Shown in pieces: positions 1-64,000 of a stretch of 64,000 nucleotides of DNA. A program made the translations under genes and the position numbers. The notes beneath the pieces are model-generated. The model had not been told where the DNA came from, ran no database searches, and worked only from the letters and a program-made list of their open reading frames with translations. The stretch spans positions 1 to 64,000 of the forward strand of contig JADLGO010000008.1 of NCBI GenBank assembly GCA_020849275.1, in the 5' to 3' direction. The stretch comes from Chthonomonadales bacterium. GTDB lineage: Bacteria; Armatimonadota; Chthonomonadetes; Chthonomonadales; CAJBBX01. How positions within the stretch are numbered: position 1 is the first letter of the stretch; each line of letters begins with the position of its first letter.

Positions 1-74
1 CAAGCTTGCCCAAAACCTCCAAACGCCGCTGTTGTCTGACGCTCAATGTGATTGTCCCCATACCCATTAGCATG

Positions 75-126
75 CGGACAAAGTCCCTGAGCAATAACAC
101 CGGACATATTCCCTGAGCAGTTACAG
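75..126. repeat. Two tandem imperfect 26-bp direct repeats, possible insertion-sequence end
   Basis: Two 26-base units (75-100 and 101-126) lie head to tail and share about 21 of 26 positions, both containing the core TCCCTGAGCA preceded by CGGACA. Short repeated units of this kind are found near the ends of some insertion sequences, where the transposase binds. No transposase is visible because the window begins here, so the element, if any, would lie to the left. They could instead be regulator sites, since they end 16 bases before the promoter at 142. Confidence 0.4.
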
Positions 127-141
127 ATTTGCCCGTCCTTA

Positions 142-170
142 TTGACAAAGGTGGGCGATTGTGCTACCTT
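142..170 (+). promoter_or_regulatory. Sigma-70-type promoter of the SLH porin gene
   Basis: A perfect -35 TTGACA (142-147) is followed by a 17-base spacer and a -10 TACCTT (165-170). The predicted transcription start is near 177, which leaves a leader of about 300 bases before the ATG at 483. Confidence 0.65.
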
Positions 171-176
171 CTCTGC

Positions 177-482
177 CGAGGAGTACCGGGGCCAACCGCC
201 GTGGGACGCCGCGAGTGCGGCGGCCGAAGGCGGTCCGGTTCTTCGGCGAGTGAGCGCTGTAAGTGCCGGCATGGCCGAACAGGGTGGACGGCGCCCAACG
301 TGAGTCGCGGCCGGTGCAGGGCTCGGCTACCGAGATGCGGGGCGAAGAAGAAGGAAACAGGGACAACTTCCTCTCCCCGCGACCCGCACCCGTCAGGGCG
401 AACGGATGAAGCGCTGCTCGACTCCTGAGTCGGCGTTCTGGCCCTTCAGCCAGGCTCGCACACCGTTTAAGGAGGAAGCAGA
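177..482 (+). promoter_or_regulatory. Long 5' leader of the SLH porin mRNA, likely structured
   Basis: About 300 bases with no convincing gene separate the promoter from the SLH porin start. Several local inverted repeats are visible, for example GCCGC-GAGT-GCGGC near 208-221 and GACTC-CT-GAGTC at 419-430. The leader ends in a strong ribosome-binding site, AAGGAGG, just upstream of ATG 483. I do not recognise a known riboswitch class. Reading frames here give low-complexity arginine-rich products and one begins before the predicted transcript start, so I call it untranslated. Confidence 0.45.
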
Positions 483-2459
483 ATGAGAAAGGTGCTTACC
501 TTTCTGGGCGCTTCCCTGTGTCTGTCCCTGGTAGTGCCCGTGCGAGCCCAGACGGCTCCGGACATGTTCAACGATGTTCCGGAGGACCACTGGGCCTACA
601 CGGCGGTGGAGGCCCTTCGTTCGAAGGGCATCCTGATCGGCTACCCGGACGGCTACTTCCGCGGGAAGCGCACGTTGACGCGCTACGAGTTCGCCGTGGC
701 TCTGCAGCGCGCTCTTGAGCAGGTACAGTCGATGCAGGGCGAGGCCGGACCGGCTGGTCCGGCTGGCGCGGCCGGCCCCGCTGGACCTCCCGGTCCGCAG
801 GGCCCCGCGGGCATCACGCCCGAGGACGTCGATGCGCTCAAGCGGCTGGCCAACGAGTTCCGCCAGGAGCTCGCCAACCTGGGCACGAACCTCAATGCGG
901 TGAATGCCCGGCTGGATCGGCTTGCCCGCGAGGTCGCCGACCTGCGCGAGGAGTTGAACAAGCGGCCGCGCATCTCCGGAGGCGCCTTCGTCGGGATCCG
1001 CTCGGATCGCGGCAACGGCAACTACCTGGATCGCGACGGGCGCGTGCTCGGGTACGGCGGCCCCCTCTCGCTGCGGAACACTGCCGCGGTCGTGCATCAG
1101 CTCCAACTGGGTGTGCTCGCCAAGGTGGGCGGCGACGCAACGCTTAACGCTCATCTGATGACGGGCAACTACAAGAACTACCTCGGCGACATGCTGGGCG
1201 CGGTCCCGGAGGGCAGCTCGCTGGATCCCAACCCGTCCAGCGACACCTACATCGATCGCCTCGAGCTGAACGCGCCGTTCTCGGCCGTCGGCCGGGAGGG
1301 CTCGCTCTCCATCGGGCGCATCGCATTCAACATCAGCCCCCTGACGCTGTGGAAGCCTGACGTCGACACCTACTTCGATAACCCGATGGTCGACGACAGG
1401 ATGTACCGCATGGACGGCTTCCGGGCCTCCGCCAGCTTCGGCAGCCTGGGGGTGACGGCGTTCGCGGGCCAGACCATGCGCGTGCAGGGCACCGGTCGTC
1501 CGTACGACTACGACTACGGGTATGATAGGGCCGGTTCCGGCGGGTACCCCTACAGCCGGTTCGGCGGCTTCAACAGCCCGCTAGCCGGCGCTAGCGAGCC
1601 GGATGTCTTCGGTGAGGGCGTGAAACCGAGCGGGCAGGCCGCCCCCAGCGCCATGATCGTCGACCAGCTCGGCGGCCTGAGCCTGACTCTTCCGCTGCGG
1701 CTGGCGCAGGGCGGCGAGGTTCGTGTCACGGCGCTGCAGTCGACCGGCACTGGCGGCTCGCGCTTCGACAACGTGACCGTGCTCGGCGCGGGTGTGGACT
1801 CGCGCTTGACTGACCGCGTGACCCTGACCGGCGAGTGGGCGAAGACGATGACCGGCACCGGCCGCGACATCGCCAACGTCACCAGCGGCCAGAATACGGC
1901 CATCACCGGTCTCGTGGGCTACACCTCCGGCGGCTTCAACCTGAGCGCCGGCTACAAGTACATCGATCCGCTCTACTACGCCCCTGGCTACTGGGGACGG
2001 ATCGGCAACTGGCTGAATCCCACCAACATCCAGGGCCCGGTGTTCCGCGCGGGCTACGACTTCTCGCCCTCGTTCGGCCTCAACGTCGGCGGCGACTTCT
2101 ACAGCGGCGCCCGCAACGGCCGCAGGAACTCGCTGTCCATGGACGATGAGGTGAACCGGGTGCTCGTGGGTGTACGCTGGGATCTGTCCCGGAACTTCCG
2201 CACGACCCTTGACTGGGAGGGCGTCTACTGGAGCCTGACCAGTGGTATGGACGGCGGCAACTACGGCACCGGACGCTTCCACCCGACCGAGCACTACATC
2301 ACGCTCGGCACCGGGTACAACCTGAACGACACCACGCTGCTCAAGCTCGGCTACCAGATCGGCTCGTTCGACGGCCGTGGCACGCTGAGCGGCGGCGGCG
2401 GCGCGGGTACGAGGTACAACTTCAACGTGTTCACCAGCCAGGTCGCCGTTAAGTTCTAG
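483..2459 (+). CDS. SLH-domain outer-membrane porin with a collagen-like segment
   Basis: The 658-residue product starts with a signal peptide ending near Ala-Gln at residue 23. One S-layer homology domain follows (about 28-84, with the DVPxxHWAY and GYPDGxF signatures). Next come eight Gly-x-y triplets (86-110), a predicted coiled coil (about 112-162), and a long beta-rich region rich in Gly, Tyr and Asn that ends in a C-terminal Phe, as in outer-membrane barrels. In Thermus SlpA, cyanobacterial porins and Negativicute OmpM proteins, this SLH-coil-barrel plan ties the outer membrane to wall-linked polymer. The same job is inferred here. The gene stands alone with its own promoter and terminator and is probably highly expressed. 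The collagen-like insert is unusual. Confidence 0.85.
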   Translation: MRKVLTFLGASLCLSLVVPVRAQTAPDMFNDVPEDHWAYTAVEALRSKGILIGYPDGYFRGKRTLTRYEFAVALQRALEQVQSMQGEAGPAGPAGAAGPAGPPGPQGPAGITPEDVDALKRLANEFRQELANLGTNLNAVNARLDRLAREVADLREELNKRPRISGGAFVGIRSDRGNGNYLDRDGRVLGYGGPLSLRNTAAVVHQLQLGVLAKVGGDATLNAHLMTGNYKNYLGDMLGAVPEGSSLDPNPSSDTYIDRLELNAPFSAVGREGSLSIGRIAFNISPLTLWKPDVDTYFDNPMVDDRMYRMDGFRASASFGSLGVTAFAGQTMRVQGTGRPYDYDYGYDRAGSGGYPYSRFGGFNSPLAGASEPDVFGEGVKPSGQAAPSAMIVDQLGGLSLTLPLRLAQGGEVRVTALQSTGTGGSRFDNVTVLGAGVDSRLTDRVTLTGEWAKTMTGTGRDIANVTSGQNTAITGLVGYTSGGFNLSAGYKYIDPLYYAPGYWGRIGNWLNPTNIQGPVFRAGYDFSPSFGLNVGGDFYSGARNGRRNSLSMDDEVNRVLVGVRWDLSRNFRTTLDWEGVYWSLTSGMDGGNYGTGRFHPTEHYITLGTGYNLNDTTLLKLGYQIGSFDGRGTLSGGGGAGTRYNFNVFTSQVAVKF

Positions 2460-2483
2460 GGCCTGGTCCGACGACATGAGGCA

Positions 2484-2515
2484 GCCCCCGCCCGGTCTCC
2501 GGGCGGGGGCCTTTT
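2484..2515 (+). terminator. Rho-independent terminator after the SLH porin gene
   Basis: A perfect 12-bp GC-rich stem (2484-2495 with 2499-2510) closes a TCT loop and is followed by CTTTT. It begins 24 bases after the stop codon. Confidence 0.9.
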
Positions 2516-2645
2516 CCTGCGTTCGGCCAGGAACGCCGACGGGACGCGCCTGGCGCCGCGCAGGAGATCACGGCCGCGGCGCGTAAACGGATGCTGCCGC
2601 GCATCGGGCGCGCGGCCCCGTCTGGCCGTACCCAGGAGTCACGTC

Positions 2646-5177
2646 ATGCGCCGCGCCAACGCAGCGCTCGCGATCGCGGTCGCCGCGCTCGCCGCCTGCT
2701 CCGTCCTCGCGGTCACCTCCCGCGCGCGCCAGAGCCACCCTCGCACCGGCGCCGCCATCACCCTGCCCGGCGCCGACGGCGGCGGCGTGCTCCTCCACAG
2801 CGGCTGGCGCATCTCGCCGGCCGGCCGCCACTCGCCTTTCGGCGACATGCTGCTGGGGGGCGCGATCAGCCCGGACGGGCGCACGCTTGCCATCGCCAAT
2901 TGCGGGTACGGCGCGCACGCGCTGAACCTGCTCGACGTGGCAAGCGAGAAGACCATCGCCACGCTGCGCGTTCCGAAGGCCTGGCGAGGTATCGCATGGA
3001 CGCCCGACAGCCGGGGCCTCTACATGTCCGCCGGACCCGCCAACCCGCTCTGCGACGTCTACCGGTTTCGCTCGGTAAACGGCGGCGAGTGGCAACGCGG
3101 CGAGGGGATCCGGCTGGCCACCCCGGCATCTCTTGACCGCTGCGTGGCCGGTCTGGCCCTCTCCCGCGACGGCTCGCGGCTCTACGCGCTTAACATGCCC
3201 GATGGCCGTCTCTACGTGCTCGATTCGGCCTCCGGCAAGGAGTTGAGCCATGTCGAGGTGGGGCTTCGCCCCGCGGCGTGCGCCCTTGCGCCAGGCGGCG
3301 ACGCGCTGCACGTGGCCAACTGGGGCGGCGGTGAGGTGGTGACCGTGGCGCTCGCGGGCCCCGGGGCGCCGCGCGTGAGCGCGCGCATCAGGACGCCGCC
3401 GCACCCCAACGACATCGCGGTCGGCGCTGGAGCCCGTCTCTACGTGAGCTGCGGAAACGCGAACACCGTGGCGGTGCTGGATGCTGGACGCGGGCGGCAG
3501 GTCGAGGCCATATGCGTCGCGCTCAGCCCCCGTGCGCCGGTCGGCACCACGCCGAACGCACTCGCCCTCTCGCCGGATCGACGCACCCTCTACGTGGCCA
3601 ACGCCGACAACAACAGCGTGTGCGTGGTCGACGTAGCCGACCGGCCCGCGCCCCGCGATGGCGATCATCACGATGAGCTGCCCTCGGGGCGCGGCCCGGC
3701 GCCGAGCCGTGTCCTCGGTTTCATACCGACCGGGTGGTACCCGAGCGCCGTCTGCGTCACGCCGCCGGGAGACCGCATCATCGTCTGCAGCGGCAAGGGC
3801 ATGGGTACTCGATCGAACCCGGCCCGCGTGCCGATCAACCCGATCGTGCCGGCAGGATTCGAGTACATCGCCCGGCAGCTCTCGGGAATGGTGTCGTTCG
3901 TGGACCGGCCGAGCCTGACGGCGCTCGCGCGCTACACGCGAGAGGTGGTGGGCAACACGCCCTACCGCGATGAGCTGATCGGTCGGGCCGCCGCGCGGCG
4001 CGAGACGGCCGTGCCCGCGCGGGTGGGCGAGCACAGCCCGATCCGGTACGTCCTCTACATCATCAAGGAAAACCGCACCTACGACCAGTTGTTCGGCGAT
4101 GTGCCGCGCGGCAACGGCGACCCCTCCCTCTGCCTGTTCGGGCGCGAGGTAACGCCGAACCACCACGCCCTCGCCGAGCAGTTCGTGCTGCTGGATAACC
4201 TCTACTGCAACGGGGAGGTGTCGCAGGACGGCCATCCGTGGAGCACGGCGGCCTACGTGACCGACTTCACGCAGCGCTCATGGGTGCTCGGTTACTCCGG
4301 CAAGGGGAGGCTTCCCGGTGGCAACGAGCTGACCGACTCGAGCGGCGGGTTCATCTGGGAGGCCTGCCGGCGCCGGGGCCTGTCGGTCCGGTCGTACGGG
4401 GAGTATTCCGGCCACCCGAGCCTCGAGGGCAATGAGAGCCTGGCATACGTGGGCAAGGCCGGCCCGGGCAGCGCCCCGCCGGGCCGCGACACGGACCGCG
4501 CCGACGTCTTCATCCGCGAGTTCCGCGAGTTCGAGCGCACAGGCAAGGTCCCGCGCTTCATCGTCATCTCGCTCGGCGAGGACCACACGCGCGGAACGGC
4601 GCCCGGCGCCAACACGCCCAAGGCCTGTGTCGCCTCCAACGACCTGGCGCTCGGGCGCATCGTGGAGGCGGTGTCGCGGAGCCGCATCTGGAAGGAGTGC
4701 GCCATCTTGGTGATCGAGGACGACGCGCAGAACGGCCCCGACCACGTGGACGCGCACCGCACCGCCGGCCTGCTGATCGGCCCGTACGTGCGGCGCGGAC
4801 ACCTCGACAGCACGATGTACACGACGACGTCGATGCTGCGCACGATGGAGCTGATCCTCGGCCTTCCGCCGCTCTCCCAGTACGACGCGGGCGCGGCGCC
4901 GATGTACGCCAGCTTCACCACCAGGGCGGACCTGACCCCCTACACGGCGCTGCCAGCGCGCATCGACCTTGAGGCGCGCAACCTGGCGTCGGCTTACGGG
5001 GCCGCGCAGTCGGCCCGTATGGACTGGAGCGAGTACGACCGCATCGATGAGGACGCCCTGAACCGCATCCTGTGGCACAGCATCAAGGGGGCCGACGCGC
5101 CGTACCCGGCGCCTGTGCGCAGCGCGACGACGGCGGTGCGCCTGGCCGCGGCGGCTCGGGCGAGCGAAGGGCGCTAG
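2646..5177 (+). CDS. Secreted YVTN-type beta-propeller / phosphoesterase fusion
   Basis: The 843-residue protein has an N-terminal hydrophobic signal sequence (about 1-28). Next is a region of repeated blades (about 50-360) with the pattern S-P-D-G/R-x-x-L-Y-V-A-N, typical of YncE/YVTN seven-bladed propellers. The C-terminal half (from about residue 460) matches the phosphoesterase family of phospholipase C and acid phosphatase AcpA: it opens with IIKENRTYDQLFG and later has EDDAQNGPDHVDAHR, the expected metal-binding region. The substrate is unknown; phosphate esters or phospholipids outside the cytoplasm are plausible. The ATG is preceded by CCAGGAG. It follows the porin terminator and precedes a tRNA on the other strand, so it looks monocistronic. 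Confidence 0.82.
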   Translation: MRRANAALAIAVAALAACSVLAVTSRARQSHPRTGAAITLPGADGGGVLLHSGWRISPAGRHSPFGDMLLGGAISPDGRTLAIANCGYGAHALNLLDVASEKTIATLRVPKAWRGIAWTPDSRGLYMSAGPANPLCDVYRFRSVNGGEWQRGEGIRLATPASLDRCVAGLALSRDGSRLYALNMPDGRLYVLDSASGKELSHVEVGLRPAACALAPGGDALHVANWGGGEVVTVALAGPGAPRVSARIRTPPHPNDIAVGAGARLYVSCGNANTVAVLDAGRGRQVEAICVALSPRAPVGTTPNALALSPDRRTLYVANADNNSVCVVDVADRPAPRDGDHHDELPSGRGPAPSRVLGFIPTGWYPSAVCVTPPGDRIIVCSGKGMGTRSNPARVPINPIVPAGFEYIARQLSGMVSFVDRPSLTALARYTREVVGNTPYRDELIGRAAARRETAVPARVGEHSPIRYVLYIIKENRTYDQLFGDVPRGNGDPSLCLFGREVTPNHHALAEQFVLLDNLYCNGEVSQDGHPWSTAAYVTDFTQRSWVLGYSGKGRLPGGNELTDSSGGFIWEACRRRGLSVRSYGEYSGHPSLEGNESLAYVGKAGPGSAPPGRDTDRADVFIREFREFERTGKVPRFIVISLGEDHTRGTAPGANTPKACVASNDLALGRIVEAVSRSRIWKECAILVIEDDAQNGPDHVDAHRTAGLLIGPYVRRGHLDSTMYTTTSMLRTMELILGLPPLSQYDAGAAPMYASFTTRADLTPYTALPARIDLEARNLASAYGAAQSARMDWSEYDRIDEDALNRILWHSIKGADAPYPAPVRSATTAVRLAAAARASEGR

Positions 5178-5239
5178 GCACGTGCAAACGACCGGGGGCG
5201 CGGGAAGCGAGCGGGCCGCCGGCAGGCGGACTGCGGAAA

Positions 5240-5312
5240 TGGGCCCGGCAGGATTCGAACCTGCGATCAATCAGTTATGAGCCGACTGCCTTAACCGCTA
5301 GGCTACGGGCCC
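5240..5312 (-). tRNA. tRNA with anticodon CAU (elongator Met, or Ile2)
   Basis: The minus strand folds into a complete 73-base cloverleaf. The acceptor stem is GGGCCCG with CGGGCCC, the anticodon loop is CTCATAA (CAU at 34-36), the T arm is GCAGG-TTCGAAT-CCTGC, and the discriminator is A. G1-C72 is paired and the three G-C pairs of an initiator anticodon stem are absent, so it is not initiator tRNA. Whether it is elongator Met or the lysidine-modified Ile2 cannot be decided by eye. CCA is not encoded. Confidence 0.93.
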
Positions 5313-5323
5313 GAGGCTTCACC

Positions 5324-5352
5324 AGTGTACCCGATCGGGCCGCGTGCGGCAA
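5324..5352 (-). promoter_or_regulatory. Promoter of the tRNA(CAU) gene
   Basis: Read on the minus strand, -35 TTGCCG (5347-5352) and -10 TACACT (5324-5329) are separated by 17 bases. The -10 lies 11 bases before the mature tRNA 5' end. Confidence 0.5.
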
Positions 5353-5409
5353 GGCGCGCGATGCCGCCGCGTGCGCGCGAGGCGGTCCCGCCGCCAGGTG
5401 GAGGTTGCC

Positions 5410-6582
5410 ATGGCCGACCGTCTGCGGCTTGGCTGGCGCGTGAACCGCTACCTCTGGCTGACGCTGCTCTTCATCGCCGCCTACCTGCCGTACGCCGCGG
5501 CACAGGGTCGCCTGAGCATCCCGTTGGCGGCGGCCTACGGGCTGTTCGCGCTCGGCGTCGCAAACGGAGCGCTCCGCACCTACAGCGCCTGGAAGCTCGG
5601 CGGATGGAACGACGAGCGGCGCGGGTGGCTGTTCAACCTCGTCGACATCGGGCTTATCGCGCTCGCCGTGCGTGTGACGGGCGGCGTCGAGAGCGACCTC
5701 TGGCTGCTCTACTTCGTCGTGCTCGTCTCCGAGGCGCTCTACACGCGTCGCCGCGAGACGCGGCTGCTGCTGGCGGCGCTTGCGGCGAGCTACCTGGCGG
5801 CGACGTGGCCCTACGGCCGGGCCCTCGACGCCAACTACGCGTTGAGTGCGGCGGCGCGGGTGTTCTTCCTGTATCTGGTCGGCGAGTTCGCGCGGCAGCT
5901 CACTGAGATCCGCGAGGAGCGTAACCGCGAGCTCGCGCTGCTTCGCGAGCAGGTCGCTACCGGCGAGGAGCGCGCCCGAATCGCGCGCGAAGTGCACGAC
6001 GGTCTGGGCCACGCGCTCGTCGCCGTCATCCTGCGGCTCGAGCTGTGCTCCAGGCTCATCGGGCGTGACCCGGCTCAGGCCGAGCAGATCCTGGGCGAGG
6101 AGGTCCCTGCGCTGCGCGCGGCGTGGAACCAGGGCCGCGACCTGGCGTTCCACCTCAGGCCGTGGGGCGTCGGCGATGGCCGGCTATGCGAGGGGATTCG
6201 CTCACAGATCGCCCGGTTCGCCCAGCGCACCGGCATCGTCGTGGAGGTAGAAACGCCCGAGGACGAGCCGGAGTTGGCGCCGGCGGCCGCGATGGCGCTC
6301 GCCGGCGCCGTGCAGGAGGCGCTTACGAACGTGGCGCGCCACTCGCGGGCCGGCCACGCGTGGGTGCGGGTGGAGCACCGGGGCGACCGCCTTCATGTCG
6401 TGGTGGACGATGACGGCATCGGGCCGCTGGAGCGTCCGGCGGGGGCCGGCGAGGGGCTCCTGGGTATGGACGAGCGAGCGCGCGCCGTGGGAGGGACCTT
6501 CCATTTCGGCCCGCGGCCGGAGGCCGGTGCTCGGGTAGTGGTGACCGTGCCCACCCGCTCGCCGAGTGGCGCGGCGCACTGA
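5410..6582 (+). CDS. Sensor histidine kinase, NarL/DegS (HisKA_3) type
   Basis: The 390-residue membrane kinase has an N-terminal region with about four to five hydrophobic segments (roughly 14-155) and no obvious periplasmic sensor domain. A short coiled linker leads to the HisKA_3 dimerisation motif [10 protein letters not shown], with the phosphorylated His at 196. An HATPase_c domain follows, with N box [11 protein letters not shown] and G boxes DDDGIG and GEGLLGM. The start at 5410 is chosen because GGAGG sits 5 bases upstream; an ATG at 5344 would add 22 Arg-rich residues. It is 13 bases upstream of the response regulator, so the pair is surely cotranscribed. The signal is unknown. Confidence 0.88.
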
Positions 6583-6595
6583 GCGAGGAGCCGCA

Positions 6596-7255
6596 ATGGA
6601 ACAGATCACGGTGGTGATCGCGGAGGACGAGCGGCTGACGCGCGAGGCGCTCGCGCGCCTGCTGGACATGGAAGATGACATCCACGTTGTCGGGCAGGCC
6701 GGCGATGGCGAGAAGGCGCTGGTTCTCCTGCGCGACTGCGGGCCGGACGTGCTGCTCACCGACATCGGCATGCCGCGCATGGACGGCATCGAACTGACGC
6801 AGCGGGTCAGGAAGGACTTCCCGGCTGTCCGCGTCTGTGTGCTGACGATCTACGACGACGACTCGAACGTGTTCCGGGCCATCAAGGCCGGCGCGGTCGG
6901 GTACGTGCTCAAGGACAGTCCGGTCGAGGAGACCGTCGCGGCGATCCGGGTGATCGCGGAGGGGGGCAGCCGCCTGCACCCGGGCATCGCGGCCCGCGTG
7001 CTCACCGAGTTCAACCGGATCAGCTTTCAGCGGGCGGCCGACCTGAAGCTGTTCTCCGTCCTGACCGAACGGGAGGTCGAGGTCCTGCGGCAGGTGGCCA
7101 CGGGCAAGCGCAACCGCCAGATCGCCGAGGAGCTCTTCATCAGCGAGAAGACGGTGAAGAACCACCTGTCCAACATCCTGATGAAGCTTCACGTTAACGA
7201 CCGAACGGAGGCCGCCATGCTCGCGGCGCGCGGCGGCCTCATTGAGGGCATGTGA
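6596..7255 (+). CDS. Response regulator, NarL/FixJ family
   Basis: The 219-residue protein has a receiver domain (about 4-120) with the acidic pair ED near residues 10-11, phospho-acceptor Asp56 in the motif LLTDIGMP, and Lys in VLKDSP. The C-terminal LuxR-type helix-turn-helix (about 150-215) reads [15 protein letters not shown] and [13 protein letters not shown]. It is the partner of the upstream HisKA_3 kinase and probably a DNA-binding activator. The ATG at 6596 has GAGGAG upstream; an upstream in-frame start at 6566 would overlap the kinase gene and is less likely. Target genes are not apparent. Confidence 0.9.
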
Positions 7256-7297
7256 CCGCGGCGGCCACTCCAACAGCGGCGCCCCGCTCGCCCGCCC

Positions 7298-9691
<2,394 letters not shown>

Positions 9692-9695
<4 letters not shown>

Positions 9696-10357
9696 CGCCG
9701 GAGCCGGGGCGCCAGGGCTCGCGCCACGGCCGCGAGTTGGCGGGCACGGTGCCGGAAGCCGGTCAGGTCGCGCCCCGTCGCCCGGTGCGACATCGTGGTC
9801 GGTACCTCCACCACGCGGAACCCGGCGCGAAGCGCGTCGATGGTGAATGCGGTCTCAACCCCGAAGCCCGTTGCGCGCCCGCCCGCGCGGTCCCAGACCT
9901 CGCGGATGAAGGCGCGCTGCCCGGAGAGTGGCGCCACCATGGCGCGCCCCGTCGCGCGCCGGATGCCCCACCGCGCCAGGGCGACGACCAGCCCGAAGCC
10001 GCCGCGGCGGCCGCTGTTCGCCGGAAAGGTCGCGATCGCCATGTCGGCCTCGCCCGACGCCACCGGGCCGAGCAGAAGCCCGGCCCCGGCCGCCGAGCCG
10101 CCAAGGTCGGCGTCCAGCATCATCACGATGGCGCCCCGCGTTGCCGGCACGCCGATGGCGAGCGCTCCGGCCTTGCCGAGGTTGTTAGGCAGGCGGAGAA
10201 CGGTGGCGCCGGCGGCGTCGGCCTGCTCGGCGGTGTCGTCCACGGAGCCGTCGTCGACCACCAGGATCTCGCCGACCTCGGGGATGGTCAGGATGGCCGC
10301 CACCGTCGCGCCGACGCGCGGCGCCTCGTTGTAGGCGGGAACGACGACGCTCGTCAT
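9692..10357 (-). CDS. Glycosyltransferase family 2
   Basis: The 221-residue single-domain GT-A enzyme has the nucleotide-binding start SVVVPAYNEAPRV, the VVDDGSVDDT motif and the metal-binding DADLGG. It lacks transmembrane segments, unlike many dolichyl-phosphate mannosyltransferase relatives. Both ends overlap neighbours (ATGA with the SteB-like gene, GTGA with the GT4 gene), so it is translationally coupled within the module. An envelope glycan or lipid-linked sugar is the likely acceptor, inferred from the MraY-like neighbour. Confidence 0.8.
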
Positions 10358-11211
10358 CGCGCGGCTGGAGGCGCCGGCAGCAGCCCGCTGGTTGCGGTCG
10401 CCCTGGCGCCGAAGTCGCCGCGCGGGCTCTGCAGCGCCAGCACGAGGGCCGCCGTGCCGAGCGTCGTGTCGGCGTTGTCGACGGTCGAGGCGCCGGCGGC
10501 GCTGAGTGCCGACACGCTGGAGGCCTCGACGGTCTCGGGCTCGGCGAGCACGACCTCCACACCGAGTCCTCGCAGGGCGAGCGCCAGGGGAACGTCGACG
10601 GCGTCAACGCGGCTCTCGCCGAGCTGGCCCGTCCCGCCCACGAGCACGACCCCGTCAACCCCGTGTGTGAGACTGCCGTCCACGTCGATCAGGCGACTCG
10701 CCTCCAGCGCTCGCGCGTCCGCGCCGTTGTCGCCACTGGCGAGCACGGAAGCCAGCACACGCATCGGCGAGGCGGGCTCGCGCGGGAGGCCGGGATGCCA
10801 CGCACGCAGCGCCGGCAGCCATCGCTCCGCGGTCATCTGGCTTCGCGTGCGGTAGTCCGGCGGAATCGTCACAAGCGAGGGAATCCGGGCGCCCGCACGG
10901 GTGAGCTCGTCGCGCAGACGAGTGGCCAGATCGCCATAGTCGCCTGTCTGCACGATGGCGAGACGCATGCCCTTGAGGCGACCGCCGACGACCATTGGGA
11001 CGAGAGCGCCGATCGCGTCGGCTTGCCGGCGGTTCTGCTCCCGGAGCGGGCCCACCTCCTCGGTGAAGCGCGCGTTCAACTCGCGGATCTGCCGTGTCAG
11101 TCCGGAGACGATGGCGCCGGGCAGGTATGAGCCGCCGATCACCATGCCGATGGCGAGGGCGAGGAAGACGGCAATGAGCGTAAGCAGGTGGTAGCGAATT
11201 CCCGGGGCCAA
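10354..11211 (-). CDS. steB: SteB/MctB-like (DUF3186, 'copper transporter') membrane protein
   Basis: The 285-residue protein starts with a signal-anchor helix (YHLLTLIAVFLALAIGMVIGG) followed by a coiled coil (about 35-70, LTRQIRELNARFTEE) and an extracytoplasmic domain. This is the architecture of MctB of Mycobacterium and SteB of Corynebacterium, which works with SteA in septum cleavage. The copper-transport name is historical for this family. The TTG start has GGAAGG upstream. It lies 31 bases after steA and overlaps the GT2 gene by 4 bases. The role in cell separation is inferred from the family and the steA neighbour. Confidence 0.75.
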   Translation of the reverse strand: MAPGIRYHLLTLIAVFLALAIGMVIGGSYLPGAIVSGLTRQIRELNARFTEEVGPLREQNRRQADAIGALVPMVVGGRLKGMRLAIVQTGDYGDLATRLRDELTRAGARIPSLVTIPPDYRTRSQMTAERWLPALRAWHPGLPREPASPMRVLASVLASGDNGADARALEASRLIDVDGSLTHGVDGVVLVGGTGQLGESRVDAVDVPLALALRGLGVEVVLAEPETVEASSVSALSAAGASTVDNADTTLGTAALVLALQSPRGDFGARATATSGLLPAPPAAR

Positions 11212-11242
11212 AAGAGATGCCTTCCCGCGTGCGGGGCCGCGC

Positions 11243-12379
11243 CTACCAGCGCGAGCGGAGCCAGAGTCGTGCCGCGCTCAAGACGGTGCGCAGCACGGGG
11301 GAGTTGAACATCAGGACGGCGAGCGGCGCCATGGCCGCTCCGATCAGGAGCAGTATCTCCGGCGTGAGCGGTCGACGGCGCTCCGACCACAGGCGCCCGA
11401 TCCCCTTGGCATCCACCAGTTTGGAGCCGATGCGCAGCCGTACCAGGAACGTGCTCGCCATGCCGTCGCGCCCCTTGTCCAGGAACTCGACTAGCGAGAA
11501 GTGCGTGCCGACAGCGACGACCAGCGACGCACCCTGCTCGTCGGCCAGGAGCATGGCGATGTCCTCGCTGGTGCCGGGCGCGCGGAACACGGTCGCCGCC
11601 AGGCCCATCCGCTGCAGCCGGGCCAGGCCCGGCGCCTCGCCGCTCCCGCGCGCGTAGGCATGTACGATGAGCTCGGCGCCGCATCGCAGAGCGCCGTCGC
11701 TCACGCTGTCCATGTCGCCGATGATCACGTCCGGCCTGAGCCCCACCTCAAGAAGTGCGTCTGCCCCGCCGTCTACGCCGACGAGGACGGGCCGTACGTC
11801 GTGAAGGTAGGGCTCGATCGCGCGAAGGTCATCTTTGTAACCCTCGCCGCGCACCACGATCAGCGCGTGGCGCCCCCGGAACGGCGTGTGAATCGCCGGC
11901 ACGTCGACCGGATCGAGCAGCAGCGAGCGCTCCTCGGCCAGGTACTGGAGTGTGTTGCGCGCGAAGGCGTCCAACTCGCCGCCAAGGTGGCGACGCGCTC
12001 CCTCAAGCTGCGCGGCCACTCCGTCCATTGTCAGAAGGGCGCCGTTCGCCTCCGGCCCGTCGCGCACGCAGACGCGGCTCCCGTCGATCGTGGCCTGCGC
12101 GCCCTCGCGCTCGCGGGCCCCGCGAAAGAACTCCTCGCCAACCGCGTCCACGAGCGGGATCCCGGCCTGCATCAGCACGCTCGGGCCGCCGTTCGGGTAG
12201 CGGCCGGAGATTGAGCGCGCGGCGTTCACGACCGCCGCCACACGCCGGTCCACCAGGGCGCGCGCCGCCGTGGCGTCGAGATCGGCGTGGTTGATGACGG
12301 CGATGTCGCCGGCACGGAGGCGGGGAACGAGGTTCTTCGTGCGCGGATCGGCGCGCATCACGCCGCGGATGGTTGCCAT
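11243..12379 (-). CDS. steA: SteA-like cytokinetic ring protein with thiamin pyrophosphokinase-like domain
   Basis: The 378-residue product begins with the characteristic R-T-K-N-L-x-x-R-L-x-x-G-D-I-A-V-I segment and has a central region resembling the thiamin pyrophosphokinase catalytic fold (GVDGGADALLEVGLRPDVIIGDMDSV). It ends with two hydrophobic stretches (about 325-370) that place it at the membrane. SteA of Corynebacterium locates to the division septum and works with SteB in daughter-cell separation. The ATG at 12379 is preferred over an upstream one at 12430 because homology begins just after it. It heads the steA-steB-GT2-GT4 run, 82 bases downstream of the VWA gene. Confidence 0.8.
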   Translation of the reverse strand: MATIRGVMRADPRTKNLVPRLRAGDIAVINHADLDATAARALVDRRVAAVVNAARSISGRYPNGGPSVLMQAGIPLVDAVGEEFFRGAREREGAQATIDGSRVCVRDGPEANGALLTMDGVAAQLEGARRHLGGELDAFARNTLQYLAEERSLLLDPVDVPAIHTPFRGRHALIVVRGEGYKDDLRAIEPYLHDVRPVLVGVDGGADALLEVGLRPDVIIGDMDSVSDGALRCGAELIVHAYARGSGEAPGLARLQRMGLAATVFRAPGTSEDIAMLLADEQGASLVVAVGTHFSLVEFLDKGRDGMASTFLVRLRIGSKLVDAKGIGRLWSERRRPLTPEILLLIGAAMAPLAVLMFNSPVLRTVLSAARLWLRSRW

Positions 12380-12461
12380 GGAAGCCCTAGCTCCGCCCCA
12401 CATTATGCGCCAGCCTCCCGGCCTTGTCAACCGGAGCGCCGCGGTGGCGCCGCGGCGAGCC

Positions 12462-15269
12462 TCACTCGCCCGACGGCCCGTGGACGTCCTCGCTGCTGGC
12501 CGTGCCCGTGGCGCGCCGCTTGGCCGCCAGGAGCCGCCCCATGGGGTCGTCGCCCGGCTCGTCGAGTGTGGCGCCTGGCGTCGCGGGCGGCCCAGCGCGA
12601 CGCGGCGCGGGCAACTCAGGAGGCGCTACCGGGCCGCGGCCGGCCGTGGCGAGCGGCGCCGACCCGAGGGCCCGGCGACCGACCAGCCGCCTCACCGCAA
12701 CGTCGCAGGGCAGGAGCAGCAGCGCGAGCAGGACGAGCGCGCGCCAGAGCGGCACCGAACTGGCGACGGCGGCGCGGCGTTCGCCGAACGCGCGCGCCGG
12801 GTCCTGAGTCATCTCGCCGCCGGCGGCGCGCGCCAGGCTGGACAGCAGGAACCGATCCGTCTGGACCGTCCGGTACTCCGGCGGGTAGGGAACGACCAGG
12901 GCCGCCCTGGCCGCTCCGCCCGCCGACCCGGCGCCGTCGCGCACAACGTTCACCGCATAGCTGCCGGGCTGGGCGGCGTCGAACGCGGCCTCGTAGCGCC
13001 CTGGCCCGCTCGCCGCCAGCGGGATGCCGCCGGAAGGAGACGCCGCGCCGCCCGGGCCGGCCACGCGCGCCACGAGCGCGAGCCCATCCACCGGCCGGCC
13101 ATCGGCGCCCACCGCGCGCGCAACGATGCGGGCCGTGCTGCCACGGACGGTCACGCTCGCGCGCAGCCCTCGCGACTCTGGAGGACGCATCAGCCAGCGC
13201 ATCGCCTGCGCCCAGAAGGCCGGATACCCTCTCCATGCCACCCAGTGCACGCCCCATCGGTTCTGAGCGTCGGACGTGAACGCCAGGGTTCGGCCGAGTC
13301 CGTAGCGGCCGAGCGCCAGCACCGGATCGCCGCCGGGAGCGCGCAGCAGGACGTTGGCGCCTGGCGCCGGCCGCGTCAGGTTGTAGCCGAGGAGCGGCGG
13401 CAGGCTGCTCCCTACGCCGCGCGGTAGCGGGATCGGGGAGGCCGCGGCGATGGGGACGAAGGAGCGCTCGATGATCGGGCGACTGGAGATGCGCTGGATC
13501 TCCTGGAGGTAGATGCGGGGGATCTCCTGGACACGATCCACCCGGAAGAAGCGTCCGCCGCACTGCGCGGCCAGCGAGGAGAGGAGCGGCTCGTTAACCG
13601 AGCCGGTCCCGCCACCGACCGCCACGCAGGTCAGCGTGACGCGGGCGGCGCGCATGCGGCGGACGAGGCCGCCGTAGTCGGGGTCGTTCGACTGTCCGTC
13701 GGTCAGAAGGATGATGTGGCGCACGCCGGGAGCGCCGCCGCGCACTTGCTCGAAAGCTGCGGCCAGACCGCTGTAGACGCTCGTGCCGCCTCCCGTGGTG
13801 ATCGCCGCGATGCGCGATAGGACCGACCCGCGATCCGTGACCCGCGTCAGGGGCACCACGGTGTCCGCTGCCTCCGCGAAGGCGACCACGGCCATGCGGT
13901 CGTCTGGCTTAAGCGCCTCGACGGCGCGGGCCGCCGCCTCCAGCGCCAGGTCGAGCTTGCGCCGTCCCGGCCCGGCGCCCTCCTCCATGCTGCTCGAGCG
14001 GTCGATGGCCAGAGCGACGGAGACCGGCGGGATCCGCCGCATGTCGCGGATGTCGAGCCGAACCGGCAGCGCCGCCTCGAGCGGCGAGCCGCGGTAGCCG
14101 CCGACGCCGAAGCTCGACTCGCCGCCAACCATTCCGAGGCCCACGCCCAGGTCGCGGCACGCCGTCAGCAGCGCCGCGGCCTGCGTGTCCGAGATGGCGC
14201 TCGCCGGAGCGTCCGCCAGCAGGATCGCGTCGAACCGCTGAAGCTCCTGGGCGCTGGAAGGCATGTCGGCGGGCCTGCGCGGCACCAGGTCGATGCCGTG
14301 CGCGCCCAGAGCAGCGCCCAGGTACCGCCCAGTGGAGTGCTCCTCGGCGGCATAGAGGACCCGCGGCCGGCTGCGGACAACCACGATGGCGGCGCCGCGG
14401 TTGTTCTGCGGCCAGGTGTCGGCGCCGCGATCTGCCAGGAGGATGGCCTGGAGGCGGCAGGCTCCCGCCCTGCGCCCCGGCACCGTCACGGTAACCGGCG
14501 TGCGTCCGGCCCGCATGTCGACCCGTCGCGCCGCGACGGTGGCGCCGTCAGCCGTCACGGTCAGCCGCCCACCGGCCGAGCCGAGCGACCGCAGGGTGAC
14601 CACCGCCTCGAAGGGCTGGCCAACCGCCGCGCGAGCGGGCGCCTCCATACCCTCCACGAGCACCTCGGACCTCAGGCTCGCCGCCAGCGGCACGGTGTCG
14701 ACGGACACCCCGGACGCGGCGAGCGCGGAGGTGTCGGCCAGAGCGCGCCCGGCCGTGTCATTGCCGTCCGAAAGCAGGACGACCTTGCCGACGGCGCCGG
14801 GCGGCACGAGCGATGCCGCGCCGGCGACAGCGCCGCCGAGGTCGGTGGCGTCCAGGTTGCCGGCGTGCGTCAGCGGCGCCAGGGACAGGCGCTCTGTGGG
14901 CGGCAGGTGCACCTGGAGCGCGGCGGCGAACGTCGCGACCGCGGCCTGATCGCCCGGGCGCATTCCGCGCAGGGCGGCGGCGACGTAGCGCTCCGCCGCC
15001 GCGGACTGGCCCGGCTGAATGGAACGCGAGGAGTCGATGGCGAAGACCACGCACAGGCGCGTTGTCAGAGCCACCCATGCCGGGTGGGCGAGGGGAGCCA
15101 GGACGAGCGCCAGAAGGACGAGGCGGGCCACGGAGGCGCCATGGCGGCGCCGGGGAGTGAGGTCGGAGACACTGGCGGCGGCCACGCGCCACACGAAGAG
15201 CGCGACGCCGCAGGCCAGGACGACCAGCAACGCGGTCTCGGGCGGAGTGGCGGCGAATCGAATCGGCAA
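12462..15269 (-). CDS. Large VWA / GATase-like membrane protein
   Basis: The 935-residue protein has two N-terminal transmembrane helices (about 10-32 and 46-70) and a first von Willebrand A domain with the metal site DSSRS at Asp79. A glutamine-amidotransferase-like domain (about 300-410, GMVGGESSFGVGGY) follows, then a second VWA domain with DRSSS (about 420-590), a beta-rich C-terminal region and a final transmembrane helix near 865-885. This layout is found in a widespread uncharacterised bacterial family often located beside BatA-type aerotolerance or MoxR loci; no MoxR gene is seen here. The start is TTG with GAGG 8 bases upstream. It probably acts in assembling or monitoring an envelope complex; the function is unknown. 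Confidence 0.72.
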   Translation of the reverse strand: MPIRFAATPPETALLVVLACGVALFVWRVAAASVSDLTPRRRHGASVARLVLLALVLAPLAHPAWVALTTRLCVVFAIDSSRSIQPGQSAAAERYVAAALRGMRPGDQAAVATFAAALQVHLPPTERLSLAPLTHAGNLDATDLGGAVAGAASLVPPGAVGKVVLLSDGNDTAGRALADTSALAASGVSVDTVPLAASLRSEVLVEGMEAPARAAVGQPFEAVVTLRSLGSAGGRLTVTADGATVAARRVDMRAGRTPVTVTVPGRRAGACRLQAILLADRGADTWPQNNRGAAIVVVRSRPRVLYAAEEHSTGRYLGAALGAHGIDLVPRRPADMPSSAQELQRFDAILLADAPASAISDTQAAALLTACRDLGVGLGMVGGESSFGVGGYRGSPLEAALPVRLDIRDMRRIPPVSVALAIDRSSSMEEGAGPGRRKLDLALEAAARAVEALKPDDRMAVVAFAEAADTVVPLTRVTDRGSVLSRIAAITTGGGTSVYSGLAAAFEQVRGGAPGVRHIILLTDGQSNDPDYGGLVRRMRAARVTLTCVAVGGGTGSVNEPLLSSLAAQCGGRFFRVDRVQEIPRIYLQEIQRISSRPIIERSFVPIAAASPIPLPRGVGSSLPPLLGYNLTRPAPGANVLLRAPGGDPVLALGRYGLGRTLAFTSDAQNRWGVHWVAWRGYPAFWAQAMRWLMRPPESRGLRASVTVRGSTARIVARAVGADGRPVDGLALVARVAGPGGAASPSGGIPLAASGPGRYEAAFDAAQPGSYAVNVVRDGAGSAGGAARAALVVPYPPEYRTVQTDRFLLSSLARAAGGEMTQDPARAFGERRAAVASSVPLWRALVLLALLLLPCDVAVRRLVGRRALGSAPLATAGRGPVAPPELPAPRRAGPPATPGATLDEPGDDPMGRLLAAKRRATGTASSEDVHGPSGE

Positions 15270-15351
15270 CGAAGGAACCTCGACAGGGCGGGCGGGCGCG
15301 GTGTTCCGCCCGGCGTCTACTCCCTATACGGGCGCGTGACGTCTCCTGGCG

Positions 15352-16098
15352 TCAGAGTGCCGAGGCGATGGCCTCCACCACGCGGTCCGCCGCGTCGCGG
15401 GGCGACGGAGCGCGCGTGATGGGCCGGCCCACCACGAGGTAGTCCGCGCCGCGGGCGACGGCCTCCGCCGGGGTGACGACCCGTCGCTGGTCGACGGCAT
15501 CGGAGCCGGCCGGCCGGATGCCCGGCGTCACGATGAGGAAGCCGTCGCCGCACGCCTCGCGCACGGCGGCCGCCTCGAGCGCCGAGGCGACCACCCCGTC
15601 GCCTCCGGCGCGTTGCGTCAGGCGCGCCATCGCCCGCACGTAGTCGGCGCGCGGGAGAGCCGCCGCCAACTCGCTCGCGAGCTCCTCGGAAGCCAGGCTC
15701 GTTAGCAGCGTGACGCCCAGCAAGATCGCTCGATCGTCGAGCGCCTCCCGCCCGCCCGCCTCGAGCCCGTGGCGGGCGGCGCCCACCATCCGGATGCCTC
15801 CGGCGGCGTGCACGTTCATCATCCAGAGGCCCCGGCGGCGGATCGCGCGCGACGCTGCCTCCACCGTGTTCGGAATGTCGTGCAGCTTGCAGTCATAGAA
15901 GATTCGGTCGGCCCCTGTCGCCCGCAGATCGTCCCAGATGCCCGCGCCGACGGCGTTCACGAGCTCGAGGCCGACCTTGAACGCGCCGACGTGCCCGCGC
16001 AACCCCTCGACGAGGCGCAGCGCGGCGTCGCGCTCGCCCACGTCGAGCGCCACGATTAGCCGATCGCGGGCAGTTGCCGGCCGCGGTTCACGCACCAT
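15352..16098 (-). CDS. pyrF: Orotidine 5'-phosphate decarboxylase
   Basis: The 248-residue TIM-barrel enzyme makes UMP from OMP, the last step of pyrimidine synthesis. The catalytic Asp-Lys-Asp array is present in DCKLHDIPNT, the strand-1 ALDVG and the C-terminal VTPGIRP and VGRPIT phosphate-binding segments are intact, and the length is normal for the short bacterial form. The ATG start lies inside the preceding LigB-like gene (11-base overlap), so translation is coupled. Other pyr biosynthesis genes are absent nearby; pyrH is 8 kb away in a different operon. Confidence 0.95.
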   Translation of the reverse strand: MVREPRPATARDRLIVALDVGERDAALRLVEGLRGHVGAFKVGLELVNAVGAGIWDDLRATGADRIFYDCKLHDIPNTVEAASRAIRRRGLWMMNVHAAGGIRMVGAARHGLEAGGREALDDRAILLGVTLLTSLASEELASELAAALPRADYVRAMARLTQRAGGDGVVASALEAAAVREACGDGFLIVTPGIRPAGSDAVDQRRVVTPAEAVARGADYLVVGRPITRAPSPRDAADRVVEAIASAL

Positions 16099-16933
16099 CC
16101 GTCTCGCTCCCGATGGGCTCGAACGACGCGCACGCCATCCCGAAGTAGGTTGGCGCCTCGTAGGAGAGCAGCTCCGCGCGGAGGCCGGCCCCTTCGAGCG
16201 CCCCGTGCAGCATCAGGGTCTGCCAGAAGCTGTCGGCAAGCGCCGCCTCCACGCGGTCCGAGCGCCAGTGTAGGAGGCGGCGCAGGTCGTCGCCGCGCAC
16301 GGCGCGACAGTAGGCGGCGTCGAAGACGGCGGATGCGGGTGTGTAACCGTAGGGTCCGTCGGGAGCATGCCCGTGGCCCTGGTCGGCGCTGCAGACGACC
16401 GCGATACGGCGGCCGACGGCCCGGGCCGCCTGCACCGTGGCCCGGCCGGCATCCACCAGCGCGCGGCGCGGCAGCGACCGGTCCGGGCAGAGCACGACGA
16501 CGGAGGGCGGAGCCACCCAGCGGGCACCAAGAAACCACAGCGGAACGGTGGCGCCCCAATCGAGCTCGAGGACGCGGCTCGGCAGCCCCTTCTCCGTGAA
16601 CGCGGCGAGGGCGATCGGTACGCCCGCCCGGCCGGCGGCCTCCGCGAGCGCCTCCGCCAGCTCCGCGTCGGTCCGGAACGCCACGGTCACCCTGGCGCCG
16701 CCATCGCCACTGAGCACGCCTACCAGCGCGCTCGACACGGTGATGGAGAGACGGCCCTCGACGCAGAAGCCATGGGGGGTGTATACGACGATCGTCTCGG
16801 GAGCCGCCCGGCGGCACCGCTCGCCGAGCAACTCCATGGCGGCGCGGGTGACCGCCATTCGTTCGGGGGACCGCCGCGCAAGCTCCGCGATCACCTCGCT
16901 GCCATGCGGAGCGATGCAGGCCCACGCGAGCAT
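16088..16933 (-). CDS. LigB-type class III extradiol dioxygenase-like protein
   Basis: The 281-residue protein has the LigB-family fold markers: an early His in IAPHG (residue 9), a second in TPHG, the LDWGATVPLWFL motif, and SADQGHGH. In the family the conserved His and Glu residues bind Fe(II) for aromatic ring opening, but members of this subgroup (which also includes the AmmeMemoRadiSam B and Memo relatives) have no assigned substrate. AGGAGG stands before the ATG. It overlaps pyrF by 11 bases, an arrangement with no obvious metabolic link. No aromatic degradation genes are nearby, so a classical catabolic role is doubtful. Confidence 0.75.
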   Translation of the reverse strand: MLAWACIAPHGSEVIAELARRSPERMAVTRAAMELLGERCRRAAPETIVVYTPHGFCVEGRLSITVSSALVGVLSGDGGARVTVAFRTDAELAEALAEAAGRAGVPIALAAFTEKGLPSRVLELDWGATVPLWFLGARWVAPPSVVVLCPDRSLPRRALVDAGRATVQAARAVGRRIAVVCSADQGHGHAPDGPYGYTPASAVFDAAYCRAVRGDDLRRLLHWRSDRVEAALADSFWQTLMLHGALEGAGLRAELLSYEAPTYFGMACASFEPIGSETDGA

Positions 16934-16965
16934 GTCGGTCCTCCTCGGTCGGTGGGGATCACCCG

Positions 16966-16971
16966 ATTATA
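16966..16971 (-). promoter_or_regulatory. Candidate -10 element upstream of the LigB-like/pyrF pair
   Basis: A perfect TATAAT on the minus strand lies 33 bases upstream of the LigB-like start. No good -35 is found at 16-18 bases. Confidence 0.4.
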
Positions 16972-17055
16972 CCCCGCCGGCCACCGGGGGCTGACATGCC
17001 GCGGCGGCGCCCTTGCGGGCGCCGCCGACGGAGGTTCCAGGAGTCGCCGTGCGCG

Positions 17056-17457
17056 TTACTCGGAGTCGAAGCCGGGAGCGAAGACCCCGTGACCGTCAGC
17101 ATCGCAGGAGACGATCAGAGCGCCGGCCGGGACGGTGGCGCCGCCCTGGGAGGTGCCGCCCGCCGCGGACACCGAGTAGGTGCCGCCGGACGGGCAGACG
17201 GGGGTGGCGCCCAGGTTGTCGGCCAGGTTCGCCAGGTCCTCCGTATAGGCGTGGCTGCTGTCCTTGGTCTTGTACGCAGCCTCCGCGTTGGCGATGGTCT
17301 GCATGTTGGCGCGGCATGTCTTGACCTGCGAGTCGCTGACCGCCCCCAGATAGAGCGGCAGGGCGACCGCCATCAGGATCGCCAGCACCAGGATGACAAT
17401 CAGAAGCTCGATGAGCGTAAAGCCCTTGCGGTTCCTCAGTCTGCGGAATAGTCTCAT
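17056..17457 (-). CDS. Type IV pilin / type II secretion major pseudopilin (GspG-like)
   Basis: The 133-residue prepilin has a short basic leader, the prepilin-peptidase site KG|FTLIELL with Glu at mature position 5, and a 20-residue hydrophobic helix. A small globular domain follows with two Cys (CRANMQ and PVCPSGG) likely to form a disulfide. The motif SCDADGHG near the end recalls the GspG calcium region. Start 17457 gives a normal-length leader; an upstream start would add about 50 unrelated residues. It is downstream of pilC and pilB-type genes on the same strand, so it is probably a subunit of the fibre they build. No prepilin peptidase is in the window. Confidence 0.87.
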   Translation of the reverse strand: MRLFRRLRNRKGFTLIELLIVILVLAILMAVALPLYLGAVSDSQVKTCRANMQTIANAEAAYKTKDSSHAYTEDLANLADNLGATPVCPSGGTYSVSAAGGTSQGGATVPAGALIVSCDADGHGVFAPGFDSE

Positions 17458-17630
17458 TGGTTGTCTCGTCTGCCCTTCTGTCGTGGTGCGGAATCCCGGC
17501 GGTCGGAGAGCAGATGCACCTGCTGCCACCTCGCGCTCGCCTTGCCGCGACCGATCGCTACGAGTTAACCTTCCATGACCGCCGCCCCACCCATCACCGT
17601 ACATGTGCCGGTACCCGGGGGCGGTCGCCC

Positions 17631-18842
17631 TTACTTGTGGATGACCTTCGTCAGGTTGAAGATCGGCATGTAGAGCGCCAGCAGGACGAATCCCACGATC
17701 AGGCCCAGTACGACCGTAAGCAGCGGCTCCAGGAGGCGCGTCAGCCGCTGGACCGCGTACTCGATGTCGCGGTCGTAGAACACCGTGATCTGCCGCAGCA
17801 TATCGTCCATGTTGCCGGACTCCTCGCCCGCGGCGATCATCCGCGTGACCATCGGCGGGAACTGGCCGCTCTGCTCGAGTGGAACGGAGAGCCGCGCGCC
17901 CTCATTCACCTTGGTGATCGCGCCGGTGACGGCTTCCATGATTATGCAGTTCCCGGTGACCCTTGCGGAGGTCTGCATGCCGGAGAGGATCGGCACGCCC
18001 GCCGAGACCATCGCGCTGAAGGTGCGGCAAAGGCGCGATATGGCGATCTTGCGGTTGAGCGAGCCCAACAGCGGCATGCGAAGCTTGATCGCGTCGCAGG
18101 TCCGGCGTCCCCGCTCGGTGGCCTGCCAGCGTTTGGCGAGCCGGAAGGCGACGTAGAGCCCGGCCGCGGCGATGTACCAGTACGAGCGGATGATCTTGCT
18201 TGCGGTCACGAGCATCTGGGTGGGCGGGGGGAGATCCGCCTTGAACTGGGCGTAGACGTTGGCGAAGACGGGAACGACGAAGGTGAGCAGGAAGAACACG
18301 ACGCCCACGGCGGTGACGACCACCGCCGCCGGGTAGACGAAGGCGGCCTTAACCTTCTCGCGCAGCTCCTGCTCCTTATCGAGTTGCTCGGCGGCCACCT
18401 GAAGCGTGTCGTCGAGCGTACCGGAGACCTCGCCGGCCTGCGCGAGCGCCTGGTAGAGCTCGGAGAAGACCTTCGGGTGCTTCGCGAGCGCGTCGGTCAG
18501 CGTGCTCCCTGCGAGCACGTCCGAGCGTATCTCGTTGAGCGCCGCGCGAAGCAGCGGGTTCTGCGTCTGGTCCGCCGTCGTGTAGAGGCACTCGACGAGC
18601 GGAAGCCCGGCTCGCACAAGCGTGGCGAGCTGACGACTGACCACCACCATGTCGTTGAGGGTGATCTTCTTGCGCCGAAAGCTGCTACCCTGCGACCTGG
18701 CATCCCGGGCGACCGAGAGCGTGGTGACGAACAGGTCCTTGCGACGGAGCTGCTCGCGGAGCGCCGCCTCGTCGGTGGCAGCCAGACTCCCGCGGACGGC
18801 CCGGCCGGCCCTGTCTCGCGCGGAATAATGAAAAGTCGGCAT
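17631..18842 (-). CDS. pilC: PilC/GspF inner-membrane platform protein
   Basis: The 403-residue polytopic protein has the two tandem T2SSF domains (about 70-190 and 270-395) and three transmembrane segments (near 170-190, 220-240, 375-395). It starts with the PTFHYSARDRAGRAVRG motif typical of PilC and GspF. It forms the platform linking the cytoplasmic ATPase to pilin assembly. GAGGAGG precedes the ATG. It lies 12 bases after the ATPase gene and 173 bases before the pilin gene. PilC and GspF cannot be told apart by sequence alone here. Confidence 0.9.
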   Translation of the reverse strand: MPTFHYSARDRAGRAVRGSLAATDEAALREQLRRKDLFVTTLSVARDARSQGSSFRRKKITLNDMVVVSRQLATLVRAGLPLVECLYTTADQTQNPLLRAALNEIRSDVLAGSTLTDALAKHPKVFSELYQALAQAGEVSGTLDDTLQVAAEQLDKEQELREKVKAAFVYPAAVVVTAVGVVFFLLTFVVPVFANVYAQFKADLPPPTQMLVTASKIIRSYWYIAAAGLYVAFRLAKRWQATERGRRTCDAIKLRMPLLGSLNRKIAISRLCRTFSAMVSAGVPILSGMQTSARVTGNCIIMEAVTGAITKVNEGARLSVPLEQSGQFPPMVTRMIAAGEESGNMDDMLRQITVFYDRDIEYAVQRLTRLLEPLLTVVLGLIVGFVLLALYMPIFNLTKVIHK

Positions 18843-18854
18843 TCCGCCTCCTCG

Positions 18855-20612
18855 CTAGGCAGCTCGGGGCTGCCCGATTACCGCTTCCGCGTCCTCTTCG
18901 CTCAGCAGGACGCGGCATACCTCGTCGAGCGTCGTCGACCCCTCCAGCGCCTTGCGGATCCCGGACTCGCGCATGCTCGCCATCCCGTCCTGCTGGGCGA
19001 TGTCCTTGAGCACGGCGCCGCCCGCGTTGGAGAGGACGGCCTGGCGCAGCCGGTCCGAGATGCGCATCACCTCGAAGGCCGCCGTGCGGCCCTTGTACCC
19101 CCGACCGCCGCAACGTGGGCATCCGCGGCCGCGCTGGAACGTGGCGTTTCCAAGCCGCTCGGGCCCCACGCCGAGCGAGCGAAGCAGTGCCGGGTCCGGG
19201 TCACAGGGTTCCGCGCATCCAACGCAGACCTTGCGAAGCAGGCGCTGCCCGATGACGCCGATCAGTGCGGAGACGATCAGGAACGCCTCGACGCCCATGT
19301 TCTGCAGGCGGACGATGGCGCCGGGAGCATCGTTGGTGTGGAGCGTACTGAAGACGAGATGGCCGGTTAGCGCCGCCTGCACCGCGATCTCCGCGGTCTC
19401 GGTGTCGCGGATCTCGCCGACCATGATGACATCGGGATCCTGACGCACGATGGTGCGCAGGCCGGTGGCGAACGTCAGGCCGATCTTGGCGTTGGCCTGC
19501 ATCTGGCTGATGCCCGCCAGGTTGTACTCGACCGGGTCCTCGACCGTTATGATGTTGCGGCTGACGTCGTTGATCTGGTTGAGCGACGTGTAGAGCGTTG
19601 TCGACTTGCCGGATCCCGTGGGCCCCGTGACCAGGATCATGCCGTGCGGACGGCGGATGAAGGCTTCGTACAGATCGCGCTGATCGCTGAAGAAGCCCAG
19701 CGCGTCCAGCGGGACGCTGATGCCCGATTTGTCGAGCACCCTGAGCACGATCTTCTCCCCGTAGATGGTCGGCATCGTCGAGACGCGCAGGTCGTAGGGG
19801 CCGGCGTCGGTCGCGAACACGATGCGCCCATCCTGGGGTCGGCGGCGCTCGGCGATGTTCAGGTGCGACATGATCTTGATGCGCGATACCACGGCGGCAT
19901 GATGGTGCGTGGGCAGCGTCATCTGCTCGTACAGGATGCCGTCCATGCGATAGCGGACCCGGACCGCCTTTTCCTGCGGCTCGATGTGCACGTCGCTGGC
20001 GCCGGCCGTGATCCCGCCGGCGACGATGGAGTTCACCAGGCGAATGATCGGCGCGTCCTCCGCCAGGTTAACGAGCTGGTCGACCGAGAGCTCGGGCTCG
20101 GCGCTGGGCCCACCCTCGGAGTCCTCGATCTCCTTCAGCACGCTCTCGGCGGCGTTTCGCACCGTGTGGGCGCGGCTGAAGCCGTCCAGGATCTCGGCGT
20201 TCAGCGCGAGCATCGGCACGATCTTCAGCCCTGTCATCAGGTGAAGGTCGTCGACGACCATCACGTTGAGCGGGTCGCTCATCGCCACGAACAGGCGCCG
20301 GCCCTCCACGTCGTAGGGCAGCAACCGATGACGCCGCTGGTACTTCTCCGGCACCATCGCGGCGGCCTGTGGTTCGATGCGCGCCTCGGAGAGGTCCACG
20401 TAGGGCACGCCGACCATCGCCTCCAGCAGTTTGCCGATCGCCCTGGCCGGCACGGCGCCCATGTGGACGAGAACCTCGCCGAGAAACTCGCCGGTCTGGC
20501 GCTTGCGATCGAGCGCGGCCTCGAGCTGTGCCTCGGAGATGACTCCGTCGGCCAGGAGCCGCTGGCCTATCTGGCCCATCATCGCCACGGACGACAGCAT
20601 CGTGTTCTGCAT
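18855..20612 (-). CDS. pilB: PilB/GspE assembly ATPase
   Basis: The 585-residue protein has an N-terminal T2SSE_N domain (about 15-150, with the VPYVDLSEARI segment) and a C-terminal secretion ATPase domain. Visible motifs are Walker A GPTGSGKSTTLY, the Asp box, Walker B VGEIRDTETAEIA and the His box LVFSTLHTND. A tetracysteine zinc site (CVGC at one end, CPRC at the other) is intact. It powers pilus or pseudopilus assembly with the downstream PilC. The start at 20612 is preceded by GGAAGG. No PilT retraction ATPase or secretin is in the window. Confidence 0.9.
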   Translation of the reverse strand: MQNTMLSSVAMMGQIGQRLLADGVISEAQLEAALDRKRQTGEFLGEVLVHMGAVPARAIGKLLEAMVGVPYVDLSEARIEPQAAAMVPEKYQRRHRLLPYDVEGRRLFVAMSDPLNVMVVDDLHLMTGLKIVPMLALNAEILDGFSRAHTVRNAAESVLKEIEDSEGGPSAEPELSVDQLVNLAEDAPIIRLVNSIVAGGITAGASDVHIEPQEKAVRVRYRMDGILYEQMTLPTHHHAAVVSRIKIMSHLNIAERRRPQDGRIVFATDAGPYDLRVSTMPTIYGEKIVLRVLDKSGISVPLDALGFFSDQRDLYEAFIRRPHGMILVTGPTGSGKSTTLYTSLNQINDVSRNIITVEDPVEYNLAGISQMQANAKIGLTFATGLRTIVRQDPDVIMVGEIRDTETAEIAVQAALTGHLVFSTLHTNDAPGAIVRLQNMGVEAFLIVSALIGVIGQRLLRKVCVGCAEPCDPDPALLRSLGVGPERLGNATFQRGRGCPRCGGRGYKGRTAAFEVMRISDRLRQAVLSNAGGAVLKDIAQQDGMASMRESGIRKALEGSTTLDEVCRVLLSEEDAEAVIGQPRAA

Positions 20613-20754
20613 GGGTGGTCCTTCCGGTGGACGCGTGGCATCGGTCGGTCGCACGGGGCACGCCCGGGCCCCGTGCAGGCCCTGCACGGGTTATTCCGCA
20701 GATCGTGCGGCCGCGTTAGGTCCTTTTTGGGGGAGGCGAGGGAGCAAAGGCGGC

Positions 20755-20790
20755 GCCGCTCCGCCGGCGGGAGTTCGCGGGCGGAGCGGC
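20755..20790 (-). terminator. Hairpin downstream of the Fe-S carrier gene
   Basis: An 11-bp GC-rich stem (20755-20765 with 20780-20790) with a 14-base loop lies 34 bases past the stop on the minus strand. Only a short CCTTT follows, so termination may be weak. The rest of the 210-base gap down to 20612 holds another palindrome (20671-20689) and nothing coding. Confidence 0.4.
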
Positions 20791-20824
20791 GAGGGGGGCG
20801 CGAGCGCGATGGCCGTAAGGCCGA

Positions 20825-21328
20825 TCAGTGGCCGCCGCAGGAGCAACCGTGGCCCTCGGGCTCCTCGGTCGCGGAGGATGAGCCGCAGCCGCAGGAGCAG
20901 CCGCCGCTCTCGTGTCCCTGTGTCGAGGCGGACGAGCCGCAGCCGCACGAACAGCCGCCGCCCCCGCCCTCCTCTGTCGAGAAGGAGGAGCCGCACCCGC
21001 AGCCGCTCACCGCGTTCGGGTTGTCGATCTTGAAGCCACCGCCCATCTCGTCCTCGACGAAGTCGATGCTGGAGTCACGCATATGCTGCACGCTGGTGGG
21101 GTCGATCAGGACGCGCACGCCATGCTGGGTGAACTGCAGATCGCCTTCCTCGACCTCCTCGGCGATGGCCATGCCGTACTGGAGTCCGCTGCACCCGCCG
21201 CCGGACACGAAGACGCGCAGCGCGGCGCCCGGCATTCCCTGGCGCTCGAAGAGGCCGCGGATCTCCGTCGCCGCCTTCTCGGTCAGCGTGACCGGGGCCG
21301 TCTCCCGCAGTGTGGTGGATGTGGTCAC
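20825..21328 (-). CDS. A-type Fe-S carrier (IscA/ErpA/HesB) with a repeated Cys-rich tail
   Basis: The 167-residue protein has a normal A-type carrier domain (about 12-115). The three cluster-binding Cys are in the expected places: one in GGGCSGLQYG and two in SGCGCGSS. Where the family normally ends, this protein continues with an 18-residue unit, CSCGCGSS plus a polar linker, repeated twice, and a final CSCGG. That adds eight Cys. The core should pass Fe-S clusters to apoproteins. The tail may hold extra metal or clusters, which is inference. The GTG start has AAGGAG 6 bases upstream. The gene is monocistronic with its own near-consensus promoter. Confidence 0.88.
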   Translation of the reverse strand: MTTSTTLRETAPVTLTEKAATEIRGLFERQGMPGAALRVFVSGGGCSGLQYGMAIAEEVEEGDLQFTQHGVRVLIDPTSVQHMRDSSIDFVEDEMGGGFKIDNPNAVSGCGCGSSFSTEEGGGGGCSCGCGSSASTQGHESGGCSCGCGSSSATEEPEGHGCSCGGH

Positions 21329-21399
21329 TGAATGCTCCTTGTGGTGTTCGCAAGCGCGGGGCGGCACGCCCCGGTACTTCCTACGCCGACCCGTAAATG

Positions 21400-21412
21400 T
21401 TAGTGCCGCTAA
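21400..21412. promoter_or_regulatory. Candidate operator TTAG-N5-CTAA over the Fe-S carrier transcription start
   Basis: A perfect inverted repeat, TTAGTGCCGCTAA, abuts the -10 box and covers the predicted transcription start. It resembles the TTAG/CTAA repeat upstream of the DtxR-type gene at 42888, suggesting a shared iron-responsive regulator. Confidence 0.45.
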
Positions 21413-21442
21413 ATTATACGCCACGCACGGTGCCCGTGGCAA
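21413..21442 (-). promoter_or_regulatory. Promoter of the Fe-S carrier gene
   Basis: On the minus strand, -35 TTGCCA (21437-21442) and a perfect -10 TATAAT (21413-21418) are separated by 18 bases. The leader to the GTG start is about 75 bases. Confidence 0.65.
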
Positions 21443-21548
21443 GCGTGCAGCGCGCACCTGAAGTAACATGATGGCAGCAGTCGCGCGATTGCGCACCTAT
21501 TCGCGTGCCGCGCCCCGAACCCCTCTCGGCGCGAGGAAGGAGATGACC

Positions 21549-22550
21549 ATGGCGTCCTGGGACCGCTTCTGTCGGCTGACCGGGTCACGGATCCCCATCC
21601 TGCAGGCGCCCACGGGCAGCATCGCGGGGCCGGAGCTCGCCGCCGCTGTGGCCGGCGCTGGTGCCGTTGGCTCGCTTGGCCTCACGTGGACCGCGCCGGC
21701 CGAGGCGGCCGAGCACGTGCGCGCGGTCCGCGAGGCCACCGGTGGGCCCTTCGCGGCCAACTTCGCGCTTGCGTTCGCGCCCTGCGCACTGGGGGCCGTG
21801 CTGGCGGCGGGCGCGCCGATCGTCGTCTTTTCCTGGGGCGACCCGTCGCCCTGGATGGCGGAGGCCGGCCGGGCAGGGGCCGTCGTCGGCGCGCAGGTGG
21901 CGGATGCAGAGGAAGCTATCGCCGCCGTGGGCGCCGGCGCACGGTTCGTGATCTGTCAAGGAACTGAGGCCGGGGGCCACGTTCAGGCGCGCCTTGCCCT
22001 GAGCGAGGCTCTGCCGCGGGTCGTCGCGGCCGTCGGCGCGAGCGTGCCGGTCCTGGCCGCGGGCGGCCTCGTGGACGGGCATGGGATCGCCGGCGTCCTG
22101 CGGCTCGGGGCCGAGGGCGTCGTGATGGGTACGCGCTTCGTTGCGACGCGCGAGAGTCGCGCGCACGAGGGCTACCGCCGCTTGCTCGTCGGCGCTCGCG
22201 GCGCCGACGCGACCGCGCTGACAACCTGCTTCGATGGCGGCTGGCCGAGTGCGCCGCACCGCGTCCTGCGGAACAGCACGCTGAGCGCATGGGAGGCCGC
22301 CGGCGGCCCCGGCGCCCCGCACCGGCCGGGCGAGGGGGAGGTGGTCGCGCGCTCGATGGCAGGCGATCCCATCCTCCGTTACGAGGACACGGCGCCCCGG
22401 CGCGGAATGGTGGGCGACGTGGAGGCGATGGCGCTCTACTCCGGGTCCGGCGTCGGAGGCATCGGCGACATACCGCCCGCCGGAGCCCTGGTCGCCCGGC
22501 TCTGGCGCGAGGCATTGGAGGCGCTCGCGCTCGGCGAGGCCGCCGGCTGA
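21549..22550 (+). CDS. Nitronate monooxygenase (2-nitropropane dioxygenase) family flavoprotein
   Basis: The 333-residue TIM-barrel FMN enzyme begins with RIPILQAPTG and contains the family signature EAGGHV with its catalytic His. FMN phosphate-binding segments VPVLAAGGLVDG and GVVMGTRFVAT follow. In the family it oxidises alkyl nitronates, protecting against propionate-3-nitronate, but close homologues such as FabK act on other substrates. AAGGAG sits 6 bases before ATG 21549, which decides against the earlier ATG at 21468. It stands alone, convergent with uppS. Confidence 0.82.
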   Translation: MASWDRFCRLTGSRIPILQAPTGSIAGPELAAAVAGAGAVGSLGLTWTAPAEAAEHVRAVREATGGPFAANFALAFAPCALGAVLAAGAPIVVFSWGDPSPWMAEAGRAGAVVGAQVADAEEAIAAVGAGARFVICQGTEAGGHVQARLALSEALPRVVAAVGASVPVLAAGGLVDGHGIAGVLRLGAEGVVMGTRFVATRESRAHEGYRRLLVGARGADATALTTCFDGGWPSAPHRVLRNSTLSAWEAAGGPGAPHRPGEGEVVARSMAGDPILRYEDTAPRRGMVGDVEAMALYSGSGVGGIGDIPPAGALVARLWREALEALALGEAAG

Positions 22551-22590
22551 GGGGCCGCATGGTCCTTCGCTCACTCGGACAGGCGTCGGG

Positions 22591-22622
22591 CGCCCTCGAC
22601 GGCCCGGCGGGCGCCGAGGGCG
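22591..22622. terminator. Hairpin between convergent nitronate monooxygenase and uppS genes
   Basis: An 8-bp stem CGCCCTCG / CGAGGGCG (22591-22598 with 22615-22622) closes a 16-base loop between the two converging stops. There is no T tract on either side, so a terminator role is only likely by position. Confidence 0.3.
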
Positions 22623-22627
22623 GCCGG

Positions 22628-23371
22628 CTACCGCTGCGTGAGGCCGCCGAACTTGCGCACGCGCCCCTGGAAGTCCGCGACGGCCGCGTGCAGGTGCTCG
22701 GGCGTGAAGTCCGGCCAGCAGGCGGCGGTGACCCAGATCTCGGCGTACGCCGACTGCCAGAGCAGGAAGTTGGACAGGCGCATCTCCCCGGCCGTTCGGA
22801 TGAGCAGATCGGGATCCGGGATCCGCGGGGCGTACAGGCGGGAGGCGATGTCCGCCTCATCGATCGTGTCGGGATCCACTCGGCCGGCGCGCACGTCGGC
22901 GGCCAGGTGGCGGACTGCGTCGATCACCTCGGCGCGTCCTCCGTAGTTGATCGCCAGGTTGAAGACCAGGCGAGTGTTGGCGCGCGTGGCCTCCATCGCC
23001 TCCTCGAACTCCTCGCGGACGGTTGACGGCAGCTCATGGAGCCGCCCGGAGACCACGACGCGGATGCCCGCGTCCATCAACTCCTGAAGCTCGGCGTGCA
23101 TGGCGCGCGCCATCAGCGCCATCAGGCCGTTCACCTCGGCGGGTGGACGCCGCCAGTTCTCCGAGGAGAACCCGTAGACCGTAAGGTAGCGGATCCCCAT
23201 GTCGTCGGCGGCGTAGACGATCCGCTTGAGCGTGCGGTAGCCTTCCCAGTGGCCCGCCAGGCGATGCTCGCCGCGCGCGTGCGCCCAGCGGCCGTTGCCG
23301 TCCATGATGATGGCCACGTGCGCCGGGATGCGGTCCGGGTCGAGAGGGCCAGGCGGATGCGTCGGGGTCAT
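22628..23371 (-). CDS. uppS: Undecaprenyl diphosphate synthase (isoprenyl transferase)
   Basis: The 247-residue cis-prenyltransferase has the diphosphate-binding HVAIIMDGNGRWA with its essential Asp, the FSSENWRRP motif, the NLAINYGGRAE segment, and the C-terminal RTAGEMRLSNFLLWQSAYAE signature. It makes the lipid carrier for peptidoglycan and other envelope glycans from farnesyl diphosphate and isopentenyl diphosphate. It is the last gene of the rpsB-tsf-pyrH-frr-uppS run, a common bacterial order, and lies 67 bases after frr. The Shine-Dalgarno before its ATG is weak. Confidence 0.95.
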   Translation of the reverse strand: MTPTHPPGPLDPDRIPAHVAIIMDGNGRWAHARGEHRLAGHWEGYRTLKRIVYAADDMGIRYLTVYGFSSENWRRPPAEVNGLMALMARAMHAELQELMDAGIRVVVSGRLHELPSTVREEFEEAMEATRANTRLVFNLAINYGGRAEVIDAVRHLAADVRAGRVDPDTIDEADIASRLYAPRIPDPDLLIRTAGEMRLSNFLLWQSAYAEIWVTAACWPDFTPEHLHAAVADFQGRVRKFGGLTQR

Positions 23372-23438
23372 CGTGGGGTAGGGCGGCCGCCACCCGGGCG
23401 CCCGTGGGAGGCGGGGCGGCGGCCGATGGTCGTGGGAG

Positions 23439-23995
23439 CTAGACCTCCAGGAGCTCCTGCTCCTTCTGCTTCGCGGCCCTGTCGATCTCCGCGACGAACT
23501 GGTCCGTCAGCTTCTGGACCTTCTCGGTCGCCCGCTTCTCCTCGTCCTCGCCGCACTCCTTGTTCCTGGTGAGCTGACGCAGGTGGTTGTTGATGTCGTG
23601 GCGCACATTGCGCACGGCCGCGTGTCCGGCCTCCGCCTTCCTGTGGAGCACCTTGATGAACTCCTTGCGGCGCTCCTCGGTCAGCGGCGGAATGGCGAGC
23701 CGAACGGCGGAGCCATCGTTGTTGGGCGTGAGGTTCAGGTCCGATTTCAGGATGCTCTTCTCTATCGCGGGTAGGGCACCCTTGTCGAACGGCGTGATCA
23801 GGAGTAGCCTTGGCTCGGGTACCGTCACGGAGGCGACCTGCTGGAGCGGTAGGTCGGCGCCATAGTAGGAAACCGTAACGCTCTCCAGGATGGCCGGACT
23901 TGCGCGCCCGGTACGGATGAGCGTGAACTCGTGGCGGGTCGCCTCAAGGCTCTTCTTCATCTTGTCTTCTGCTTCGCGCAGCAAGTCGGCAACCG

Positions 23996-23999
<4 letters not shown>
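23439..23999 (-). CDS. frr: Ribosome recycling factor
   Basis: The 186-residue protein has the two-domain RRF pattern: a long three-helix bundle (for example [13 protein letters not shown] near 30-42 and the C-terminal [19 protein letters not shown] helix) and a small beta domain around [15 protein letters not shown]. With EF-G it splits the post-termination ribosome. Its ATG overlaps the pyrH stop as ATGA, so the frame upstream of 23999 belongs to pyrH and not to this gene. GGGAG lies upstream within pyrH. Confidence 0.96.
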
Positions 24000-24718
<719 letters not shown>

Positions 24719-25561
24719 CTATTCCTGCCCGACGACGAACAGGGCAAAGCGGCGGGCTTGCGCGCCGGCCTGCGACAGGAGTTGCCCGACCTTGTGCGCG
24801 GGCTCGCGGACGTACGGCTGTTCAACCAGGCAGACGCCCTCGTAGAACTTGCCCAGGCGGCCCTCGACGATCTTCGGCAGCGCGGCCTCGGGCTTTCCCT
24901 CCGCCCGCGTACGCTCGGTCAGGACAGCCCGCTCGCGCTCCACGTCGGCCGCTGGCACGTCCTCGCGCCGCAGGTACTCCGGCTTGACCGCGGCGATGTG
25001 CATGGCGATGTTGCGCGCCAGCGCCTGCTGGGCCTCGCTCTCCGGGTCGCCCTCGAGCTCCACCATCGCCCCGATCTTGTGCGTGACGGTGTGGACGTAG
25101 CTGGCGAGCACGCTCTGCTGGCCCTTCTCGTACAGCGCGACGCGCCGGAACAGGATGTTCTCTCGCAGCTTCGAGACGAGATCGTCCAGGTGCTGCCGCG
25201 CGGCGCGCCCGTCGCCGAACGGGGTCCGCAGCACCTCCTCGGTCGTGCCGGCGCCATGCTGGGCGGCGGCCGTGGCCAGGTCGCGCGCGAGTTGGCGGAA
25301 CGCGTCGTTGCGCGCCACGAAGTCGGTCTCGCTGTTCAGCTCGACGAGCGCCATGCCATGCTCGCCGAGCGCCGTCGCGACGACGCCGTCGGTGGCCGCG
25401 CGGCCCGAGCGCTTGGCCGCGCCGGCCTGCCCGCGCACGCGCAGGATGTCTCGCGCCCGGTCGAGGTCGCCGTCGGCCTCCACGAGCGCCTTCTTGCACT
25501 CCATCATGCCCGCGCCGGTCTGCTCCCGCAGACGGCTGACCATCTGGGCCGTTATCTCCAT
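24719..25561 (-). CDS. tsf: Elongation factor Ts
   Basis: The 280-residue nucleotide-exchange factor for EF-Tu starts with an N-terminal UBA-like domain (VSRLREQTGAGMMECKKAL) and carries the EF-Tu-contacting TDFVARN motif around residue 80. A two-part core domain follows, including HIAAVKPEYL. AGGAG precedes the ATG at 25561. It sits 59 bases after rpsB and directly abuts pyrH, the usual order. Confidence 0.96.
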   Translation of the reverse strand: MEITAQMVSRLREQTGAGMMECKKALVEADGDLDRARDILRVRGQAGAAKRSGRAATDGVVATALGEHGMALVELNSETDFVARNDAFRQLARDLATAAAQHGAGTTEEVLRTPFGDGRAARQHLDDLVSKLRENILFRRVALYEKGQQSVLASYVHTVTHKIGAMVELEGDPESEAQQALARNIAMHIAAVKPEYLRREDVPAADVERERAVLTERTRAEGKPEAALPKIVEGRLGKFYEGVCLVEQPYVREPAHKVGQLLSQAGAQARRFALFVVGQE

Positions 25562-25620
25562 CGAGCCCGCTCCTATCTCGCAGGCCGTCGGCGGGCGCCG
25601 CGAGGCGCCCACCGACGGCA

Positions 25621-26505
25621 TCACCCATCGTCTTCGGTTCGTGCCTCGTCGGCGTCCGCGACCCTGGCACTGCCCTCGGTTGCCCGGCGCGCCATGATGG
25701 CGTACTCGTCCTCCTCGTCGCCCAGGAAAACGCTGTCGGAGGACACCGGCGGCGCGGCGGTCACCTCGGGCTTCTCGGCGCTCTCCGGAACGCCCTCGTC
25801 GACCGCGGCCTGCCGATCCCACTCCTCGCCCTTGATCTCGATGATCGCGTCCGCGATCTTGTTGGAGATGAGCTTTATGGCGCGAATGGCGTCGTCGTTG
25901 CCGGGGATCACGTAGTCGACCTCGTCCGGATCGCAGTTCGTATCGACGATGGCGATCACGGGCACCTCCAGCTTCCTCGCCTCGGCGAGGGCGATGTGCT
26001 CCTTCTTGAGGTCGACGATGAACACGGCGTTCGGCAGGCGAGGCATCGTCTTGATGCCCCCAAGATAGCGCTCGAGCTTGTCGCGCTCCTCGATCAGGGA
26101 CTTGGCCTCCTTCTTCGTCAGCTTGTCGAGGACGCCGGTCGTCTCCATCTCCTGGAGGTCGTTCAGACGCTTGATTCGGCTCTGGATCGTGCGGTAGTTG
26201 GTGAGCATGCCACCGAGCCAGCGCTGGTTCACATAGTACTGCCGACAGCGGTTGGCGGCCTCAACGACGGCGTCCTGGGCCTGCTTCTTGGTGCCGACGA
26301 ACAGGATGAAGCCCCCGTTGTCGACGGTCTCCTGCACGAACCGCTGGGCCTCATCGAAGAGCTTGAGGGTCTGGTGAAGGTCGATGATGTAGATGCCGTT
26401 GCGCGCCCCGTAGATGTAGCGTTTCATCTTGGGGTTCCAGCGCCGGGTCTGATGGCCGAAGTGAACCCCTGCCTCGAGGAGCTCCTTCATTGAGAGCGAA
26501 GCCAC
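25621..26505 (-). CDS. rpsB: 30S ribosomal protein S2, with acidic C-terminal extension
   Basis: The 294-residue product has the canonical S2 start ([19 protein letters not shown]), the FVGTKKQAQ and RWLGGMLTN motifs, and the late [10 protein letters not shown] segment. Bacterial S2 is usually about 230-260 residues; here the core ends near residue 232 and an acidic, Pro- and Ser-containing tail of about 60 residues follows. GTG at 26505, with AGGAGG 6 bases upstream, is the start; the following ATG at codon 6 has no such site. It is the first gene of the operon, with a promoter near 26670. Confidence 0.95.
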
Positions 26506-26668
26506 GGTGATCCTCCTGGTTGGTGCCTCCCGAAGCGTCATCGGCCGGCCGCCCCGTGGCGCGCTCCTGCTTCGGCCGCCGGAGGGTGGGGCGGTCTGGG
26601 GCGGAGACGCACGACAGGGACCGGGCCGGACCTCGGCTCCGGTGCGTGATGGCGGGTTAGGCCGGCTC

Positions 26669-26697
26669 AGTATACCCGAACGGCGACTGCCGCGCAA
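26669..26697 (-). promoter_or_regulatory. Promoter of the rpsB-tsf-pyrH-frr-uppS operon
   Basis: Within the 341-base divergent gap, the minus strand shows -35 TTGCGC (26692-26697), a 17-base spacer and -10 TATACT (26669-26674). This gives a leader of about 155 bases before the GTG of rpsB, long enough for S2 autoregulation, though I recognise no known rpsB leader motif. No equally good promoter is seen for the peptidase on the other strand. Confidence 0.5.
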
Positions 26698-26846
26698 CGA
26701 CCGGGCCGGCCGCCGGACGCCGGCCCGCCGGGTCCGGTCGGCGAAGCTACGGGAGGTTTCGCGCGTCGCCCGGTGGAACAGAGAAGCGCGCCGCCGCGGG
26801 CCCGTTGCGCGGCGGCAGGCACTCTCGCGAAGGAGCACGACGAGCG

Positions 26847-28250
26847 ATGACCGAGGCGACTGACCCCCTGCGCGCCTGGATCGAGGAGCATCGTGATCAG
26901 ATGGTGGAGGCGCTCCGTGGCGTCCTCCGGATCCCGAGCGTGCAGGAGCCAGCCAGCGGCCCCGGGGCGCCGTTCGGTGGCCCCGTGCGCGAGGCGCTCG
27001 ACTACACGCTCGCGCTCTGCGAGCGCCTTGGCTTCCGCACCCGCGACGTCGAGGGCTACGCCGGGCACGCGGAGTTTGGTGAGGGTGCCGAGATGGTGGC
27101 GGCCCTGGGTCACCTCGACGTGGTGCCGGAAGGCAGCGGCTGGACGCGCCCGCCCTACGGCGCCGAGATCGCCGATGGGGCGATCTACGCCCGCGGGGCG
27201 GCCGACGACAAGGGGCCGACCTACGCGGCGCTGTTCGGCGCGAAGGCGCTGATGGAGAGCGGCTTGCCCCTGCGCCGGCGCGTGCGTGTCATCTTTGGTC
27301 TGAACGAGGAGAGCGGGTTCGCGTGTGTGCGGCACTACTGGGGTCCGGCCGGCGAGGAGCGGCCCGTCCTCGCCTTCACGCCCGACGCTGAGTTCCCACT
27401 GGTCTACGCGGAGAAGGGGATCGTGAACCTCACGCTTCGGCATGAGCGGGCGCCGGCGGGGGATGGGCTGCGCGTGGCGGAGCTGTACGGCGGACTGCGC
27501 CCCAACATGGTGCCCGACCGGGCCCTGGCGCGCCTCACGGGCAGCCCGCAGGCGCTCTACGCGGCCACGGCGACGCTCGCCGGCTGGTGGCATCGCCACG
27601 TCACCGTCACCCCGACGGAGGACGCCATCGAAGTGCGGGCGGTCGGCAGATCGGCACACGGAAGCCTGCCTCATGACGGCGACAACGCCGTCGTGCGGCT
27701 CGCGCGTGCCCTTGAGAGGCTCAGCCTGCCCGACGACCGGCCCTGGATCGAGTGGTTCGTGCGTACAGGCGACCCGGCCGGCTCCGGGTTGGGCATCGAG
27801 GGATGCGATGACGTGGTCGGCGCGCTCACCAGCAATCTGGGGCTGGCGCGTGTCGACGCGGACGCGGTCACCGCCACCTACAACGTGCGCTACCCCGTGC
27901 GCTGGAGCGGCGCCGAGGTGCTCCAGCGGCTGGCGCCCACGCTGACGGGCTCCGACTGGTCACTCGCGGCGAGCACGGACAGCCCCCCGCTCCACGCGCC
28001 GCTGGACGAGGAGCCTGCGCGCACGCTGCTCGACGTATACCGACGCCTCACAGGCGACACCGAGTCGCTACCCCAGACGATGGGGGGCGGCACCTACGCC
28101 CGCGCGACGCCGCACGCCGTCGCGTTCGGCGCGGCGTTCCCTGGCGGCGCCGATGGGCCGCCCCATGAGCCGGACGAGCGGCTCTCCATCGAGTCCTACA
28201 TTCGCGCCGCGGTGATCTACGCCCACGCCCTGCACGAGCTCGCGCGTTAG
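26847..28250 (+). CDS. M20 family dipeptidase (PepV-like)
   Basis: The 467-residue zinc peptidase has the M20 metal-binding series: GHLDVVPEG (His, with catalytic Asp two residues on), GAADDKGP (bridging Asp), NEESG (Glu general base and ligand), PDAEFP, and a late His in [14 protein letters not shown]. The length and order match PepV/Sapep dipeptidases, which cleave unblocked dipeptides in the cytoplasm. The ATG at 26847 has AAGGAG 11 bases upstream. It is divergent from rpsB, and its stop overlaps that of the convergent cyclodeaminase-like gene by 4 bases. Confidence 0.88.
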
Positions 28251-29218
28251 GAGCGGGCCCGCCAGAGCGGAATGGAGCGACCGGCGCCCGCCCGCACGGC
28301 CCGATCATGGACGAGCGAGGCGACGGCCACATCCTCGAGCGCCACACCCAGCGACTTGAAGAGCGTGATCTCGTCGCGGCGGTCCCGACCCGGGCGCACG
28401 CCCGTCACGATCTCGCGGAGCTCGCGGACGGCCTCCCAGCGAAGCTTGCGTGCGCGCACGGCGGCGATCAGCTCACCGGACTCGACGCGAGCCTGCTCCA
28501 CCGAGTCCACCACGACGCGGGCGCACGCGCCGATCGCGGCGGGCTCGACCTCAAGGCGGTCGGCCGCGTTGCCGCCGATCGCGTTGATGTGGACACCAGG
28601 CTCCAGCATGTGAGCCGTGAGCACCGGTGCGCGCGATGTGGTGGCGGTGACCAGGATGTCGGCGCCGCGCGCGGCCTCCTCGGCCGACCCGGCCGCTGTG
28701 ACCTCGACGCCCACCGCCTGGCTAACGCGCGCCGCGAAGGCGCTCCGTCGCTCCGCCGAGCGGCAGTACGCGCGCACCTCGCGGAGCGGCCGCACGGCGG
28801 CAACCGCCGCCACCTGAGCCTCGGCCTGCCAGCCGGCGCCGATCATTCCCAGGATCGACGCCTCGGCGCGGGCCATGTGGCGCGTGGCGACGCCGGTCGC
28901 GGCGCCCGTGCGAAGCTGTCCGAGGCGGTCGCCCTCGATCACGGCGAGGAGCGCCCCGCTACCGGAATCGAACAGCAGGACGGCGAAGCGGACCGCCGTG
29001 GCGAAGGACGTGTACACCTTGACGACGGCGCGTCCCAGTCCCAGATCGAGGGCCTCCATCGCGTGGAGGGTTCCGTCCGGCGCGTACAGGCGGCGCCGAG
29101 GATGGCTGCTCGCCAGCCCGGCGTCCTCGCGCTGGAAGGCGGCCTCGACGGCGTCAATGCATGCGTCGATGCCGAGCAGCGACCCAACCTCGTCCTCGCT
29201 GATATGCAGAGCGTCCAT
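28247..29218 (-). CDS. Ornithine cyclodeaminase / mu-crystallin family dehydrogenase
   Basis: The 323-residue protein has the OCD family features: a substrate-domain Lys in VVKVYTSF, the segment LRTGAATGVATRHMAR, the Rossmann nucleotide-binding loop GMIGAGWQAEAQ, and the C-terminal DEITLFKSLGVALEDVA signature. Members include ornithine cyclodeaminase, alanine dehydrogenase and imine reductases, and the sequence does not reveal which. GGAGG sits 5 bases before ATG 29218. It is convergent with the dipeptidase and divergent from the TPR-AAA gene. Confidence 0.88.
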   Translation of the reverse strand: MDALHISEDEVGSLLGIDACIDAVEAAFQREDAGLASSHPRRRLYAPDGTLHAMEALDLGLGRAVVKVYTSFATAVRFAVLLFDSGSGALLAVIEGDRLGQLRTGAATGVATRHMARAEASILGMIGAGWQAEAQVAAVAAVRPLREVRAYCRSAERRSAFAARVSQAVGVEVTAAGSAEEAARGADILVTATTSRAPVLTAHMLEPGVHINAIGGNAADRLEVEPAAIGACARVVVDSVEQARVESGELIAAVRARKLRWEAVRELREIVTGVRPGRDRRDEITLFKSLGVALEDVAVASLVHDRAVRAGAGRSIPLWRARS

Positions 29219-29356
29219 CGGCGCCTCCACTCCGGCGGGCCTGGCCGCCGCGTACCGTTCGCACGGGGCGGCCGCGTTCTCCTGCACGCGCCGACGCGGC
29301 CGCGCAACCGCGGCCGTCCGGCGTGCGTAGTGACGAAGGGGAGATTCAGAGAGCGG

Positions 29357-30652
29357 ATGCACGATTCCGAGCACGCGGAGCAGGTGATAGAGCGCGGCCT
29401 GGTGCGGTCGCGCGCCGACGACTGGCTGGGCGCGGCGGAGGCGTTTCGTCAGGCCGCGAGCCTCGATCCAGCCAGCGCGGAGGCACGGTTTCGTCTCGGC
29501 TGGGCGCTCTGGAAGCGTGCGGAGGAGCTCAAGCCCACGCTGGGCGACCTCAGTGTGGGGTACCTGGCCCAGCTTGCCGGGCTCGAGTCGGTCGCGCGCG
29601 ACCGGGCGCGCAAATTCACGGCGCACAAGCGGGCGCTGCGGGAGGCCGCCCACTGGCTGCGGGAGGCCATTGCGCGCGACGGGCGCCATGCGCGCGCCGT
29701 CTACTTCCTAGCCCGGACGATGCGCGAGCTCGGCTACCGCCAGGAGGCGCTCGACATGGCCCGCCGCGCGGCCGAGGCCGAGCCGACGAACTCGAGGTAT
29801 GGGGAGCTCGTGCAGGCGTGGGTGGCCGAGGGCCGTGCGCCTGGCACGGTCGGGCCCGCCGCGCCCGCCGCGCGCCCGCTGTGCTGGAACGACATCGTGC
29901 TGCCACCGCGCACCAAGCGCGAGCTGCGCCAGATGCAGCTAATGCTCGAGAAGCCGGAGTTGGCGCGCGACCTCGGGGTTGATCTGGTCACTGGCATACT
30001 GCTCAAGGGAGCGCCCGGTACGGGCAAGACGACGGTCGCCCGCATTCTGGCCGAGGAGGCCCGGTGCCGCTTCCTCTCGGTCACCCCGGCCGACATCAAC
30101 CAGATGTTCGTGGGCGAGTCCGAGAAGCGCGTGCGCGACCTGTTCCAACGCGCCCGGTCCGCCGCGCCCACGATCATCTTCGTGGACGAGATCGACGCGC
30201 TGCTTCCGGCGCGGCAGGGCGGCATCGCCATCCACTCCGACAAGGTCGTCAACCAGTTCCTCCAGGAGATGGACGGGATGGCTCGCAATGACCGCGTGTT
30301 GGTCGTGGGCGCGACCAACCGACCGGATATGCTCGATCCGGCGGTGCGGCGCGGCGGCCGCCTGTCGCGCGAGATCGAGATCCCGCTCCCCGACTGCACG
30401 GCCCGCCGCCAACTCCTCGACCTCTTCACGCGCGGCGCAAGGATCGCCGACGACGTCGACCTCGACGCGCTCGCGGATGCCACGGCCGGGTTCTCCGGGG
30501 CCGACCTGAAGGCGGTCGTCAACGAGGCGGGCCTGCAGGCGCTGATCCGGATCGCCGACAGCGAGGCGGGGTCCGTGGACCGGCGGCTGACCGCGGGGGA
30601 CTTCCGGGCGGCCGCCGACAACCTGCGTGCTTCGGAGGACGAGGCATACTGA
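29357..30652 (+). CDS. TPR-AAA ATPase fusion
   Basis: The 431-residue protein has an N-terminal tetratricopeptide region (about 8-150), with helices such as DWLGAAEAFRQAASLDPASAEARFRLGWAL, and a C-terminal classic AAA domain (about 180-425). The ATPase shows Walker A GAPGTGKTT, pore-loop region MFVGESEKRVRDLF, Walker B IIFVDEID, the second region of homology NRPDMLDPAVRRGGR with arginine fingers, and sensor 2 GFSGADLK. AAA proteins of this class form hexamers that pull on proteins, and the TPR part probably picks the client. No adaptor or protease is beside it. The start at 29357 is the first ATG after weak GA-rich sequence. Confidence 0.82.
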   Translation: MHDSEHAEQVIERGLVRSRADDWLGAAEAFRQAASLDPASAEARFRLGWALWKRAEELKPTLGDLSVGYLAQLAGLESVARDRARKFTAHKRALREAAHWLREAIARDGRHARAVYFLARTMRELGYRQEALDMARRAAEAEPTNSRYGELVQAWVAEGRAPGTVGPAAPAARPLCWNDIVLPPRTKRELRQMQLMLEKPELARDLGVDLVTGILLKGAPGTGKTTVARILAEEARCRFLSVTPADINQMFVGESEKRVRDLFQRARSAAPTIIFVDEIDALLPARQGGIAIHSDKVVNQFLQEMDGMARNDRVLVVGATNRPDMLDPAVRRGGRLSREIEIPLPDCTARRQLLDLFTRGARIADDVDLDALADATAGFSGADLKAVVNEAGLQALIRIADSEAGSVDRRLTAGDFRAAADNLRASEDEAY

Positions 30653-30676
30653 GCGCGCGAGCCGTGCGAACGCCGG

Positions 30677-30706
30677 TTGACAGGGGCGGCGGCCGACCCC
30701 TATACT
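30677..30706 (+). promoter_or_regulatory. Strong promoter upstream of tRNA(UAA) and the trp operon
   Basis: A perfect -35 TTGACA (30677-30682), an 18-base spacer and -10 TATACT (30701-30706) stand 40 bases before the tRNA. No U-rich terminator separates the tRNA from trpE, so this promoter may also serve the trp operon. Confidence 0.65.
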
Positions 30707-30745
30707 GAGGCGGCGACATCGCGGCCAGGGCATCATCCCCGTCTC

Positions 30746-30818
30746 GCCCTGGTAGTCCAACGGCAGAGACAGGCGACTTAAAATCGCCACAGTGTGAGTT
30801 CGAATCTCACCCAGGGCA
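30746..30818 (+). tRNA. tRNA with anticodon UAA (Leu) but a short variable arm
   Basis: A 73-base cloverleaf is complete: acceptor GCCCTGG with CCAGGGC, anticodon stem GGCGA with TCGCC, loop CTTAAAA giving UAA at 34-36, T arm GTGAG-TTCGAAT-CTCAC, and discriminator A as expected for Leu. The variable loop is only five bases (ACAGT). Bacterial tRNA-Leu normally has a long variable arm, so this is an atypical class I form. The D arm has an irregular 13-22 pair. A 6-bp hairpin follows at 30821-30841 without a T run. CCA is not encoded. Confidence 0.8.
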
Positions 30819-30860
30819 CTCCTGTCCGCTCGACCGACAGGCGCTGCAACGGCCCACACC

Positions 30861-32339
30861 ATGCATTCTCCCACGCGCGAGCAGTTCCTTGGGGCCGCTC
30901 GCCCTGGCGACCTGGTCCCTATCGTGCGCGAGATCCTCGCGGACAGGCTCACGCCTGTGTCGGCCTTCGAGCGGCTTCCCCGCTCCGGTGGCGCCTTTCT
31001 GCTGGAGAGCGTGGAGGGCGGCGAGCGCATCGGCCGCTACTCCTTTCTGGGTTCGGCGCCCCGCCTGGCGCTCACCGTGAAGGGCCGCACGGCCACCGTG
31101 CGCGAGGGACGCCGTACCCGGACGGTGGTGCTGACTCCGTCGGACGACGGTCTCACCGTGCTTAAGGAGTTGCTCGGCCGCTACCGCTACGTGCCTCAGC
31201 CGGGCCTACCGCGCTTCTGCGGGGGCGCCGTCGGCTATCTGGCGTACGACATGGCGCGGTGCTTTGAGCGATTGCCCGAGCGCGCGGCCGACGATCTCGG
31301 GTTGGAGGACGCCTTTTTCCTCTTCACGGACACGCTGCTGATCTTCGACCACGTCAAGCACCGTGTCAAGGTGCTCTGCAACGCGCGCGTCGACTCCGAT
31401 CCCGCCCTCGCCTACGACCGTGCCGTAAAGCAGATCGACTCCTTGGTCGGCGTTCTGCGAGGCCCGACGCTGGCCGCGCCGCCCGCGCGGCCAGCGCGCA
31501 TGGCGCCGCCCACGGCCAACATGGAACGCGAAGCCTACGAGGCTGCCGTCGAGAAGTGCCGGGAGTACATCGCAGCCGGGGACGCGTTCCAGATCGTGCC
31601 CTCGGTGCGGTTCGACCTGCCGGTCCAGGCGCGGCCGTTCGAGCTCTACCGCGCGCTGCGCTCGGTGAACCCCTCGCCCTATATGTACTTCATCGACACC
31701 GGCCAGCGTCAGGTCGTGGGTTCCTCGCCCGAGATCCTGGTGACGGTGGAGGGCCGCCGCGTCACCGTGCGCCCCATCGCCGGCACGCGTCCCCGCGGCG
31801 TGTCGTTCGAGGAGGATGAGCGCCTGGCAAGCGAGCTTCTGGCCGACGAGAAGGAGCGCGCAGAGCACATCATGCTCGTGGATCTCGGCCGCAACGACGT
31901 AGGGCGCGTGAGCGAGTACGGGACGGTGCACGTCGACGAGTTGATGGCCATCGAACGCTATTCGCACGTGATGCACATCGTCTCCAACGTCACCGGGCGG
32001 CTCGCGGAGGGGCGCGACGTGTTCGACGTGACCCGGGCGTGCTTCCCGGCGGGCACGCTCACCGGAGCGCCAAAGGTCAGGGCGATGGAGATCATCGAGG
32101 AGCTCGAGCCGACGCGGCGCGGGCTCTACGGCGGGGCGGTTGGCTACTTCAGCTACTCGGGCGATGCCGACCTGGCGATCGCGATCCGCACGATGCTGCT
32201 GAACAGCGGTCGCGCCTACGTGCAGGTGGGCGCCGGCGTGGTGGCCGACTCCGTGCCGGCCCGCGAGTACGAGGAGTGCCTCAACAAGGCTCGCGCCGTG
32301 ATGGCCGCGATCGAGATGGCCGAGGCCGGATTGGACTGA
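30861..32339 (+). CDS. trpE: Anthranilate synthase component I
   Basis: The 492-residue enzyme makes anthranilate from chorismate using ammonia from TrpG. The tryptophan feedback motif LLES (in GAFLLESVEGG), the GTRPRG-containing catalytic segment, DLGRNDVGRV and the C-terminal CFPAGTLTGAPKVRAME are all intact. It opens the trp gene run, 42 bases after the tRNA. There is no recognisable Shine-Dalgarno sequence before the ATG, and no Trp-codon leader peptide or attenuator is visible, so control must be at the promoter, by feedback, or by another route. Confidence 0.97.
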   Translation: MHSPTREQFLGAARPGDLVPIVREILADRLTPVSAFERLPRSGGAFLLESVEGGERIGRYSFLGSAPRLALTVKGRTATVREGRRTRTVVLTPSDDGLTVLKELLGRYRYVPQPGLPRFCGGAVGYLAYDMARCFERLPERAADDLGLEDAFFLFTDTLLIFDHVKHRVKVLCNARVDSDPALAYDRAVKQIDSLVGVLRGPTLAAPPARPARMAPPTANMEREAYEAAVEKCREYIAAGDAFQIVPSVRFDLPVQARPFELYRALRSVNPSPYMYFIDTGQRQVVGSSPEILVTVEGRRVTVRPIAGTRPRGVSFEEDERLASELLADEKERAEHIMLVDLGRNDVGRVSEYGTVHVDELMAIERYSHVMHIVSNVTGRLAEGRDVFDVTRACFPAGTLTGAPKVRAMEIIEELEPTRRGLYGGAVGYFSYSGDADLAIAIRTMLLNSGRAYVQVGAGVVADSVPAREYEECLNKARAVMAAIEMAEAGLD

Positions 32340-32355
32340 CGCCCCGGGGGAGCCG

Positions 32356-32736
32356 ATGCTGCGCGTGGTGCCGCAACTGACCGTCGATGACCTGGCGCGC
32401 TCCGTGGCCTTCTACACGGAGCACTTCGGACTGAAGGTGACGCACCGCGATCCGCCCGATGAGCCCGACCTGGTCCTCCTGGAGCGGGAAGACGCCGGCC
32501 TCTACCTGACAACGGCGGCCGGGCGATCCCCGTCAGGGCGTCCCGGCTCGCGGAGCGCCGCCCGTGGCGCCGGGGTCCGCCTGTACTTCGAGGTTGACGA
32601 CGCCGCGGCCCTGCACGAGGCGCTGGCCGGGGCCGGCGCCGTCATCATGCAGCCGCTCACGACCGACGAGGCCGAGCAGTACGCCGAGTTCGTCGTCGCC
32701 GACCCGGACGGCTACGAGTTGGCCGTCTTCTCCTGA
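32356..32736 (+). CDS. VOC-fold (glyoxalase/bleomycin resistance) protein
   Basis: The 126-residue single-domain protein has the paired beta-alpha-beta-beta-beta units of the vicinal oxygen chelate fold: VPQLTVDDLARSVAFYTEHFGL at the start and FVVADPDGYELAVFS at the end with the usual terminal Glu. Metal-binding residues are only partly evident, and the substrate cannot be inferred. It sits between trpE and trpG, 16 bases after trpE with GGGGGAG upstream, so it is cotranscribed with tryptophan synthesis genes. A link to that pathway is not known for this family. Confidence 0.8.
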   Translation: MLRVVPQLTVDDLARSVAFYTEHFGLKVTHRDPPDEPDLVLLEREDAGLYLTTAAGRSPSGRPGSRSAARGAGVRLYFEVDDAAALHEALAGAGAVIMQPLTTDEAEQYAEFVVADPDGYELAVFS

Positions 32737-32755
32737 CGGAGCGATGGTGGGACGT

Positions 32756-33331
32756 ATGATACTCGTGATCGACAACTACGATAGCTTTACGTACAACCTG
32801 GTCCAGTATCTTGGCGAGATGGGGCAGGAGCTTCGCGTGCGGCGTAACGACGAGGTGACCGTGGAGGAGGCGTTCGGCCTTGGTCCGGCCGCCATCGTCA
32901 TCTCTCCGGGCCCGTGCACTCCCGACCAGGCCGGCGTCTCGGTGCCGATCGTGCGCGAGTTGGCGGCGCGCATCCCCATCCTGGGGGTCTGCCTGGGGCA
33001 CCAGAGCATCGGGCGCGCGTTCGGGGCCGGGATCGTGCGCAACTGGCGCGTGCTGCACGGCAAGACCTCAAGGGTGTCGCACGACGGGCGGGGACTGTTC
33101 GCCGGCCTGCCGGACCCGATCGAGGCCACGCGGTACCATTCCCTGGTGATCGATCCCGAGACGGTGCCGGCCTGTCTCGAGGTGACGGCGCGTACGCCGG
33201 AAGGCGAGATCATGGGGGTGCGCCACCGCGAGCACCGTGTGGAGGGCGTGCAGTTCCATCCGGAGTCCGTGATGACGCCAGAGGGCAAGGGGCTGCTCCG
33301 CAACTTCCTGGCGCTCGCCGGCCTGAACTAG
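32756..33331 (+). CDS. trpG: Anthranilate synthase component II (glutamine amidotransferase)
   Basis: The 191-residue class I glutamine amidotransferase supplies ammonia to TrpE. It begins ILVIDNYDSFTYNLVQYL. The nucleophile Cys is in GVCLGHQ, the oxyanion region in SPGPCTPD, and the His-Glu pair in VQFHPESV. ATG 32756 gives the canonical start and has GGTGGGA upstream; another ATG at 32744 is only two bases from GGAG. It may also serve PabB, as in other lineages, but no pabB is seen here. Confidence 0.96.
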   Translation: MILVIDNYDSFTYNLVQYLGEMGQELRVRRNDEVTVEEAFGLGPAAIVISPGPCTPDQAGVSVPIVRELAARIPILGVCLGHQSIGRAFGAGIVRNWRVLHGKTSRVSHDGRGLFAGLPDPIEATRYHSLVIDPETVPACLEVTARTPEGEIMGVRHREHRVEGVQFHPESVMTPEGKGLLRNFLALAGLN

Positions 33332-33379
33332 CTGCCGGGTCGACCTCGCGGGTCGCACCCCGGGCCGGCCGCTGCGGTG

Positions 33380-33388
33380 TGGTATGAT
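33380..33388 (+). promoter_or_regulatory. Extended -10 promoter for a leaderless M24 peptidase transcript
   Basis: TGG followed by TATGAT (33383-33388) forms an extended -10 box that ends 7 bases before the ATG at 33396. Transcription would begin at or next to the start codon. No Shine-Dalgarno sequence is present. Confidence 0.5.
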
Positions 33389-33395
33389 ATCGCGT

Positions 33396-34505
33396 ATGGC
33401 GAACTTCACTGACCGGGTCGGTCGGCTCCAGGAGGCGATGCGCGCCTCCGGGATCGGGCTGGCGGTGCTCGCTCCGGGCGCTCAGATGCGCTATCTCAGT
33501 GGCTGGGCAGAGCCCGGGCACGAGCGGCTGCTGGCCCTGTTTGTGCCCGCCAGCGGTGAGCCGGCCTTCGTGGTGCCCGCCCTCAACGCCGCGCAGGCCG
33601 CGGCCAACCCCGCCGCCATCCGCGACCTGCGCTCCTGGGACGACGCGGCCGGCTGGGAGGGAGTAGTTTCCGCGCTCGTGAACGCCCGCGTTCGCGAGCG
33701 CGCATTCGCGATTGACGACGAGCTCCAGAGCGGTCATCTGCTCGCGCTCCAGCGCCTGTTTCCGGGTGCGCGGTGGGAGCCGGGCTCTGCGCTCATGGCT
33801 CGTCTGCGCGAGGTCAAGGAATCCGACGAGCTCGCGGCCCTCCAGAGATCCGCCGCCATCACCGACGCCGTCTACGAAGAGTGCGTCCGCCTGCTGCGCG
33901 AGGGCATGACGGAGCTTGAGATGGTCGCCCTGCTCGCCGACGCCTACGAGCGGCGCGGTGCGCGCGCGGACTTCGCGATCGTCGGGTTCGGGCCGAACTC
34001 CGCGCTGCCCCACCACTCTCCGGGCGACGCCGCGTTGGCCGATGGCGATGTCGCGGTGATCGACATCGGGTGCAGTGTCGACGGGTACGCCTCCGACATC
34101 ACGCGCACCGTCGCCTTCGGCACCCCGCCGCCGGAGGCGGGCGAAGTCTACCGGGTCGTCTTGCGAGCACACCAGGCCGCGCAGGGGGTCGCCCGGCCCG
34201 GCGCGACCTGCGAGAGCGTGGACCGCGCCGCCAGGGACGTGATCGAGAGCGCGGGCTACGGCGAGCGCTTCATCCATCGAACGGGGCACGGCATCGGTCT
34301 GTCGGGCCACGAGCCGCCCTATATCGTCGCGGGCAACACGCAGGCCCTGCGCCCGGGCATGTGCTTCAGCGACGAACCCGGCATCTACCTGCCGGGCCGG
34401 TTCGGCGTCCGAATCGAGAACATCCTCACCATCACCCCAGACGGCGCCTCGTCCCTGAATGCCGCGCCGCCGGCCGACCTGCCCGCCATCCGGCCGGCCC
34501 CGTGA
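33396..34505 (+). CDS. M24 family Xaa-Pro peptidase
   Basis: The 369-residue pita-bread metallopeptidase has a creatinase-like N-terminal domain (1-130) and a catalytic domain with the five metal ligands in order: Asp in VIDIGCSVDG, Asp in YASDITRT, His in TGHGIGLSGHE, Glu in SDEPGIY and Glu in GVRIEN. It cleaves an N-terminal residue before proline in peptides. Chosen ATG 33396 follows an extended -10 element; another ATG at 33384 overlaps that element. It interrupts the trp genes between trpG and trpD and may be transcribed separately. Confidence 0.88.
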   Translation: MANFTDRVGRLQEAMRASGIGLAVLAPGAQMRYLSGWAEPGHERLLALFVPASGEPAFVVPALNAAQAAANPAAIRDLRSWDDAAGWEGVVSALVNARVRERAFAIDDELQSGHLLALQRLFPGARWEPGSALMARLREVKESDELAALQRSAAITDAVYEECVRLLREGMTELEMVALLADAYERRGARADFAIVGFGPNSALPHHSPGDAALADGDVAVIDIGCSVDGYASDITRTVAFGTPPPEAGEVYRVVLRAHQAAQGVARPGATCESVDRAARDVIESAGYGERFIHRTGHGIGLSGHEPPYIVAGNTQALRPGMCFSDEPGIYLPGRFGVRIENILTITPDGASSLNAAPPADLPAIRPAP

Positions 34506-34584
34506 GTGCCGTCCGGCGCCGCCGGGCCGTGCCTCGCGGCGGAACCGCTCGAGGAGCCTGGGCACCGCGCGGCGGGAGCCAGCC

Positions 34585-35613
34585 ATGACGATCGTCGAAG
34601 CCCTGGGCGCGCTCGTCGAGGGGCGCGACCTCTCGGAGGAAGAGGCCGCCACGGTGATGCGCGCCATCATGGAGGGGCAGGGCACGCCGGCACAGATCGG
34701 CGCGCTGCTTGCCGTGCTCCGCGCCAAGCACGAGACCGCGGAGGAGCTCACCGGGCTCGCCCGCGCGATGCGCGAGAAGTCGGTGCGCGTATACCCGAAT
34801 CGGCGGCCGCTGATCGACACGTGCGGCACCGGCGGCGATGTCCTGAAGACCTTCAACGTGTCGACTACCGCGGCCTTCGTGGTGGCGGCCGGCGGCGTCG
34901 CGGTCGCCAAACATGGCAACCGCGCCGCCACGAGCAAGTGCGGCAGCGCGGACGTGCTGGAGGCCCTGGGGGTCCGCCTGGCGATCCCCCCCGCGCAGGT
35001 CGCGCGCTGCATCGACGAGGTTGGCATCGGGTTCCTGTTCGCGCCCCAGCACCACCCCGCCATGCTCTATGCGGCCCAGCCGCGTAAGGAGCTCGGCTTT
35101 CGCACGGTGTTCAACGTGCTGGGGCCCCTCACGAACCCCGCCGGCGCGACCCACCAACTGATCGGCGTGTACCACCCGGACCTGGCTTTGCTGCTTGCCC
35201 GAGCGCTCGCTCGGCTCGGGTGCGAGCGCGCCATGGTCGTTCACGGGATGGATGGCATCGACGAGGTGTCCACCATCGGCGCCACGCGCATCTGCACCGT
35301 GCTGAACGGGGCGGTCGACACCGAGACGAAGGTGCCGGAGGACTTCGGCCTGTGCCGCGCGGAGACTGTTGACCTCGCCGGGGCTCAGACGCCGGCCGGC
35401 AACGCCGAGATGCTGCTGGACGTGCTGAGCGGCGCGCCCGGACCCCGGCGCGACATCGTGCTTCTGAACTCGGCGGCGGGGCTGATCCTCGGCGGGGCGG
35501 CCTGCTCGTGGGCCGATGGCCTGCGTGCCGCTGCCGAGCTCATCGACACCGGCCGGGCTCGCCGCGTACTGGACGAGCTCGTCCGGTTCACAGCGGAGTG
35601 TGACCGACAATGA
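34585..35613 (+). CDS. trpD: Anthranilate phosphoribosyltransferase
   Basis: The 342-residue enzyme joins anthranilate and PRPP. The PRPP-binding motif DTCGTGGD, the NVSTTAAFVVAAGGV segment, KHGNRAATSKCGSADVLEALG and the late GLILGG are all present. GGGAG stands before the ATG at 34585; an in-frame extension upstream lacks homology. The stop overlaps trpC by 4 bases. It is a separate protein here and not fused to trpG as in enterobacteria. Confidence 0.97.
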   Translation: MTIVEALGALVEGRDLSEEEAATVMRAIMEGQGTPAQIGALLAVLRAKHETAEELTGLARAMREKSVRVYPNRRPLIDTCGTGGDVLKTFNVSTTAAFVVAAGGVAVAKHGNRAATSKCGSADVLEALGVRLAIPPAQVARCIDEVGIGFLFAPQHHPAMLYAAQPRKELGFRTVFNVLGPLTNPAGATHQLIGVYHPDLALLLARALARLGCERAMVVHGMDGIDEVSTIGATRICTVLNGAVDTETKVPEDFGLCRAETVDLAGAQTPAGNAEMLLDVLSGAPGPRRDIVLLNSAAGLILGGAACSWADGLRAAAELIDTGRARRVLDELVRFTAECDRQ

Positions 35614-36389
35614 GCGTTCTCTCTCAGATACTGGCCGACAAGCGCACCGAGGTTGACTGCGCGCGGCGACGTGTCCCCGTGGAGGAGTTGCAGGCGCGCG
35701 TCGCCGACATGCCCGCGCCGCGCGACTTTCTGGGAGCCCTGATGGCGGCCGCGCGGCCGGCGCTGATCGCCGAGGTGAAGCGGGCCTCCCCCTCCAAAGG
35801 CATCATCCGGCACGATTTCGATCCCATCGCGATCGCCCGAACCTACGCCGACAACGGCGCCGCTTGCCTCTCGATCCTCACCGACGAGCCCTACTTTCAG
35901 GGCCATCTGTCGTACCTGGCCGCCATACGGGGCGTCATCGACCTTCCGCTGCTTCGCAAGGACTTCATCATCGACGAGTACCAGTTGTTGGAGTCGCGCG
36001 CGGCGGGCGCCGACGCCGTCCTGCTGATCGAGGCTGCGTTGCAGAGCGGCGAGATGCGCGGCATGGTGGAGGCCGCGCGCGCACTGGGCATGGCCGCCAT
36101 CGTCGAGGTCCACGACCGCGCGGAGCTCGAGGAGGTGTTAACCACTCCGGTGCGAATCCTTGGTATCAACAATCGCGACCTGCACCTGTTTCGTACCTCG
36201 CTTCAGACCACGATCGATCTGCTGCCGCTCGTCCCGGCCGATCGGGTGGTCGTGAGCGAAAGCGGCATCAACACGCGCGCCGACGTGGAGCGCCTGCGAG
36301 AGGCTGGCGCGCACGCCGTGCTGGTCGGCGAGTCCCTGATGCGGGAGCTCGACATCGCCGGTAAGATGCGCGAGCTCCTCGGGCGGTGA
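35610..36389 (+). CDS. trpC: Indole-3-glycerol-phosphate synthase
   Basis: The 259-residue TIM barrel closes the indole ring. It has the catalytic Lys and Glu motifs IAEVKRASPSKG, the LRKDFIIDEYQ segment, the LGINNRDL loop and the phosphate-binding SESGI and VGESLM ends. The ATG overlaps the trpD stop (ATGA). It is monofunctional; trpF is a separate downstream gene. Confidence 0.97.
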   Translation: MSVLSQILADKRTEVDCARRRVPVEELQARVADMPAPRDFLGALMAAARPALIAEVKRASPSKGIIRHDFDPIAIARTYADNGAACLSILTDEPYFQGHLSYLAAIRGVIDLPLLRKDFIIDEYQLLESRAAGADAVLLIEAALQSGEMRGMVEAARALGMAAIVEVHDRAELEEVLTTPVRILGINNRDLHLFRTSLQTTIDLLPLVPADRVVVSESGINTRADVERLREAGAHAVLVGESLMRELDIAGKMRELLGR

Positions 36390-36417
36390 GCGGCGCGGCG
36401 CGCCGGGTGCGGCGACG

Positions 36418-37047
36418 GTGACGCGCATCAAGTTCTGCGGCATCACGAGCGGGGATGACATGCGGGCGGCAGTGCGCTGCGGCTGCGACGCCATCGGCGC
36501 GATCGCCGTGCCCGGGTCGGCGCGCAGCGTTCTTGAGCGCGACGTGTCGTGGCTCGAGGCGGTTCCCCCACTGGTCGCGCGCGTCGCCGTGTGCCGAAGT
36601 CCGCGCGAGGTGCCGGAGGGGCTCTTGGAGCGCGTCGACGCGGTGCAGTTCTATGAGGCGGCCGGCCTGGACGGCCTTCGGCCGGGCTTGCGGCGCATCC
36701 GGGCACTCCGCGTAACGGGACGGCCGACACCCGGCGAGCTCGCGGCCGCGGTGGAAGGGGTGGACGCCCTCCTCCTCGACGCCTGGGCGCCGCACGCGCT
36801 CGGGGGGACCGGTGTCAGGCTCGATTGGCGCGTCGCCCGCGAGGTCGTGGAGGCGCTGTCGCTGCCGGTGATGCTGGCCGGCGGCCTGAGTCCCGGCAAC
36901 GTGGCGGAGGCCGTCCGCGCGGTGCGCCCTTACGCGGTGGATGTAGCGAGCGGAGTCGAGGCCGCGCCGGGACGCAAGGATCACGAGTCGCTGCTGCAGT
37001 TCGCGCGCGCGGTCCGAGCGGCTGACCGCGACGGAGAGAGCAGATGA
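36418..37047 (+). CDS. trpF: Phosphoribosylanthranilate isomerase
   Basis: The 209-residue TIM barrel has the catalytic Cys in IKFCGIT and the catalytic Asp in LLLDAWAPHALGGTG, followed by the phosphate-binding MLAGGLSPGNV and VDVASGVE segments. The first GTG (36418) gives the classic start directly before the TRIKFCGIT motif, though its ribosome-binding site is poor. The stop overlaps the next gene by 4 bases. Confidence 0.95.
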   Translation: MTRIKFCGITSGDDMRAAVRCGCDAIGAIAVPGSARSVLERDVSWLEAVPPLVARVAVCRSPREVPEGLLERVDAVQFYEAAGLDGLRPGLRRIRALRVTGRPTPGELAAAVEGVDALLLDAWAPHALGGTGVRLDWRVAREVVEALSLPVMLAGGLSPGNVAEAVRAVRPYAVDVASGVEAAPGRKDHESLLQFARAVRAADRDGESR

Positions 37048-37532
37048 AGGGTGCCGCGGGGAAGGCGCTGGCGGTCATCCTGGTTGTCGGCGCGATGTAC
37101 GTTCTGCTCGTCGGGCTTCCCGGCACGCGCACGGAGTTGGCCAGGCGCGGAGTGCGCGAGATCGGAGAGGTCCAACTCGTCGATACGCAGGCCGGCCCCG
37201 GCGGCGCTTCGGTGCATACGGTCACGTTCATCTTTGCGGACACGATGAAGCGCAACCACCAGGTCACACGCGCCGTGTACGATACGGGCCTTTGGCAGCG
37301 CCTGAAGCCGGGCTCCGAGGTGGCGGTCTACTTCCTTCCGGAGAAGCCGGACCAAGCGAGCATCGCGGGCGCCGAGGGTTACTCGGCGCCGGCGCCGCCA
37401 TCCGTGCGGTTCGTGGCCTGGACGGCGCTTGTCGCCGGCATCGTGCTGGCCGTGCGCGTGTTCCGGCCGGCGCCCGTCCATTCGGCCGAGGTTGGGCCCA
37501 GGCCGCCGCGCGTCACGGTGGCGCGGCGATGA
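37044..37532 (+). CDS. Small DUF3592-like membrane protein in the trp operon
   Basis: The 162-residue protein has an N-terminal transmembrane helix (about 7-24), a soluble beta-rich middle (about 35-110) with the pattern [16 protein letters not shown] and [19 protein letters not shown], and a second helix (about 122-142). The middle part resembles DUF3592 proteins, which carry a small beta domain between two helices. The function is unknown. The start overlaps trpF (ATGA), so it is translated with the trp genes. It is 25 bases before trpB. A structural or regulatory tie to tryptophan synthesis is not evident. Confidence 0.75.
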
Positions 37533-37557
37533 GTGGCACAGACCCCGAGGAGCGACG

Positions 37558-38763
37558 ATGACCACCACCCACCGCGCCATGCCCGACGCCCGCGGCCACT
37601 TCGGCCCCTACGGCGGCCGCTTCGTGCCCGAAACGCTCGTTCCGGCGCTCGATGAGCTCGCGGCCGAGTACGCGAGCGCACAGGCGGACGCCGCCTTCCA
37701 GAACGAGTTGCGGGGCCACCTGCGCCACTACGTGGGCCGGCCAACCCCGCTCTACTACGCCGAGCGGCTCACCGCCGCGCTCGGCGGCCCGAGCGTCTAC
37801 ATCAAGCGAGAGGACCTCTGCCATACCGGCGCCCACAAGATCAACAACGCCATTGGCCAGGCCCTGCTGGCGGTGCGCATGGGCAAGCCGCGCGTCATCG
37901 CTGAGACCGGAGCCGGGCAGCACGGCGTCGCCACCGCGACGGCGTGCGCGCGCTTCGGGCTGCGGTGCGAGGTGTTCATGGGCGAGGAAGACGTCCACCG
38001 CCAGGCGCTGAACGTCTACCGCATGCGGGTGTTGGGAGCGCGCGTGAGCACGGTCTACTCCGGTACCCGCACGCTCAAGGACGCCACGAGCGAGGCGATG
38101 CGCGACTGGGTGACGAACGTACGTACCACGCACTACATCGTCGGCTCCGTCGTCGGCCCCCATCCGTTCCCGACCATCGTGCGCGACCTCCAGAGCGTGA
38201 TCGGCGCGGAGACTCGGGCGCAGGTCCTGGAGCGAACGGGCCGCCTGCCATCGGCGATCGTGGCCTGCGTGGGGGGCGGCTCCAACGCGATGGGCATGTT
38301 CTACCCGTTCCTCGCCGACGAGGGCGTGCGCCTGATCGGCGTCGAGGCGGCCGGCTGCGGGATCGAGTCCGGCCGGCACTGCGCGACGCTGGGAGTTGGC
38401 GTGCCCGGCGTGCTGCACGGGAGCATGAGCTATCTGCTTCAGGACGCCGATGGGCAGGTGTCGCCGTCGCACAGCATCTCGGCCGGCCTGGATTATCCGG
38501 GTGTCGGGCCGGAGCATGCCTACCTGAAGGACTCGGGGCGGGTCCAGTACACGGCCGTGACCGATGCCGAGGCGCTGGATGCCTTTCGGTTGCTCGCCGA
38601 GACCGAGGGTCTGATCCCGGCGCTGGAGTCGGCGCACGCGTTCGCCCACCTCACCCGCATCGCGCAGGCGTTCGGCCCCGACGACGTGCTCGTGGTCAAT
38701 CTGTCTGGCCGCGGCGACAAGGACATGGAGACCGCGGCGAGCGCCCTCGCCATCACCCTGTAG
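37558..38763 (+). CDS. trpB: Tryptophan synthase beta chain
   Basis: The 401-residue PLP enzyme joins indole and serine. It starts with [15 protein letters not shown] and has the Schiff-base Lys in [11 protein letters not shown]. The [14 protein letters not shown] and phosphate-binding GGGSNAMG motifs are present, and it ends with [11 protein letters not shown]. This is the TrpB1 type that pairs with TrpA. GAGGAG precedes ATG 37558. It precedes trpA by 72 bases. Confidence 0.97.
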
Positions 38764-38835
38764 GCCAGGCGGGACGAGAGCCGCTCGCGCGCCACCGCGC
38801 GCCGGCGGCGGCGTCAGCCTGGCATCGGAGCTGCA

Positions 38836-39633
38836 ATGACACGTCTGGCGGCACGATTCGCGGTCGACCGGGAGGATGCGGCCCTCGTCTGCTACCTAAT
38901 GGCCGGCGACCCGTCGCTCGATGACACGCGCGAGATCGTGCTCGCCCTGGCCGACGAGGGTGTCGACGCCATCGAGCTCGGCGTCCCGTTCAGCGATCCC
39001 CTGGCCGACGGCCCGAGCATCCAGGCGGCCGGTATGCGCGCCCTTGAGGCGGGGGCTCGCGTACCCGACGTGCTGGGCGTGGTTCGCGGCATCCGCGCGG
39101 CGAGCCAGGTGCCGATCGTGCTGATGACCTACTATAACCCGGCGCTGCGCCATGGGCTGGAGCGGTTCGCCAACGACGCGGCGGAGGCCGGCGTGGATGC
39201 GGTTATCCAGACGGACCTCAGCCCCGAGGAGGCCGAGCCGTGGGTTGCCGAGGCGCGGCGCGCCGGGCTCGACACGGTCTTTTTGCTGGCGCCGACCAGC
39301 ACTTCCGAGCGGATCCGCGTGGTGTGCGGCCTCGCTACGGGCTTCATCTACTGCGTGTCCCGCACGGGCGTCACCGGGGCGCAGTCGGACGTTCCGGCCG
39401 ATCTGCCGGACCTGATTCGCCGGGTTCGGGCCGAGGCGAACGCGCCGGTCTGCGTTGGCTTTGGCGTCTCCTCGCCCGAGCAGGTGCGGCGCATCGTTTC
39501 GTTCGCGGACGGCGTGGTGGTCGGCAGCGCGCTGGTCGACATCATCGCCGCCCAGGCGGATGCCGCTGCGCGCCTCGGTGCGGTGTGCGCCTTCGCACGG
39601 AACCTCAAGGCCGCGACGCTGCGTCAGCCCTGA
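38836..39633 (+). CDS. trpA: Tryptophan synthase alpha chain
   Basis: The 265-residue TIM barrel releases indole from indole-3-glycerol phosphate. The catalytic Glu is in AIELGVPFSDPLADGP, the catalytic Asp in IQTDLSPEE, and the loop 6 signature is CVSRTGVTGAQ. The phosphate-binding GFGVSSPEQV and VGSALVD segments complete the barrel. It is the last tryptophan gene; recO follows after 13 bases. Confidence 0.97.
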   Translation: MTRLAARFAVDREDAALVCYLMAGDPSLDDTREIVLALADEGVDAIELGVPFSDPLADGPSIQAAGMRALEAGARVPDVLGVVRGIRAASQVPIVLMTYYNPALRHGLERFANDAAEAGVDAVIQTDLSPEEAEPWVAEARRAGLDTVFLLAPTSTSERIRVVCGLATGFIYCVSRTGVTGAQSDVPADLPDLIRRVRAEANAPVCVGFGVSSPEQVRRIVSFADGVVVGSALVDIIAAQADAAARLGAVCAFARNLKAATLRQP

Positions 39634-39646
39634 TTGGGGGGAGTCG

Positions 39647-40417
39647 TTGCCTGTCTACACCGCCGCCGGAATCGTTCTGCGCCGCGTGAGCCTCGGCGAG
39701 ACCGATCGCATCCTGACGCTGCTGACCCGCGAGTACGGCAAGCTCGGCGCGGTGGCGAAGGGCTCGCGCCGCGCGGGCAGCCGACTGAGCGGCGCCACGG
39801 AGTTGTTCACCCACTCGCGGCTGCTGCTGGCCGTGGGACGCAGCCTCGACATCGTCTCGCAGTGCGACATCCGCGAGGCGTTCCCGCGCCTGCGCGACGA
39901 CCTCGATCTGCTCGCGCGCGCGACGTACTTCTGCGAGCTGGTCGACCGCTTCGTGGAGGAGCGGGAGCCGAACGCGGAGGTGTTCGACCTTCTGCTGTCC
40001 GCTCTCTACCTTTTGCAGCGCTCGCCGGCCTCGCCGGACGCGATCGTGCACGCATTCGAGCTGCACCTGCTCGCCGAGCGCGGCTACGCGCCCGAGCTTG
40101 CCCGCTGCGTGCGATGCCACGCTGCCGCCGAGCCCGGGCGGCTGGGCTTCAGCCCGTCGCTGGGGGGCGTGCTCTGCCCGCGCTGCCGCAACGCGGCGCG
40201 TGACTCCATCCGGCTGGAACCGCCCGCCTTCCACCTGCTTCGCGCGCTCATCGAGGCGGAGCCGGCCGCGCTGGTGACGATCGCGCCCGAGCGCGAGCCC
40301 GCCCTCACCGTCGCGCAGTGCCTGCGCTGCTACATCCGCGCCCGCGCCGAGCGCGACCTGCGGAGCGCCGAGTTCCTGGACATGCTTCGCCAGACCGCCG
40401 CGGCAGGCGCGGGCTAG
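39647..40417 (+). CDS. recO: DNA repair protein RecO
   Basis: The 256-residue protein has the N-terminal OB fold (IVLRRVSLGETDRILTLLTREYGKLGAVAKGSRR), a helical middle and a four-Cys zinc site formed by CVRC and CPRC about 38 residues apart. RecO loads RecA onto SSB-coated DNA in the RecFOR pathway. The start is TTG at 39647 with GGGGGGAG just upstream. It is tied to the end of the trp run, so it probably shares that transcript. Confidence 0.92.
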   Translation: MPVYTAAGIVLRRVSLGETDRILTLLTREYGKLGAVAKGSRRAGSRLSGATELFTHSRLLLAVGRSLDIVSQCDIREAFPRLRDDLDLLARATYFCELVDRFVEEREPNAEVFDLLLSALYLLQRSPASPDAIVHAFELHLLAERGYAPELARCVRCHAAAEPGRLGFSPSLGGVLCPRCRNAARDSIRLEPPAFHLLRALIEAEPAALVTIAPEREPALTVAQCLRCYIRARAERDLRSAEFLDMLRQTAAAGAG

Positions 40418-40426
40418 GCAGGCGGC

Positions 40427-41320
40427 ATGGACGCTCCGCGCATCGTGTGCTTCTCGACGCCCCTTCTCACGACCTGGGTGTTCGACGAGACACACCGCAT
40501 CCTCTTCGACGTTGGCGACGGCGCGACCGCCATGCTGGACAGCCGCATCCACAAGGTGCGGTTGGCGGCCCTGACGCATCTGCACCGTGACCACTGCGCC
40601 GGCCTGATGCAGTTCCTGAACCTGCGCGGCGGGGCCGGCGACCTCGCGGTGCTCTACCCGGAGGGCAGCGGGGCCGGTCGGGCGCTGTCGGGCTTTCTCT
40701 CCAGTTTCGACGCGCGCTCGACCGGCAAGGTGCGCTGGGTCCCTACTGGCGCCGGGGCGGCGCACGCCATCGAGCCCGAGCGCCACTTTCTGCGCACATT
40801 TCAGACGAGCCACTACCCGCCGACCAGTCCGCCGCGGGTGATGAGCCTGGGCTACCAGGTCGTGCGCACCGTGGACAAGCTGAAGGCGGAGTACCGCGCG
40901 CTCCCGCAGGCCGAGCTCGATGCGCTGCGCGTTGCCCACGGACGCGCGCACATCACCGAGACCGTCGAGGACGTGCTGCTCTCCGTGACCGGCGACACGA
41001 TGCCGCTCGACCCGGCGCTGTACCGCGGGAGCCGCGTTCTGCTGCACGAGTGTACGTTTCTGGACACGGAGGAGAGCCGCGATATGTGCGAGCGCGGCCA
41101 CCCGCACTCGTGCCTCGACGAGGTGCTCGAGGGCGCCCGCGACGCCGCGATCGGTCACCTGGGCCTCTACCACGTGTCGAAGCGCTACGAAGACGCCGAG
41201 GCGCTCAACCGGGTGCGTCAGCGCTGCGCGGCCATGCGCATCGCGTTCCCGGTGAGCGTGGCGCTGCCCGGCCGGCTCTACGAGGACCTGCTAAGCCAGG
41301 TGGTCTGGTCGGGAGCCTGA
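40427..41320 (+). CDS. RNase Z-like metallo-beta-lactamase-fold hydrolase
   Basis: The 297-residue protein has the metal motif THLHRDHCAG, the early ILFDVGDG strand, the Asp in SVTGDTMP, HECTFLD, and late His in GHLGLYHVSKRY. The order matches the RNase Z and Lactonase_B branch, but the flexible arm of tRNase Z is absent or very short and the N-terminal metal motif is slightly altered. It may process tRNA 3' ends or hydrolyse another phosphodiester. It is 9 bases after recO. Confidence 0.78.
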   Translation: MDAPRIVCFSTPLLTTWVFDETHRILFDVGDGATAMLDSRIHKVRLAALTHLHRDHCAGLMQFLNLRGGAGDLAVLYPEGSGAGRALSGFLSSFDARSTGKVRWVPTGAGAAHAIEPERHFLRTFQTSHYPPTSPPRVMSLGYQVVRTVDKLKAEYRALPQAELDALRVAHGRAHITETVEDVLLSVTGDTMPLDPALYRGSRVLLHECTFLDTEESRDMCERGHPHSCLDEVLEGARDAAIGHLGLYHVSKRYEDAEALNRVRQRCAAMRIAFPVSVALPGRLYEDLLSQVVWSGA

Positions 41321-41321
41321 G

Positions 41322-41969
41322 TTGCGCACTGAGGAGGATGAGCCCGGCGTGGAGGCGCCCCGGGCCGTGAAGCCAACGTTGGTGCCGCCCGAGTGGGGCG
41401 AGTCGCTGCCCCGCTCTTTCTACGAGCGACCCGCTATCGTCGTGGCGCCGGACCTGCTGGGGCATGTGCTCGTCCATGCCGCGCCGGATGGGCTGGTGGC
41501 GGGGGTGGTGGTGGAGGCCGAGGCGTATGGCGCCGACGATCCGGCCAGCCACGCGTTTCGCGGCCTGACCCCGCGCAACGCGGCCATGTTCGGCCGCGCG
41601 GGCCGAGCATACATCTACCGCAGCTATGGCGTACACTGGTGCATGAACGTTGTGACTGGCAACGAAGGGGTGGGGGAGGCGGTCCTTCTGCGCGCGCTCG
41701 AGCCGGTAGCCGGCCTGGAGGCGATGCGCCGCCGAAGGCCAGGGGCCGCCGATCGCGACCTGTGCCGGGGCCCGGGCCGGCTGACGGCGGCGCTCGGCAT
41801 CACCGACGCCCTCGATGGGTGTGAGTTGACGGAGGGAGGGCTCTGGATCTGCGGCGCTCGCGTTCGCGCGGGCGAGGCGGTGGCCCGGCCCCGGGTCGGC
41901 GTCACGCGCGGCGCGGACCGGCTCTGGCGCTTCTGCCTGTCCGGCAGCCGCTCTCTCTCCCGACGGTGA
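41322..41969 (+). CDS. DNA-3-methyladenine glycosylase (AAG/MPG family)
   Basis: The 215-residue protein matches the alkyladenine glycosylase family: RSFYERPAIVVAPDLLGHVLV near the start, the VVVEAEAYGADDPASHAFRG catalytic segment with the active Glu, and the YGVHWCMNVVTG motif. CRGPGRLTAALGI and PRVGVTRG follow. It removes alkylated or deaminated purines. The start is TTG 41322 with GGGAG 6 bases upstream; a GTG at 41349 with GAGGAGG is an alternative. It overlaps nothing but starts one base after the RNase Z-like stop. Confidence 0.92.
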   Translation: MRTEEDEPGVEAPRAVKPTLVPPEWGESLPRSFYERPAIVVAPDLLGHVLVHAAPDGLVAGVVVEAEAYGADDPASHAFRGLTPRNAAMFGRAGRAYIYRSYGVHWCMNVVTGNEGVGEAVLLRALEPVAGLEAMRRRRPGAADRDLCRGPGRLTAALGITDALDGCELTEGGLWICGARVRAGEAVARPRVGVTRGADRLWRFCLSGSRSLSRR

Positions 41970-41985
41970 CCTGTGGAGGGCTCCC

Positions 41986-42843
41986 GTGACACCCGTATCG
42001 GCCTTCAACCTGGCTGTTGCGCTGAGCGCCGCCGCGGCGATAGCCGCCGCGTGCGTCGCGCTGCGCCTGCTGACTGCGGGCGGGGCGCTTGCCGCGTTCG
42101 TTGTCGGCGCTCTTGTGTTCGGGCTCGGCGGCTCCGTCGCCGTGGCGGCCCTCCTCGCGTTTTTCCTGTCCTCGTCCCTCCTGTCGCGGCTCGGCGGCCG
42201 CAGCAAGGCGGCCGCCGCCGAGCATAACGCGAAGCCGGGGCCGCGCGACGCGGCGCAGGTGGTCGCGAACGGCGGCGTGCCGGTCTTGCTGGTCGTGCTG
42301 GCGGCGTTGACGCCCGCCGGCGCCGAGCCCACGGGACGCGAGTGGACGGTCATGCTGCTTGGCGCGCTTGCGGCCGTCAACGCGGACACGTGGGCCACGG
42401 AGATCGGCGGGGCGCTCTCGCGGCGTCCACGCCTGGTCACCACGCTGCGCGTGGTTCCCGCCGGCACTTCCGGAGCGATCAGCGCGGCGGGCGTGGCCGC
42501 GGCGCTATGCGGCGCTGCGTTCATCGCGCTCGCCGGGTGGGCCGCATGGCCGCGGGCCTCGCTGCACCTCCTGTGGCGGCCGGACCCCGCCGAGCTTCTC
42601 GCCATCGCGTGGGCCGGCTTCGTGGCTGCCATGGCGGACAGCGTGCTCGGCGCCTCGCTCCAGGCGCGCTACCGCTGCGGCGCCTGTGGCCGCGTCTCCG
42701 AGCAGGCGCGCCACTGCGGCGCGCCCGGCATGCGGGTCGGTGGCCTGCGCTGGGTGACCAACGATGTCGTCAACCTGATCGCCTCCGCCATCGGCGCGTT
42801 CTGCGCCTGGTTCCTCGTGAGTCGCTTCGCCTGGCCCGTGTGA
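41986..42843 (+). CDS. DUF92 (TMEM19) family membrane protein
   Basis: The 285-residue polytopic protein has about six hydrophobic helices and the DUF92 signatures: a central LAAVNADTWATEIGGALSRR, the VPAGTSGAISAAG stretch and MADSVLGASLQ, followed by a Cys pair (CGACG) in a soluble loop. Some homologues have been linked to phytyl phosphate kinase activity in plants. The bacterial role is unknown. GTG 41986 with GGAGGG upstream is the start. It ends the long plus-strand run that began with trpE. Confidence 0.85.
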   Translation: MTPVSAFNLAVALSAAAAIAAACVALRLLTAGGALAAFVVGALVFGLGGSVAVAALLAFFLSSSLLSRLGGRSKAAAAEHNAKPGPRDAAQVVANGGVPVLLVVLAALTPAGAEPTGREWTVMLLGALAAVNADTWATEIGGALSRRPRLVTTLRVVPAGTSGAISAAGVAAALCGAAFIALAGWAAWPRASLHLLWRPDPAELLAIAWAGFVAAMADSVLGASLQARYRCGACGRVSEQARHCGAPGMRVGGLRWVTNDVVNLIASAIGAFCAWFLVSRFAWPV

Positions 42844-42887
42844 TTCCGTCTGCCCGGCATCCGGCCGCGCAGCGTGGCACGGTGGGA

Positions 42888-42901
42888 TTAGACCCGTCTA
42901 A
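42888..42901. promoter_or_regulatory. Inverted repeat TTAGAC-CC-GTCTAA upstream of the dtxR-feo operon
   Basis: A perfect 6-bp inverted repeat with a 2-base spacer lies 18 bases before the -35 box. The TTAG/CTAA arms match those of the Fe-S carrier operator at 21400 and recall DtxR/IdeR boxes, so a DtxR-type binding site is likely. Confidence 0.5.
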
Positions 42902-42919
42902 ATGCGTGTCGCGCGCTCC

Positions 42920-42949
42920 TTGACAGGCTGTCCTTACGTGTGCTACATT
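42920..42949 (+). promoter_or_regulatory. Promoter of the dtxR-feo operon
   Basis: A perfect -35 TTGACA (42920-42925), an 18-base spacer and -10 TACATT (42944-42949) stand about 50 bases before the GTG of the regulator gene. Confidence 0.7.
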
Positions 42950-42957
42950 GTGAGCAC
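42940..42957. promoter_or_regulatory. Inverted repeat GTGCT-N8-AGCAC across the -10 box
   Basis: This 18-base imperfect palindrome overlaps the -10 element, a usual place for a repressor operator. It may be a second site for the encoded DtxR-type protein. Confidence 0.4.
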
Positions 42958-42999
42958 GGGTACAGGTCTGGACGCCTGCCACGTCAGGAGAAGAGCGAG

Positions 43000-43743
43000 G
43001 TGTCTCCACGCACGGTGCACCTCCGGGTGCCCGCCACCTGCCGACCCCGGGGCTCGCGCGACCGCGAGAGGTCCGCCATCACGGAGAGCATCGAGGAGTA
43101 CGTCGAGGGGATCTGGCGACTCCAGCAGGAGGTTGCCTCCGTCGGTACGGGCGACCTGGCGCAGTACATGAACGTGGCGCCCGCCTCCGTCTCTCCGATG
43201 CTCCGGCGCCTCGCCGAGCATGGGCTCGTGGCCCATACGCCCTATCAGGGTGTGCGCTGCACTGCTCGCGGCCATGACATGGCCGTCAGCCTCCTCCGCA
43301 AGCATCGCCTCCTCGAGTGCCTTCTGGTCGACCTGCTCGGCCTTCCCTGGGACGGCGTCCACGAGCTCGCCTGCAAGCTTGAGCACCACATCTCCGACGA
43401 CGTCGCGAACCGAATCGCGTCGGTGGTCGGCCACCCGGATACCTGTCCGCACGGCAACCCCATCGACGCAACTCGCACCGACGAGGCTGTGCGCCTGGCC
43501 GACGTCGGGGTCGGCCAGGCAGTCGTGGTCGCGCGCGTGACCGACGAGCGCGCCGAGTTCCTCGCGTACCTGCTCGAGGTCGGGCTCGTGCCGCCGGCGC
43601 GCGCTCTCGTGCTGGAGCGCCCGCCCTTCGGCGACGTGATGACGCTGCGGCTCGATGACGCGCGCCGCACGGTGCCGGTCGGGCGTGAGGTGGCCAACGC
43701 GGTGTGGGTGCGCCGCGAGGCGAACGGGGGGAGCCCTCGGTGA
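43000..43743 (+). CDS. DtxR/MntR-family iron-dependent regulator
   Basis: The 247-residue protein has a winged helix (about 25-85: ITESIEEYVEGIWRLQQEV, then helix-turn-helix VAPASVSPMLRRLAEHGLV), a dimerisation and metal-binding domain with the expected Glu, Cys and His ligands (HELACKLEHHIS, and HPDTCPHGNPI), and a C-terminal SH3-like domain. It should sense Fe2+ or Mn2+ and repress uptake genes. The start is GTG 43000 with AGGAG upstream. It overlaps the FeoB GTPase gene (GTGA), so it controls its own transport operon. Two inverted repeats lie at its promoter. Confidence 0.9.
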   Translation: MSPRTVHLRVPATCRPRGSRDRERSAITESIEEYVEGIWRLQQEVASVGTGDLAQYMNVAPASVSPMLRRLAEHGLVAHTPYQGVRCTARGHDMAVSLLRKHRLLECLLVDLLGLPWDGVHELACKLEHHISDDVANRIASVVGHPDTCPHGNPIDATRTDEAVRLADVGVGQAVVVARVTDERAEFLAYLLEVGLVPPARALVLERPPFGDVMTLRLDDARRTVPVGREVANAVWVRREANGGSPR

Positions 43744-44396
43744 GTCGCGAGGACAGCGGATGCCACGGGGGCGGGCCGGCTCGCCGGCGCATCCGCGCGC
43801 GCGTCGGTCAGGCGCTTGCAGGTGGACTTCGCGGGTCGCGCCGCGCGGGCACCGACACGGTTGAGCCCGAGGGCCCGCCGGCGCGCCGTGTCACCATCGT
43901 CGGCAACCCGAACGTCGGGAAGAGCGTTGTCTTCAACCGCCTCACGGGGCGCTACGTCGTCGTCTCCAACTATCCCGGGACCACCGTGGAGGTGTCGCGG
44001 GGCCGCATGGCGGTGGGGGGCACGGTGTATGAGGTCGTCGACACGCCCGGCATGTACTCGCTGCAGCCGCTCTCGGAGGAGGAGCGGGTGGGACGCGCAC
44101 TGCTGATGCGCGAGCCATCCGACGTGGTTGTCCACGTGATCGACGCCAAGAACCTGGACCGCATGCTGCCGCTGACCCTTCAGCTCCTGGAGGCCGGACT
44201 GCGGACGGTACTGGCGCTGAACATGATGGACGAGGCCGAGCGCCACGGTCTCGGCGTGGACACGGAGCGCCTCAGCAAGGCCCTGGAGGTGCCGGTAGTC
44301 GCTACCGTCGCCTTGACCGGCAAGGGGATACAGGAACTCAAGGATGTCATCCATCGCCACGCTCGGGCGGGAAGCGTCGTCCCCCGTTCGCTATGA
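43740..44396 (+). CDS. feoB: FeoB GTPase domain (split FeoB, N-terminal part)
   Basis: The 218-residue product contains a complete FeoB-type G domain after a 50-residue polar N-terminal stretch: G1 GNPNVGKS, G2 region NYPGTTVEV, G3 DTPGMYSL, G4 NMMD. It ends in the hinge before the FeoB helical spacer. The membrane part is a second reading frame that begins within this gene's last 53 bases. It regulates Fe2+ passage through the membrane part. Either this is a genuine two-gene FeoB or a one-base error in the CCCCC run at 44381-44385 has broken the frame. Confidence 0.85.
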   Translation: MSREDSGCHGGGPARRRIRARVGQALAGGLRGSRRAGTDTVEPEGPPARRVTIVGNPNVGKSVVFNRLTGRYVVVSNYPGTTVEVSRGRMAVGGTVYEVVDTPGMYSLQPLSEEERVGRALLMREPSDVVVHVIDAKNLDRMLPLTLQLLEAGLRTVLALNMMDEAERHGLGVDTERLSKALEVPVVATVALTGKGIQELKDVIHRHARAGSVVPRSL

Positions 44397-45819
44397 CGCC
44401 AGCATCGAGGATGCCGTCGGGCAGGTAGCGGGGGCGCTCAGCGCCGCGTACGGGTTCGCGCCGCGCGCCGTGGCGCTGCTCCTGCTCGAAGGCGATCCCG
44501 ACATGGCCGACCGCGTCCGCGCCGCGGAGGGGTCCTCGGCGGCGGGAGTCCTCGCGCTCGTCGACGAGGTCCGGGCCGGCTCACGCTCGCCGCTGGACAC
44601 ATCGATCACGCTTCAGCGGCACCATGCGGCCCGCGCGATCGCCCGGAGCGTCACCCTGACGGCTGGCGCGGCGCGCGCCGGTTGGTCAGAACGGCTGAGC
44701 CGGTTGACCACCGAGCCGCTGACCGGGATCCCGATCCTCGCCCTCATCGTGTGGCTGGCGCTCTACCAGTTCGTGGGCGTGTTCGGCGGCGGCACGCTGG
44801 TAGGGCTCCTAGAGGAGCGCCTGTTCGGCCGCCTGGTCAATCCCTGGGTGACGGCGCATGTGCGCCACTGGCTACCGTGGCCGTGGCTGTCGAGCCTCGT
44901 TGTTGGCGACTACGGCATCTGGACGCTGGGCGTGACCTACGCCGTCGCGCTGATCTTCCCGATCGTGGGAACCTTCTTCATCGCGTTCTCCGTCCTGGAG
45001 GACTCGGGCTACCTGCCGCGACTGGCGATGCTGATCGACAGGCTGTTCAAGCGCATTGGACTCAACGGCAAGGCCGTGATCCCGATCGTGCTGGGGTTGG
45101 GCTGTGACACGATGGCCACCATCGTGACGCGCATCCTGGAGACGCGCCGCGAACGCGTGATCGCCACCTTCTTGCTGGCGCTGGCGATCCCGTGCTCGGC
45201 GCAGATCGGCGTGATGACGGCGCTGCTCGCCGGCCATCCGCTGGCCTTCGGACTCTGGGCCGGCATCATGGCGGTCGTGTTCGTCGTCGTGGGATACCTG
45301 ACCGCGAAGCTGCTGCCTGGCGAGCCGGCCCGCTTCGCGTTGGAGCTCCCACCGCTGCGGTTGCCCAGTCTGTCCAACATTGCGGTCAAAACCTATGCAC
45401 GCATGCAGTGGTACTTCATGGAGGTGCTCCCACTGTTCGTGCTGGCCAGTGTGGCGATCTGGATCGGCCAACTCACCGGCCTTTTCGGCCTGACGGTCCG
45501 CGCGCTCGAGCCGGTCGCGGCGGTGCTCGGCCTGCCGACCCGCACGGCGGAGGCGTTTCTGTTCGGCTTCTTCCGCCGCGACTACGGGGCCGCCGGCCTG
45601 TACCGGATGCAGGAGAGTGGCGCGCTCACGGGGAACCAGCTTCTCGTGAGCGTCGTCACGCTGACCATCTTCCTGCCGTGCGTCGCGCAGTTTCTGATGA
45701 TGAAGAAGGAGCGCGGCCTGAAGATGACGCTGGCGATGGCCGCGTTCATCTTGCCCTTCGCGGTGGGCGTTGGCTCCGCAATTCGGTGGGCCCTGGCTGC
45801 ACTCGGGGCCCAGGTGTAG
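44344..45819 (+). CDS. feoB: FeoB membrane permease (split FeoB, C-terminal part)
   Basis: The 491-residue polytopic protein begins with the helical spacer normally fused after the G domain (VRYDASIEDAVGQVAGAL to LLLLEGDPDMADRV) and then has the FeoB transmembrane core. Two GATE domains and the FeoB_C region carry IVLGLGCDTMATIVTRIL, AIPCSAQIGVMTALL and FLFGFFRRDYGAAGLY. The conserved Cys of the pore are present. ATG 44344 overlaps the GTPase gene by 53 bases in another frame. It imports Fe2+ through the inner membrane and is followed at once by a small Cys-rich protein and FeoA. Confidence 0.9.
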   Translation: MSSIATLGREASSPVRYDASIEDAVGQVAGALSAAYGFAPRAVALLLLEGDPDMADRVRAAEGSSAAGVLALVDEVRAGSRSPLDTSITLQRHHAARAIARSVTLTAGAARAGWSERLSRLTTEPLTGIPILALIVWLALYQFVGVFGGGTLVGLLEERLFGRLVNPWVTAHVRHWLPWPWLSSLVVGDYGIWTLGVTYAVALIFPIVGTFFIAFSVLEDSGYLPRLAMLIDRLFKRIGLNGKAVIPIVLGLGCDTMATIVTRILETRRERVIATFLLALAIPCSAQIGVMTALLAGHPLAFGLWAGIMAVVFVVVGYLTAKLLPGEPARFALELPPLRLPSLSNIAVKTYARMQWYFMEVLPLFVLASVAIWIGQLTGLFGLTVRALEPVAAVLGLPTRTAEAFLFGFFRRDYGAAGLYRMQESGALTGNQLLVSVVTLTIFLPCVAQFLMMKKERGLKMTLAMAAFILPFAVGVGSAIRWALAALGAQV

Positions 45820-45820
45820 C

Positions 45821-46045
45821 GTGCGCGACGAGCCCTCGGCCCCGGCCCGGCACGACCTCGTGAGATGCAGCTTCTGCTCCCACGAATTCGACGAGGACGC
45901 CGGGCGCGCGACGTGCGGGCGCTGCGCGCTCTTCCACGGCTGTCGGATGTTGCGCTGCCCGAACTGCGGATACGAGATGCCCCAGACGCCCGGGCTCCTT
46001 CGGATGCTGCGGCGGCTCCGACGCGATGGCGTCCGTGGCCGCTGA
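45821..46045 (+). CDS. Small Cys-rich zinc-ribbon-like protein of the feo operon
   Basis: The 74-residue soluble protein has seven Cys: CSFC near residue 16, CGRC near 32, then GCR and CPNCGYEMP. The spacing suggests one rubredoxin- or zinc-ribbon-like site. It starts with GTG one base after the feoB stop and overlaps feoA by 20 bases. Comparable small Cys-rich proteins, including FeoC-like ones, are found in feo operons. Whether it binds Zn, Fe or a cluster is not known. I infer a role in iron uptake from context only. Confidence 0.75.
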   Translation: MRDEPSAPARHDLVRCSFCSHEFDEDAGRATCGRCALFHGCRMLRCPNCGYEMPQTPGLLRMLRRLRRDGVRGR

Positions 46046-46286
46046 CGCGCGGGCGCCGGTCCCCCTCACCGCGCTGCCGAAGGGGGCGCACGCCGAGGTC
46101 GCCGCGCTCGCCGACACCTCGCCGCATGAGCGCGGCAGGCTGATGGCGATGGGCGTGATCCCCGGCGCGAGCCTGCGCGTCCTTCAGCGCTACCCGGCCT
46201 TCGTGATCGCCGTTGGCCACACGCAACTCGCCCTGGATGCCGAGACCGCAGGGCTCGTTCAGGTTACCGAGGTGAGCGCGCGCTGA
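46026..46286 (+). CDS. feoA: FeoA, SH3-like ferrous iron transport accessory protein
   Basis: The 86-residue protein has the FeoA core: LTALPKGAHAEVAAL, ERGRLMAMGVIPGASLRVLQR and the closing AVGHTQLALDAETAGLVQV. It is thought to interact with FeoB to support Fe2+ uptake. It is placed after feoB rather than before it, the less common order. Its ATG lies within the small Cys-rich gene. Confidence 0.92.
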   Translation: MASVAADARAPVPLTALPKGAHAEVAALADTSPHERGRLMAMGVIPGASLRVLQRYPAFVIAVGHTQLALDAETAGLVQVTEVSAR

Positions 46287-46304
46287 TCGCGCGCCCGGAG
46301 CGTC

Positions 46305-47090
46305 ATGGCTCGCGAACCGGACCTACTCGCTACCCCCGCCCCGGCGTTCACGGCCGTGGCGCGCCACTACGACGTGGTCATGCGTGACGTGCCGTACCGC
46401 GGATGGGTGCGCTACCTGGATGCACTCCTCCGCCGCCGCGATGTCTCGCCGCGATGCGTGCTCGACCTGGCATGCGGCACCGGCAACGTCTCCGAGCTGC
46501 TGGCGCGGCGCGGTTGGGGAGTCGTTGGCGTCGACATCTCGGCCGACATGATCGCCGTGGCGCGCGCCAAGGCCGAACGACGGGGCCTGCCGATCGCCTA
46601 CCACGTGCAGGATGCCGCGGCGTTCGACCTGGGCGAGCTCCGGTTCGACCTTTGCGTCAGCCTGTTCGACAGCCTCAACTACGTCACGGACCCTGCCGCT
46701 CTCGCGGCCGCGCTGCGGCGGGCGATCGCGCACTTGCGCCCCGGCGGCCTGTTCATCTTCGACGTGAACTCAGCGTTCGCGCTCGAGAACGGCTTCTTCG
46801 ATCAGACGAACCAGGAGACCGGCGAGCGCGTCCGCTACGTCTGGCGCAGCGAGTTTGATCCTGACACGCGTCTGTGCCGTGTGCAGATGCGCTTCTTCGT
46901 TCGAAACCGCACCGGAGTAGACGAGGAGTTCCGGGAGGTTCACGTTCAACGCGCCTACCGCGAGGAGGAGCTGCGCGCGATGCTGGACGACGCTGGTTTC
47001 GTGAGCGTGGAGTCCTTCCACGCCTACACGACGCGGCCCGTGACCTCGACCTCCGACCGCATCTTCTTCGTGGCGTCGCGCCCGGACTGA
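46305..47090 (+). CDS. Class I SAM-dependent methyltransferase
   Basis: The 261-residue Rossmann-like enzyme has motif I VLDLACGTGNVSELLARRG, the acidic post-motif VGVDIS, LCVSLFDSLNYV and GGLFIFDVN. The middle and C-terminal part forms a small beta-sheet cap as in many small-molecule methyltransferases. The substrate is unknown. GGAG stands 4 bases before the ATG. It is 18 bases after feoA and 48 bases before cmk. Confidence 0.85.
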   Translation: MAREPDLLATPAPAFTAVARHYDVVMRDVPYRGWVRYLDALLRRRDVSPRCVLDLACGTGNVSELLARRGWGVVGVDISADMIAVARAKAERRGLPIAYHVQDAAAFDLGELRFDLCVSLFDSLNYVTDPAALAAALRRAIAHLRPGGLFIFDVNSAFALENGFFDQTNQETGERVRYVWRSEFDPDTRLCRVQMRFFVRNRTGVDEEFREVHVQRAYREEELRAMLDDAGFVSVESFHAYTTRPVTSTSDRIFFVASRPD

Positions 47091-47138
47091 GGCCAACACC
47101 GCTCGCTCGTTCGTGTGCGGGCACAGGAGCTTCGCAGC

Positions 47139-47816
47139 GTGCTCACAGTCGCTATCGATGGACCCGCGGGCGCGGGCAAGAGCAGCGTCGCGCGCCGGGT
47201 CGCCGACACGTTCGGCTACACATACATCGACACGGGCGCCATGTATCGGGCGATCGCCTGGAAGGGCACACAGCTCGGGCTCGCTCCCGAAGACGCCGAG
47301 GCGCTCTCGCGGGTCGCCGCCGCCACGCAAATCGCGTTCCGGCGCGCCGCGGACGGCACGCAGCGTGTCTATGCCGATGGGGCCGACGTCACGGAGGCCA
47401 TCCGAACGCCGGAGATCACTCGCCTCTCCTCGCCGGTGTCCGCCGTTCCCGGTGTGCGGAGCGCGCTGGTCCGCGCCCAGCAGGCGATGGGCCACGGCGG
47501 CGGCGTCGTGATGGAGGGGCGCGACATCGGGACCGTCGTGTTCCCGCGTGCAGACGTCAAGGTCTACCTCGACGCGTCGGAGGAGGAGCGCGCGCGCCGG
47601 CGGTGGGGGGAGATGCAGGCAAAGGGGATGGCGACCGACATGGCCGAGTTGCTGGCCCGGCAGCGCGAGCGTGATCGTCGTGACAGCACCCGTGCCGATT
47701 CGCCGCTGCGCGCCGCGCCGGACGCCGTGCGCATCGATACGAACGACATGTCCATGGAGGAGGTCGTGGAGGCCGTCGTGGGGATCTGCCGCGCTCGCCT
47801 GGGCGGCACCCGATGA
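47139..47816 (+). CDS. cmk: Cytidylate kinase
   Basis: The 225-residue CMP kinase has the P-loop AIDGPAGAGKSSVARRVAD, the YIDTGAMYRAIAW substrate segment, MEGRDIGTVVFP and a LID region RQRERDRRDSTRADSPL. It phosphorylates CMP and dCMP. The start is GTG 47139 with AGGAG 9 bases upstream, and a longer GTG start at 47115 is possible. The stop overlaps plsC (ATGA); cmk next to plsC is a common gene pair. Confidence 0.95.
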   Translation: MLTVAIDGPAGAGKSSVARRVADTFGYTYIDTGAMYRAIAWKGTQLGLAPEDAEALSRVAAATQIAFRRAADGTQRVYADGADVTEAIRTPEITRLSSPVSAVPGVRSALVRAQQAMGHGGGVVMEGRDIGTVVFPRADVKVYLDASEEERARRRWGEMQAKGMATDMAELLARQRERDRRDSTRADSPLRAAPDAVRIDTNDMSMEEVVEAVVGICRARLGGTR

Positions 47817-48484
47817 CGCCCTTCTATCGCGCGATCCGCGACCTCGCCCATCTTGGCTATCATGTGTACGGACGCGTCCGCATTGTGGGCCACGAGAACA
47901 TACCGCCCAGCGGCCCGGTGATCGTCGCCGCCAACCACGTCAGCTACCTCGACCCGCCGCTGGTCGGCTCCAGCATCCGGCGCGAGTGCGCGTTCATGGC
48001 GCGCCATGATCTCTGGAAGAGCCGCTTCCTGGGCTGGCTGATCGCGCACCTGAACGCCTTCCCGGTGCACCGCGACACGGCGGATCGGGCCGCCATTCGC
48101 AGCGCCCTGGACGCGCTGGCATCCGGCAAGGTGCTCGTTCTTTTTCCGGAGGGCACGCGGAGCGATGACGGACGCCTGCAGGCCGCCGCGCCGGGGGTCG
48201 GCATGATCGTGGCGCGCTCCGGCGCCACCGTCATTCCCACGGCAGTGATCGGGCCGGAGCAGATGCTGCCGCCCGGAGCGTCGCGCCTTAGGCGCGTGCC
48301 CCTCACCGTCGTGTTCGGCCAGCCGCTGCAGCTCGCGCCGGGCATCGACCGGCGCGAGGTCGTGGCGCGCCTGATGCGCGCGATCGCGGAGCTCCTCACG
48401 GCGAACGGCCGCCCCTCCTCCGCGCGGGAGGGCGACCCCGTGGGCGCCCCGACGACAAGAGGGCCGCGGCCCGCGGGCCAGTAG
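47813..48484 (+). CDS. plsC: 1-acyl-sn-glycerol-3-phosphate acyltransferase
   Basis: The 223-residue acyltransferase makes phosphatidate. It has motif 1 NHVSYLD, with the catalytic His and Asp (the PlsC spacing is HxxxxD), the MARHDLWKS segment, motif 3 LFPEGTRSDDG and motif 4 IPTAVIG. One N-terminal hydrophobic helix places it at the membrane. It is translationally coupled to cmk by a 4-base overlap. The last 25 residues are low in conservation. Confidence 0.9.
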   Translation: MTPFYRAIRDLAHLGYHVYGRVRIVGHENIPPSGPVIVAANHVSYLDPPLVGSSIRRECAFMARHDLWKSRFLGWLIAHLNAFPVHRDTADRAAIRSALDALASGKVLVLFPEGTRSDDGRLQAAAPGVGMIVARSGATVIPTAVIGPEQMLPPGASRLRRVPLTVVFGQPLQLAPGIDRREVVARLMRAIAELLTANGRPSSAREGDPVGAPTTRGPRPAGQ

Positions 48485-48537
48485 CCAATCGGATCGGCGT
48501 GGAGGCGTCGCCGCCGGCCACCGGGGGGAGAGCATAT

Positions 48538-49476
48538 ATGCCGGACATCGCCTGCCTGGGCATCCTGGTCGCCGACCTGCTCGGACGCCCGATCGACTCG
48601 CTGCCTCCGCGTGGCCGCCTGGGCCTCGTAGAGGAGATGACGCTCCACATCGGGGGCTGCGCCTCCAACACCGGGATCGACCTTGTGCGCCTGGGCGTGC
48701 CAACGGCAGTCCTGGGCAAGGTGGGCGGCGATGGTCTTGGCGACTTCGTGGTCGCCACGCTGGAGCGCGACGGCATCGACACGCGCGGCGTCGTGCGCGA
48801 CGGGAACGTGGGCACCTCCGCCTCCATGGTGCTCGTCGCCTCGGACGGCGAGCGCACGTTTCTGCACCACCTCGGCGGCAACGCTCGCTACACGGAGGCC
48901 GAGGTGCGCTGGGAGGTCGTGGAGGGGTGTCGCCTGCTGCACGTGGCCGGCGCGCTGGTGATGCCCGCGCTGGACGGCGGGCCGATGGCGGCGGTGCTGC
49001 GGCGCGCGCGCGAACGTGGCCTGCTCACGTCGCTCGACACGGTGTGGGACGCGACGGGTGCATGGATGCGTACGCTTGGGCCGTGCCTGCCTTACGCCGA
49101 CTACTTCCTGCCGAGCCTGTCGGAGGCGCGCGAGTTGACGGGCCGATGCGCGCCCCGCGAGGTGGCCGCCGCGCTGCGGGATGCCGGCGTCGGTACGGTC
49201 GGCCTTAAGCTCGGCACCAACGGCTGCTACGTGGCCTCGGCGGAGGGCGATCTCGCGGTCCCGGCGTTCCGCGTGGAGGCGGTCGACGGCACGGGGAGCG
49301 GCGACGCCTGGGATGCCGGGTTCCTGACGGGCGTGCTTCGCGGATGGGACATCGAGCGGGCGGCGCGGTTCGCGAACGCCGTCGGCGCCCTGTGCGTCAC
49401 GGCGATGGGCGCCACGGCGGGCGTGGTCTCGATGGAGGAGACCGAAGCATTCCTGGCGCGGGTCGGCCGAGGATAG
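48538..49476 (+). CDS. PfkB-family sugar/nucleoside kinase
   Basis: The 312-residue ribokinase-fold enzyme has the N-terminal CLGILVADLLGRP, the sugar-binding GGCASNTGIDLVRLG, the lid segment, and the catalytic motif VDGTGSGDAWDAGFL, which carries the catalytic Asp. The sugar is not predictable. GGGGGAG stands before ATG 48538, which is better than an ATG at 48499. It lies between plsC and the exonuclease gene on the same strand. Confidence 0.9.
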   Translation: MPDIACLGILVADLLGRPIDSLPPRGRLGLVEEMTLHIGGCASNTGIDLVRLGVPTAVLGKVGGDGLGDFVVATLERDGIDTRGVVRDGNVGTSASMVLVASDGERTFLHHLGGNARYTEAEVRWEVVEGCRLLHVAGALVMPALDGGPMAAVLRRARERGLLTSLDTVWDATGAWMRTLGPCLPYADYFLPSLSEARELTGRCAPREVAAALRDAGVGTVGLKLGTNGCYVASAEGDLAVPAFRVEAVDGTGSGDAWDAGFLTGVLRGWDIERAARFANAVGALCVTAMGATAGVVSMEETEAFLARVGRG

Positions 49477-49484
49477 GCGCTGCC

Positions 49485-50273
49485 ATGCTCGAGAGCACGT
49501 TCATCCACTGCCCGGGCGTAGGGCCCGCAACCGAGCGCCGGCTCTGGGCGGCGGGCGTCGCCGACTGGGCGGCTTTCCTGGCCGCCGCCCCGCCGCCCTG
49601 CCTGCGCGGCGCCGCGCGCGGTTTCGCGCCGGACATCGTGCGCGAGTCGATCGAGCGCCTGGCCGCGCGCGACCACGCGTGGTTCGCCTCCGCAGTCCCG
49701 GCTCGGGAGCACTGGCGCGCCTACCCCGCATTCGCCGATCGCGCGGCGTTCCTCGACATCGAGACGACCGGCGGCGGCGAGTACGACGCCGTCACAGTCA
49801 TCGGAGTGCACGACGGTAGGCAACTGCATCAGTTCGTGCGCAACGAGAACCTTCGCGACTTCCCGGACTTCGTCCGGGAGAAGGCGCTCCTCATCACGTT
49901 CTTCGGCACCGGCTTCGACCTCCCGTTCCTGCGCCGCGAGTTGCGCATGGACTTCCCCCAGCTTCACATCGACCTGTGCCACGTGCTGCGGCGGCTAGGG
50001 CTGTCTGGCGGACTGAAGCGTATCGAGGCAGCACTGGGCGTCGCGCGCTCTCCGGAGACATGCGGACTGGACGGGTGGGACGCCGTTCGGCTCTGGTGGA
50101 GGTGGCACAACGCGGACGATGGCCGTGCGCGCGACACGCTGCTCAGCTACAACGCCGAGGACGTCACGAACATGCGTGCGCTCATCGAGTGGGCCTACCC
50201 GCGCATGGTTGCGGCGGCGCACGGCGAGGACGAGGCGGGTCAGTCGTCGACGCCCGACGCCGCGCCCACGTAG
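49485..50273 (+). CDS. DEDD-type RNase H-like exonuclease (YprB-like)
   Basis: The 262-residue protein begins with a short helix-hairpin-helix-like segment (CPGVGPATERRLWAAG) and then the ribonuclease H-like exonuclease core. FLDIETTGG supplies the first Asp-Glu pair, a middle Asp is in GTGFDLPFLRREL, and YNAEDVTNM supplies the last Asp. These are the metal ligands of 3'-5' exonucleases. The family is annotated in many bacteria without a firm role. It is 8 bases after the kinase gene; its 3' end overlaps the convergent flavoprotein gene by 34 bases. Confidence 0.85.
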   Translation: MLESTFIHCPGVGPATERRLWAAGVADWAAFLAAAPPPCLRGAARGFAPDIVRESIERLAARDHAWFASAVPAREHWRAYPAFADRAAFLDIETTGGGEYDAVTVIGVHDGRQLHQFVRNENLRDFPDFVREKALLITFFGTGFDLPFLRRELRMDFPQLHIDLCHVLRRLGLSGGLKRIEAALGVARSPETCGLDGWDAVRLWWRWHNADDGRARDTLLSYNAEDVTNMRALIEWAYPRMVAAAHGEDEAGQSSTPDAAPT

Positions 50274-51631
50274 GTTGGGGGCGCGAGCGCGGCGGCCTCC
50301 ACCGCCTCGGGAAACGACGGGTAGGCGTGCATCGTGCCGCCGATGGCGGACACCGGCAGGCCATGCTGCATCGCCAGCGCCACCTCGGCGATGATGCTCG
50401 ACGCCTCGTGTCCGAGCAGGTGCGCGCCCAGGATCGTCCCGCTGCGCGCATCGCTCACGAGCTTCACCAGTCCGCGCGGCTCCCCGTGCAGGATGGCCCG
50501 GTCCAGGTCCGCGAACGAGAAGGCGTGCACCGCTACCTCGTGCCCGGCGCGCAGGGCCTCGCCCTGCGTGAGCCCCACGCTCGCCACCTCCGGGTCCACG
50601 TACGTCGCGCGCGGCACCACCCGCGTATCGTGTCGCTGCGGGCTCCCGCCGAGTGCGTTCTGTGCCGCGATGCCGCCCTCGAAGCTGGCGACGTGCGTGA
50701 ACAGGAAGCCCCCCGTCACGTCGCCCGCCGCCCAGATGTGCTCACACGAGGTTCGCAGGAACGGATCGACGGAGATCGCCGCGCGGGTGTGGTCGACGCA
50801 CGAGGCGGCGATCTCCATGCCTTTGAGGTCGGCGGTGCGACCGGCCGCCACCAGGATCTCGTCGGCCTCCACGGACGCCTCGCGCCCGTCGCCCTCCAGC
50901 CACAGCCGCTTCGGTCTCCCGCCCTGGACGCGCACCGCCGACCGGCCCGTGATCAGCCTCACGCCCTCCTCGCGGAGATACCCCGCCAGAAGCTCGGAGA
51001 CCTGGGCGTCCTCGTTCGGCAGAACGCGCGGCATGCGCTCCACGACGGTCACCTCGGCCCCGAAGCGCCGAAACACCTGCCCGAACTCCAACCCGATCGG
51101 GCCGGCCCCAAGAATTGCGAGGCGCCTCGGCAGCTCGCGGAGCGCGACGGCCTCGCGGTTCGTGAGGAAGCCGGCCTCGCGCAGACCAGGGATGGGCGGC
51201 ACGGCGGGCATCGTCCCGCCAGCAATCAAGATGCGCTCGCCGCGGACGTGCCCGGCGCCCACGGACAGCGTGTGCGGGTCCTCGAAGCGCGCCTCGTCGG
51301 GGTAGTAGCGAACGCCGAGGCGTCCGAGCCCGGCGTCGCCCGCCTCGCCGCCCACGCGCGCGACGGCGCGATCCTTGTAGTCCATCGCCGCGCCGAAGTC
51401 TCCGCGCTCGATGCGCAGCTCGACGCCGAACTCGCCGGCGCGCCGCGCCATCGCCCACACCTGGGCCGCCCGGATCATGGCCTTCGTTGGGACGCACCCC
51501 GCCCAGAAACACTCGCCGCCGAGCTCCTTGCGCTCGGCGAGCCCGACGCGCGCGCCCATGCGGGCTGCCGTGCGCGCCGCGCGCAGGCCCGCCGAGCCGC
51601 CGCCAATCACGAACAGATCGAACGCGTCCAT
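50240..51631 (-). CDS. Pyridine nucleotide-disulfide oxidoreductase (dihydrolipoamide dehydrogenase/mercuric reductase-like)
   Basis: The 463-residue flavoprotein has the FAD loop VIGGGSAGLRAARTAARMG, the redox disulfide ECFWAGCVPTK, the NAD(P)H loop AILGAGPIGLEFGQVF, the second FAD motif IWAAGDVTGG and the C-terminal dimerisation domain ending in the catalytic His-Glu region HAYPSFPE. The four residues between the redox Cys are FWAG instead of the usual L/N-x-V/I-G, which may change the partner. No lipoyl-enzyme genes are nearby to indicate pyruvate dehydrogenase. It is 30 bases downstream of the GxGYxYP gene. Confidence 0.85.
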   Translation of the reverse strand: MDAFDLFVIGGGSAGLRAARTAARMGARVGLAERKELGGECFWAGCVPTKAMIRAAQVWAMARRAGEFGVELRIERGDFGAAMDYKDRAVARVGGEAGDAGLGRLGVRYYPDEARFEDPHTLSVGAGHVRGERILIAGGTMPAVPPIPGLREAGFLTNREAVALRELPRRLAILGAGPIGLEFGQVFRRFGAEVTVVERMPRVLPNEDAQVSELLAGYLREEGVRLITGRSAVRVQGGRPKRLWLEGDGREASVEADEILVAAGRTADLKGMEIAASCVDHTRAAISVDPFLRTSCEHIWAAGDVTGGFLFTHVASFEGGIAAQNALGGSPQRHDTRVVPRATYVDPEVASVGLTQGEALRAGHEVAVHAFSFADLDRAILHGEPRGLVKLVSDARSGTILGAHLLGHEASSIIAEVALAMQHGLPVSAIGGTMHAYPSFPEAVEAAALAPPTYVGAASGVDD

Positions 51632-51661
51632 TGCTGCCCCATCGGCACCTGGCTGCCTGGC

Positions 51662-53353
51662 TCAGCCCTTCTCCGGCCGTGCGTGCGCCCGCGCGTAGAG
51701 CCGGGCGAACTCCGCCAGCGTGACCGGCACGAACTCCTCCCCCAGCCGCCGCACGACCTCAACGTACTCGGTCGGGTCGTAGGCCCAGCTCAGCACCATC
51801 GCGTGCATGAAGCCCGGTCGCTCGCGCGGCGCGTGTGCCTTTATGTCGTCCACGAGCCACGCGATGTTCTGCTCCCTGGTCTTTCCGGCGTAGTCGACGT
51901 CCCAGCGGGTCATGCAGTGGCTCACGAGCACGGGCCGTCGGCCCACGTAGTAGTTCGCGTGGTCCGGATCGACACCCTCGTCGCGCCCCATGCCGAGTAC
52001 AATGGAGCGCAACTCGGGGATTCCGTTGGCGAAACGCTCGGTGATCGCGTCGTTGCGCCCGCGATCGAAGGGGAGCCAGGCGTCGGTGTAGAGTTGCAGC
52101 TCCGTCAGACCCATGCGGCGCATGAAGCCGCGCGTCTGGGCCATGTAGCCGCGCCAGGCCGCCTCGGGGTCGCGGACCTTGCTGAACAGGTGACGATAGG
52201 GATGATTGTAGCCGGCGCCCGAGAGTGCCACGTAGAAGTAGTCGTTGGGGGTCGCCTGGTCGTAGAAGTACTCGATGATGGGCGGGGCCATCTCCAGGAT
52301 AGCCGGCCCGACGTTCCAGTTGAACGGCAGCTTGCCGCGTGCCGGGTCCTGCCACTCGCGCCACTGGATGTTCTGCAGATAGAGCGGGGCGTCGCCGGAC
52401 TCGGTGAACTCGAAACAGACATAGACGCGGTCGCGCCGCAGCTCGGGCGGCTTGCGCTCCGCCAGGGTGGCCGTGTAGCGCCGAACCGCTGCCGGCCAGT
52501 CCACCCGGATCCCGCTGAGGAGCGAGAGGTTGCCGCACGTGGAGCTGACAACCGTGTACTGACCGGTCTCGCCGGCCATCCCGACGCCCGTGTACTCGTT
52601 GATCCCGTGGTCCTGCCCCGAGAACCAGAACCCGATGACGGGGATGTTCGCGGGCGCCGCTTCCAGGATGCGCTCGACCACGATGCGCTCGTCGAGTTGC
52701 CTCGCCGCCTTCCCGTCGCTCCTCTCCTGGCCGGTGATCCAGAACGTGAAGACGCGGTGCTGAGTGATGTAGTCGTACAGCGAGCGCTCGTCGGCCCGCG
52801 GGTTCATCGTCGCGAGCATCGCGCGGCTCGACCGTGGCCACAGATGGCTGTAGGCCCAGGTGATCGCCGCCGCGTTGCTGCTCCAGCGTCCGCGCAGGTC
52901 CTCGACGGGGCGCTCACCGGCCAGCGCCGCCGCGTCGTCCGGCGAAGCGGCCAGGCCGTCCTCGAGCGCCCCGAGCATGATCGCCGCGTTCATGCTCCCG
53001 GTGAGCTCGGGGTCGTACACGAATACCTTGCGGTAACGCTCGCCGTACCGCTCGAAGAAGGCCGGTAGCGTTAGATTGCGCGTCCGACCCAGATATCCCT
53101 TCGCCTTGAGGTGCTCCAGCCAGAACTGATCGCTGTCGCCGGGGTGCAGCATGTACACGCTCGCGCGGGGCCCGCGGTTCGCCAACCCCTGCAGCATCGC
53201 GCCGGCAAGCCGCATCGACGGGGTGGCCTTCCGAGCGTCCACGACGTCGACGATGTCCGCCGGCGGCGCGCCCGGGGGGAATACCGTGTTCGCCGCCCCG
53301 GCGGCCGCGCAGACCGCCGCGAGTAAGCATGCCGTCAGCAGCCAGCTCACCAT
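51662..53353 (-). CDS. Secreted GxGYxYP-like putative glycoside hydrolase
   Basis: The 563-residue protein has a signal peptide (WLLTACLLAAVCAAAGA) and two parts: an N-terminal region (LQGLANRGPRASVYML, FWLEHLKAKGYL) and a C-terminal region carrying SGAGYNHPY, close to the motif that gives the GxGYxYP family its name. The family has no proven activity and is placed among putative glycoside hydrolases by structure prediction. GAGG precedes the ATG at 53353; a longer frame to 53701 is Arg-rich and discounted. It is the last member of the regulator-pseudopilin-membrane protein run. Confidence 0.68.
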   Translation of the reverse strand: MVSWLLTACLLAAVCAAAGAANTVFPPGAPPADIVDVVDARKATPSMRLAGAMLQGLANRGPRASVYMLHPGDSDQFWLEHLKAKGYLGRTRNLTLPAFFERYGERYRKVFVYDPELTGSMNAAIMLGALEDGLAASPDDAAALAGERPVEDLRGRWSSNAAAITWAYSHLWPRSSRAMLATMNPRADERSLYDYITQHRVFTFWITGQERSDGKAARQLDERIVVERILEAAPANIPVIGFWFSGQDHGINEYTGVGMAGETGQYTVVSSTCGNLSLLSGIRVDWPAAVRRYTATLAERKPPELRRDRVYVCFEFTESGDAPLYLQNIQWREWQDPARGKLPFNWNVGPAILEMAPPIIEYFYDQATPNDYFYVALSGAGYNHPYRHLFSKVRDPEAAWRGYMAQTRGFMRRMGLTELQLYTDAWLPFDRGRNDAITERFANGIPELRSIVLGMGRDEGVDPDHANYYVGRRPVLVSHCMTRWDVDYAGKTREQNIAWLVDDIKAHAPRERPGFMHAMVLSWAYDPTEYVEVVRRLGEEFVPVTLAEFARLYARAHARPEKG

Positions 53354-53406
53354 CTTGCGAGTCCTCGGGTGCCGGCGCGGCGCGCGCCAACGCGGCCCGG
53401 GGCCGC

Positions 53407-53679
53407 TCAATGGCCCGGCGTGCCCGGCGAAGCGGCGTCTCCACGCTTTACCGCCCCGGCCGCGCCCGGCGGGGCCGCCTGACGGCCATACATCGACTTG
53501 TACATCTGCTCGTATTTCTCCATCGGAACGGGCTTCGGCTGCATGGCCTGATAGCGCCAGACCCATGCCACCGACGCGCCAACCGCGAGGACGAGCAGCA
53601 CCGCAACGAGGATCTGCCGGGGATCCGTCGGGAGCCAGCCGCCGACATCCCGGCCCGCCTTGCTCGTTCGTCTTGACAT
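53407..53679 (-). CDS. Small single-helix membrane protein
   Basis: The 90-residue protein has an N-terminal polar stretch of 20 residues, one transmembrane helix (about 23-41, ILVAVLLVLAVGASVAWVW) and a Pro/Gly-rich tail with PVPMEKYEQMYKSMYG. GGGAG stands 6 bases before the ATG. I do not recognise the family. It lies between the pseudopilin and the GxGYxYP gene on the same strand, with 53-bp and 74-bp gaps, and probably belongs to that transcript. Confidence 0.65.
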   Translation of the reverse strand: MSRRTSKAGRDVGGWLPTDPRQILVAVLLVLAVGASVAWVWRYQAMQPKPVPMEKYEQMYKSMYGRQAAPPGAAGAVKRGDAASPGTPGH

Positions 53680-53753
53680 CGATCTCTCCCGTGCCGGTCA
53701 CGAGGCGTAGAGGGCAGGGCGCGCCGCAGGTGCCGCGCCCTGCCGAGCGGCGC

Positions 53754-54509
53754 CTATCGGTACTCGTACATGGCGTTGTTGCGCGCCGTCAGGTGCGCGT
53801 CATGCCCGTAGACGTTGTGCGTCCACATGCAATCCTCGGGCAGATCCTTGACGGTGGCCACGGCCTTCATCGCCTTCGCGTGCCCGTCCCACATGCCCCA
53901 GTTCCCCATGCCGGTGTGCCAGAAGCCCATCCAGGGGTAGTCCCAGCTCAGGAACTGCGAGTTCACGGGAGGGCCGCTCCAGCGTGTCTCGCCGACCATG
54001 ATCAACTGCGCCGGCCGCTCGAAGGCGGCCATCGCGTAGCTGTGCACCCCGAAGTCGCCGTAGCACCCCCAGAACGTGTCCTCAGGGATGCCGTAGTTGG
54101 CCTTCGGATCGTCGTCGACCTCCTTGAGAGCGTCGTTCCACGTGGGCGGCATACTGGGACAGACCCAGATGTTGCCGCCGCTCGCCTGCAGGTTCGACTT
54201 GCCGACGTAGGGCATCACCGCGAACCGCCACGTCCAGACCACGCCGCTGTTGGGACGGGGCGGGGGGGGCCACACACAGCCGGTACCGCCGCCCATGCGC
54301 TCGCCGCACATTGTCTCGTCGTAGTCCTGCACGTACATGAGGACGCCGAGCGAGACCTGTTTTACGTTGCTGAGGCAGGAGGTCGCCCGGGCCTTCTCGC
54401 GGGCCTGGGCGAACACAGGGAAGAGGATCGCCGCAAGGATGGCGATGATGGCGATCACGACTAGCAACTCGATGAGGGTGAATGCTCCGTTCCGATCCCG
54501 TGCTGGCAT
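53754..54509 (-). CDS. DUF1559-type pseudopilin with H-x9-DG motif
   Basis: The 251-residue protein has a short basic leader, the type III prepilin region [37 protein letters not shown] and, later, the [12 protein letters not shown] sequence (His-x9-Asp-Gly). This architecture is expanded in Planctomycetota and Armatimonadota, where it is thought to be exported as pilin-like surface proteins. The residue before the Phe is Ala rather than Gly, an unusual processing site. It follows the regulator gene by 73 bases. Confidence 0.88.
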
Positions 54510-54582
54510 CTGCTTTCCTCCCGAAGGCGTGGGCCAGAGGCCCGGGTTGCCGTGTCCCGTCGCGGTACGTCGGCGACCAGGT

Positions 54583-55680
54583 CTAGTGCGTGGTTCCAGG
54601 ACGGTCAGTCTGCGGGGCGCCGGCCGGGTAGAACCTGGCCGGCACGCGTACGATGCGGCAGGGTTGGTCGGGTGCGCAGAGGCGTTCCAGAAGCACCTCG
54701 GCCGCCATGTGGCCGATGTGCCGCGTCTGCTGCACGATGCGATGGACGCCGGATTCGTGGCGCCCTATGAGCACGAACGCGTCGTTGAAGCTGACGATCT
54801 CAAGGTCGCCAGGGGTGGCAACGCCGAGGTCGTCGCAGGCGTCGAGGAGAGGGCCCAGCAGGAAGTCGTTCATGCAGAACGCCGCGCCGGGCGGATCGCA
54901 GGAGTGGAGCATCGCGGCGAGAGCGTCCGCCACGAGCTGCCGGATCAGGGAGCGGTCCGCGATGGCTGACAACGGGTAACGGCGGACCAGGTGGGACGGG
55001 TCGTCCTGGCCGGCCTCGCGGCAGGCCTGGAGGTAGGCATCGTAGCGCTCGCGCGCGGCGAGGATGTGAAGGTTGTCCGCCGTGAAATGCGCGATGGGGC
55101 CGCGCCCTCGCGTGATCACATAGCGGAGCGCATCGAGCGTGCAGCCGTAGTTGTCCGTGACCACCGCGTCTACGTCGAGCCCGTCAGGGCAGCGGTCGAC
55201 GCAAACGAGGGCGATTCCGGCATCGACGGCGCGTCGTAGCGCCGCGGTGTTCTCCGGGGCGCAGGTGGGGACGATTATCAGGCCGTCGACCTCGCGCGCG
55301 AGACGCTGGATGGTGCGCGCCTCGCACCGCGGATCGTTGCGGCTGTCGCACAGCAGGAGGGGGAGCTCCTCCGGCACGGCGGAGCGGACGCCGCGGACGT
55401 AGCCGCCCTCGAGAGGGTTGCCGTCGTTGTGGTAGACGATGGCGAGCCGGCGCGCCCGCCGCGCGTCGGGACTCGCCACGACGGTACCGTGCCCACGTTG
55501 CCGCTGCACCCAACCGGCCCGCTGGAGCTCCACGAGCGCACGGTGCACCGTCATACGCGACACCCGCCACGCAAGGGCGAGCTCACGCTCGGAGGCCACC
55601 CGGTCGCCCGGACGCAGGCGGCCAGCGCAGATGTCGGTGCGAATGGCCGCGCCTATGTGCTCCCACTTGTGTACCATCAT
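54583..55680 (-). CDS. GntR/LacI hybrid transcriptional regulator
   Basis: The 365-residue protein has an N-terminal GntR winged helix (about 5-75: [33 protein letters not shown], then the wing RQRGHGTVV) fused to a LacI-type periplasmic-binding-like effector domain (about 85-345, with [17 protein letters not shown] and IVSFNDAF). Such regulators usually answer to sugars, as in AraR of Bacillus. It stands between a putative glycosidase upstream and a pseudopilin-GxGYxYP run downstream. ATG 55680 or 55677 follows TAGGG. Its promoter carries an inverted repeat that could be its own operator. Confidence 0.87.
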
Positions 55681-55700
55681 CAGGATTGCCCTAGTCCAAT

Positions 55701-55713
55701 TGCGCCACTGGCA
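55701..55713. promoter_or_regulatory. Candidate operator over the regulator's transcription start
   Basis: TGCGCCACTGGCA is an imperfect 13-base inverted repeat with a central base, placed directly after the -10 box on the minus strand. A GntR/LacI protein acting on its own gene is the likely binder. Confidence 0.4.
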
Positions 55714-55714
55714 C

Positions 55715-55743
55715 ATTGTATAGACCGGGACAGACGTTGTCAA
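55715..55743 (-). promoter_or_regulatory. Near-consensus promoter of the GntR/LacI regulator gene
   Basis: On the minus strand a perfect -35 TTGACA (55738-55743), a 17-base spacer and -10 TACAAT (55715-55720) lie 35 bases before the start codon. Confidence 0.75.
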
Positions 55744-55775
55744 GTGGGATCTGCGGGCTGTGGGATCTGCGGGCT
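55744..55775. repeat. Two exact tandem copies of a 16-bp unit
   Basis: GTGGGATCTGCGGGCT occurs twice in a row, directly upstream of the -35 box of the regulator promoter. A third, partial copy (GTCTGCGGG) follows. Confidence 0.8.
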
Positions 55776-55804
55776 GTCTGCGGGAAAGATCGCCGACAAC
55801 CTGG

Positions 55805-55840
55805 CACGGCCGCCCGGGTCAGGTGCAGCGGGCGGCCGTG
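55805..55840 (-). terminator. Hairpin downstream of the putative glycosidase gene
   Basis: A perfect 12-bp stem (55805-55816 with 55829-55840) with a 12-base loop lies immediately after the stop on the minus strand. No T tract follows, so it may act as an mRNA end-stabilising or Rho-dependent element. Confidence 0.45.
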
Positions 55841-55843
55841 CGG

Positions 55844-57988
55844 CTAGGGGAAAACGCGAAGCGTGCGGGCGCGGGCCTCGTTGGGGAAGCGGACCCACAG
55901 AAGACGGTTGGCGGCGTCATAGCGCGTGTCGGTGACCGGCTGCCCGTCCAGTTCCACGCGACCCGGCGCCCGCGGGAAGCGCACCAGCACTACGGCCCGC
56001 GTGTCGGCCACGCCCTCCACGATGCAGGAGAGCTCGTCTGCCGGGCTGCGCGTCGGGAGGGCGCGGCAGGCGGCCGCCACCAACCGCGGACCCGACTCCG
56101 CCAGGGCGTCCAGGTCAACAAGCAGGTAGCGCGATCGGGGGGTCAGCTCAACGCGGGTGAGCACGGGCAGGTTCGCGTCGAACAGGTTCACGAACCGCCC
56201 GTGCAAGAGGGCGCCGGCCCTCGGCGACTCCGCGAGCCCGGCCGCGGCCAGGAGCGCTCCGCGGCGCAGCAGAAGGTGGCCGGTCTCGCGCCACGCGACG
56301 CCGCGTGGCTCCAGGGCGCCGCGCAACTCGTCGATCAGTCGCTGCCCGCCGTCGGCGGCGCGCGCCAGTGCCACCGGGTCCTCGGCAACGAACACCACCG
56401 TTCCGCGGCCGACGCGGTAGGTGCCGGGTCCGCGGCCAGCGCCCAGGCCGAGCCGCTCGAAGAGATGCTTGCGCGGCGTGTCGAAGCGGTTCAGGTCCGT
56501 GTTCCACCACTCGCGGACCGCGTTGAACGCGTCGCTGTCGTCGTCCCACACCACGAGCACGCCACCCGCCCGCACCCAGGCGGCCAGGCGGTCGTGCACA
56601 TCGGGCGTGAGCGGCTTCATGCCCTGGTAGGTCAGAACGAGCGCGCGAAGCCCTCGCAGATAGCCGCTCGCCCCCACGTTCTCCAGTTGCACCGGCTGTA
56701 CGGGAACGCCGCGCATGAGCAGCGGCAGGGCCAGGCCGTAGAAGTGGCTCATGTGGCCATCGCTGGCGCCCGGCCCGGCGCGCTGGAACATCAGCGAATC
56801 GCTCACGATGACCCCGATGCCCTGCGTGCCACAGTCCCATCGCACCGGGCGCTGGTTTGCCTGCGCGAGCGCGTTGATGACGGCCTGGAGCTCGGTGGCG
56901 TAGGTCGGCGGGATGGGGACGCGCCTGGCGCGATCCTCGGCCGAAGGATACTGGCCGCGCCAGACGCGCTCCGGCCAGGGCATTACCTCGTAGCGCCACA
57001 CCTCGGGCTGAAGCATCGAGGCTACGAGCGTCGACTCCCAGTTGCGGCGGTAGTCGCCCCAATCGTGGTTGGGGTTGTCCTCCACGGGGTCGTTCAGGTA
57101 CCAGACGCGACGGCCGGTCGCGCGCACGAGGTTCTGCATGGCGCCGTACTCCAGGAAGGCCGTCTCGAAGGTGCGCTCCCGCACCGCGCCGCGGAACATG
57201 TTCGGCGTGCGCGCCGTTCCGGTCCACACCTGGGCAATGTAGCCGTCACAGCCATCAAGTTGGGCGAGCGACGACTCCGGGCTCACGATGCGCCAGTGCG
57301 CGTAGTTGAGGAGGCTGTGCGTCGGCACGTAACAGCGCACCTGGCGGCCCGTGCGCCGGTTGTACCGCTGCACATAGTCGAAAACCTGCTGGAGCGCGCG
57401 GCGATAGAGGAAGTACTTGAGCGACGAGGCGCGCCACTGGGCGTCCGGCGACGAATCGGGCGGTACCCAGTCTTCGTTGTAGCGGGCTCGCCACTCGCGT
57501 TTGAAGCCCTCGGACCACCCGCCGCGCACCCAGAACTCGGGCTCCTCAAGGTGGATCGCGTCCGCGCCCGCGTCCAGCGCTCGCTGCACGCCCACACAGA
57601 GAAACCTGCCGTAGGCCGGCCCGGGGCACATGTAGTAGACGTCGCCGCCGTGGCTGATCCTGGCCCCGGAGCGCTCGGTCTGGGCCTCGTCCTCGTGGTT
57701 GGCGCCGTCGAACCGGCCATACAGATAGTCCTGGTACTCCCCCCACGAGACGCCGGTCATCACGTGGATCCGGTAGCCGCGCTCGCGCCACGTGGCGATG
57801 CGCCCGGGCATTCCGGCGTCGATGCCGTAGACGATGGCGACGTCGGCGCGCAGGTTCAGCCGATCAGCGTACGGCGCGCCGGTCTGGAAGCAGGTGCGCT
57901 CGAGCCGTTGGTCGGGGTCTTTCGTCGCGGCCTGCCCGGCCAGGAGTCCGGCGAGCGCGATCGCGCCAAGCGCTGCTAGAGGTGGCAT
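55844..57988 (-). CDS. Secreted multidomain protein, putative glycosidase
   Basis: The 714-residue protein has a signal peptide (about 1-21). A region (about 45-400) follows that reads like a TIM barrel with an acidic active-site candidate in AIHLEEPEFW. After it comes a GATase-like beta-alpha domain (about 405-540, with LVLTYQGMKPLTPDVHDRLAAWVRAGGVLVVWDDDSD), as in the trimerisation domain of GH42 enzymes, and a C-terminal beta region. No CAZy family can be given by eye. The ribosome-binding site is weak. It is upstream of the GntR/LacI gene on the same strand and may be its target. Confidence 0.6.
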   Translation of the reverse strand: MPPLAALGAIALAGLLAGQAATKDPDQRLERTCFQTGAPYADRLNLRADVAIVYGIDAGMPGRIATWRERGYRIHVMTGVSWGEYQDYLYGRFDGANHEDEAQTERSGARISHGGDVYYMCPGPAYGRFLCVGVQRALDAGADAIHLEEPEFWVRGGWSEGFKREWRARYNEDWVPPDSSPDAQWRASSLKYFLYRRALQQVFDYVQRYNRRTGRQVRCYVPTHSLLNYAHWRIVSPESSLAQLDGCDGYIAQVWTGTARTPNMFRGAVRERTFETAFLEYGAMQNLVRATGRRVWYLNDPVEDNPNHDWGDYRRNWESTLVASMLQPEVWRYEVMPWPERVWRGQYPSAEDRARRVPIPPTYATELQAVINALAQANQRPVRWDCGTQGIGVIVSDSLMFQRAGPGASDGHMSHFYGLALPLLMRGVPVQPVQLENVGASGYLRGLRALVLTYQGMKPLTPDVHDRLAAWVRAGGVLVVWDDDSDAFNAVREWWNTDLNRFDTPRKHLFERLGLGAGRGPGTYRVGRGTVVFVAEDPVALARAADGGQRLIDELRGALEPRGVAWRETGHLLLRRGALLAAAGLAESPRAGALLHGRFVNLFDANLPVLTRVELTPRSRYLLVDLDALAESGPRLVAAACRALPTRSPADELSCIVEGVADTRAVVLVRFPRAPGRVELDGQPVTDTRYDAANRLLWVRFPNEARARTLRVFP

Positions 57989-58039
57989 GCCCGCGTGTTC
58001 GCCCTGGCGCCGGGCGCCTCCTCCTCGCTCGTGGTGGGC

Positions 58040-58531
58040 TCACGCGCGCTCGCCGCGCGCGAGAGACTCGGCGTACGCGAAGACCGCGGCCATCAGGTCG
58101 TTCCACTTGCAGTAGAGGCCGGGCAGGTCGGCGAGCGTGGCGAGCCGCGCTCCGCGCGACTCCGTACCGCGGGGAAGGGCGCCGAACCCGTCGACAAACC
58201 CGAGATAGGCCGGGACGATCTGCTCGGCGCCGACGGTGTCGCGCACCGCGAAGTGGCCGATCCGCCGCGGTCGCAGAAGGTCGGCGCCGATCTCCTCGCG
58301 CGTCTCGCGCAGGGCGGCCTTAAGTGGCGTCTCGCCGGGCTCAAGGCGCCCGCTCGGCGTGCACCATCCACGGGGCACGTCGGCGATCACGAAGCCGTCG
58401 TCGTGGCACGCGAAGACGACGACGGCCGCCGGTCGCGCGCCGCGCGGCGGCCGGGTCGCGTGGAACGTCATCGTCGCAGCGCCCCAGGCCACCGTGGGGA
58501 ACGGAGGACAGGCGTGCGGGTCGCTCGCCAT
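58040..58531 (-). CDS. Nudix hydrolase
   Basis: The 163-residue protein has a complete Nudix box, GRLEPGETPLKAALRETREEIGADL, with the catalytic Glu residues in REEIG. It begins around residue 30 with AAVVVFACHDDGFVIADV. It hydrolyses a nucleoside diphosphate linked to another group; the substrate is unknown. The start is uncertain: an ATG at 58471 would remove 20 residues of low conservation. It is 59 bases after lepB on the same strand. Confidence 0.87.
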   Translation of the reverse strand: MASDPHACPPFPTVAWGAATMTFHATRPPRGARPAAVVVFACHDDGFVIADVPRGWCTPSGRLEPGETPLKAALRETREEIGADLLRPRRIGHFAVRDTVGAEQIVPAYLGFVDGFGALPRGTESRGARLATLADLPGLYCKWNDLMAAVFAYAESLARGERA

Positions 58532-58590
58532 CGCGCGTCGGCCTCTCCGGCCCCGGCGTTTACATCGCCGTAAGCCGCGTGATACAATAC

Positions 58591-59040
58591 CTACCGGCCG
58601 GCCGGGGCGCCCACGACCCGGCCAATAATGTCGCCGGCCGGTACGGGCCCGAACGCCCGGCTGTCGTCGGACATCGGCGCGTTGTCGCCGAGCACGACGA
58701 CCGTGGCGGGAGGGACGAGCAGACCGCCCCGGGGCGCCGGCTCGAAGTAGTCCGTCGCCCGGCGAAAGCGCCTGGCTTCCCGGCGCGGAACCACGTCGCC
58801 CGGCACGTACGCGACGCGCTTAACGAGCACGTCGTTCGAGCGCCGCAGGAGCACGACGTCGCCACGGCGCAGTCGCCCGAACAGGCGATAGAGTCGGTTG
58901 ACGAGCACGATCTGGCCGTTGTCTAGCGCTGGCTGCATGGAGTCGCCCTCCACGACGGCGACCCGGACGCTGGCCACGAGGAGCGCGGTGAGCAGCACGG
59001 CGATCGCCAGGACCGCATGTTGTCGGCGCGCGCGTGACAT
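58591..59040 (-). CDS. lepB: Signal peptidase I
   Basis: The 149-residue protease has one N-terminal membrane helix (about 9-28), the active Ser in VEGDSMQPAL, the general-base Lys in VLVKRVAYVPGD and the C-terminal box GDNAPMSDDSRAFGPVP. It is short but has all S26 boxes; small Gram-positive-like forms reach this size. It removes signal peptides of exported proteins, such as the several in this window. GGAG precedes the ATG. The frame extends upstream to 59259, but this adds an unrelated leader. Confidence 0.9.
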   Translation of the reverse strand: MSRARRQHAVLAIAVLLTALLVASVRVAVVEGDSMQPALDNGQIVLVNRLYRLFGRLRRGDVVLLRRSNDVLVKRVAYVPGDVVPRREARRFRRATDYFEPAPRGGLLVPPATVVVLGDNAPMSDDSRAFGPVPAGDIIGRVVGAPAGR

Positions 59041-59188
59041 GGGGGCTCCGCGCCGGCCGCGGGCGAGGTAGGCCGTGGGCTGCGCCCATGTGGCCTCGTC
59101 CGGCGAGCCGGCAACCAGGTTATGATACCCACGCCACCGGGCCGTGCGTTCCCACTGCCTCGTGGCCAACAAGGACAACGGACTCGCG

Positions 59189-59695
59189 ATGCAGATCCCG
59201 CAGGGGCTCAACGCCCTTCTAGCCGCCCATGTGGAAGCGCTCCTTCTTACCCTGCTCATCGTCTCCGCCTTTCTGGCTCTGGCGTGCGTCGCGCTGACCC
59301 TGAGGGTTGGGCGGCTTACGCGCCTGTACTCGCGGCTGACACGCGGGACGAGCGGCGGTAACCTGGAGGAGATCCTGTTGGGCTATATGGCCGCGGTCGG
59401 CGACGCGGCCCGGCGCGTCGAGGCACTGGAGCGCCAGACGGCCGACCTGGTGGCGACGCAGCGCCGATGCGTTCAGAAGGTGGCCGTGGTGCGGTTCGAC
59501 GCGTTCGACGACGTGGGGGGCAAGCAGAGCTTTGCCCTGGCGCTTCTGGACGGCAGCGGAACCGGCATCACCTTGAGCAGCGTCTTCTCCCGTACGGATG
59601 TGCGTGTCTATGCGAAGGGCATCGATGGCGGCGTAGCGCAGATCCCGCTGTCCGACGAGGAGCGCCGCGCCGTGGCGGTGGCGTCGGAAAGGTGA
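59189..59695 (+). CDS. DUF4446 family protein
   Basis: The 168-residue protein has one N-terminal transmembrane helix (about 14-34), a helical stretch (about 55-90, LLGYMAAVGDAARRVEALERQT) and the DUF4446 core VAVVRFDAFDDVGGKQSFALALLDGSGTGITLSS with the end VYAKGIDGG. The function is unknown; it is common in Firmicutes and relatives. ATG 59189 gives a normal length; GTG 59144 is in frame and would add 15 residues, and neither has a strong ribosome-binding site. It is 7 bases before the sigma factor gene. Confidence 0.82.
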   Translation: MQIPQGLNALLAAHVEALLLTLLIVSAFLALACVALTLRVGRLTRLYSRLTRGTSGGNLEEILLGYMAAVGDAARRVEALERQTADLVATQRRCVQKVAVVRFDAFDDVGGKQSFALALLDGSGTGITLSSVFSRTDVRVYAKGIDGGVAQIPLSDEERRAVAVASER

Positions 59696-59702
59696 CCCGC
59701 TG

Positions 59703-60362
59703 ATGCGTAAGGCCGTCCCGGCGCCGCACCCCGCCGGGAATCCACGGGAGGATCCGCGCGAGGAGCCTGCCCTGATCGCGCGCTGCAAGCAAGGCAGTCG
59801 CGCCGCGTTCGACGAGTTGATGGGTCGCTATGAGCGCAAGGTCTACAACTTTGCGTTCCGCCTTTGTGGCAACTACGACGACGCCAACGACATCGCCGCC
59901 GAGAGCTTTCTGCGCGTCTACAACTCCATCGAGCACTTTCGCGGCGACTCCAGCTTCATCACCTGGCTCTTCCGCATCGTAACGAATATCTACCTCGATC
60001 TGCGAAAGCGCCAGCGCTCCCGCCCGCAGCAGTCGCTTGAGGAGGCCCTGGAACTCGAGGAGACGTCGCTGCGCCGCCAGTTCGAGGACCCGGCGCCGGG
60101 CCCCGAGGAGCATGCCCAGGCCCGAGAGAGGACCCAACTGCTCCGCGAGGCGATCGAGGCGCTGCCGGACTACCAGCGCGTGATGGTCGTTATGTACCAC
60201 ATGCAGGGGAGGTCGTACGAGCAGATCGCCGAGGCCGTCGGCCTGCCGATCGGAACGGTCAAGTCGCGGCTCAACCGAGCGCGTCTCGCGATGCGAGACA
60301 AGCTGCGCGCACACCCGGAACATTTCGCAACCGGGGGTAGTCAGACAGGCGAGCCCGCCTAG
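59703..60362 (+). CDS. ECF-type RNA polymerase sigma factor
   Basis: The 219-residue sigma factor has region 2 (FDELMGRYERKVYNFAFRLCGNYDDANDIAAESFLRVY, then FRGDSSFITWLFRIVTNIYLD) and region 4 (LPDYQRVMVVMYHMQGRSYEQIAEAVGLPIGTVKSRLNRAR). Region 3 is absent as expected for the ECF class. It is probably held by the anti-sigma factor encoded 37 bases downstream. Envelope stress is a common trigger for such pairs, but no target promoter motif can be assigned here. Confidence 0.92.
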   Translation: MRKAVPAPHPAGNPREDPREEPALIARCKQGSRAAFDELMGRYERKVYNFAFRLCGNYDDANDIAAESFLRVYNSIEHFRGDSSFITWLFRIVTNIYLDLRKRQRSRPQQSLEEALELEETSLRRQFEDPAPGPEEHAQARERTQLLREAIEALPDYQRVMVVMYHMQGRSYEQIAEAVGLPIGTVKSRLNRARLAMRDKLRAHPEHFATGGSQTGEPA

Positions 60363-60399
60363 GGTGTGGGCTCAGCGCCGCCGAAGTCAGGTGATCTCG

Positions 60400-61104
60400 A
60401 TGCGTTGCGACCGAGCACAACAGCTATTCTCCGATTACATCGACGATTCGCTCCAGCGCGCCCTTCGGGTCCCGTTCGAGGCGCACCTGGCCGCCTGCGC
60501 CGGTTGTCGCGGCGGGGTGGAGATGGTTCGAGGCCTTTGGGGCGCTCTCGAGAGCGTTGCCGAGGTCGAGCCGCCGTGGGGTCTGCGCGCCGAGGTGTGG
60601 CGCCGGATCGACGCCCAGGCCGCGCCCGAACCCGCGCGAGGCCGCGCGGCGTGGTGGCGCTTCCTGCGCTCACCGGGCGGCATCGTTGCGACGGCCACGG
60701 CGGCGGTCCTCCTCGCGATGGTCTGTGTCAGCGTGCCCGGTTCCTACTCGGTGGCCAGCCTGCTTCCCGACCCCATTCGCCGAATGCTCACGAGGCCGCC
60801 GGCGGAGGCCATCACGGTTGTCGGCGCGGACCTTGCGTTCAGCGGCTCTGGAACCGCGGTCGACTGCGTCCTGCGCAACCGCGCCGACCAGCCGATCACC
60901 GTGGAGGTAACGGCGCGTGCGCCGTCGACGGCCGCCGTTGGCCCGGCGCGGACGATGGTCGTCCCCGCTGGCGCCAGCGTGCGCATCGAGCATGTGGAGG
61001 GTCCCGCTGGCGCGGCGCCAGGCGAGGTCATCCTGGATGTGAGGTGGGCTGACCGCGACGGAACGCACTTGCTGCACGTTCGCCCGGGCGCGGGCGCCAG
61101 CTAG
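60400..61104 (+). CDS. Anti-sigma factor with zinc-finger HC2 domain
   Basis: The 234-residue protein has the zf-HC2 motif: Cys near residue 3, then HLAACAGC with His-x3-Cys-x2-Cys. A single transmembrane helix follows (about 105-127, IVATATAAVLLAMVCVSV), then a beta-rich extracytoplasmic domain. This is the expected plan of a membrane anti-sigma factor that binds the upstream ECF sigma factor. ATG 60400 follows AGGTGA; a start at 60364 is Arg-rich and less likely. Confidence 0.9.
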   Translation: MRCDRAQQLFSDYIDDSLQRALRVPFEAHLAACAGCRGGVEMVRGLWGALESVAEVEPPWGLRAEVWRRIDAQAAPEPARGRAAWWRFLRSPGGIVATATAAVLLAMVCVSVPGSYSVASLLPDPIRRMLTRPPAEAITVVGADLAFSGSGTAVDCVLRNRADQPITVEVTARAPSTAAVGPARTMVVPAGASVRIEHVEGPAGAAPGEVILDVRWADRDGTHLLHVRPGAGAS

Positions 61105-61126
61105 CCTCGCACGGCGACGAGTGATC

Positions 61127-61150
61127 GACGGGGCGCTCCGGCGCCCCGTC
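61127..61150. terminator. Bidirectional hairpin between convergent genes
   Basis: A perfect 10-bp stem GACGGGGCGC/GCGCCCCGTC with a TCCG tetraloop lies between the anti-sigma factor and the DUF5666-like gene. No T tract on either strand. Confidence 0.55.
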
Positions 61151-61169
61151 CGCGCCTGTGGCGGCAGGC

Positions 61170-62084
61170 TCAGCGTCCGCCCGGACCTCTGGGCGCGCCG
61201 TCGGGCTTGCCCGCGCCGGACGGCGCGCGCGGCGCCGGCCGGGCTCTCGCGTGGACCGTCACGCGCACGACGCGACGCTCGCCGTCGTCGCCCCGCCGGA
61301 GGTGCGCCGTGATGGCGACGCCCGTCCGCAGCGCCGATGCGCCTACCTCGCGCGCCTCGCGGCGAACCACGCATCCCTCGGCGAGCGTGAGGTCACGGCG
61401 ATCGCCGGCGCGTGTCGACATCGTCAACGCGCGCGCCGCCGCGTCGAACGCCGTCAGCGTGCCAGTCACGCTCGGCAGCGTGCGCTCGCGCAGGCGTGCC
61501 GCGTCGGCCTCGGAGTCCGCCACCGCCACGGCCATCGCCTGCCCGCCCGGCAGCAGCCGTGGCGCCACCCACACCCGATCGCCGATCCTCAGGCCGGCGG
61601 GCTCCGCGTCGACGCCTTTCAGGCGGCAGAGTGTTTTCGGCGTAACGCGGTAGGTGACCGGCACCGCCTTCCGCGCCTCGTCTCCGTCGATGGCATCCTC
61701 CCCAACGCGTGTCACGCGGACCTCGGTGATCGCGCGCCGAACCCGGAGCAACCAGTCCCAGCTCTCGCGATCGACCAGCTCGTAGAGGGGCTGAGGAGAC
61801 TGAGCGCTCTTCCGGAACCGAACGACAACCGTCTGGCCCGCGGAGAAGGCGTCAGCCGCGACGGCGCGGCAGCCCCTCATCAACACCGTGCGACTCGTGA
61901 GTCGGAAGGCGGCGGGCGGTCGAGCTCCGGTGAGCGTAATGGTACCCGCGCTCGCGTCGAGCGCGGCGATCTGGCCGACTCGGACGTTGTCGGCCTTCAG
62001 CGAGGCTGCGGGGGTCGTCTGCGTGGGCACTGAAGCGACGGCGGCCGTCAATAGCAGGAGGCCGCCGCCGGTTGAGCGGAGCAT
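61170..62084 (-). CDS. Secreted protein with DUF5666-like repeats
   Basis: The 304-residue protein has a signal peptide and at least two repeats of the type VGQIAALDASAGTITLT and VTGTLTAFDAAARALTM, separated by about 160 residues. These recall DUF5666, a small beta-barrel. Between them are segments such as VPVTYRVTPKTLCRLKG and LRIGDRVWVAPRLL that may be further units. AGGAGG stands before the ATG. The function is unknown. It is convergent with the anti-sigma factor gene. The C-terminal 30 residues are Pro/Gly/Arg rich. Confidence 0.65.
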   Translation of the reverse strand: MLRSTGGGLLLLTAAVASVPTQTTPAASLKADNVRVGQIAALDASAGTITLTGARPPAAFRLTSRTVLMRGCRAVAADAFSAGQTVVVRFRKSAQSPQPLYELVDRESWDWLLRVRRAITEVRVTRVGEDAIDGDEARKAVPVTYRVTPKTLCRLKGVDAEPAGLRIGDRVWVAPRLLPGGQAMAVAVADSEADAARLRERTLPSVTGTLTAFDAAARALTMSTRAGDRRDLTLAEGCVVRREAREVGASALRTGVAITAHLRRGDDGERRVVRVTVHARARPAPRAPSGAGKPDGAPRGPGGR

Positions 62085-62228
62085 GGCTGTCCTCCTTGCC
62101 GCCGCGGCCGACCGGGCGACGGCATCCGGCGCGCGCGGCTGGCGCCGATGACTTCGCGGCGGGCGGGGACGGTTCCTCTACCGAGTGGGATAGACAGCCT
62201 GAGCGCCCGCCGGGAGGCGGGCGCTGAG

Positions 62229-62301
62229 AGGCGCCGAGCGGAATCGAACCGCTGAATAGAGGTTTTGCAGACCTCCCCCTTAGCCACTTGGGTACGGCGC
62301 C
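62229..62301 (-). tRNA. tRNA-Cys (anticodon GCA)
   Basis: On the minus strand a 73-base cloverleaf has acceptor GGCGCCG with CGGCGCC, anticodon loop CTGCAAA (GCA), T arm CAGCGG-TTCGATTC-CGCT and discriminator U, the Cys identity base. CCA is not encoded. Confidence 0.95.
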
Positions 62302-62311
62302 GGACCGACGT

Positions 62312-62341
62312 ATTCTATCACAGCCGAGGCGGACGAGTCAA
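62312..62341 (-). promoter_or_regulatory. Promoter of tRNA-Cys
   Basis: On the minus strand -35 TTGACT (62336-62341), an 18-base spacer and -10 TAGAAT (62312-62317) precede the tRNA by 10 bases. Confidence 0.65.
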
Positions 62342-62498
62342 CGTGCGTCGAGCCTGGTCCGAGCGGCCGGCGCCGAGCTCGGCGGGAGCGGCGTCGCCGC
62401 CCGGGCCTGTCGGAGCGCGGTGCCGTGGAGGATCGGCGGCGGCCGTCGGCGAACTCGGGGGCGACTGACGCAGTTCGCAACGACAGGAGGGCATCGGC

Positions 62499-63527
62499 AT
62501 GGAGCGGATCGGCGTTGCCGTCCACGGCGCCGGGTGGGTTGCCGGCGAGCACATAAAGGCGTACCAGAGGAACCCGCACGCGCGCGTGGTCGCGGTGTCG
62601 AGCCGCACGCGGGAGAGCGCCGAGGCGCGCGCCGCCGAGGCCGGCCTCTCCGACGCCCGCATCTACAGCCGCTTCGAGGACGTGCTGAACGACCCCGATG
62701 TGCAGGCGGTCTCCATATGCACGCCGCCCGATCGGCATCCGTTGGAGACGATCGCCGCCGCCGAGGCGGGCAAGCACATCCTGATCGAGAAAGCCGCCGC
62801 CAATGACGCGCGGTCGCTGCACGCCATGGCCCGCGCCGTCGAGCGCGCCGGCGTGCGCACCGTCGTCAGCTTCGTGCTGCGGTGGAACCCCGAGTTCGCG
62901 TGGATCCGGCGCATGCTCAAAGAGGGGGCCATCGGTCCGATCTTCTTTGCCGAGGTCGACTACTGGCACAACATCGGCCCGCAGTACAAGCAGTACGCGT
63001 GGAACGTTAAGCGCGCGGTCGCCGGCGACGTGCTGCTCTCCGCGGGGTGTCACGCGGTCGACGCGCTCCGCTACTTCGTGCAGGACGAGGTGGTGGAGGC
63101 GACGGCCTACTCGAACAGGCGCAACTCGGACTACGAGTACGACACGAACCTCGTTGGCATCGTTCGCTTCGCGGGCGGTGCGATCGGCAAGGTGTCCGCG
63201 AGCTTCGATGTGCAGAGCCCCTATGCCTTCAACGTGGACCTGCTCGGCGAGCGCGGCACGATCCGCGACAATCGGATCTACGCGCGCGACTTCTTTGGAG
63301 GCCAGACCGACTGGATCACGGTGCCGACCATCCGGCCGGACAGCGGCGACGTGACCCACCATCCGTTCGAGGGCGAGATCGACCACTTCGTGGACTGCGT
63401 CCTCACGGGCACGGAGTCGCACGTGAACCTCGCCGACGCCGTCAGGACCCACGAGGTCTGCCTGGCGCTCACCCGGTCGGCCGACGAGGGACGCTCGGTA
63501 CGGATTGAGGAGATCGTCGGTGCGTAA
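62499..63527 (+). CDS. Gfo/Idh/MocA family oxidoreductase
   Basis: The 342-residue protein begins with the Rossmann loop IGVAVHGAGWVAGEH, then SICTPPDRHP and ILIEKAAANDAR with the EK-x-x-A motif of this family. Later GCHAVDALRYF contains the conserved His of the catalytic site. It probably oxidises or reduces a sugar or inositol derivative with NAD(P). AGGAGGG precedes the ATG. It overlaps the next gene by 8 bases, an NPCBM-domain protein, which suggests carbohydrate use. Confidence 0.88.
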   Translation: MERIGVAVHGAGWVAGEHIKAYQRNPHARVVAVSSRTRESAEARAAEAGLSDARIYSRFEDVLNDPDVQAVSICTPPDRHPLETIAAAEAGKHILIEKAAANDARSLHAMARAVERAGVRTVVSFVLRWNPEFAWIRRMLKEGAIGPIFFAEVDYWHNIGPQYKQYAWNVKRAVAGDVLLSAGCHAVDALRYFVQDEVVEATAYSNRRNSDYEYDTNLVGIVRFAGGAIGKVSASFDVQSPYAFNVDLLGERGTIRDNRIYARDFFGGQTDWITVPTIRPDSGDVTHHPFEGEIDHFVDCVLTGTESHVNLADAVRTHEVCLALTRSADEGRSVRIEEIVGA

Positions 63528-64000
63528 CTCCACCAACGCGCTGCCCAACCGCGCCCGAGCGGGCCAGGTCGCCGTCGCCGCTATCGGTCTGTTCGCCCTG
63601 TCGCCCACGTCCGCCGCCGGTCGCGCGCCACGCGTGGACTACCTCGCCGATAGCCCGCATGTGATCGAGTACCACCAGCAGGCGTGGGGTGAGTTGGGCC
63701 TGAACACCTGCGCCCATGCGGTCGGGCAGGCCGCCCTGCCGCTCCGCATCGCGACGCGCGACTTCCCGCGTGGGCTTGGGCACCACGCGCCGGGCGAGAT
63801 CATCGTCGACCTCGACGGACGCTACGCCCGCTTCGAGGTCGAGGTCGGCGTACAGCGTCAGCAGGACGGCCTGGGCACGGTCGTGTTCCGCGTCTTCGTT
63901 GATGGCCGCAAGCGCTTCGATAGCGGCGTGATGCGCGAGGCGGACGAGGCCCGTCCGGTGAGTGTCGACGTAACCGGCGCGAGCGAGCTGCGTCTGGTCG
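63520..64000 (+). CDS. Secreted NPCBM-domain protein, 3' truncated by the window
   Basis: The 160 residues in view begin with GTG 63520 (GAGGAG 7 bases upstream). They contain a hydrophobic signal-like stretch (VAVAAIGLFALSPTSAAG) and then an NPCBM/NEW2 domain: a GLGHHAPGEIIVDL strand, RFEVEVGVQRQQDGLGTVVFRVFVDGRKRFDSG and ADEARPVSVDVTG. NPCBM modules bind carbohydrate in secreted glycosidases. The start overlaps the oxidoreductase stop. No stop codon is reached, so the full length is unknown; a catalytic domain may follow. Confidence 0.8.
   Translation, partial: MRNSTNALPNRARAGQVAVAAIGLFALSPTSAAGRAPRVDYLADSPHVIEYHQQAWGELGLNTCAHAVGQAALPLRIATRDFPRGLGHHAPGEIIVDLDGRYARFEVEVGVQRQQDGLGTVVFRVFVDGRKRFDSGVMREADEARPVSVDVTGASELRLV

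What the first reader, a model, noticed from the sequence alone, without database searches (positions are those of the whole stretch)
20825..21010. Tandem 18-residue Cys repeats added to an A-type Fe-S carrier
The normal end of an IscA/ErpA protein, SGCGCGSS, appears to have been copied. Two further units of CSCGCGSS plus a 10-residue polar linker follow, then CSCGG, giving eight additional Cys. Period and composition point to tandem duplication of the cluster-binding tail. A carrier able to hold several clusters, or a metal-storage tail, would be new for this family.
Basis: partly seen in the sequence, partly recalled or inferred. Interest (0 to 1): 0.6.

Follow-up and report, generated by a model that had tools for sequence, protein, structure and literature searches.

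The report
ErpA carrier with amplified cysteine tail
An otherwise normal iron-sulfur cluster delivery protein in an Armatimonadota bacterium has a metal-binding cysteine tail copied into an exact array of 18-residue units; a shorter second cysteine box turns out to be standard in relatives from two phyla, so this is an unusually expanded version of a feature not described in the papers I read.

Summary
The gene (window 20825-21328, minus strand, 167 aa) is an ErpA-type A-type carrier with all three canonical Cys (C46, C110, C112). Its tail is a register-perfect 54-nt array: SGCGCGSSFSTEEGGGGG | CSCGCGSSASTQGHESGG | CSCGCGSSSATEEPEGHG | CSCGGH, with eight extra Cys. The copies match at DNA level in linkers as well as boxes, so tandem duplication is well supported.

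The claim that extra tail Cys are new for the family needs correcting. Of 119 ErpA-type relatives with an intact CGCG box (Armatimonadota, Chloroflexota, Dormibacterota), 117 carry at least two further tail Cys. Twenty-eight of 400 Chloroflexota genomes have a second CGCG box at the same 18-residue spacing, and the closest relative has a CGC there. What is unique is the amplification: 1 of 291 Armatimonadota genomes. The period probably comes from unequal exchange between two pre-existing boxes. In the same genome the suf-operon SufA paralogue has no tail.

Most likely the units are extra CxC arms that pick up or hold [2Fe-2S] clusters beside the single core Cys46. This is inferred; metal stoichiometry is untested. 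Neutral expansion and metal storage remain open. New variant of a known kind.

The parts
20825..21328 (-). ErpA-type A-type Fe-S carrier gene, 167 aa, GTG start with AAGGAG ribosome site at 21335-21340
   Evidence: PF01521 1.3e-17; NCBIfam ErpA equivalog NF010147 117.5 bits against cut-off 117; start read
21191..21193 (-). codon of Cys46, the core cluster ligand (GGGCSG)
   Evidence: invariant in alignment A1
20993..21001 (-). codons of canonical tail Cys110 and Cys112 (CGCG box)
   Evidence: invariant in alignment A1
20954..21007 (-). unit 1, SGCGCGSSFSTEEGGGGG (ancestral box plus linker)
20900..20953 (-). unit 2, CSCGCGSSASTQGHESGG
20846..20899 (-). unit 3, CSCGCGSSSATEEPEGHG
20828..20845 (-). 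terminal motif CSCGGH, counterpart of the conserved C-terminal Cys motif of relatives
21413..21442 (-). promoter-like site TTGCCA-18-TATAAT, 11 of 12 matches, about 85 nt upstream of the start
   Evidence: consensus scan only, 1 found against 0.1 expected
18855..20687 (-). downstream pilB (T2SSE ATPase; likely CDS 18855-20597), next to erpA in three other genera of the family

Best explanation
This is the organism's ErpA: an A-type carrier that hands Fe-S clusters to target proteins and works apart from the suf-operon SufA. Its disordered tail already carried, as in its relatives, the canonical CGCG box and a second, terminal Cys motif about 18 residues on. Unequal exchange between these two similar GC-rich boxes duplicated the 54-nt interval, producing two extra hybrid units (terminal-type start CSCGCG plus box-1-type linker SS-ST-E). 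Each unit is an additional CxCxC arm. In the published model for eukaryotic ISCA proteins the C-terminal CxC takes a [2Fe-2S] cluster from the donor and passes it to the upstream Cys, freeing the CxC to fetch a second cluster. By analogy the extra arms would let one chain capture or hold further clusters or iron while Cys46 is occupied, raising local capacity rather than creating independent folded cluster sites. Shown: identity, canonical Cys, array, duplication signature, lineage restriction, tail-less SufA paralogue. Inferred: direction and mechanism of duplication, retention of box Cys by selection, and the whole biochemical role.
For: ErpA identity. A-type fold confident, tail from about residue 108 below pLDDT 50. 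Duplication. An 18-residue second box exists without amplification: closest syntenic relative L012 (CGCGSSFSTDEEGGGCDSCGCH, CGC at +18), Ktedonobacter and Dormibacteraeota tails, and 28 Chloroflexota ErpA genes; +18 is the commonest CxC spacing. Between units 2 and 3 the 8-residue box has 0 nonsynonymous and 3 synonymous differences, the linker about 8 and 3 (Fisher p 0.006 on nonsynonymous counts), which suggests the box is maintained. SufA paralogue at the end of the suf operon ends CGCGTSFAAE with no tail, so the tail belongs to the ErpA role. CxC extraction model: PMC7730481.
Against: No metal, cluster or activity data. Only one core Cys per chain, so extra arms may never be filled. The selection test rests on very few differences, and there is no same-genus genome to compare. 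The only glutaredoxin found is a dithiol CPDC type, so the Grx donor of the published model may be absent. Tail length and Cys number vary widely among relatives, which also fits a tolerant disordered tail.
Confidence: 0.45

Rival explanations
1. Neutral or nearly neutral expansion: GC-rich repetitive boxes in a disordered tail slip or recombine, and extra units are tolerated without a new function; the conserved terminal Cys motif alone matters.
For: Tail length after the box ranges from 3 to 51 residues (median 20) among relatives; other lineages show different expansions such as GGCGS repeats (L018, L156, L028). The array is confined to one genome of 291.
Against: Box residues of units 2 and 3 are unchanged at protein level despite synonymous differences, while linkers diverged; Cys are rare in this genome's neighbouring proteins (0.9%).
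Confidence: 0.3
2. Metal storage or buffering tail: the CxCxC units act like a metallothionein fused to ErpA, holding Fe, Zn or Cu rather than Fe-S clusters.
For: Eight extra Cys as CxC/CxCxC plus His residues in linkers (HESGG, EGHG, GGH).
Against: No metallothionein family match; the boxes keep the exact CGCG sequence of the cluster-binding motif; a shorter form of the tail is kept in most relatives with only 2-3 extra Cys.
Confidence: 0.12
3. Redox swinging arm: the terminal CxxC/CxC reduces or protects the active-site Cys or client thiols, as C-terminal CxxC tails do in ribonucleotide reductases; extra units lengthen or multiply the arm.
For: Terminal C-x(0-2)-C lies at the very end in 102 of 119 relatives, with His or Tyr after it in 76; tail predicted disordered. 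The ribonucleotide reductase comparison is from general knowledge.
Against: The extra units copy the CGCG cluster box rather than a CxxC redox motif; no partner evidence.
Confidence: 0.13

Closest known systems
ErpA (NCBIfam NF010147; ATC-I of Vinella et al. 2009, PMC2682760; ErpA1 of Lu et al. 2020, PMC7144353)
   Same: Core domain, three canonical Cys, predicted A-type fold, gene outside the isc/suf cluster.
   Different: E. coli ErpA ends CGCGSSFSI directly after the box; here 51 residues follow with eight more Cys.
ErpA-type proteins of Armatimonadota and Chloroflexota with a second Cys motif
   Same: Same core and a second, terminal Cys motif 12-30 residues after CGCG; in Ktedonobacter-like and Dormibacteraeota forms an exact second CGCG box at +18.
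   Different: They have one extra motif (usually 2-4 Cys); the window has two additional intervening units (8 Cys).
SufA of the same genome (G000:C59:72907-73239)
   Same: A-type carrier with CGCG box.
   Different: In the sufBD-sufS-sufU cluster and ends CGCGTSFAAE with no tail.
Eukaryotic ISCA1/ISCA2
   Same: C-terminal CxC takes [2Fe-2S] from glutaredoxin before rearrangement to the upstream Cys (PMC7730481), the model used here by analogy.
   Different: Single CxC arm per chain; no repeats.
Metallothioneins
   Same: CxC and CxCxC density.
   Different: No family match; the repeats are copies of a cluster-binding box on a folded carrier domain.

Membership tests
ErpA / A-type carrier | Fe-S_biosyn (PF01521) domain and ErpA equivalog score | tested here: met
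   PF01521 64.4 bits against 26.3; NF010147 117.5 against 117, just over
ErpA / A-type carrier | Three Cys in C-Xn-C-X-C arrangement | tested here: met
   C46, C110, C112, invariant among 60 aligned relatives
ErpA / A-type carrier | A-type beta-rich fold | tested here: met
   AlphaFold2 pLDDT above 90 for most of the core; sequence match to solved HI1723 (2apn) 1.8e-28
ErpA / A-type carrier | Binds and transfers an Fe-S cluster | not testable with these tools
   Needs purified protein
ErpA rather than SufA/IscA | Gene not in an isc or suf operon; separate SufA-type paralogue present | tested here: met
   Neighbours are pilB/pilC and a nitronate monooxygenase; SufA-like paralogue in suf cluster
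NfuA | C-terminal Nfu domain with CxxC | tested here: not met
   Only PF01521 found; NfuA models match residues 14-107 only and far below cut-off
Metallothionein | Match to a metallothionein family | tested here: not met
   No Pfam match besides PF01521
Metallothionein | Binds several soft metal ions per chain | not testable with these tools
   Needs ICP-MS

The most novel reading that the evidence does not exclude
A carrier that holds more than one Fe-S cluster per chain: the amplified CxCxC arms, paired across the dimer, bind additional [2Fe-2S] clusters that are passed in turn to Cys46, making ErpA a multi-cluster shuttle; the one-arm version is widespread in Chloroflexota and Armatimonadota.
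Probability: 0.18. Interest if true: 0.68.

Novelty: new variant of a known kind. Interest (0 to 1): 0.42.

Why it matters
A-type carriers are described as ending in a single CxC motif (PMC7144353 names two Cys in the C-terminal tail). Here a whole ErpA branch in two or three phyla has a second Cys box, often at a fixed 18-residue spacing, and one lineage has amplified it. That gives a natural series (no tail, one extra box, several boxes) to test whether the C-terminal arm limits cluster capture, a step still debated for these proteins.

Tried and rejected
Chance Cys-rich reading frame on GC-rich DNA: rejected by canonical Cys, alignment and periodicity. Assembly collapse or expansion of one repeat: unlikely, since copies differ at 14-16 of 54 sites with synonymous changes, but reads were not available. 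NfuA-like fusion or other added domain: no match. Widespread multi-unit form in the phylum: rejected by an exact pattern search. The same pattern in Chloroflexota gave 44 genomes; 28 are ErpA genes with two boxes and the others look like unrelated GC-rich repeats. Plasmid-borne relatives gave only ordinary Proteobacteria, Bacillota and archaeal forms. Literature searches for a described second Cys motif in ErpA found none among open papers; subscription papers were not covered. Structure library search was not run, as sequence matches to solved A-type carriers were already clear.

Full report
OBSERVATION. The gene lies on the minus strand at 20825-21328 (GTG start, AAGGAG upstream) and encodes 167 residues. 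The core is an ordinary A-type carrier: PF01521, just above the NCBIfam ErpA equivalog cut-off, and matched to solved H. influenzae HI1723 at 1.8e-28. Cys46, Cys110 and Cys112 are the canonical ligands and are invariant in a 60-sequence alignment. AlphaFold2 gives a confident core and a disordered tail, the canonical CGCG box included.

THE ARRAY. After the core come SGCGCGSSFSTEEGGGGG, CSCGCGSSASTQGHESGG, CSCGCGSSSATEEPEGHG and CSCGGH, each full unit exactly 18 residues (54 nt). TRF finds the period; lag-54 DNA identity is 0.74 and no codon shuffle of 5000 reaches it. Linkers, which carry no Cys, also match (19-21 of 30 nt; p 0.00005-0.0015), so this is copying rather than convergence on a box. 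Between units 2 and 3 the box differs only synonymously (3 sites) while the linker has about 8 nonsynonymous and 3 synonymous differences, a small-sample hint that the box is maintained.

WHERE IT IS FOUND. The organism belongs to Armatimonadota; its named relatives are Chthonomonadales. The family set holds no same-genus genome. In three genera of the family the orthologue sits beside pilB and pilC as here and has a short intact tail...CGCGSSFSTDEEGGGCDSCGCH (G005)...CGCGSSFATEEGEGASAGGGGGCGSCSSH (G003)...CGCGSSFSTEEGASGGGCGSGGCCSR (G002). A pattern for two CGCG boxes 18 residues apart hits 1 of 291 Armatimonadota genomes, only at this locus, twice. A CxCGCG pattern occurs at six places in this genome, two of them here.

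THE CORRECTION. Extra tail Cys are not new in this branch. Of 119 ErpA-type sequences with an intact box, 117 have two or more further Cys, and 102 end in C-x(0-2)-C near the C-terminus. These sequences were collected by similarity to the window, so they represent Armatimonadota, Chloroflexota and Dormibacterota rather than all bacteria. In 400 Chloroflexota genomes, 28 ErpA genes read like CGCGHSFKTADGGGEARSCGCG, a second CGCG box at exactly +18, and +18 is the commonest CxC spacing overall. Outside this branch, E. coli ErpA and a haloarchaeal protein have no extra Cys, and a Priestia and a Methylococcus protein have one. Most tail-less rows in the tree fall in a separate, well supported group (SH-aLRT 99) that includes this genome's own SufA at the end of a sufBD-sufS-sufU cluster.

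HOW THE ARRAY PROBABLY AROSE. With two similar boxes 54 nt apart, unequal exchange duplicates precisely the interval between them. This explains the 18-residue period, why units 2 and 3 start like the terminal motif (CSCG) but continue like box 1 (GSS.ST), and why unit 3 and the terminal motif share their first 12 nt. This is inference; no intermediate was found.

WHAT IT PROBABLY DOES. In ISCA proteins the tail CxC is reported to extract [2Fe-2S] from glutaredoxin first; rearrangement to the upstream Cys then frees the tail for a second cluster (PMC7730481). Extra CxCxC arms would extend that step. Against a simple reading, the only glutaredoxin found here is dithiol CPDC, so the donor may differ. 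Neutral expansion (0.3), a redox arm (0.13) and metal storage (0.12) remain open. None of the functional claims is shown.

NOVELTY. Lu et al. 2020 (PMC7144353) and Vinella et al. 2009 (PMC2682760) describe the A-type family; the former describes the C-terminal tail as holding two Cys, and in the passages I read neither lists a second Cys box. I therefore call this a new variant of a known kind: an amplified form of an apparently undescribed branch-wide tail motif.

Noticed in passing
L036, L039, L040, L042, L043, L044 (genomes G004, G006, G007, G009, G010, G011): Six genomes of the same family have a single, divergent A-type protein: GGGCSG is altered (AGQSCSG, AGASCSG, ADRDCSG) and the CGCGSSF box is lost or shifted, leaving tails such as NCGGCSCGSGGCG; possibly a relocated cluster site.
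   Followed up: partly
G292, G650, G656 and 25 other Chloroflexota genomes; L118, L127: ErpA with an exact second CGCG box 18 residues after the first, at the C-terminus (SCGCGH in the loci read in full), as a recurrent feature.
   Followed up: yes
L018, L156, L028, L024, L050: Separate tail expansions with a different unit, GGCGS repeated two to four times, in other ErpA proteins of the same order.
   Followed up: partly
window 17631-21328; L033, L035, L037: erpA sits directly upstream of pilB and pilC in at least four genera of the family, an unexplained conserved linkage of Fe-S delivery with type IV pilus genes.
   Followed up: partly
L100 (genome G296): The record titled Proteobacteria bacterium Centralia_MAG_377 carries a Ktedonobacter-like ErpA and was drawn in the Chloroflexota set, so its title looks wrong.
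   Followed up: no
G000:C21:31291-31470: The only glutaredoxin found in the genome is a dithiol CPDC type; no monothiol CGFS glutaredoxin was found.
   Followed up: partly
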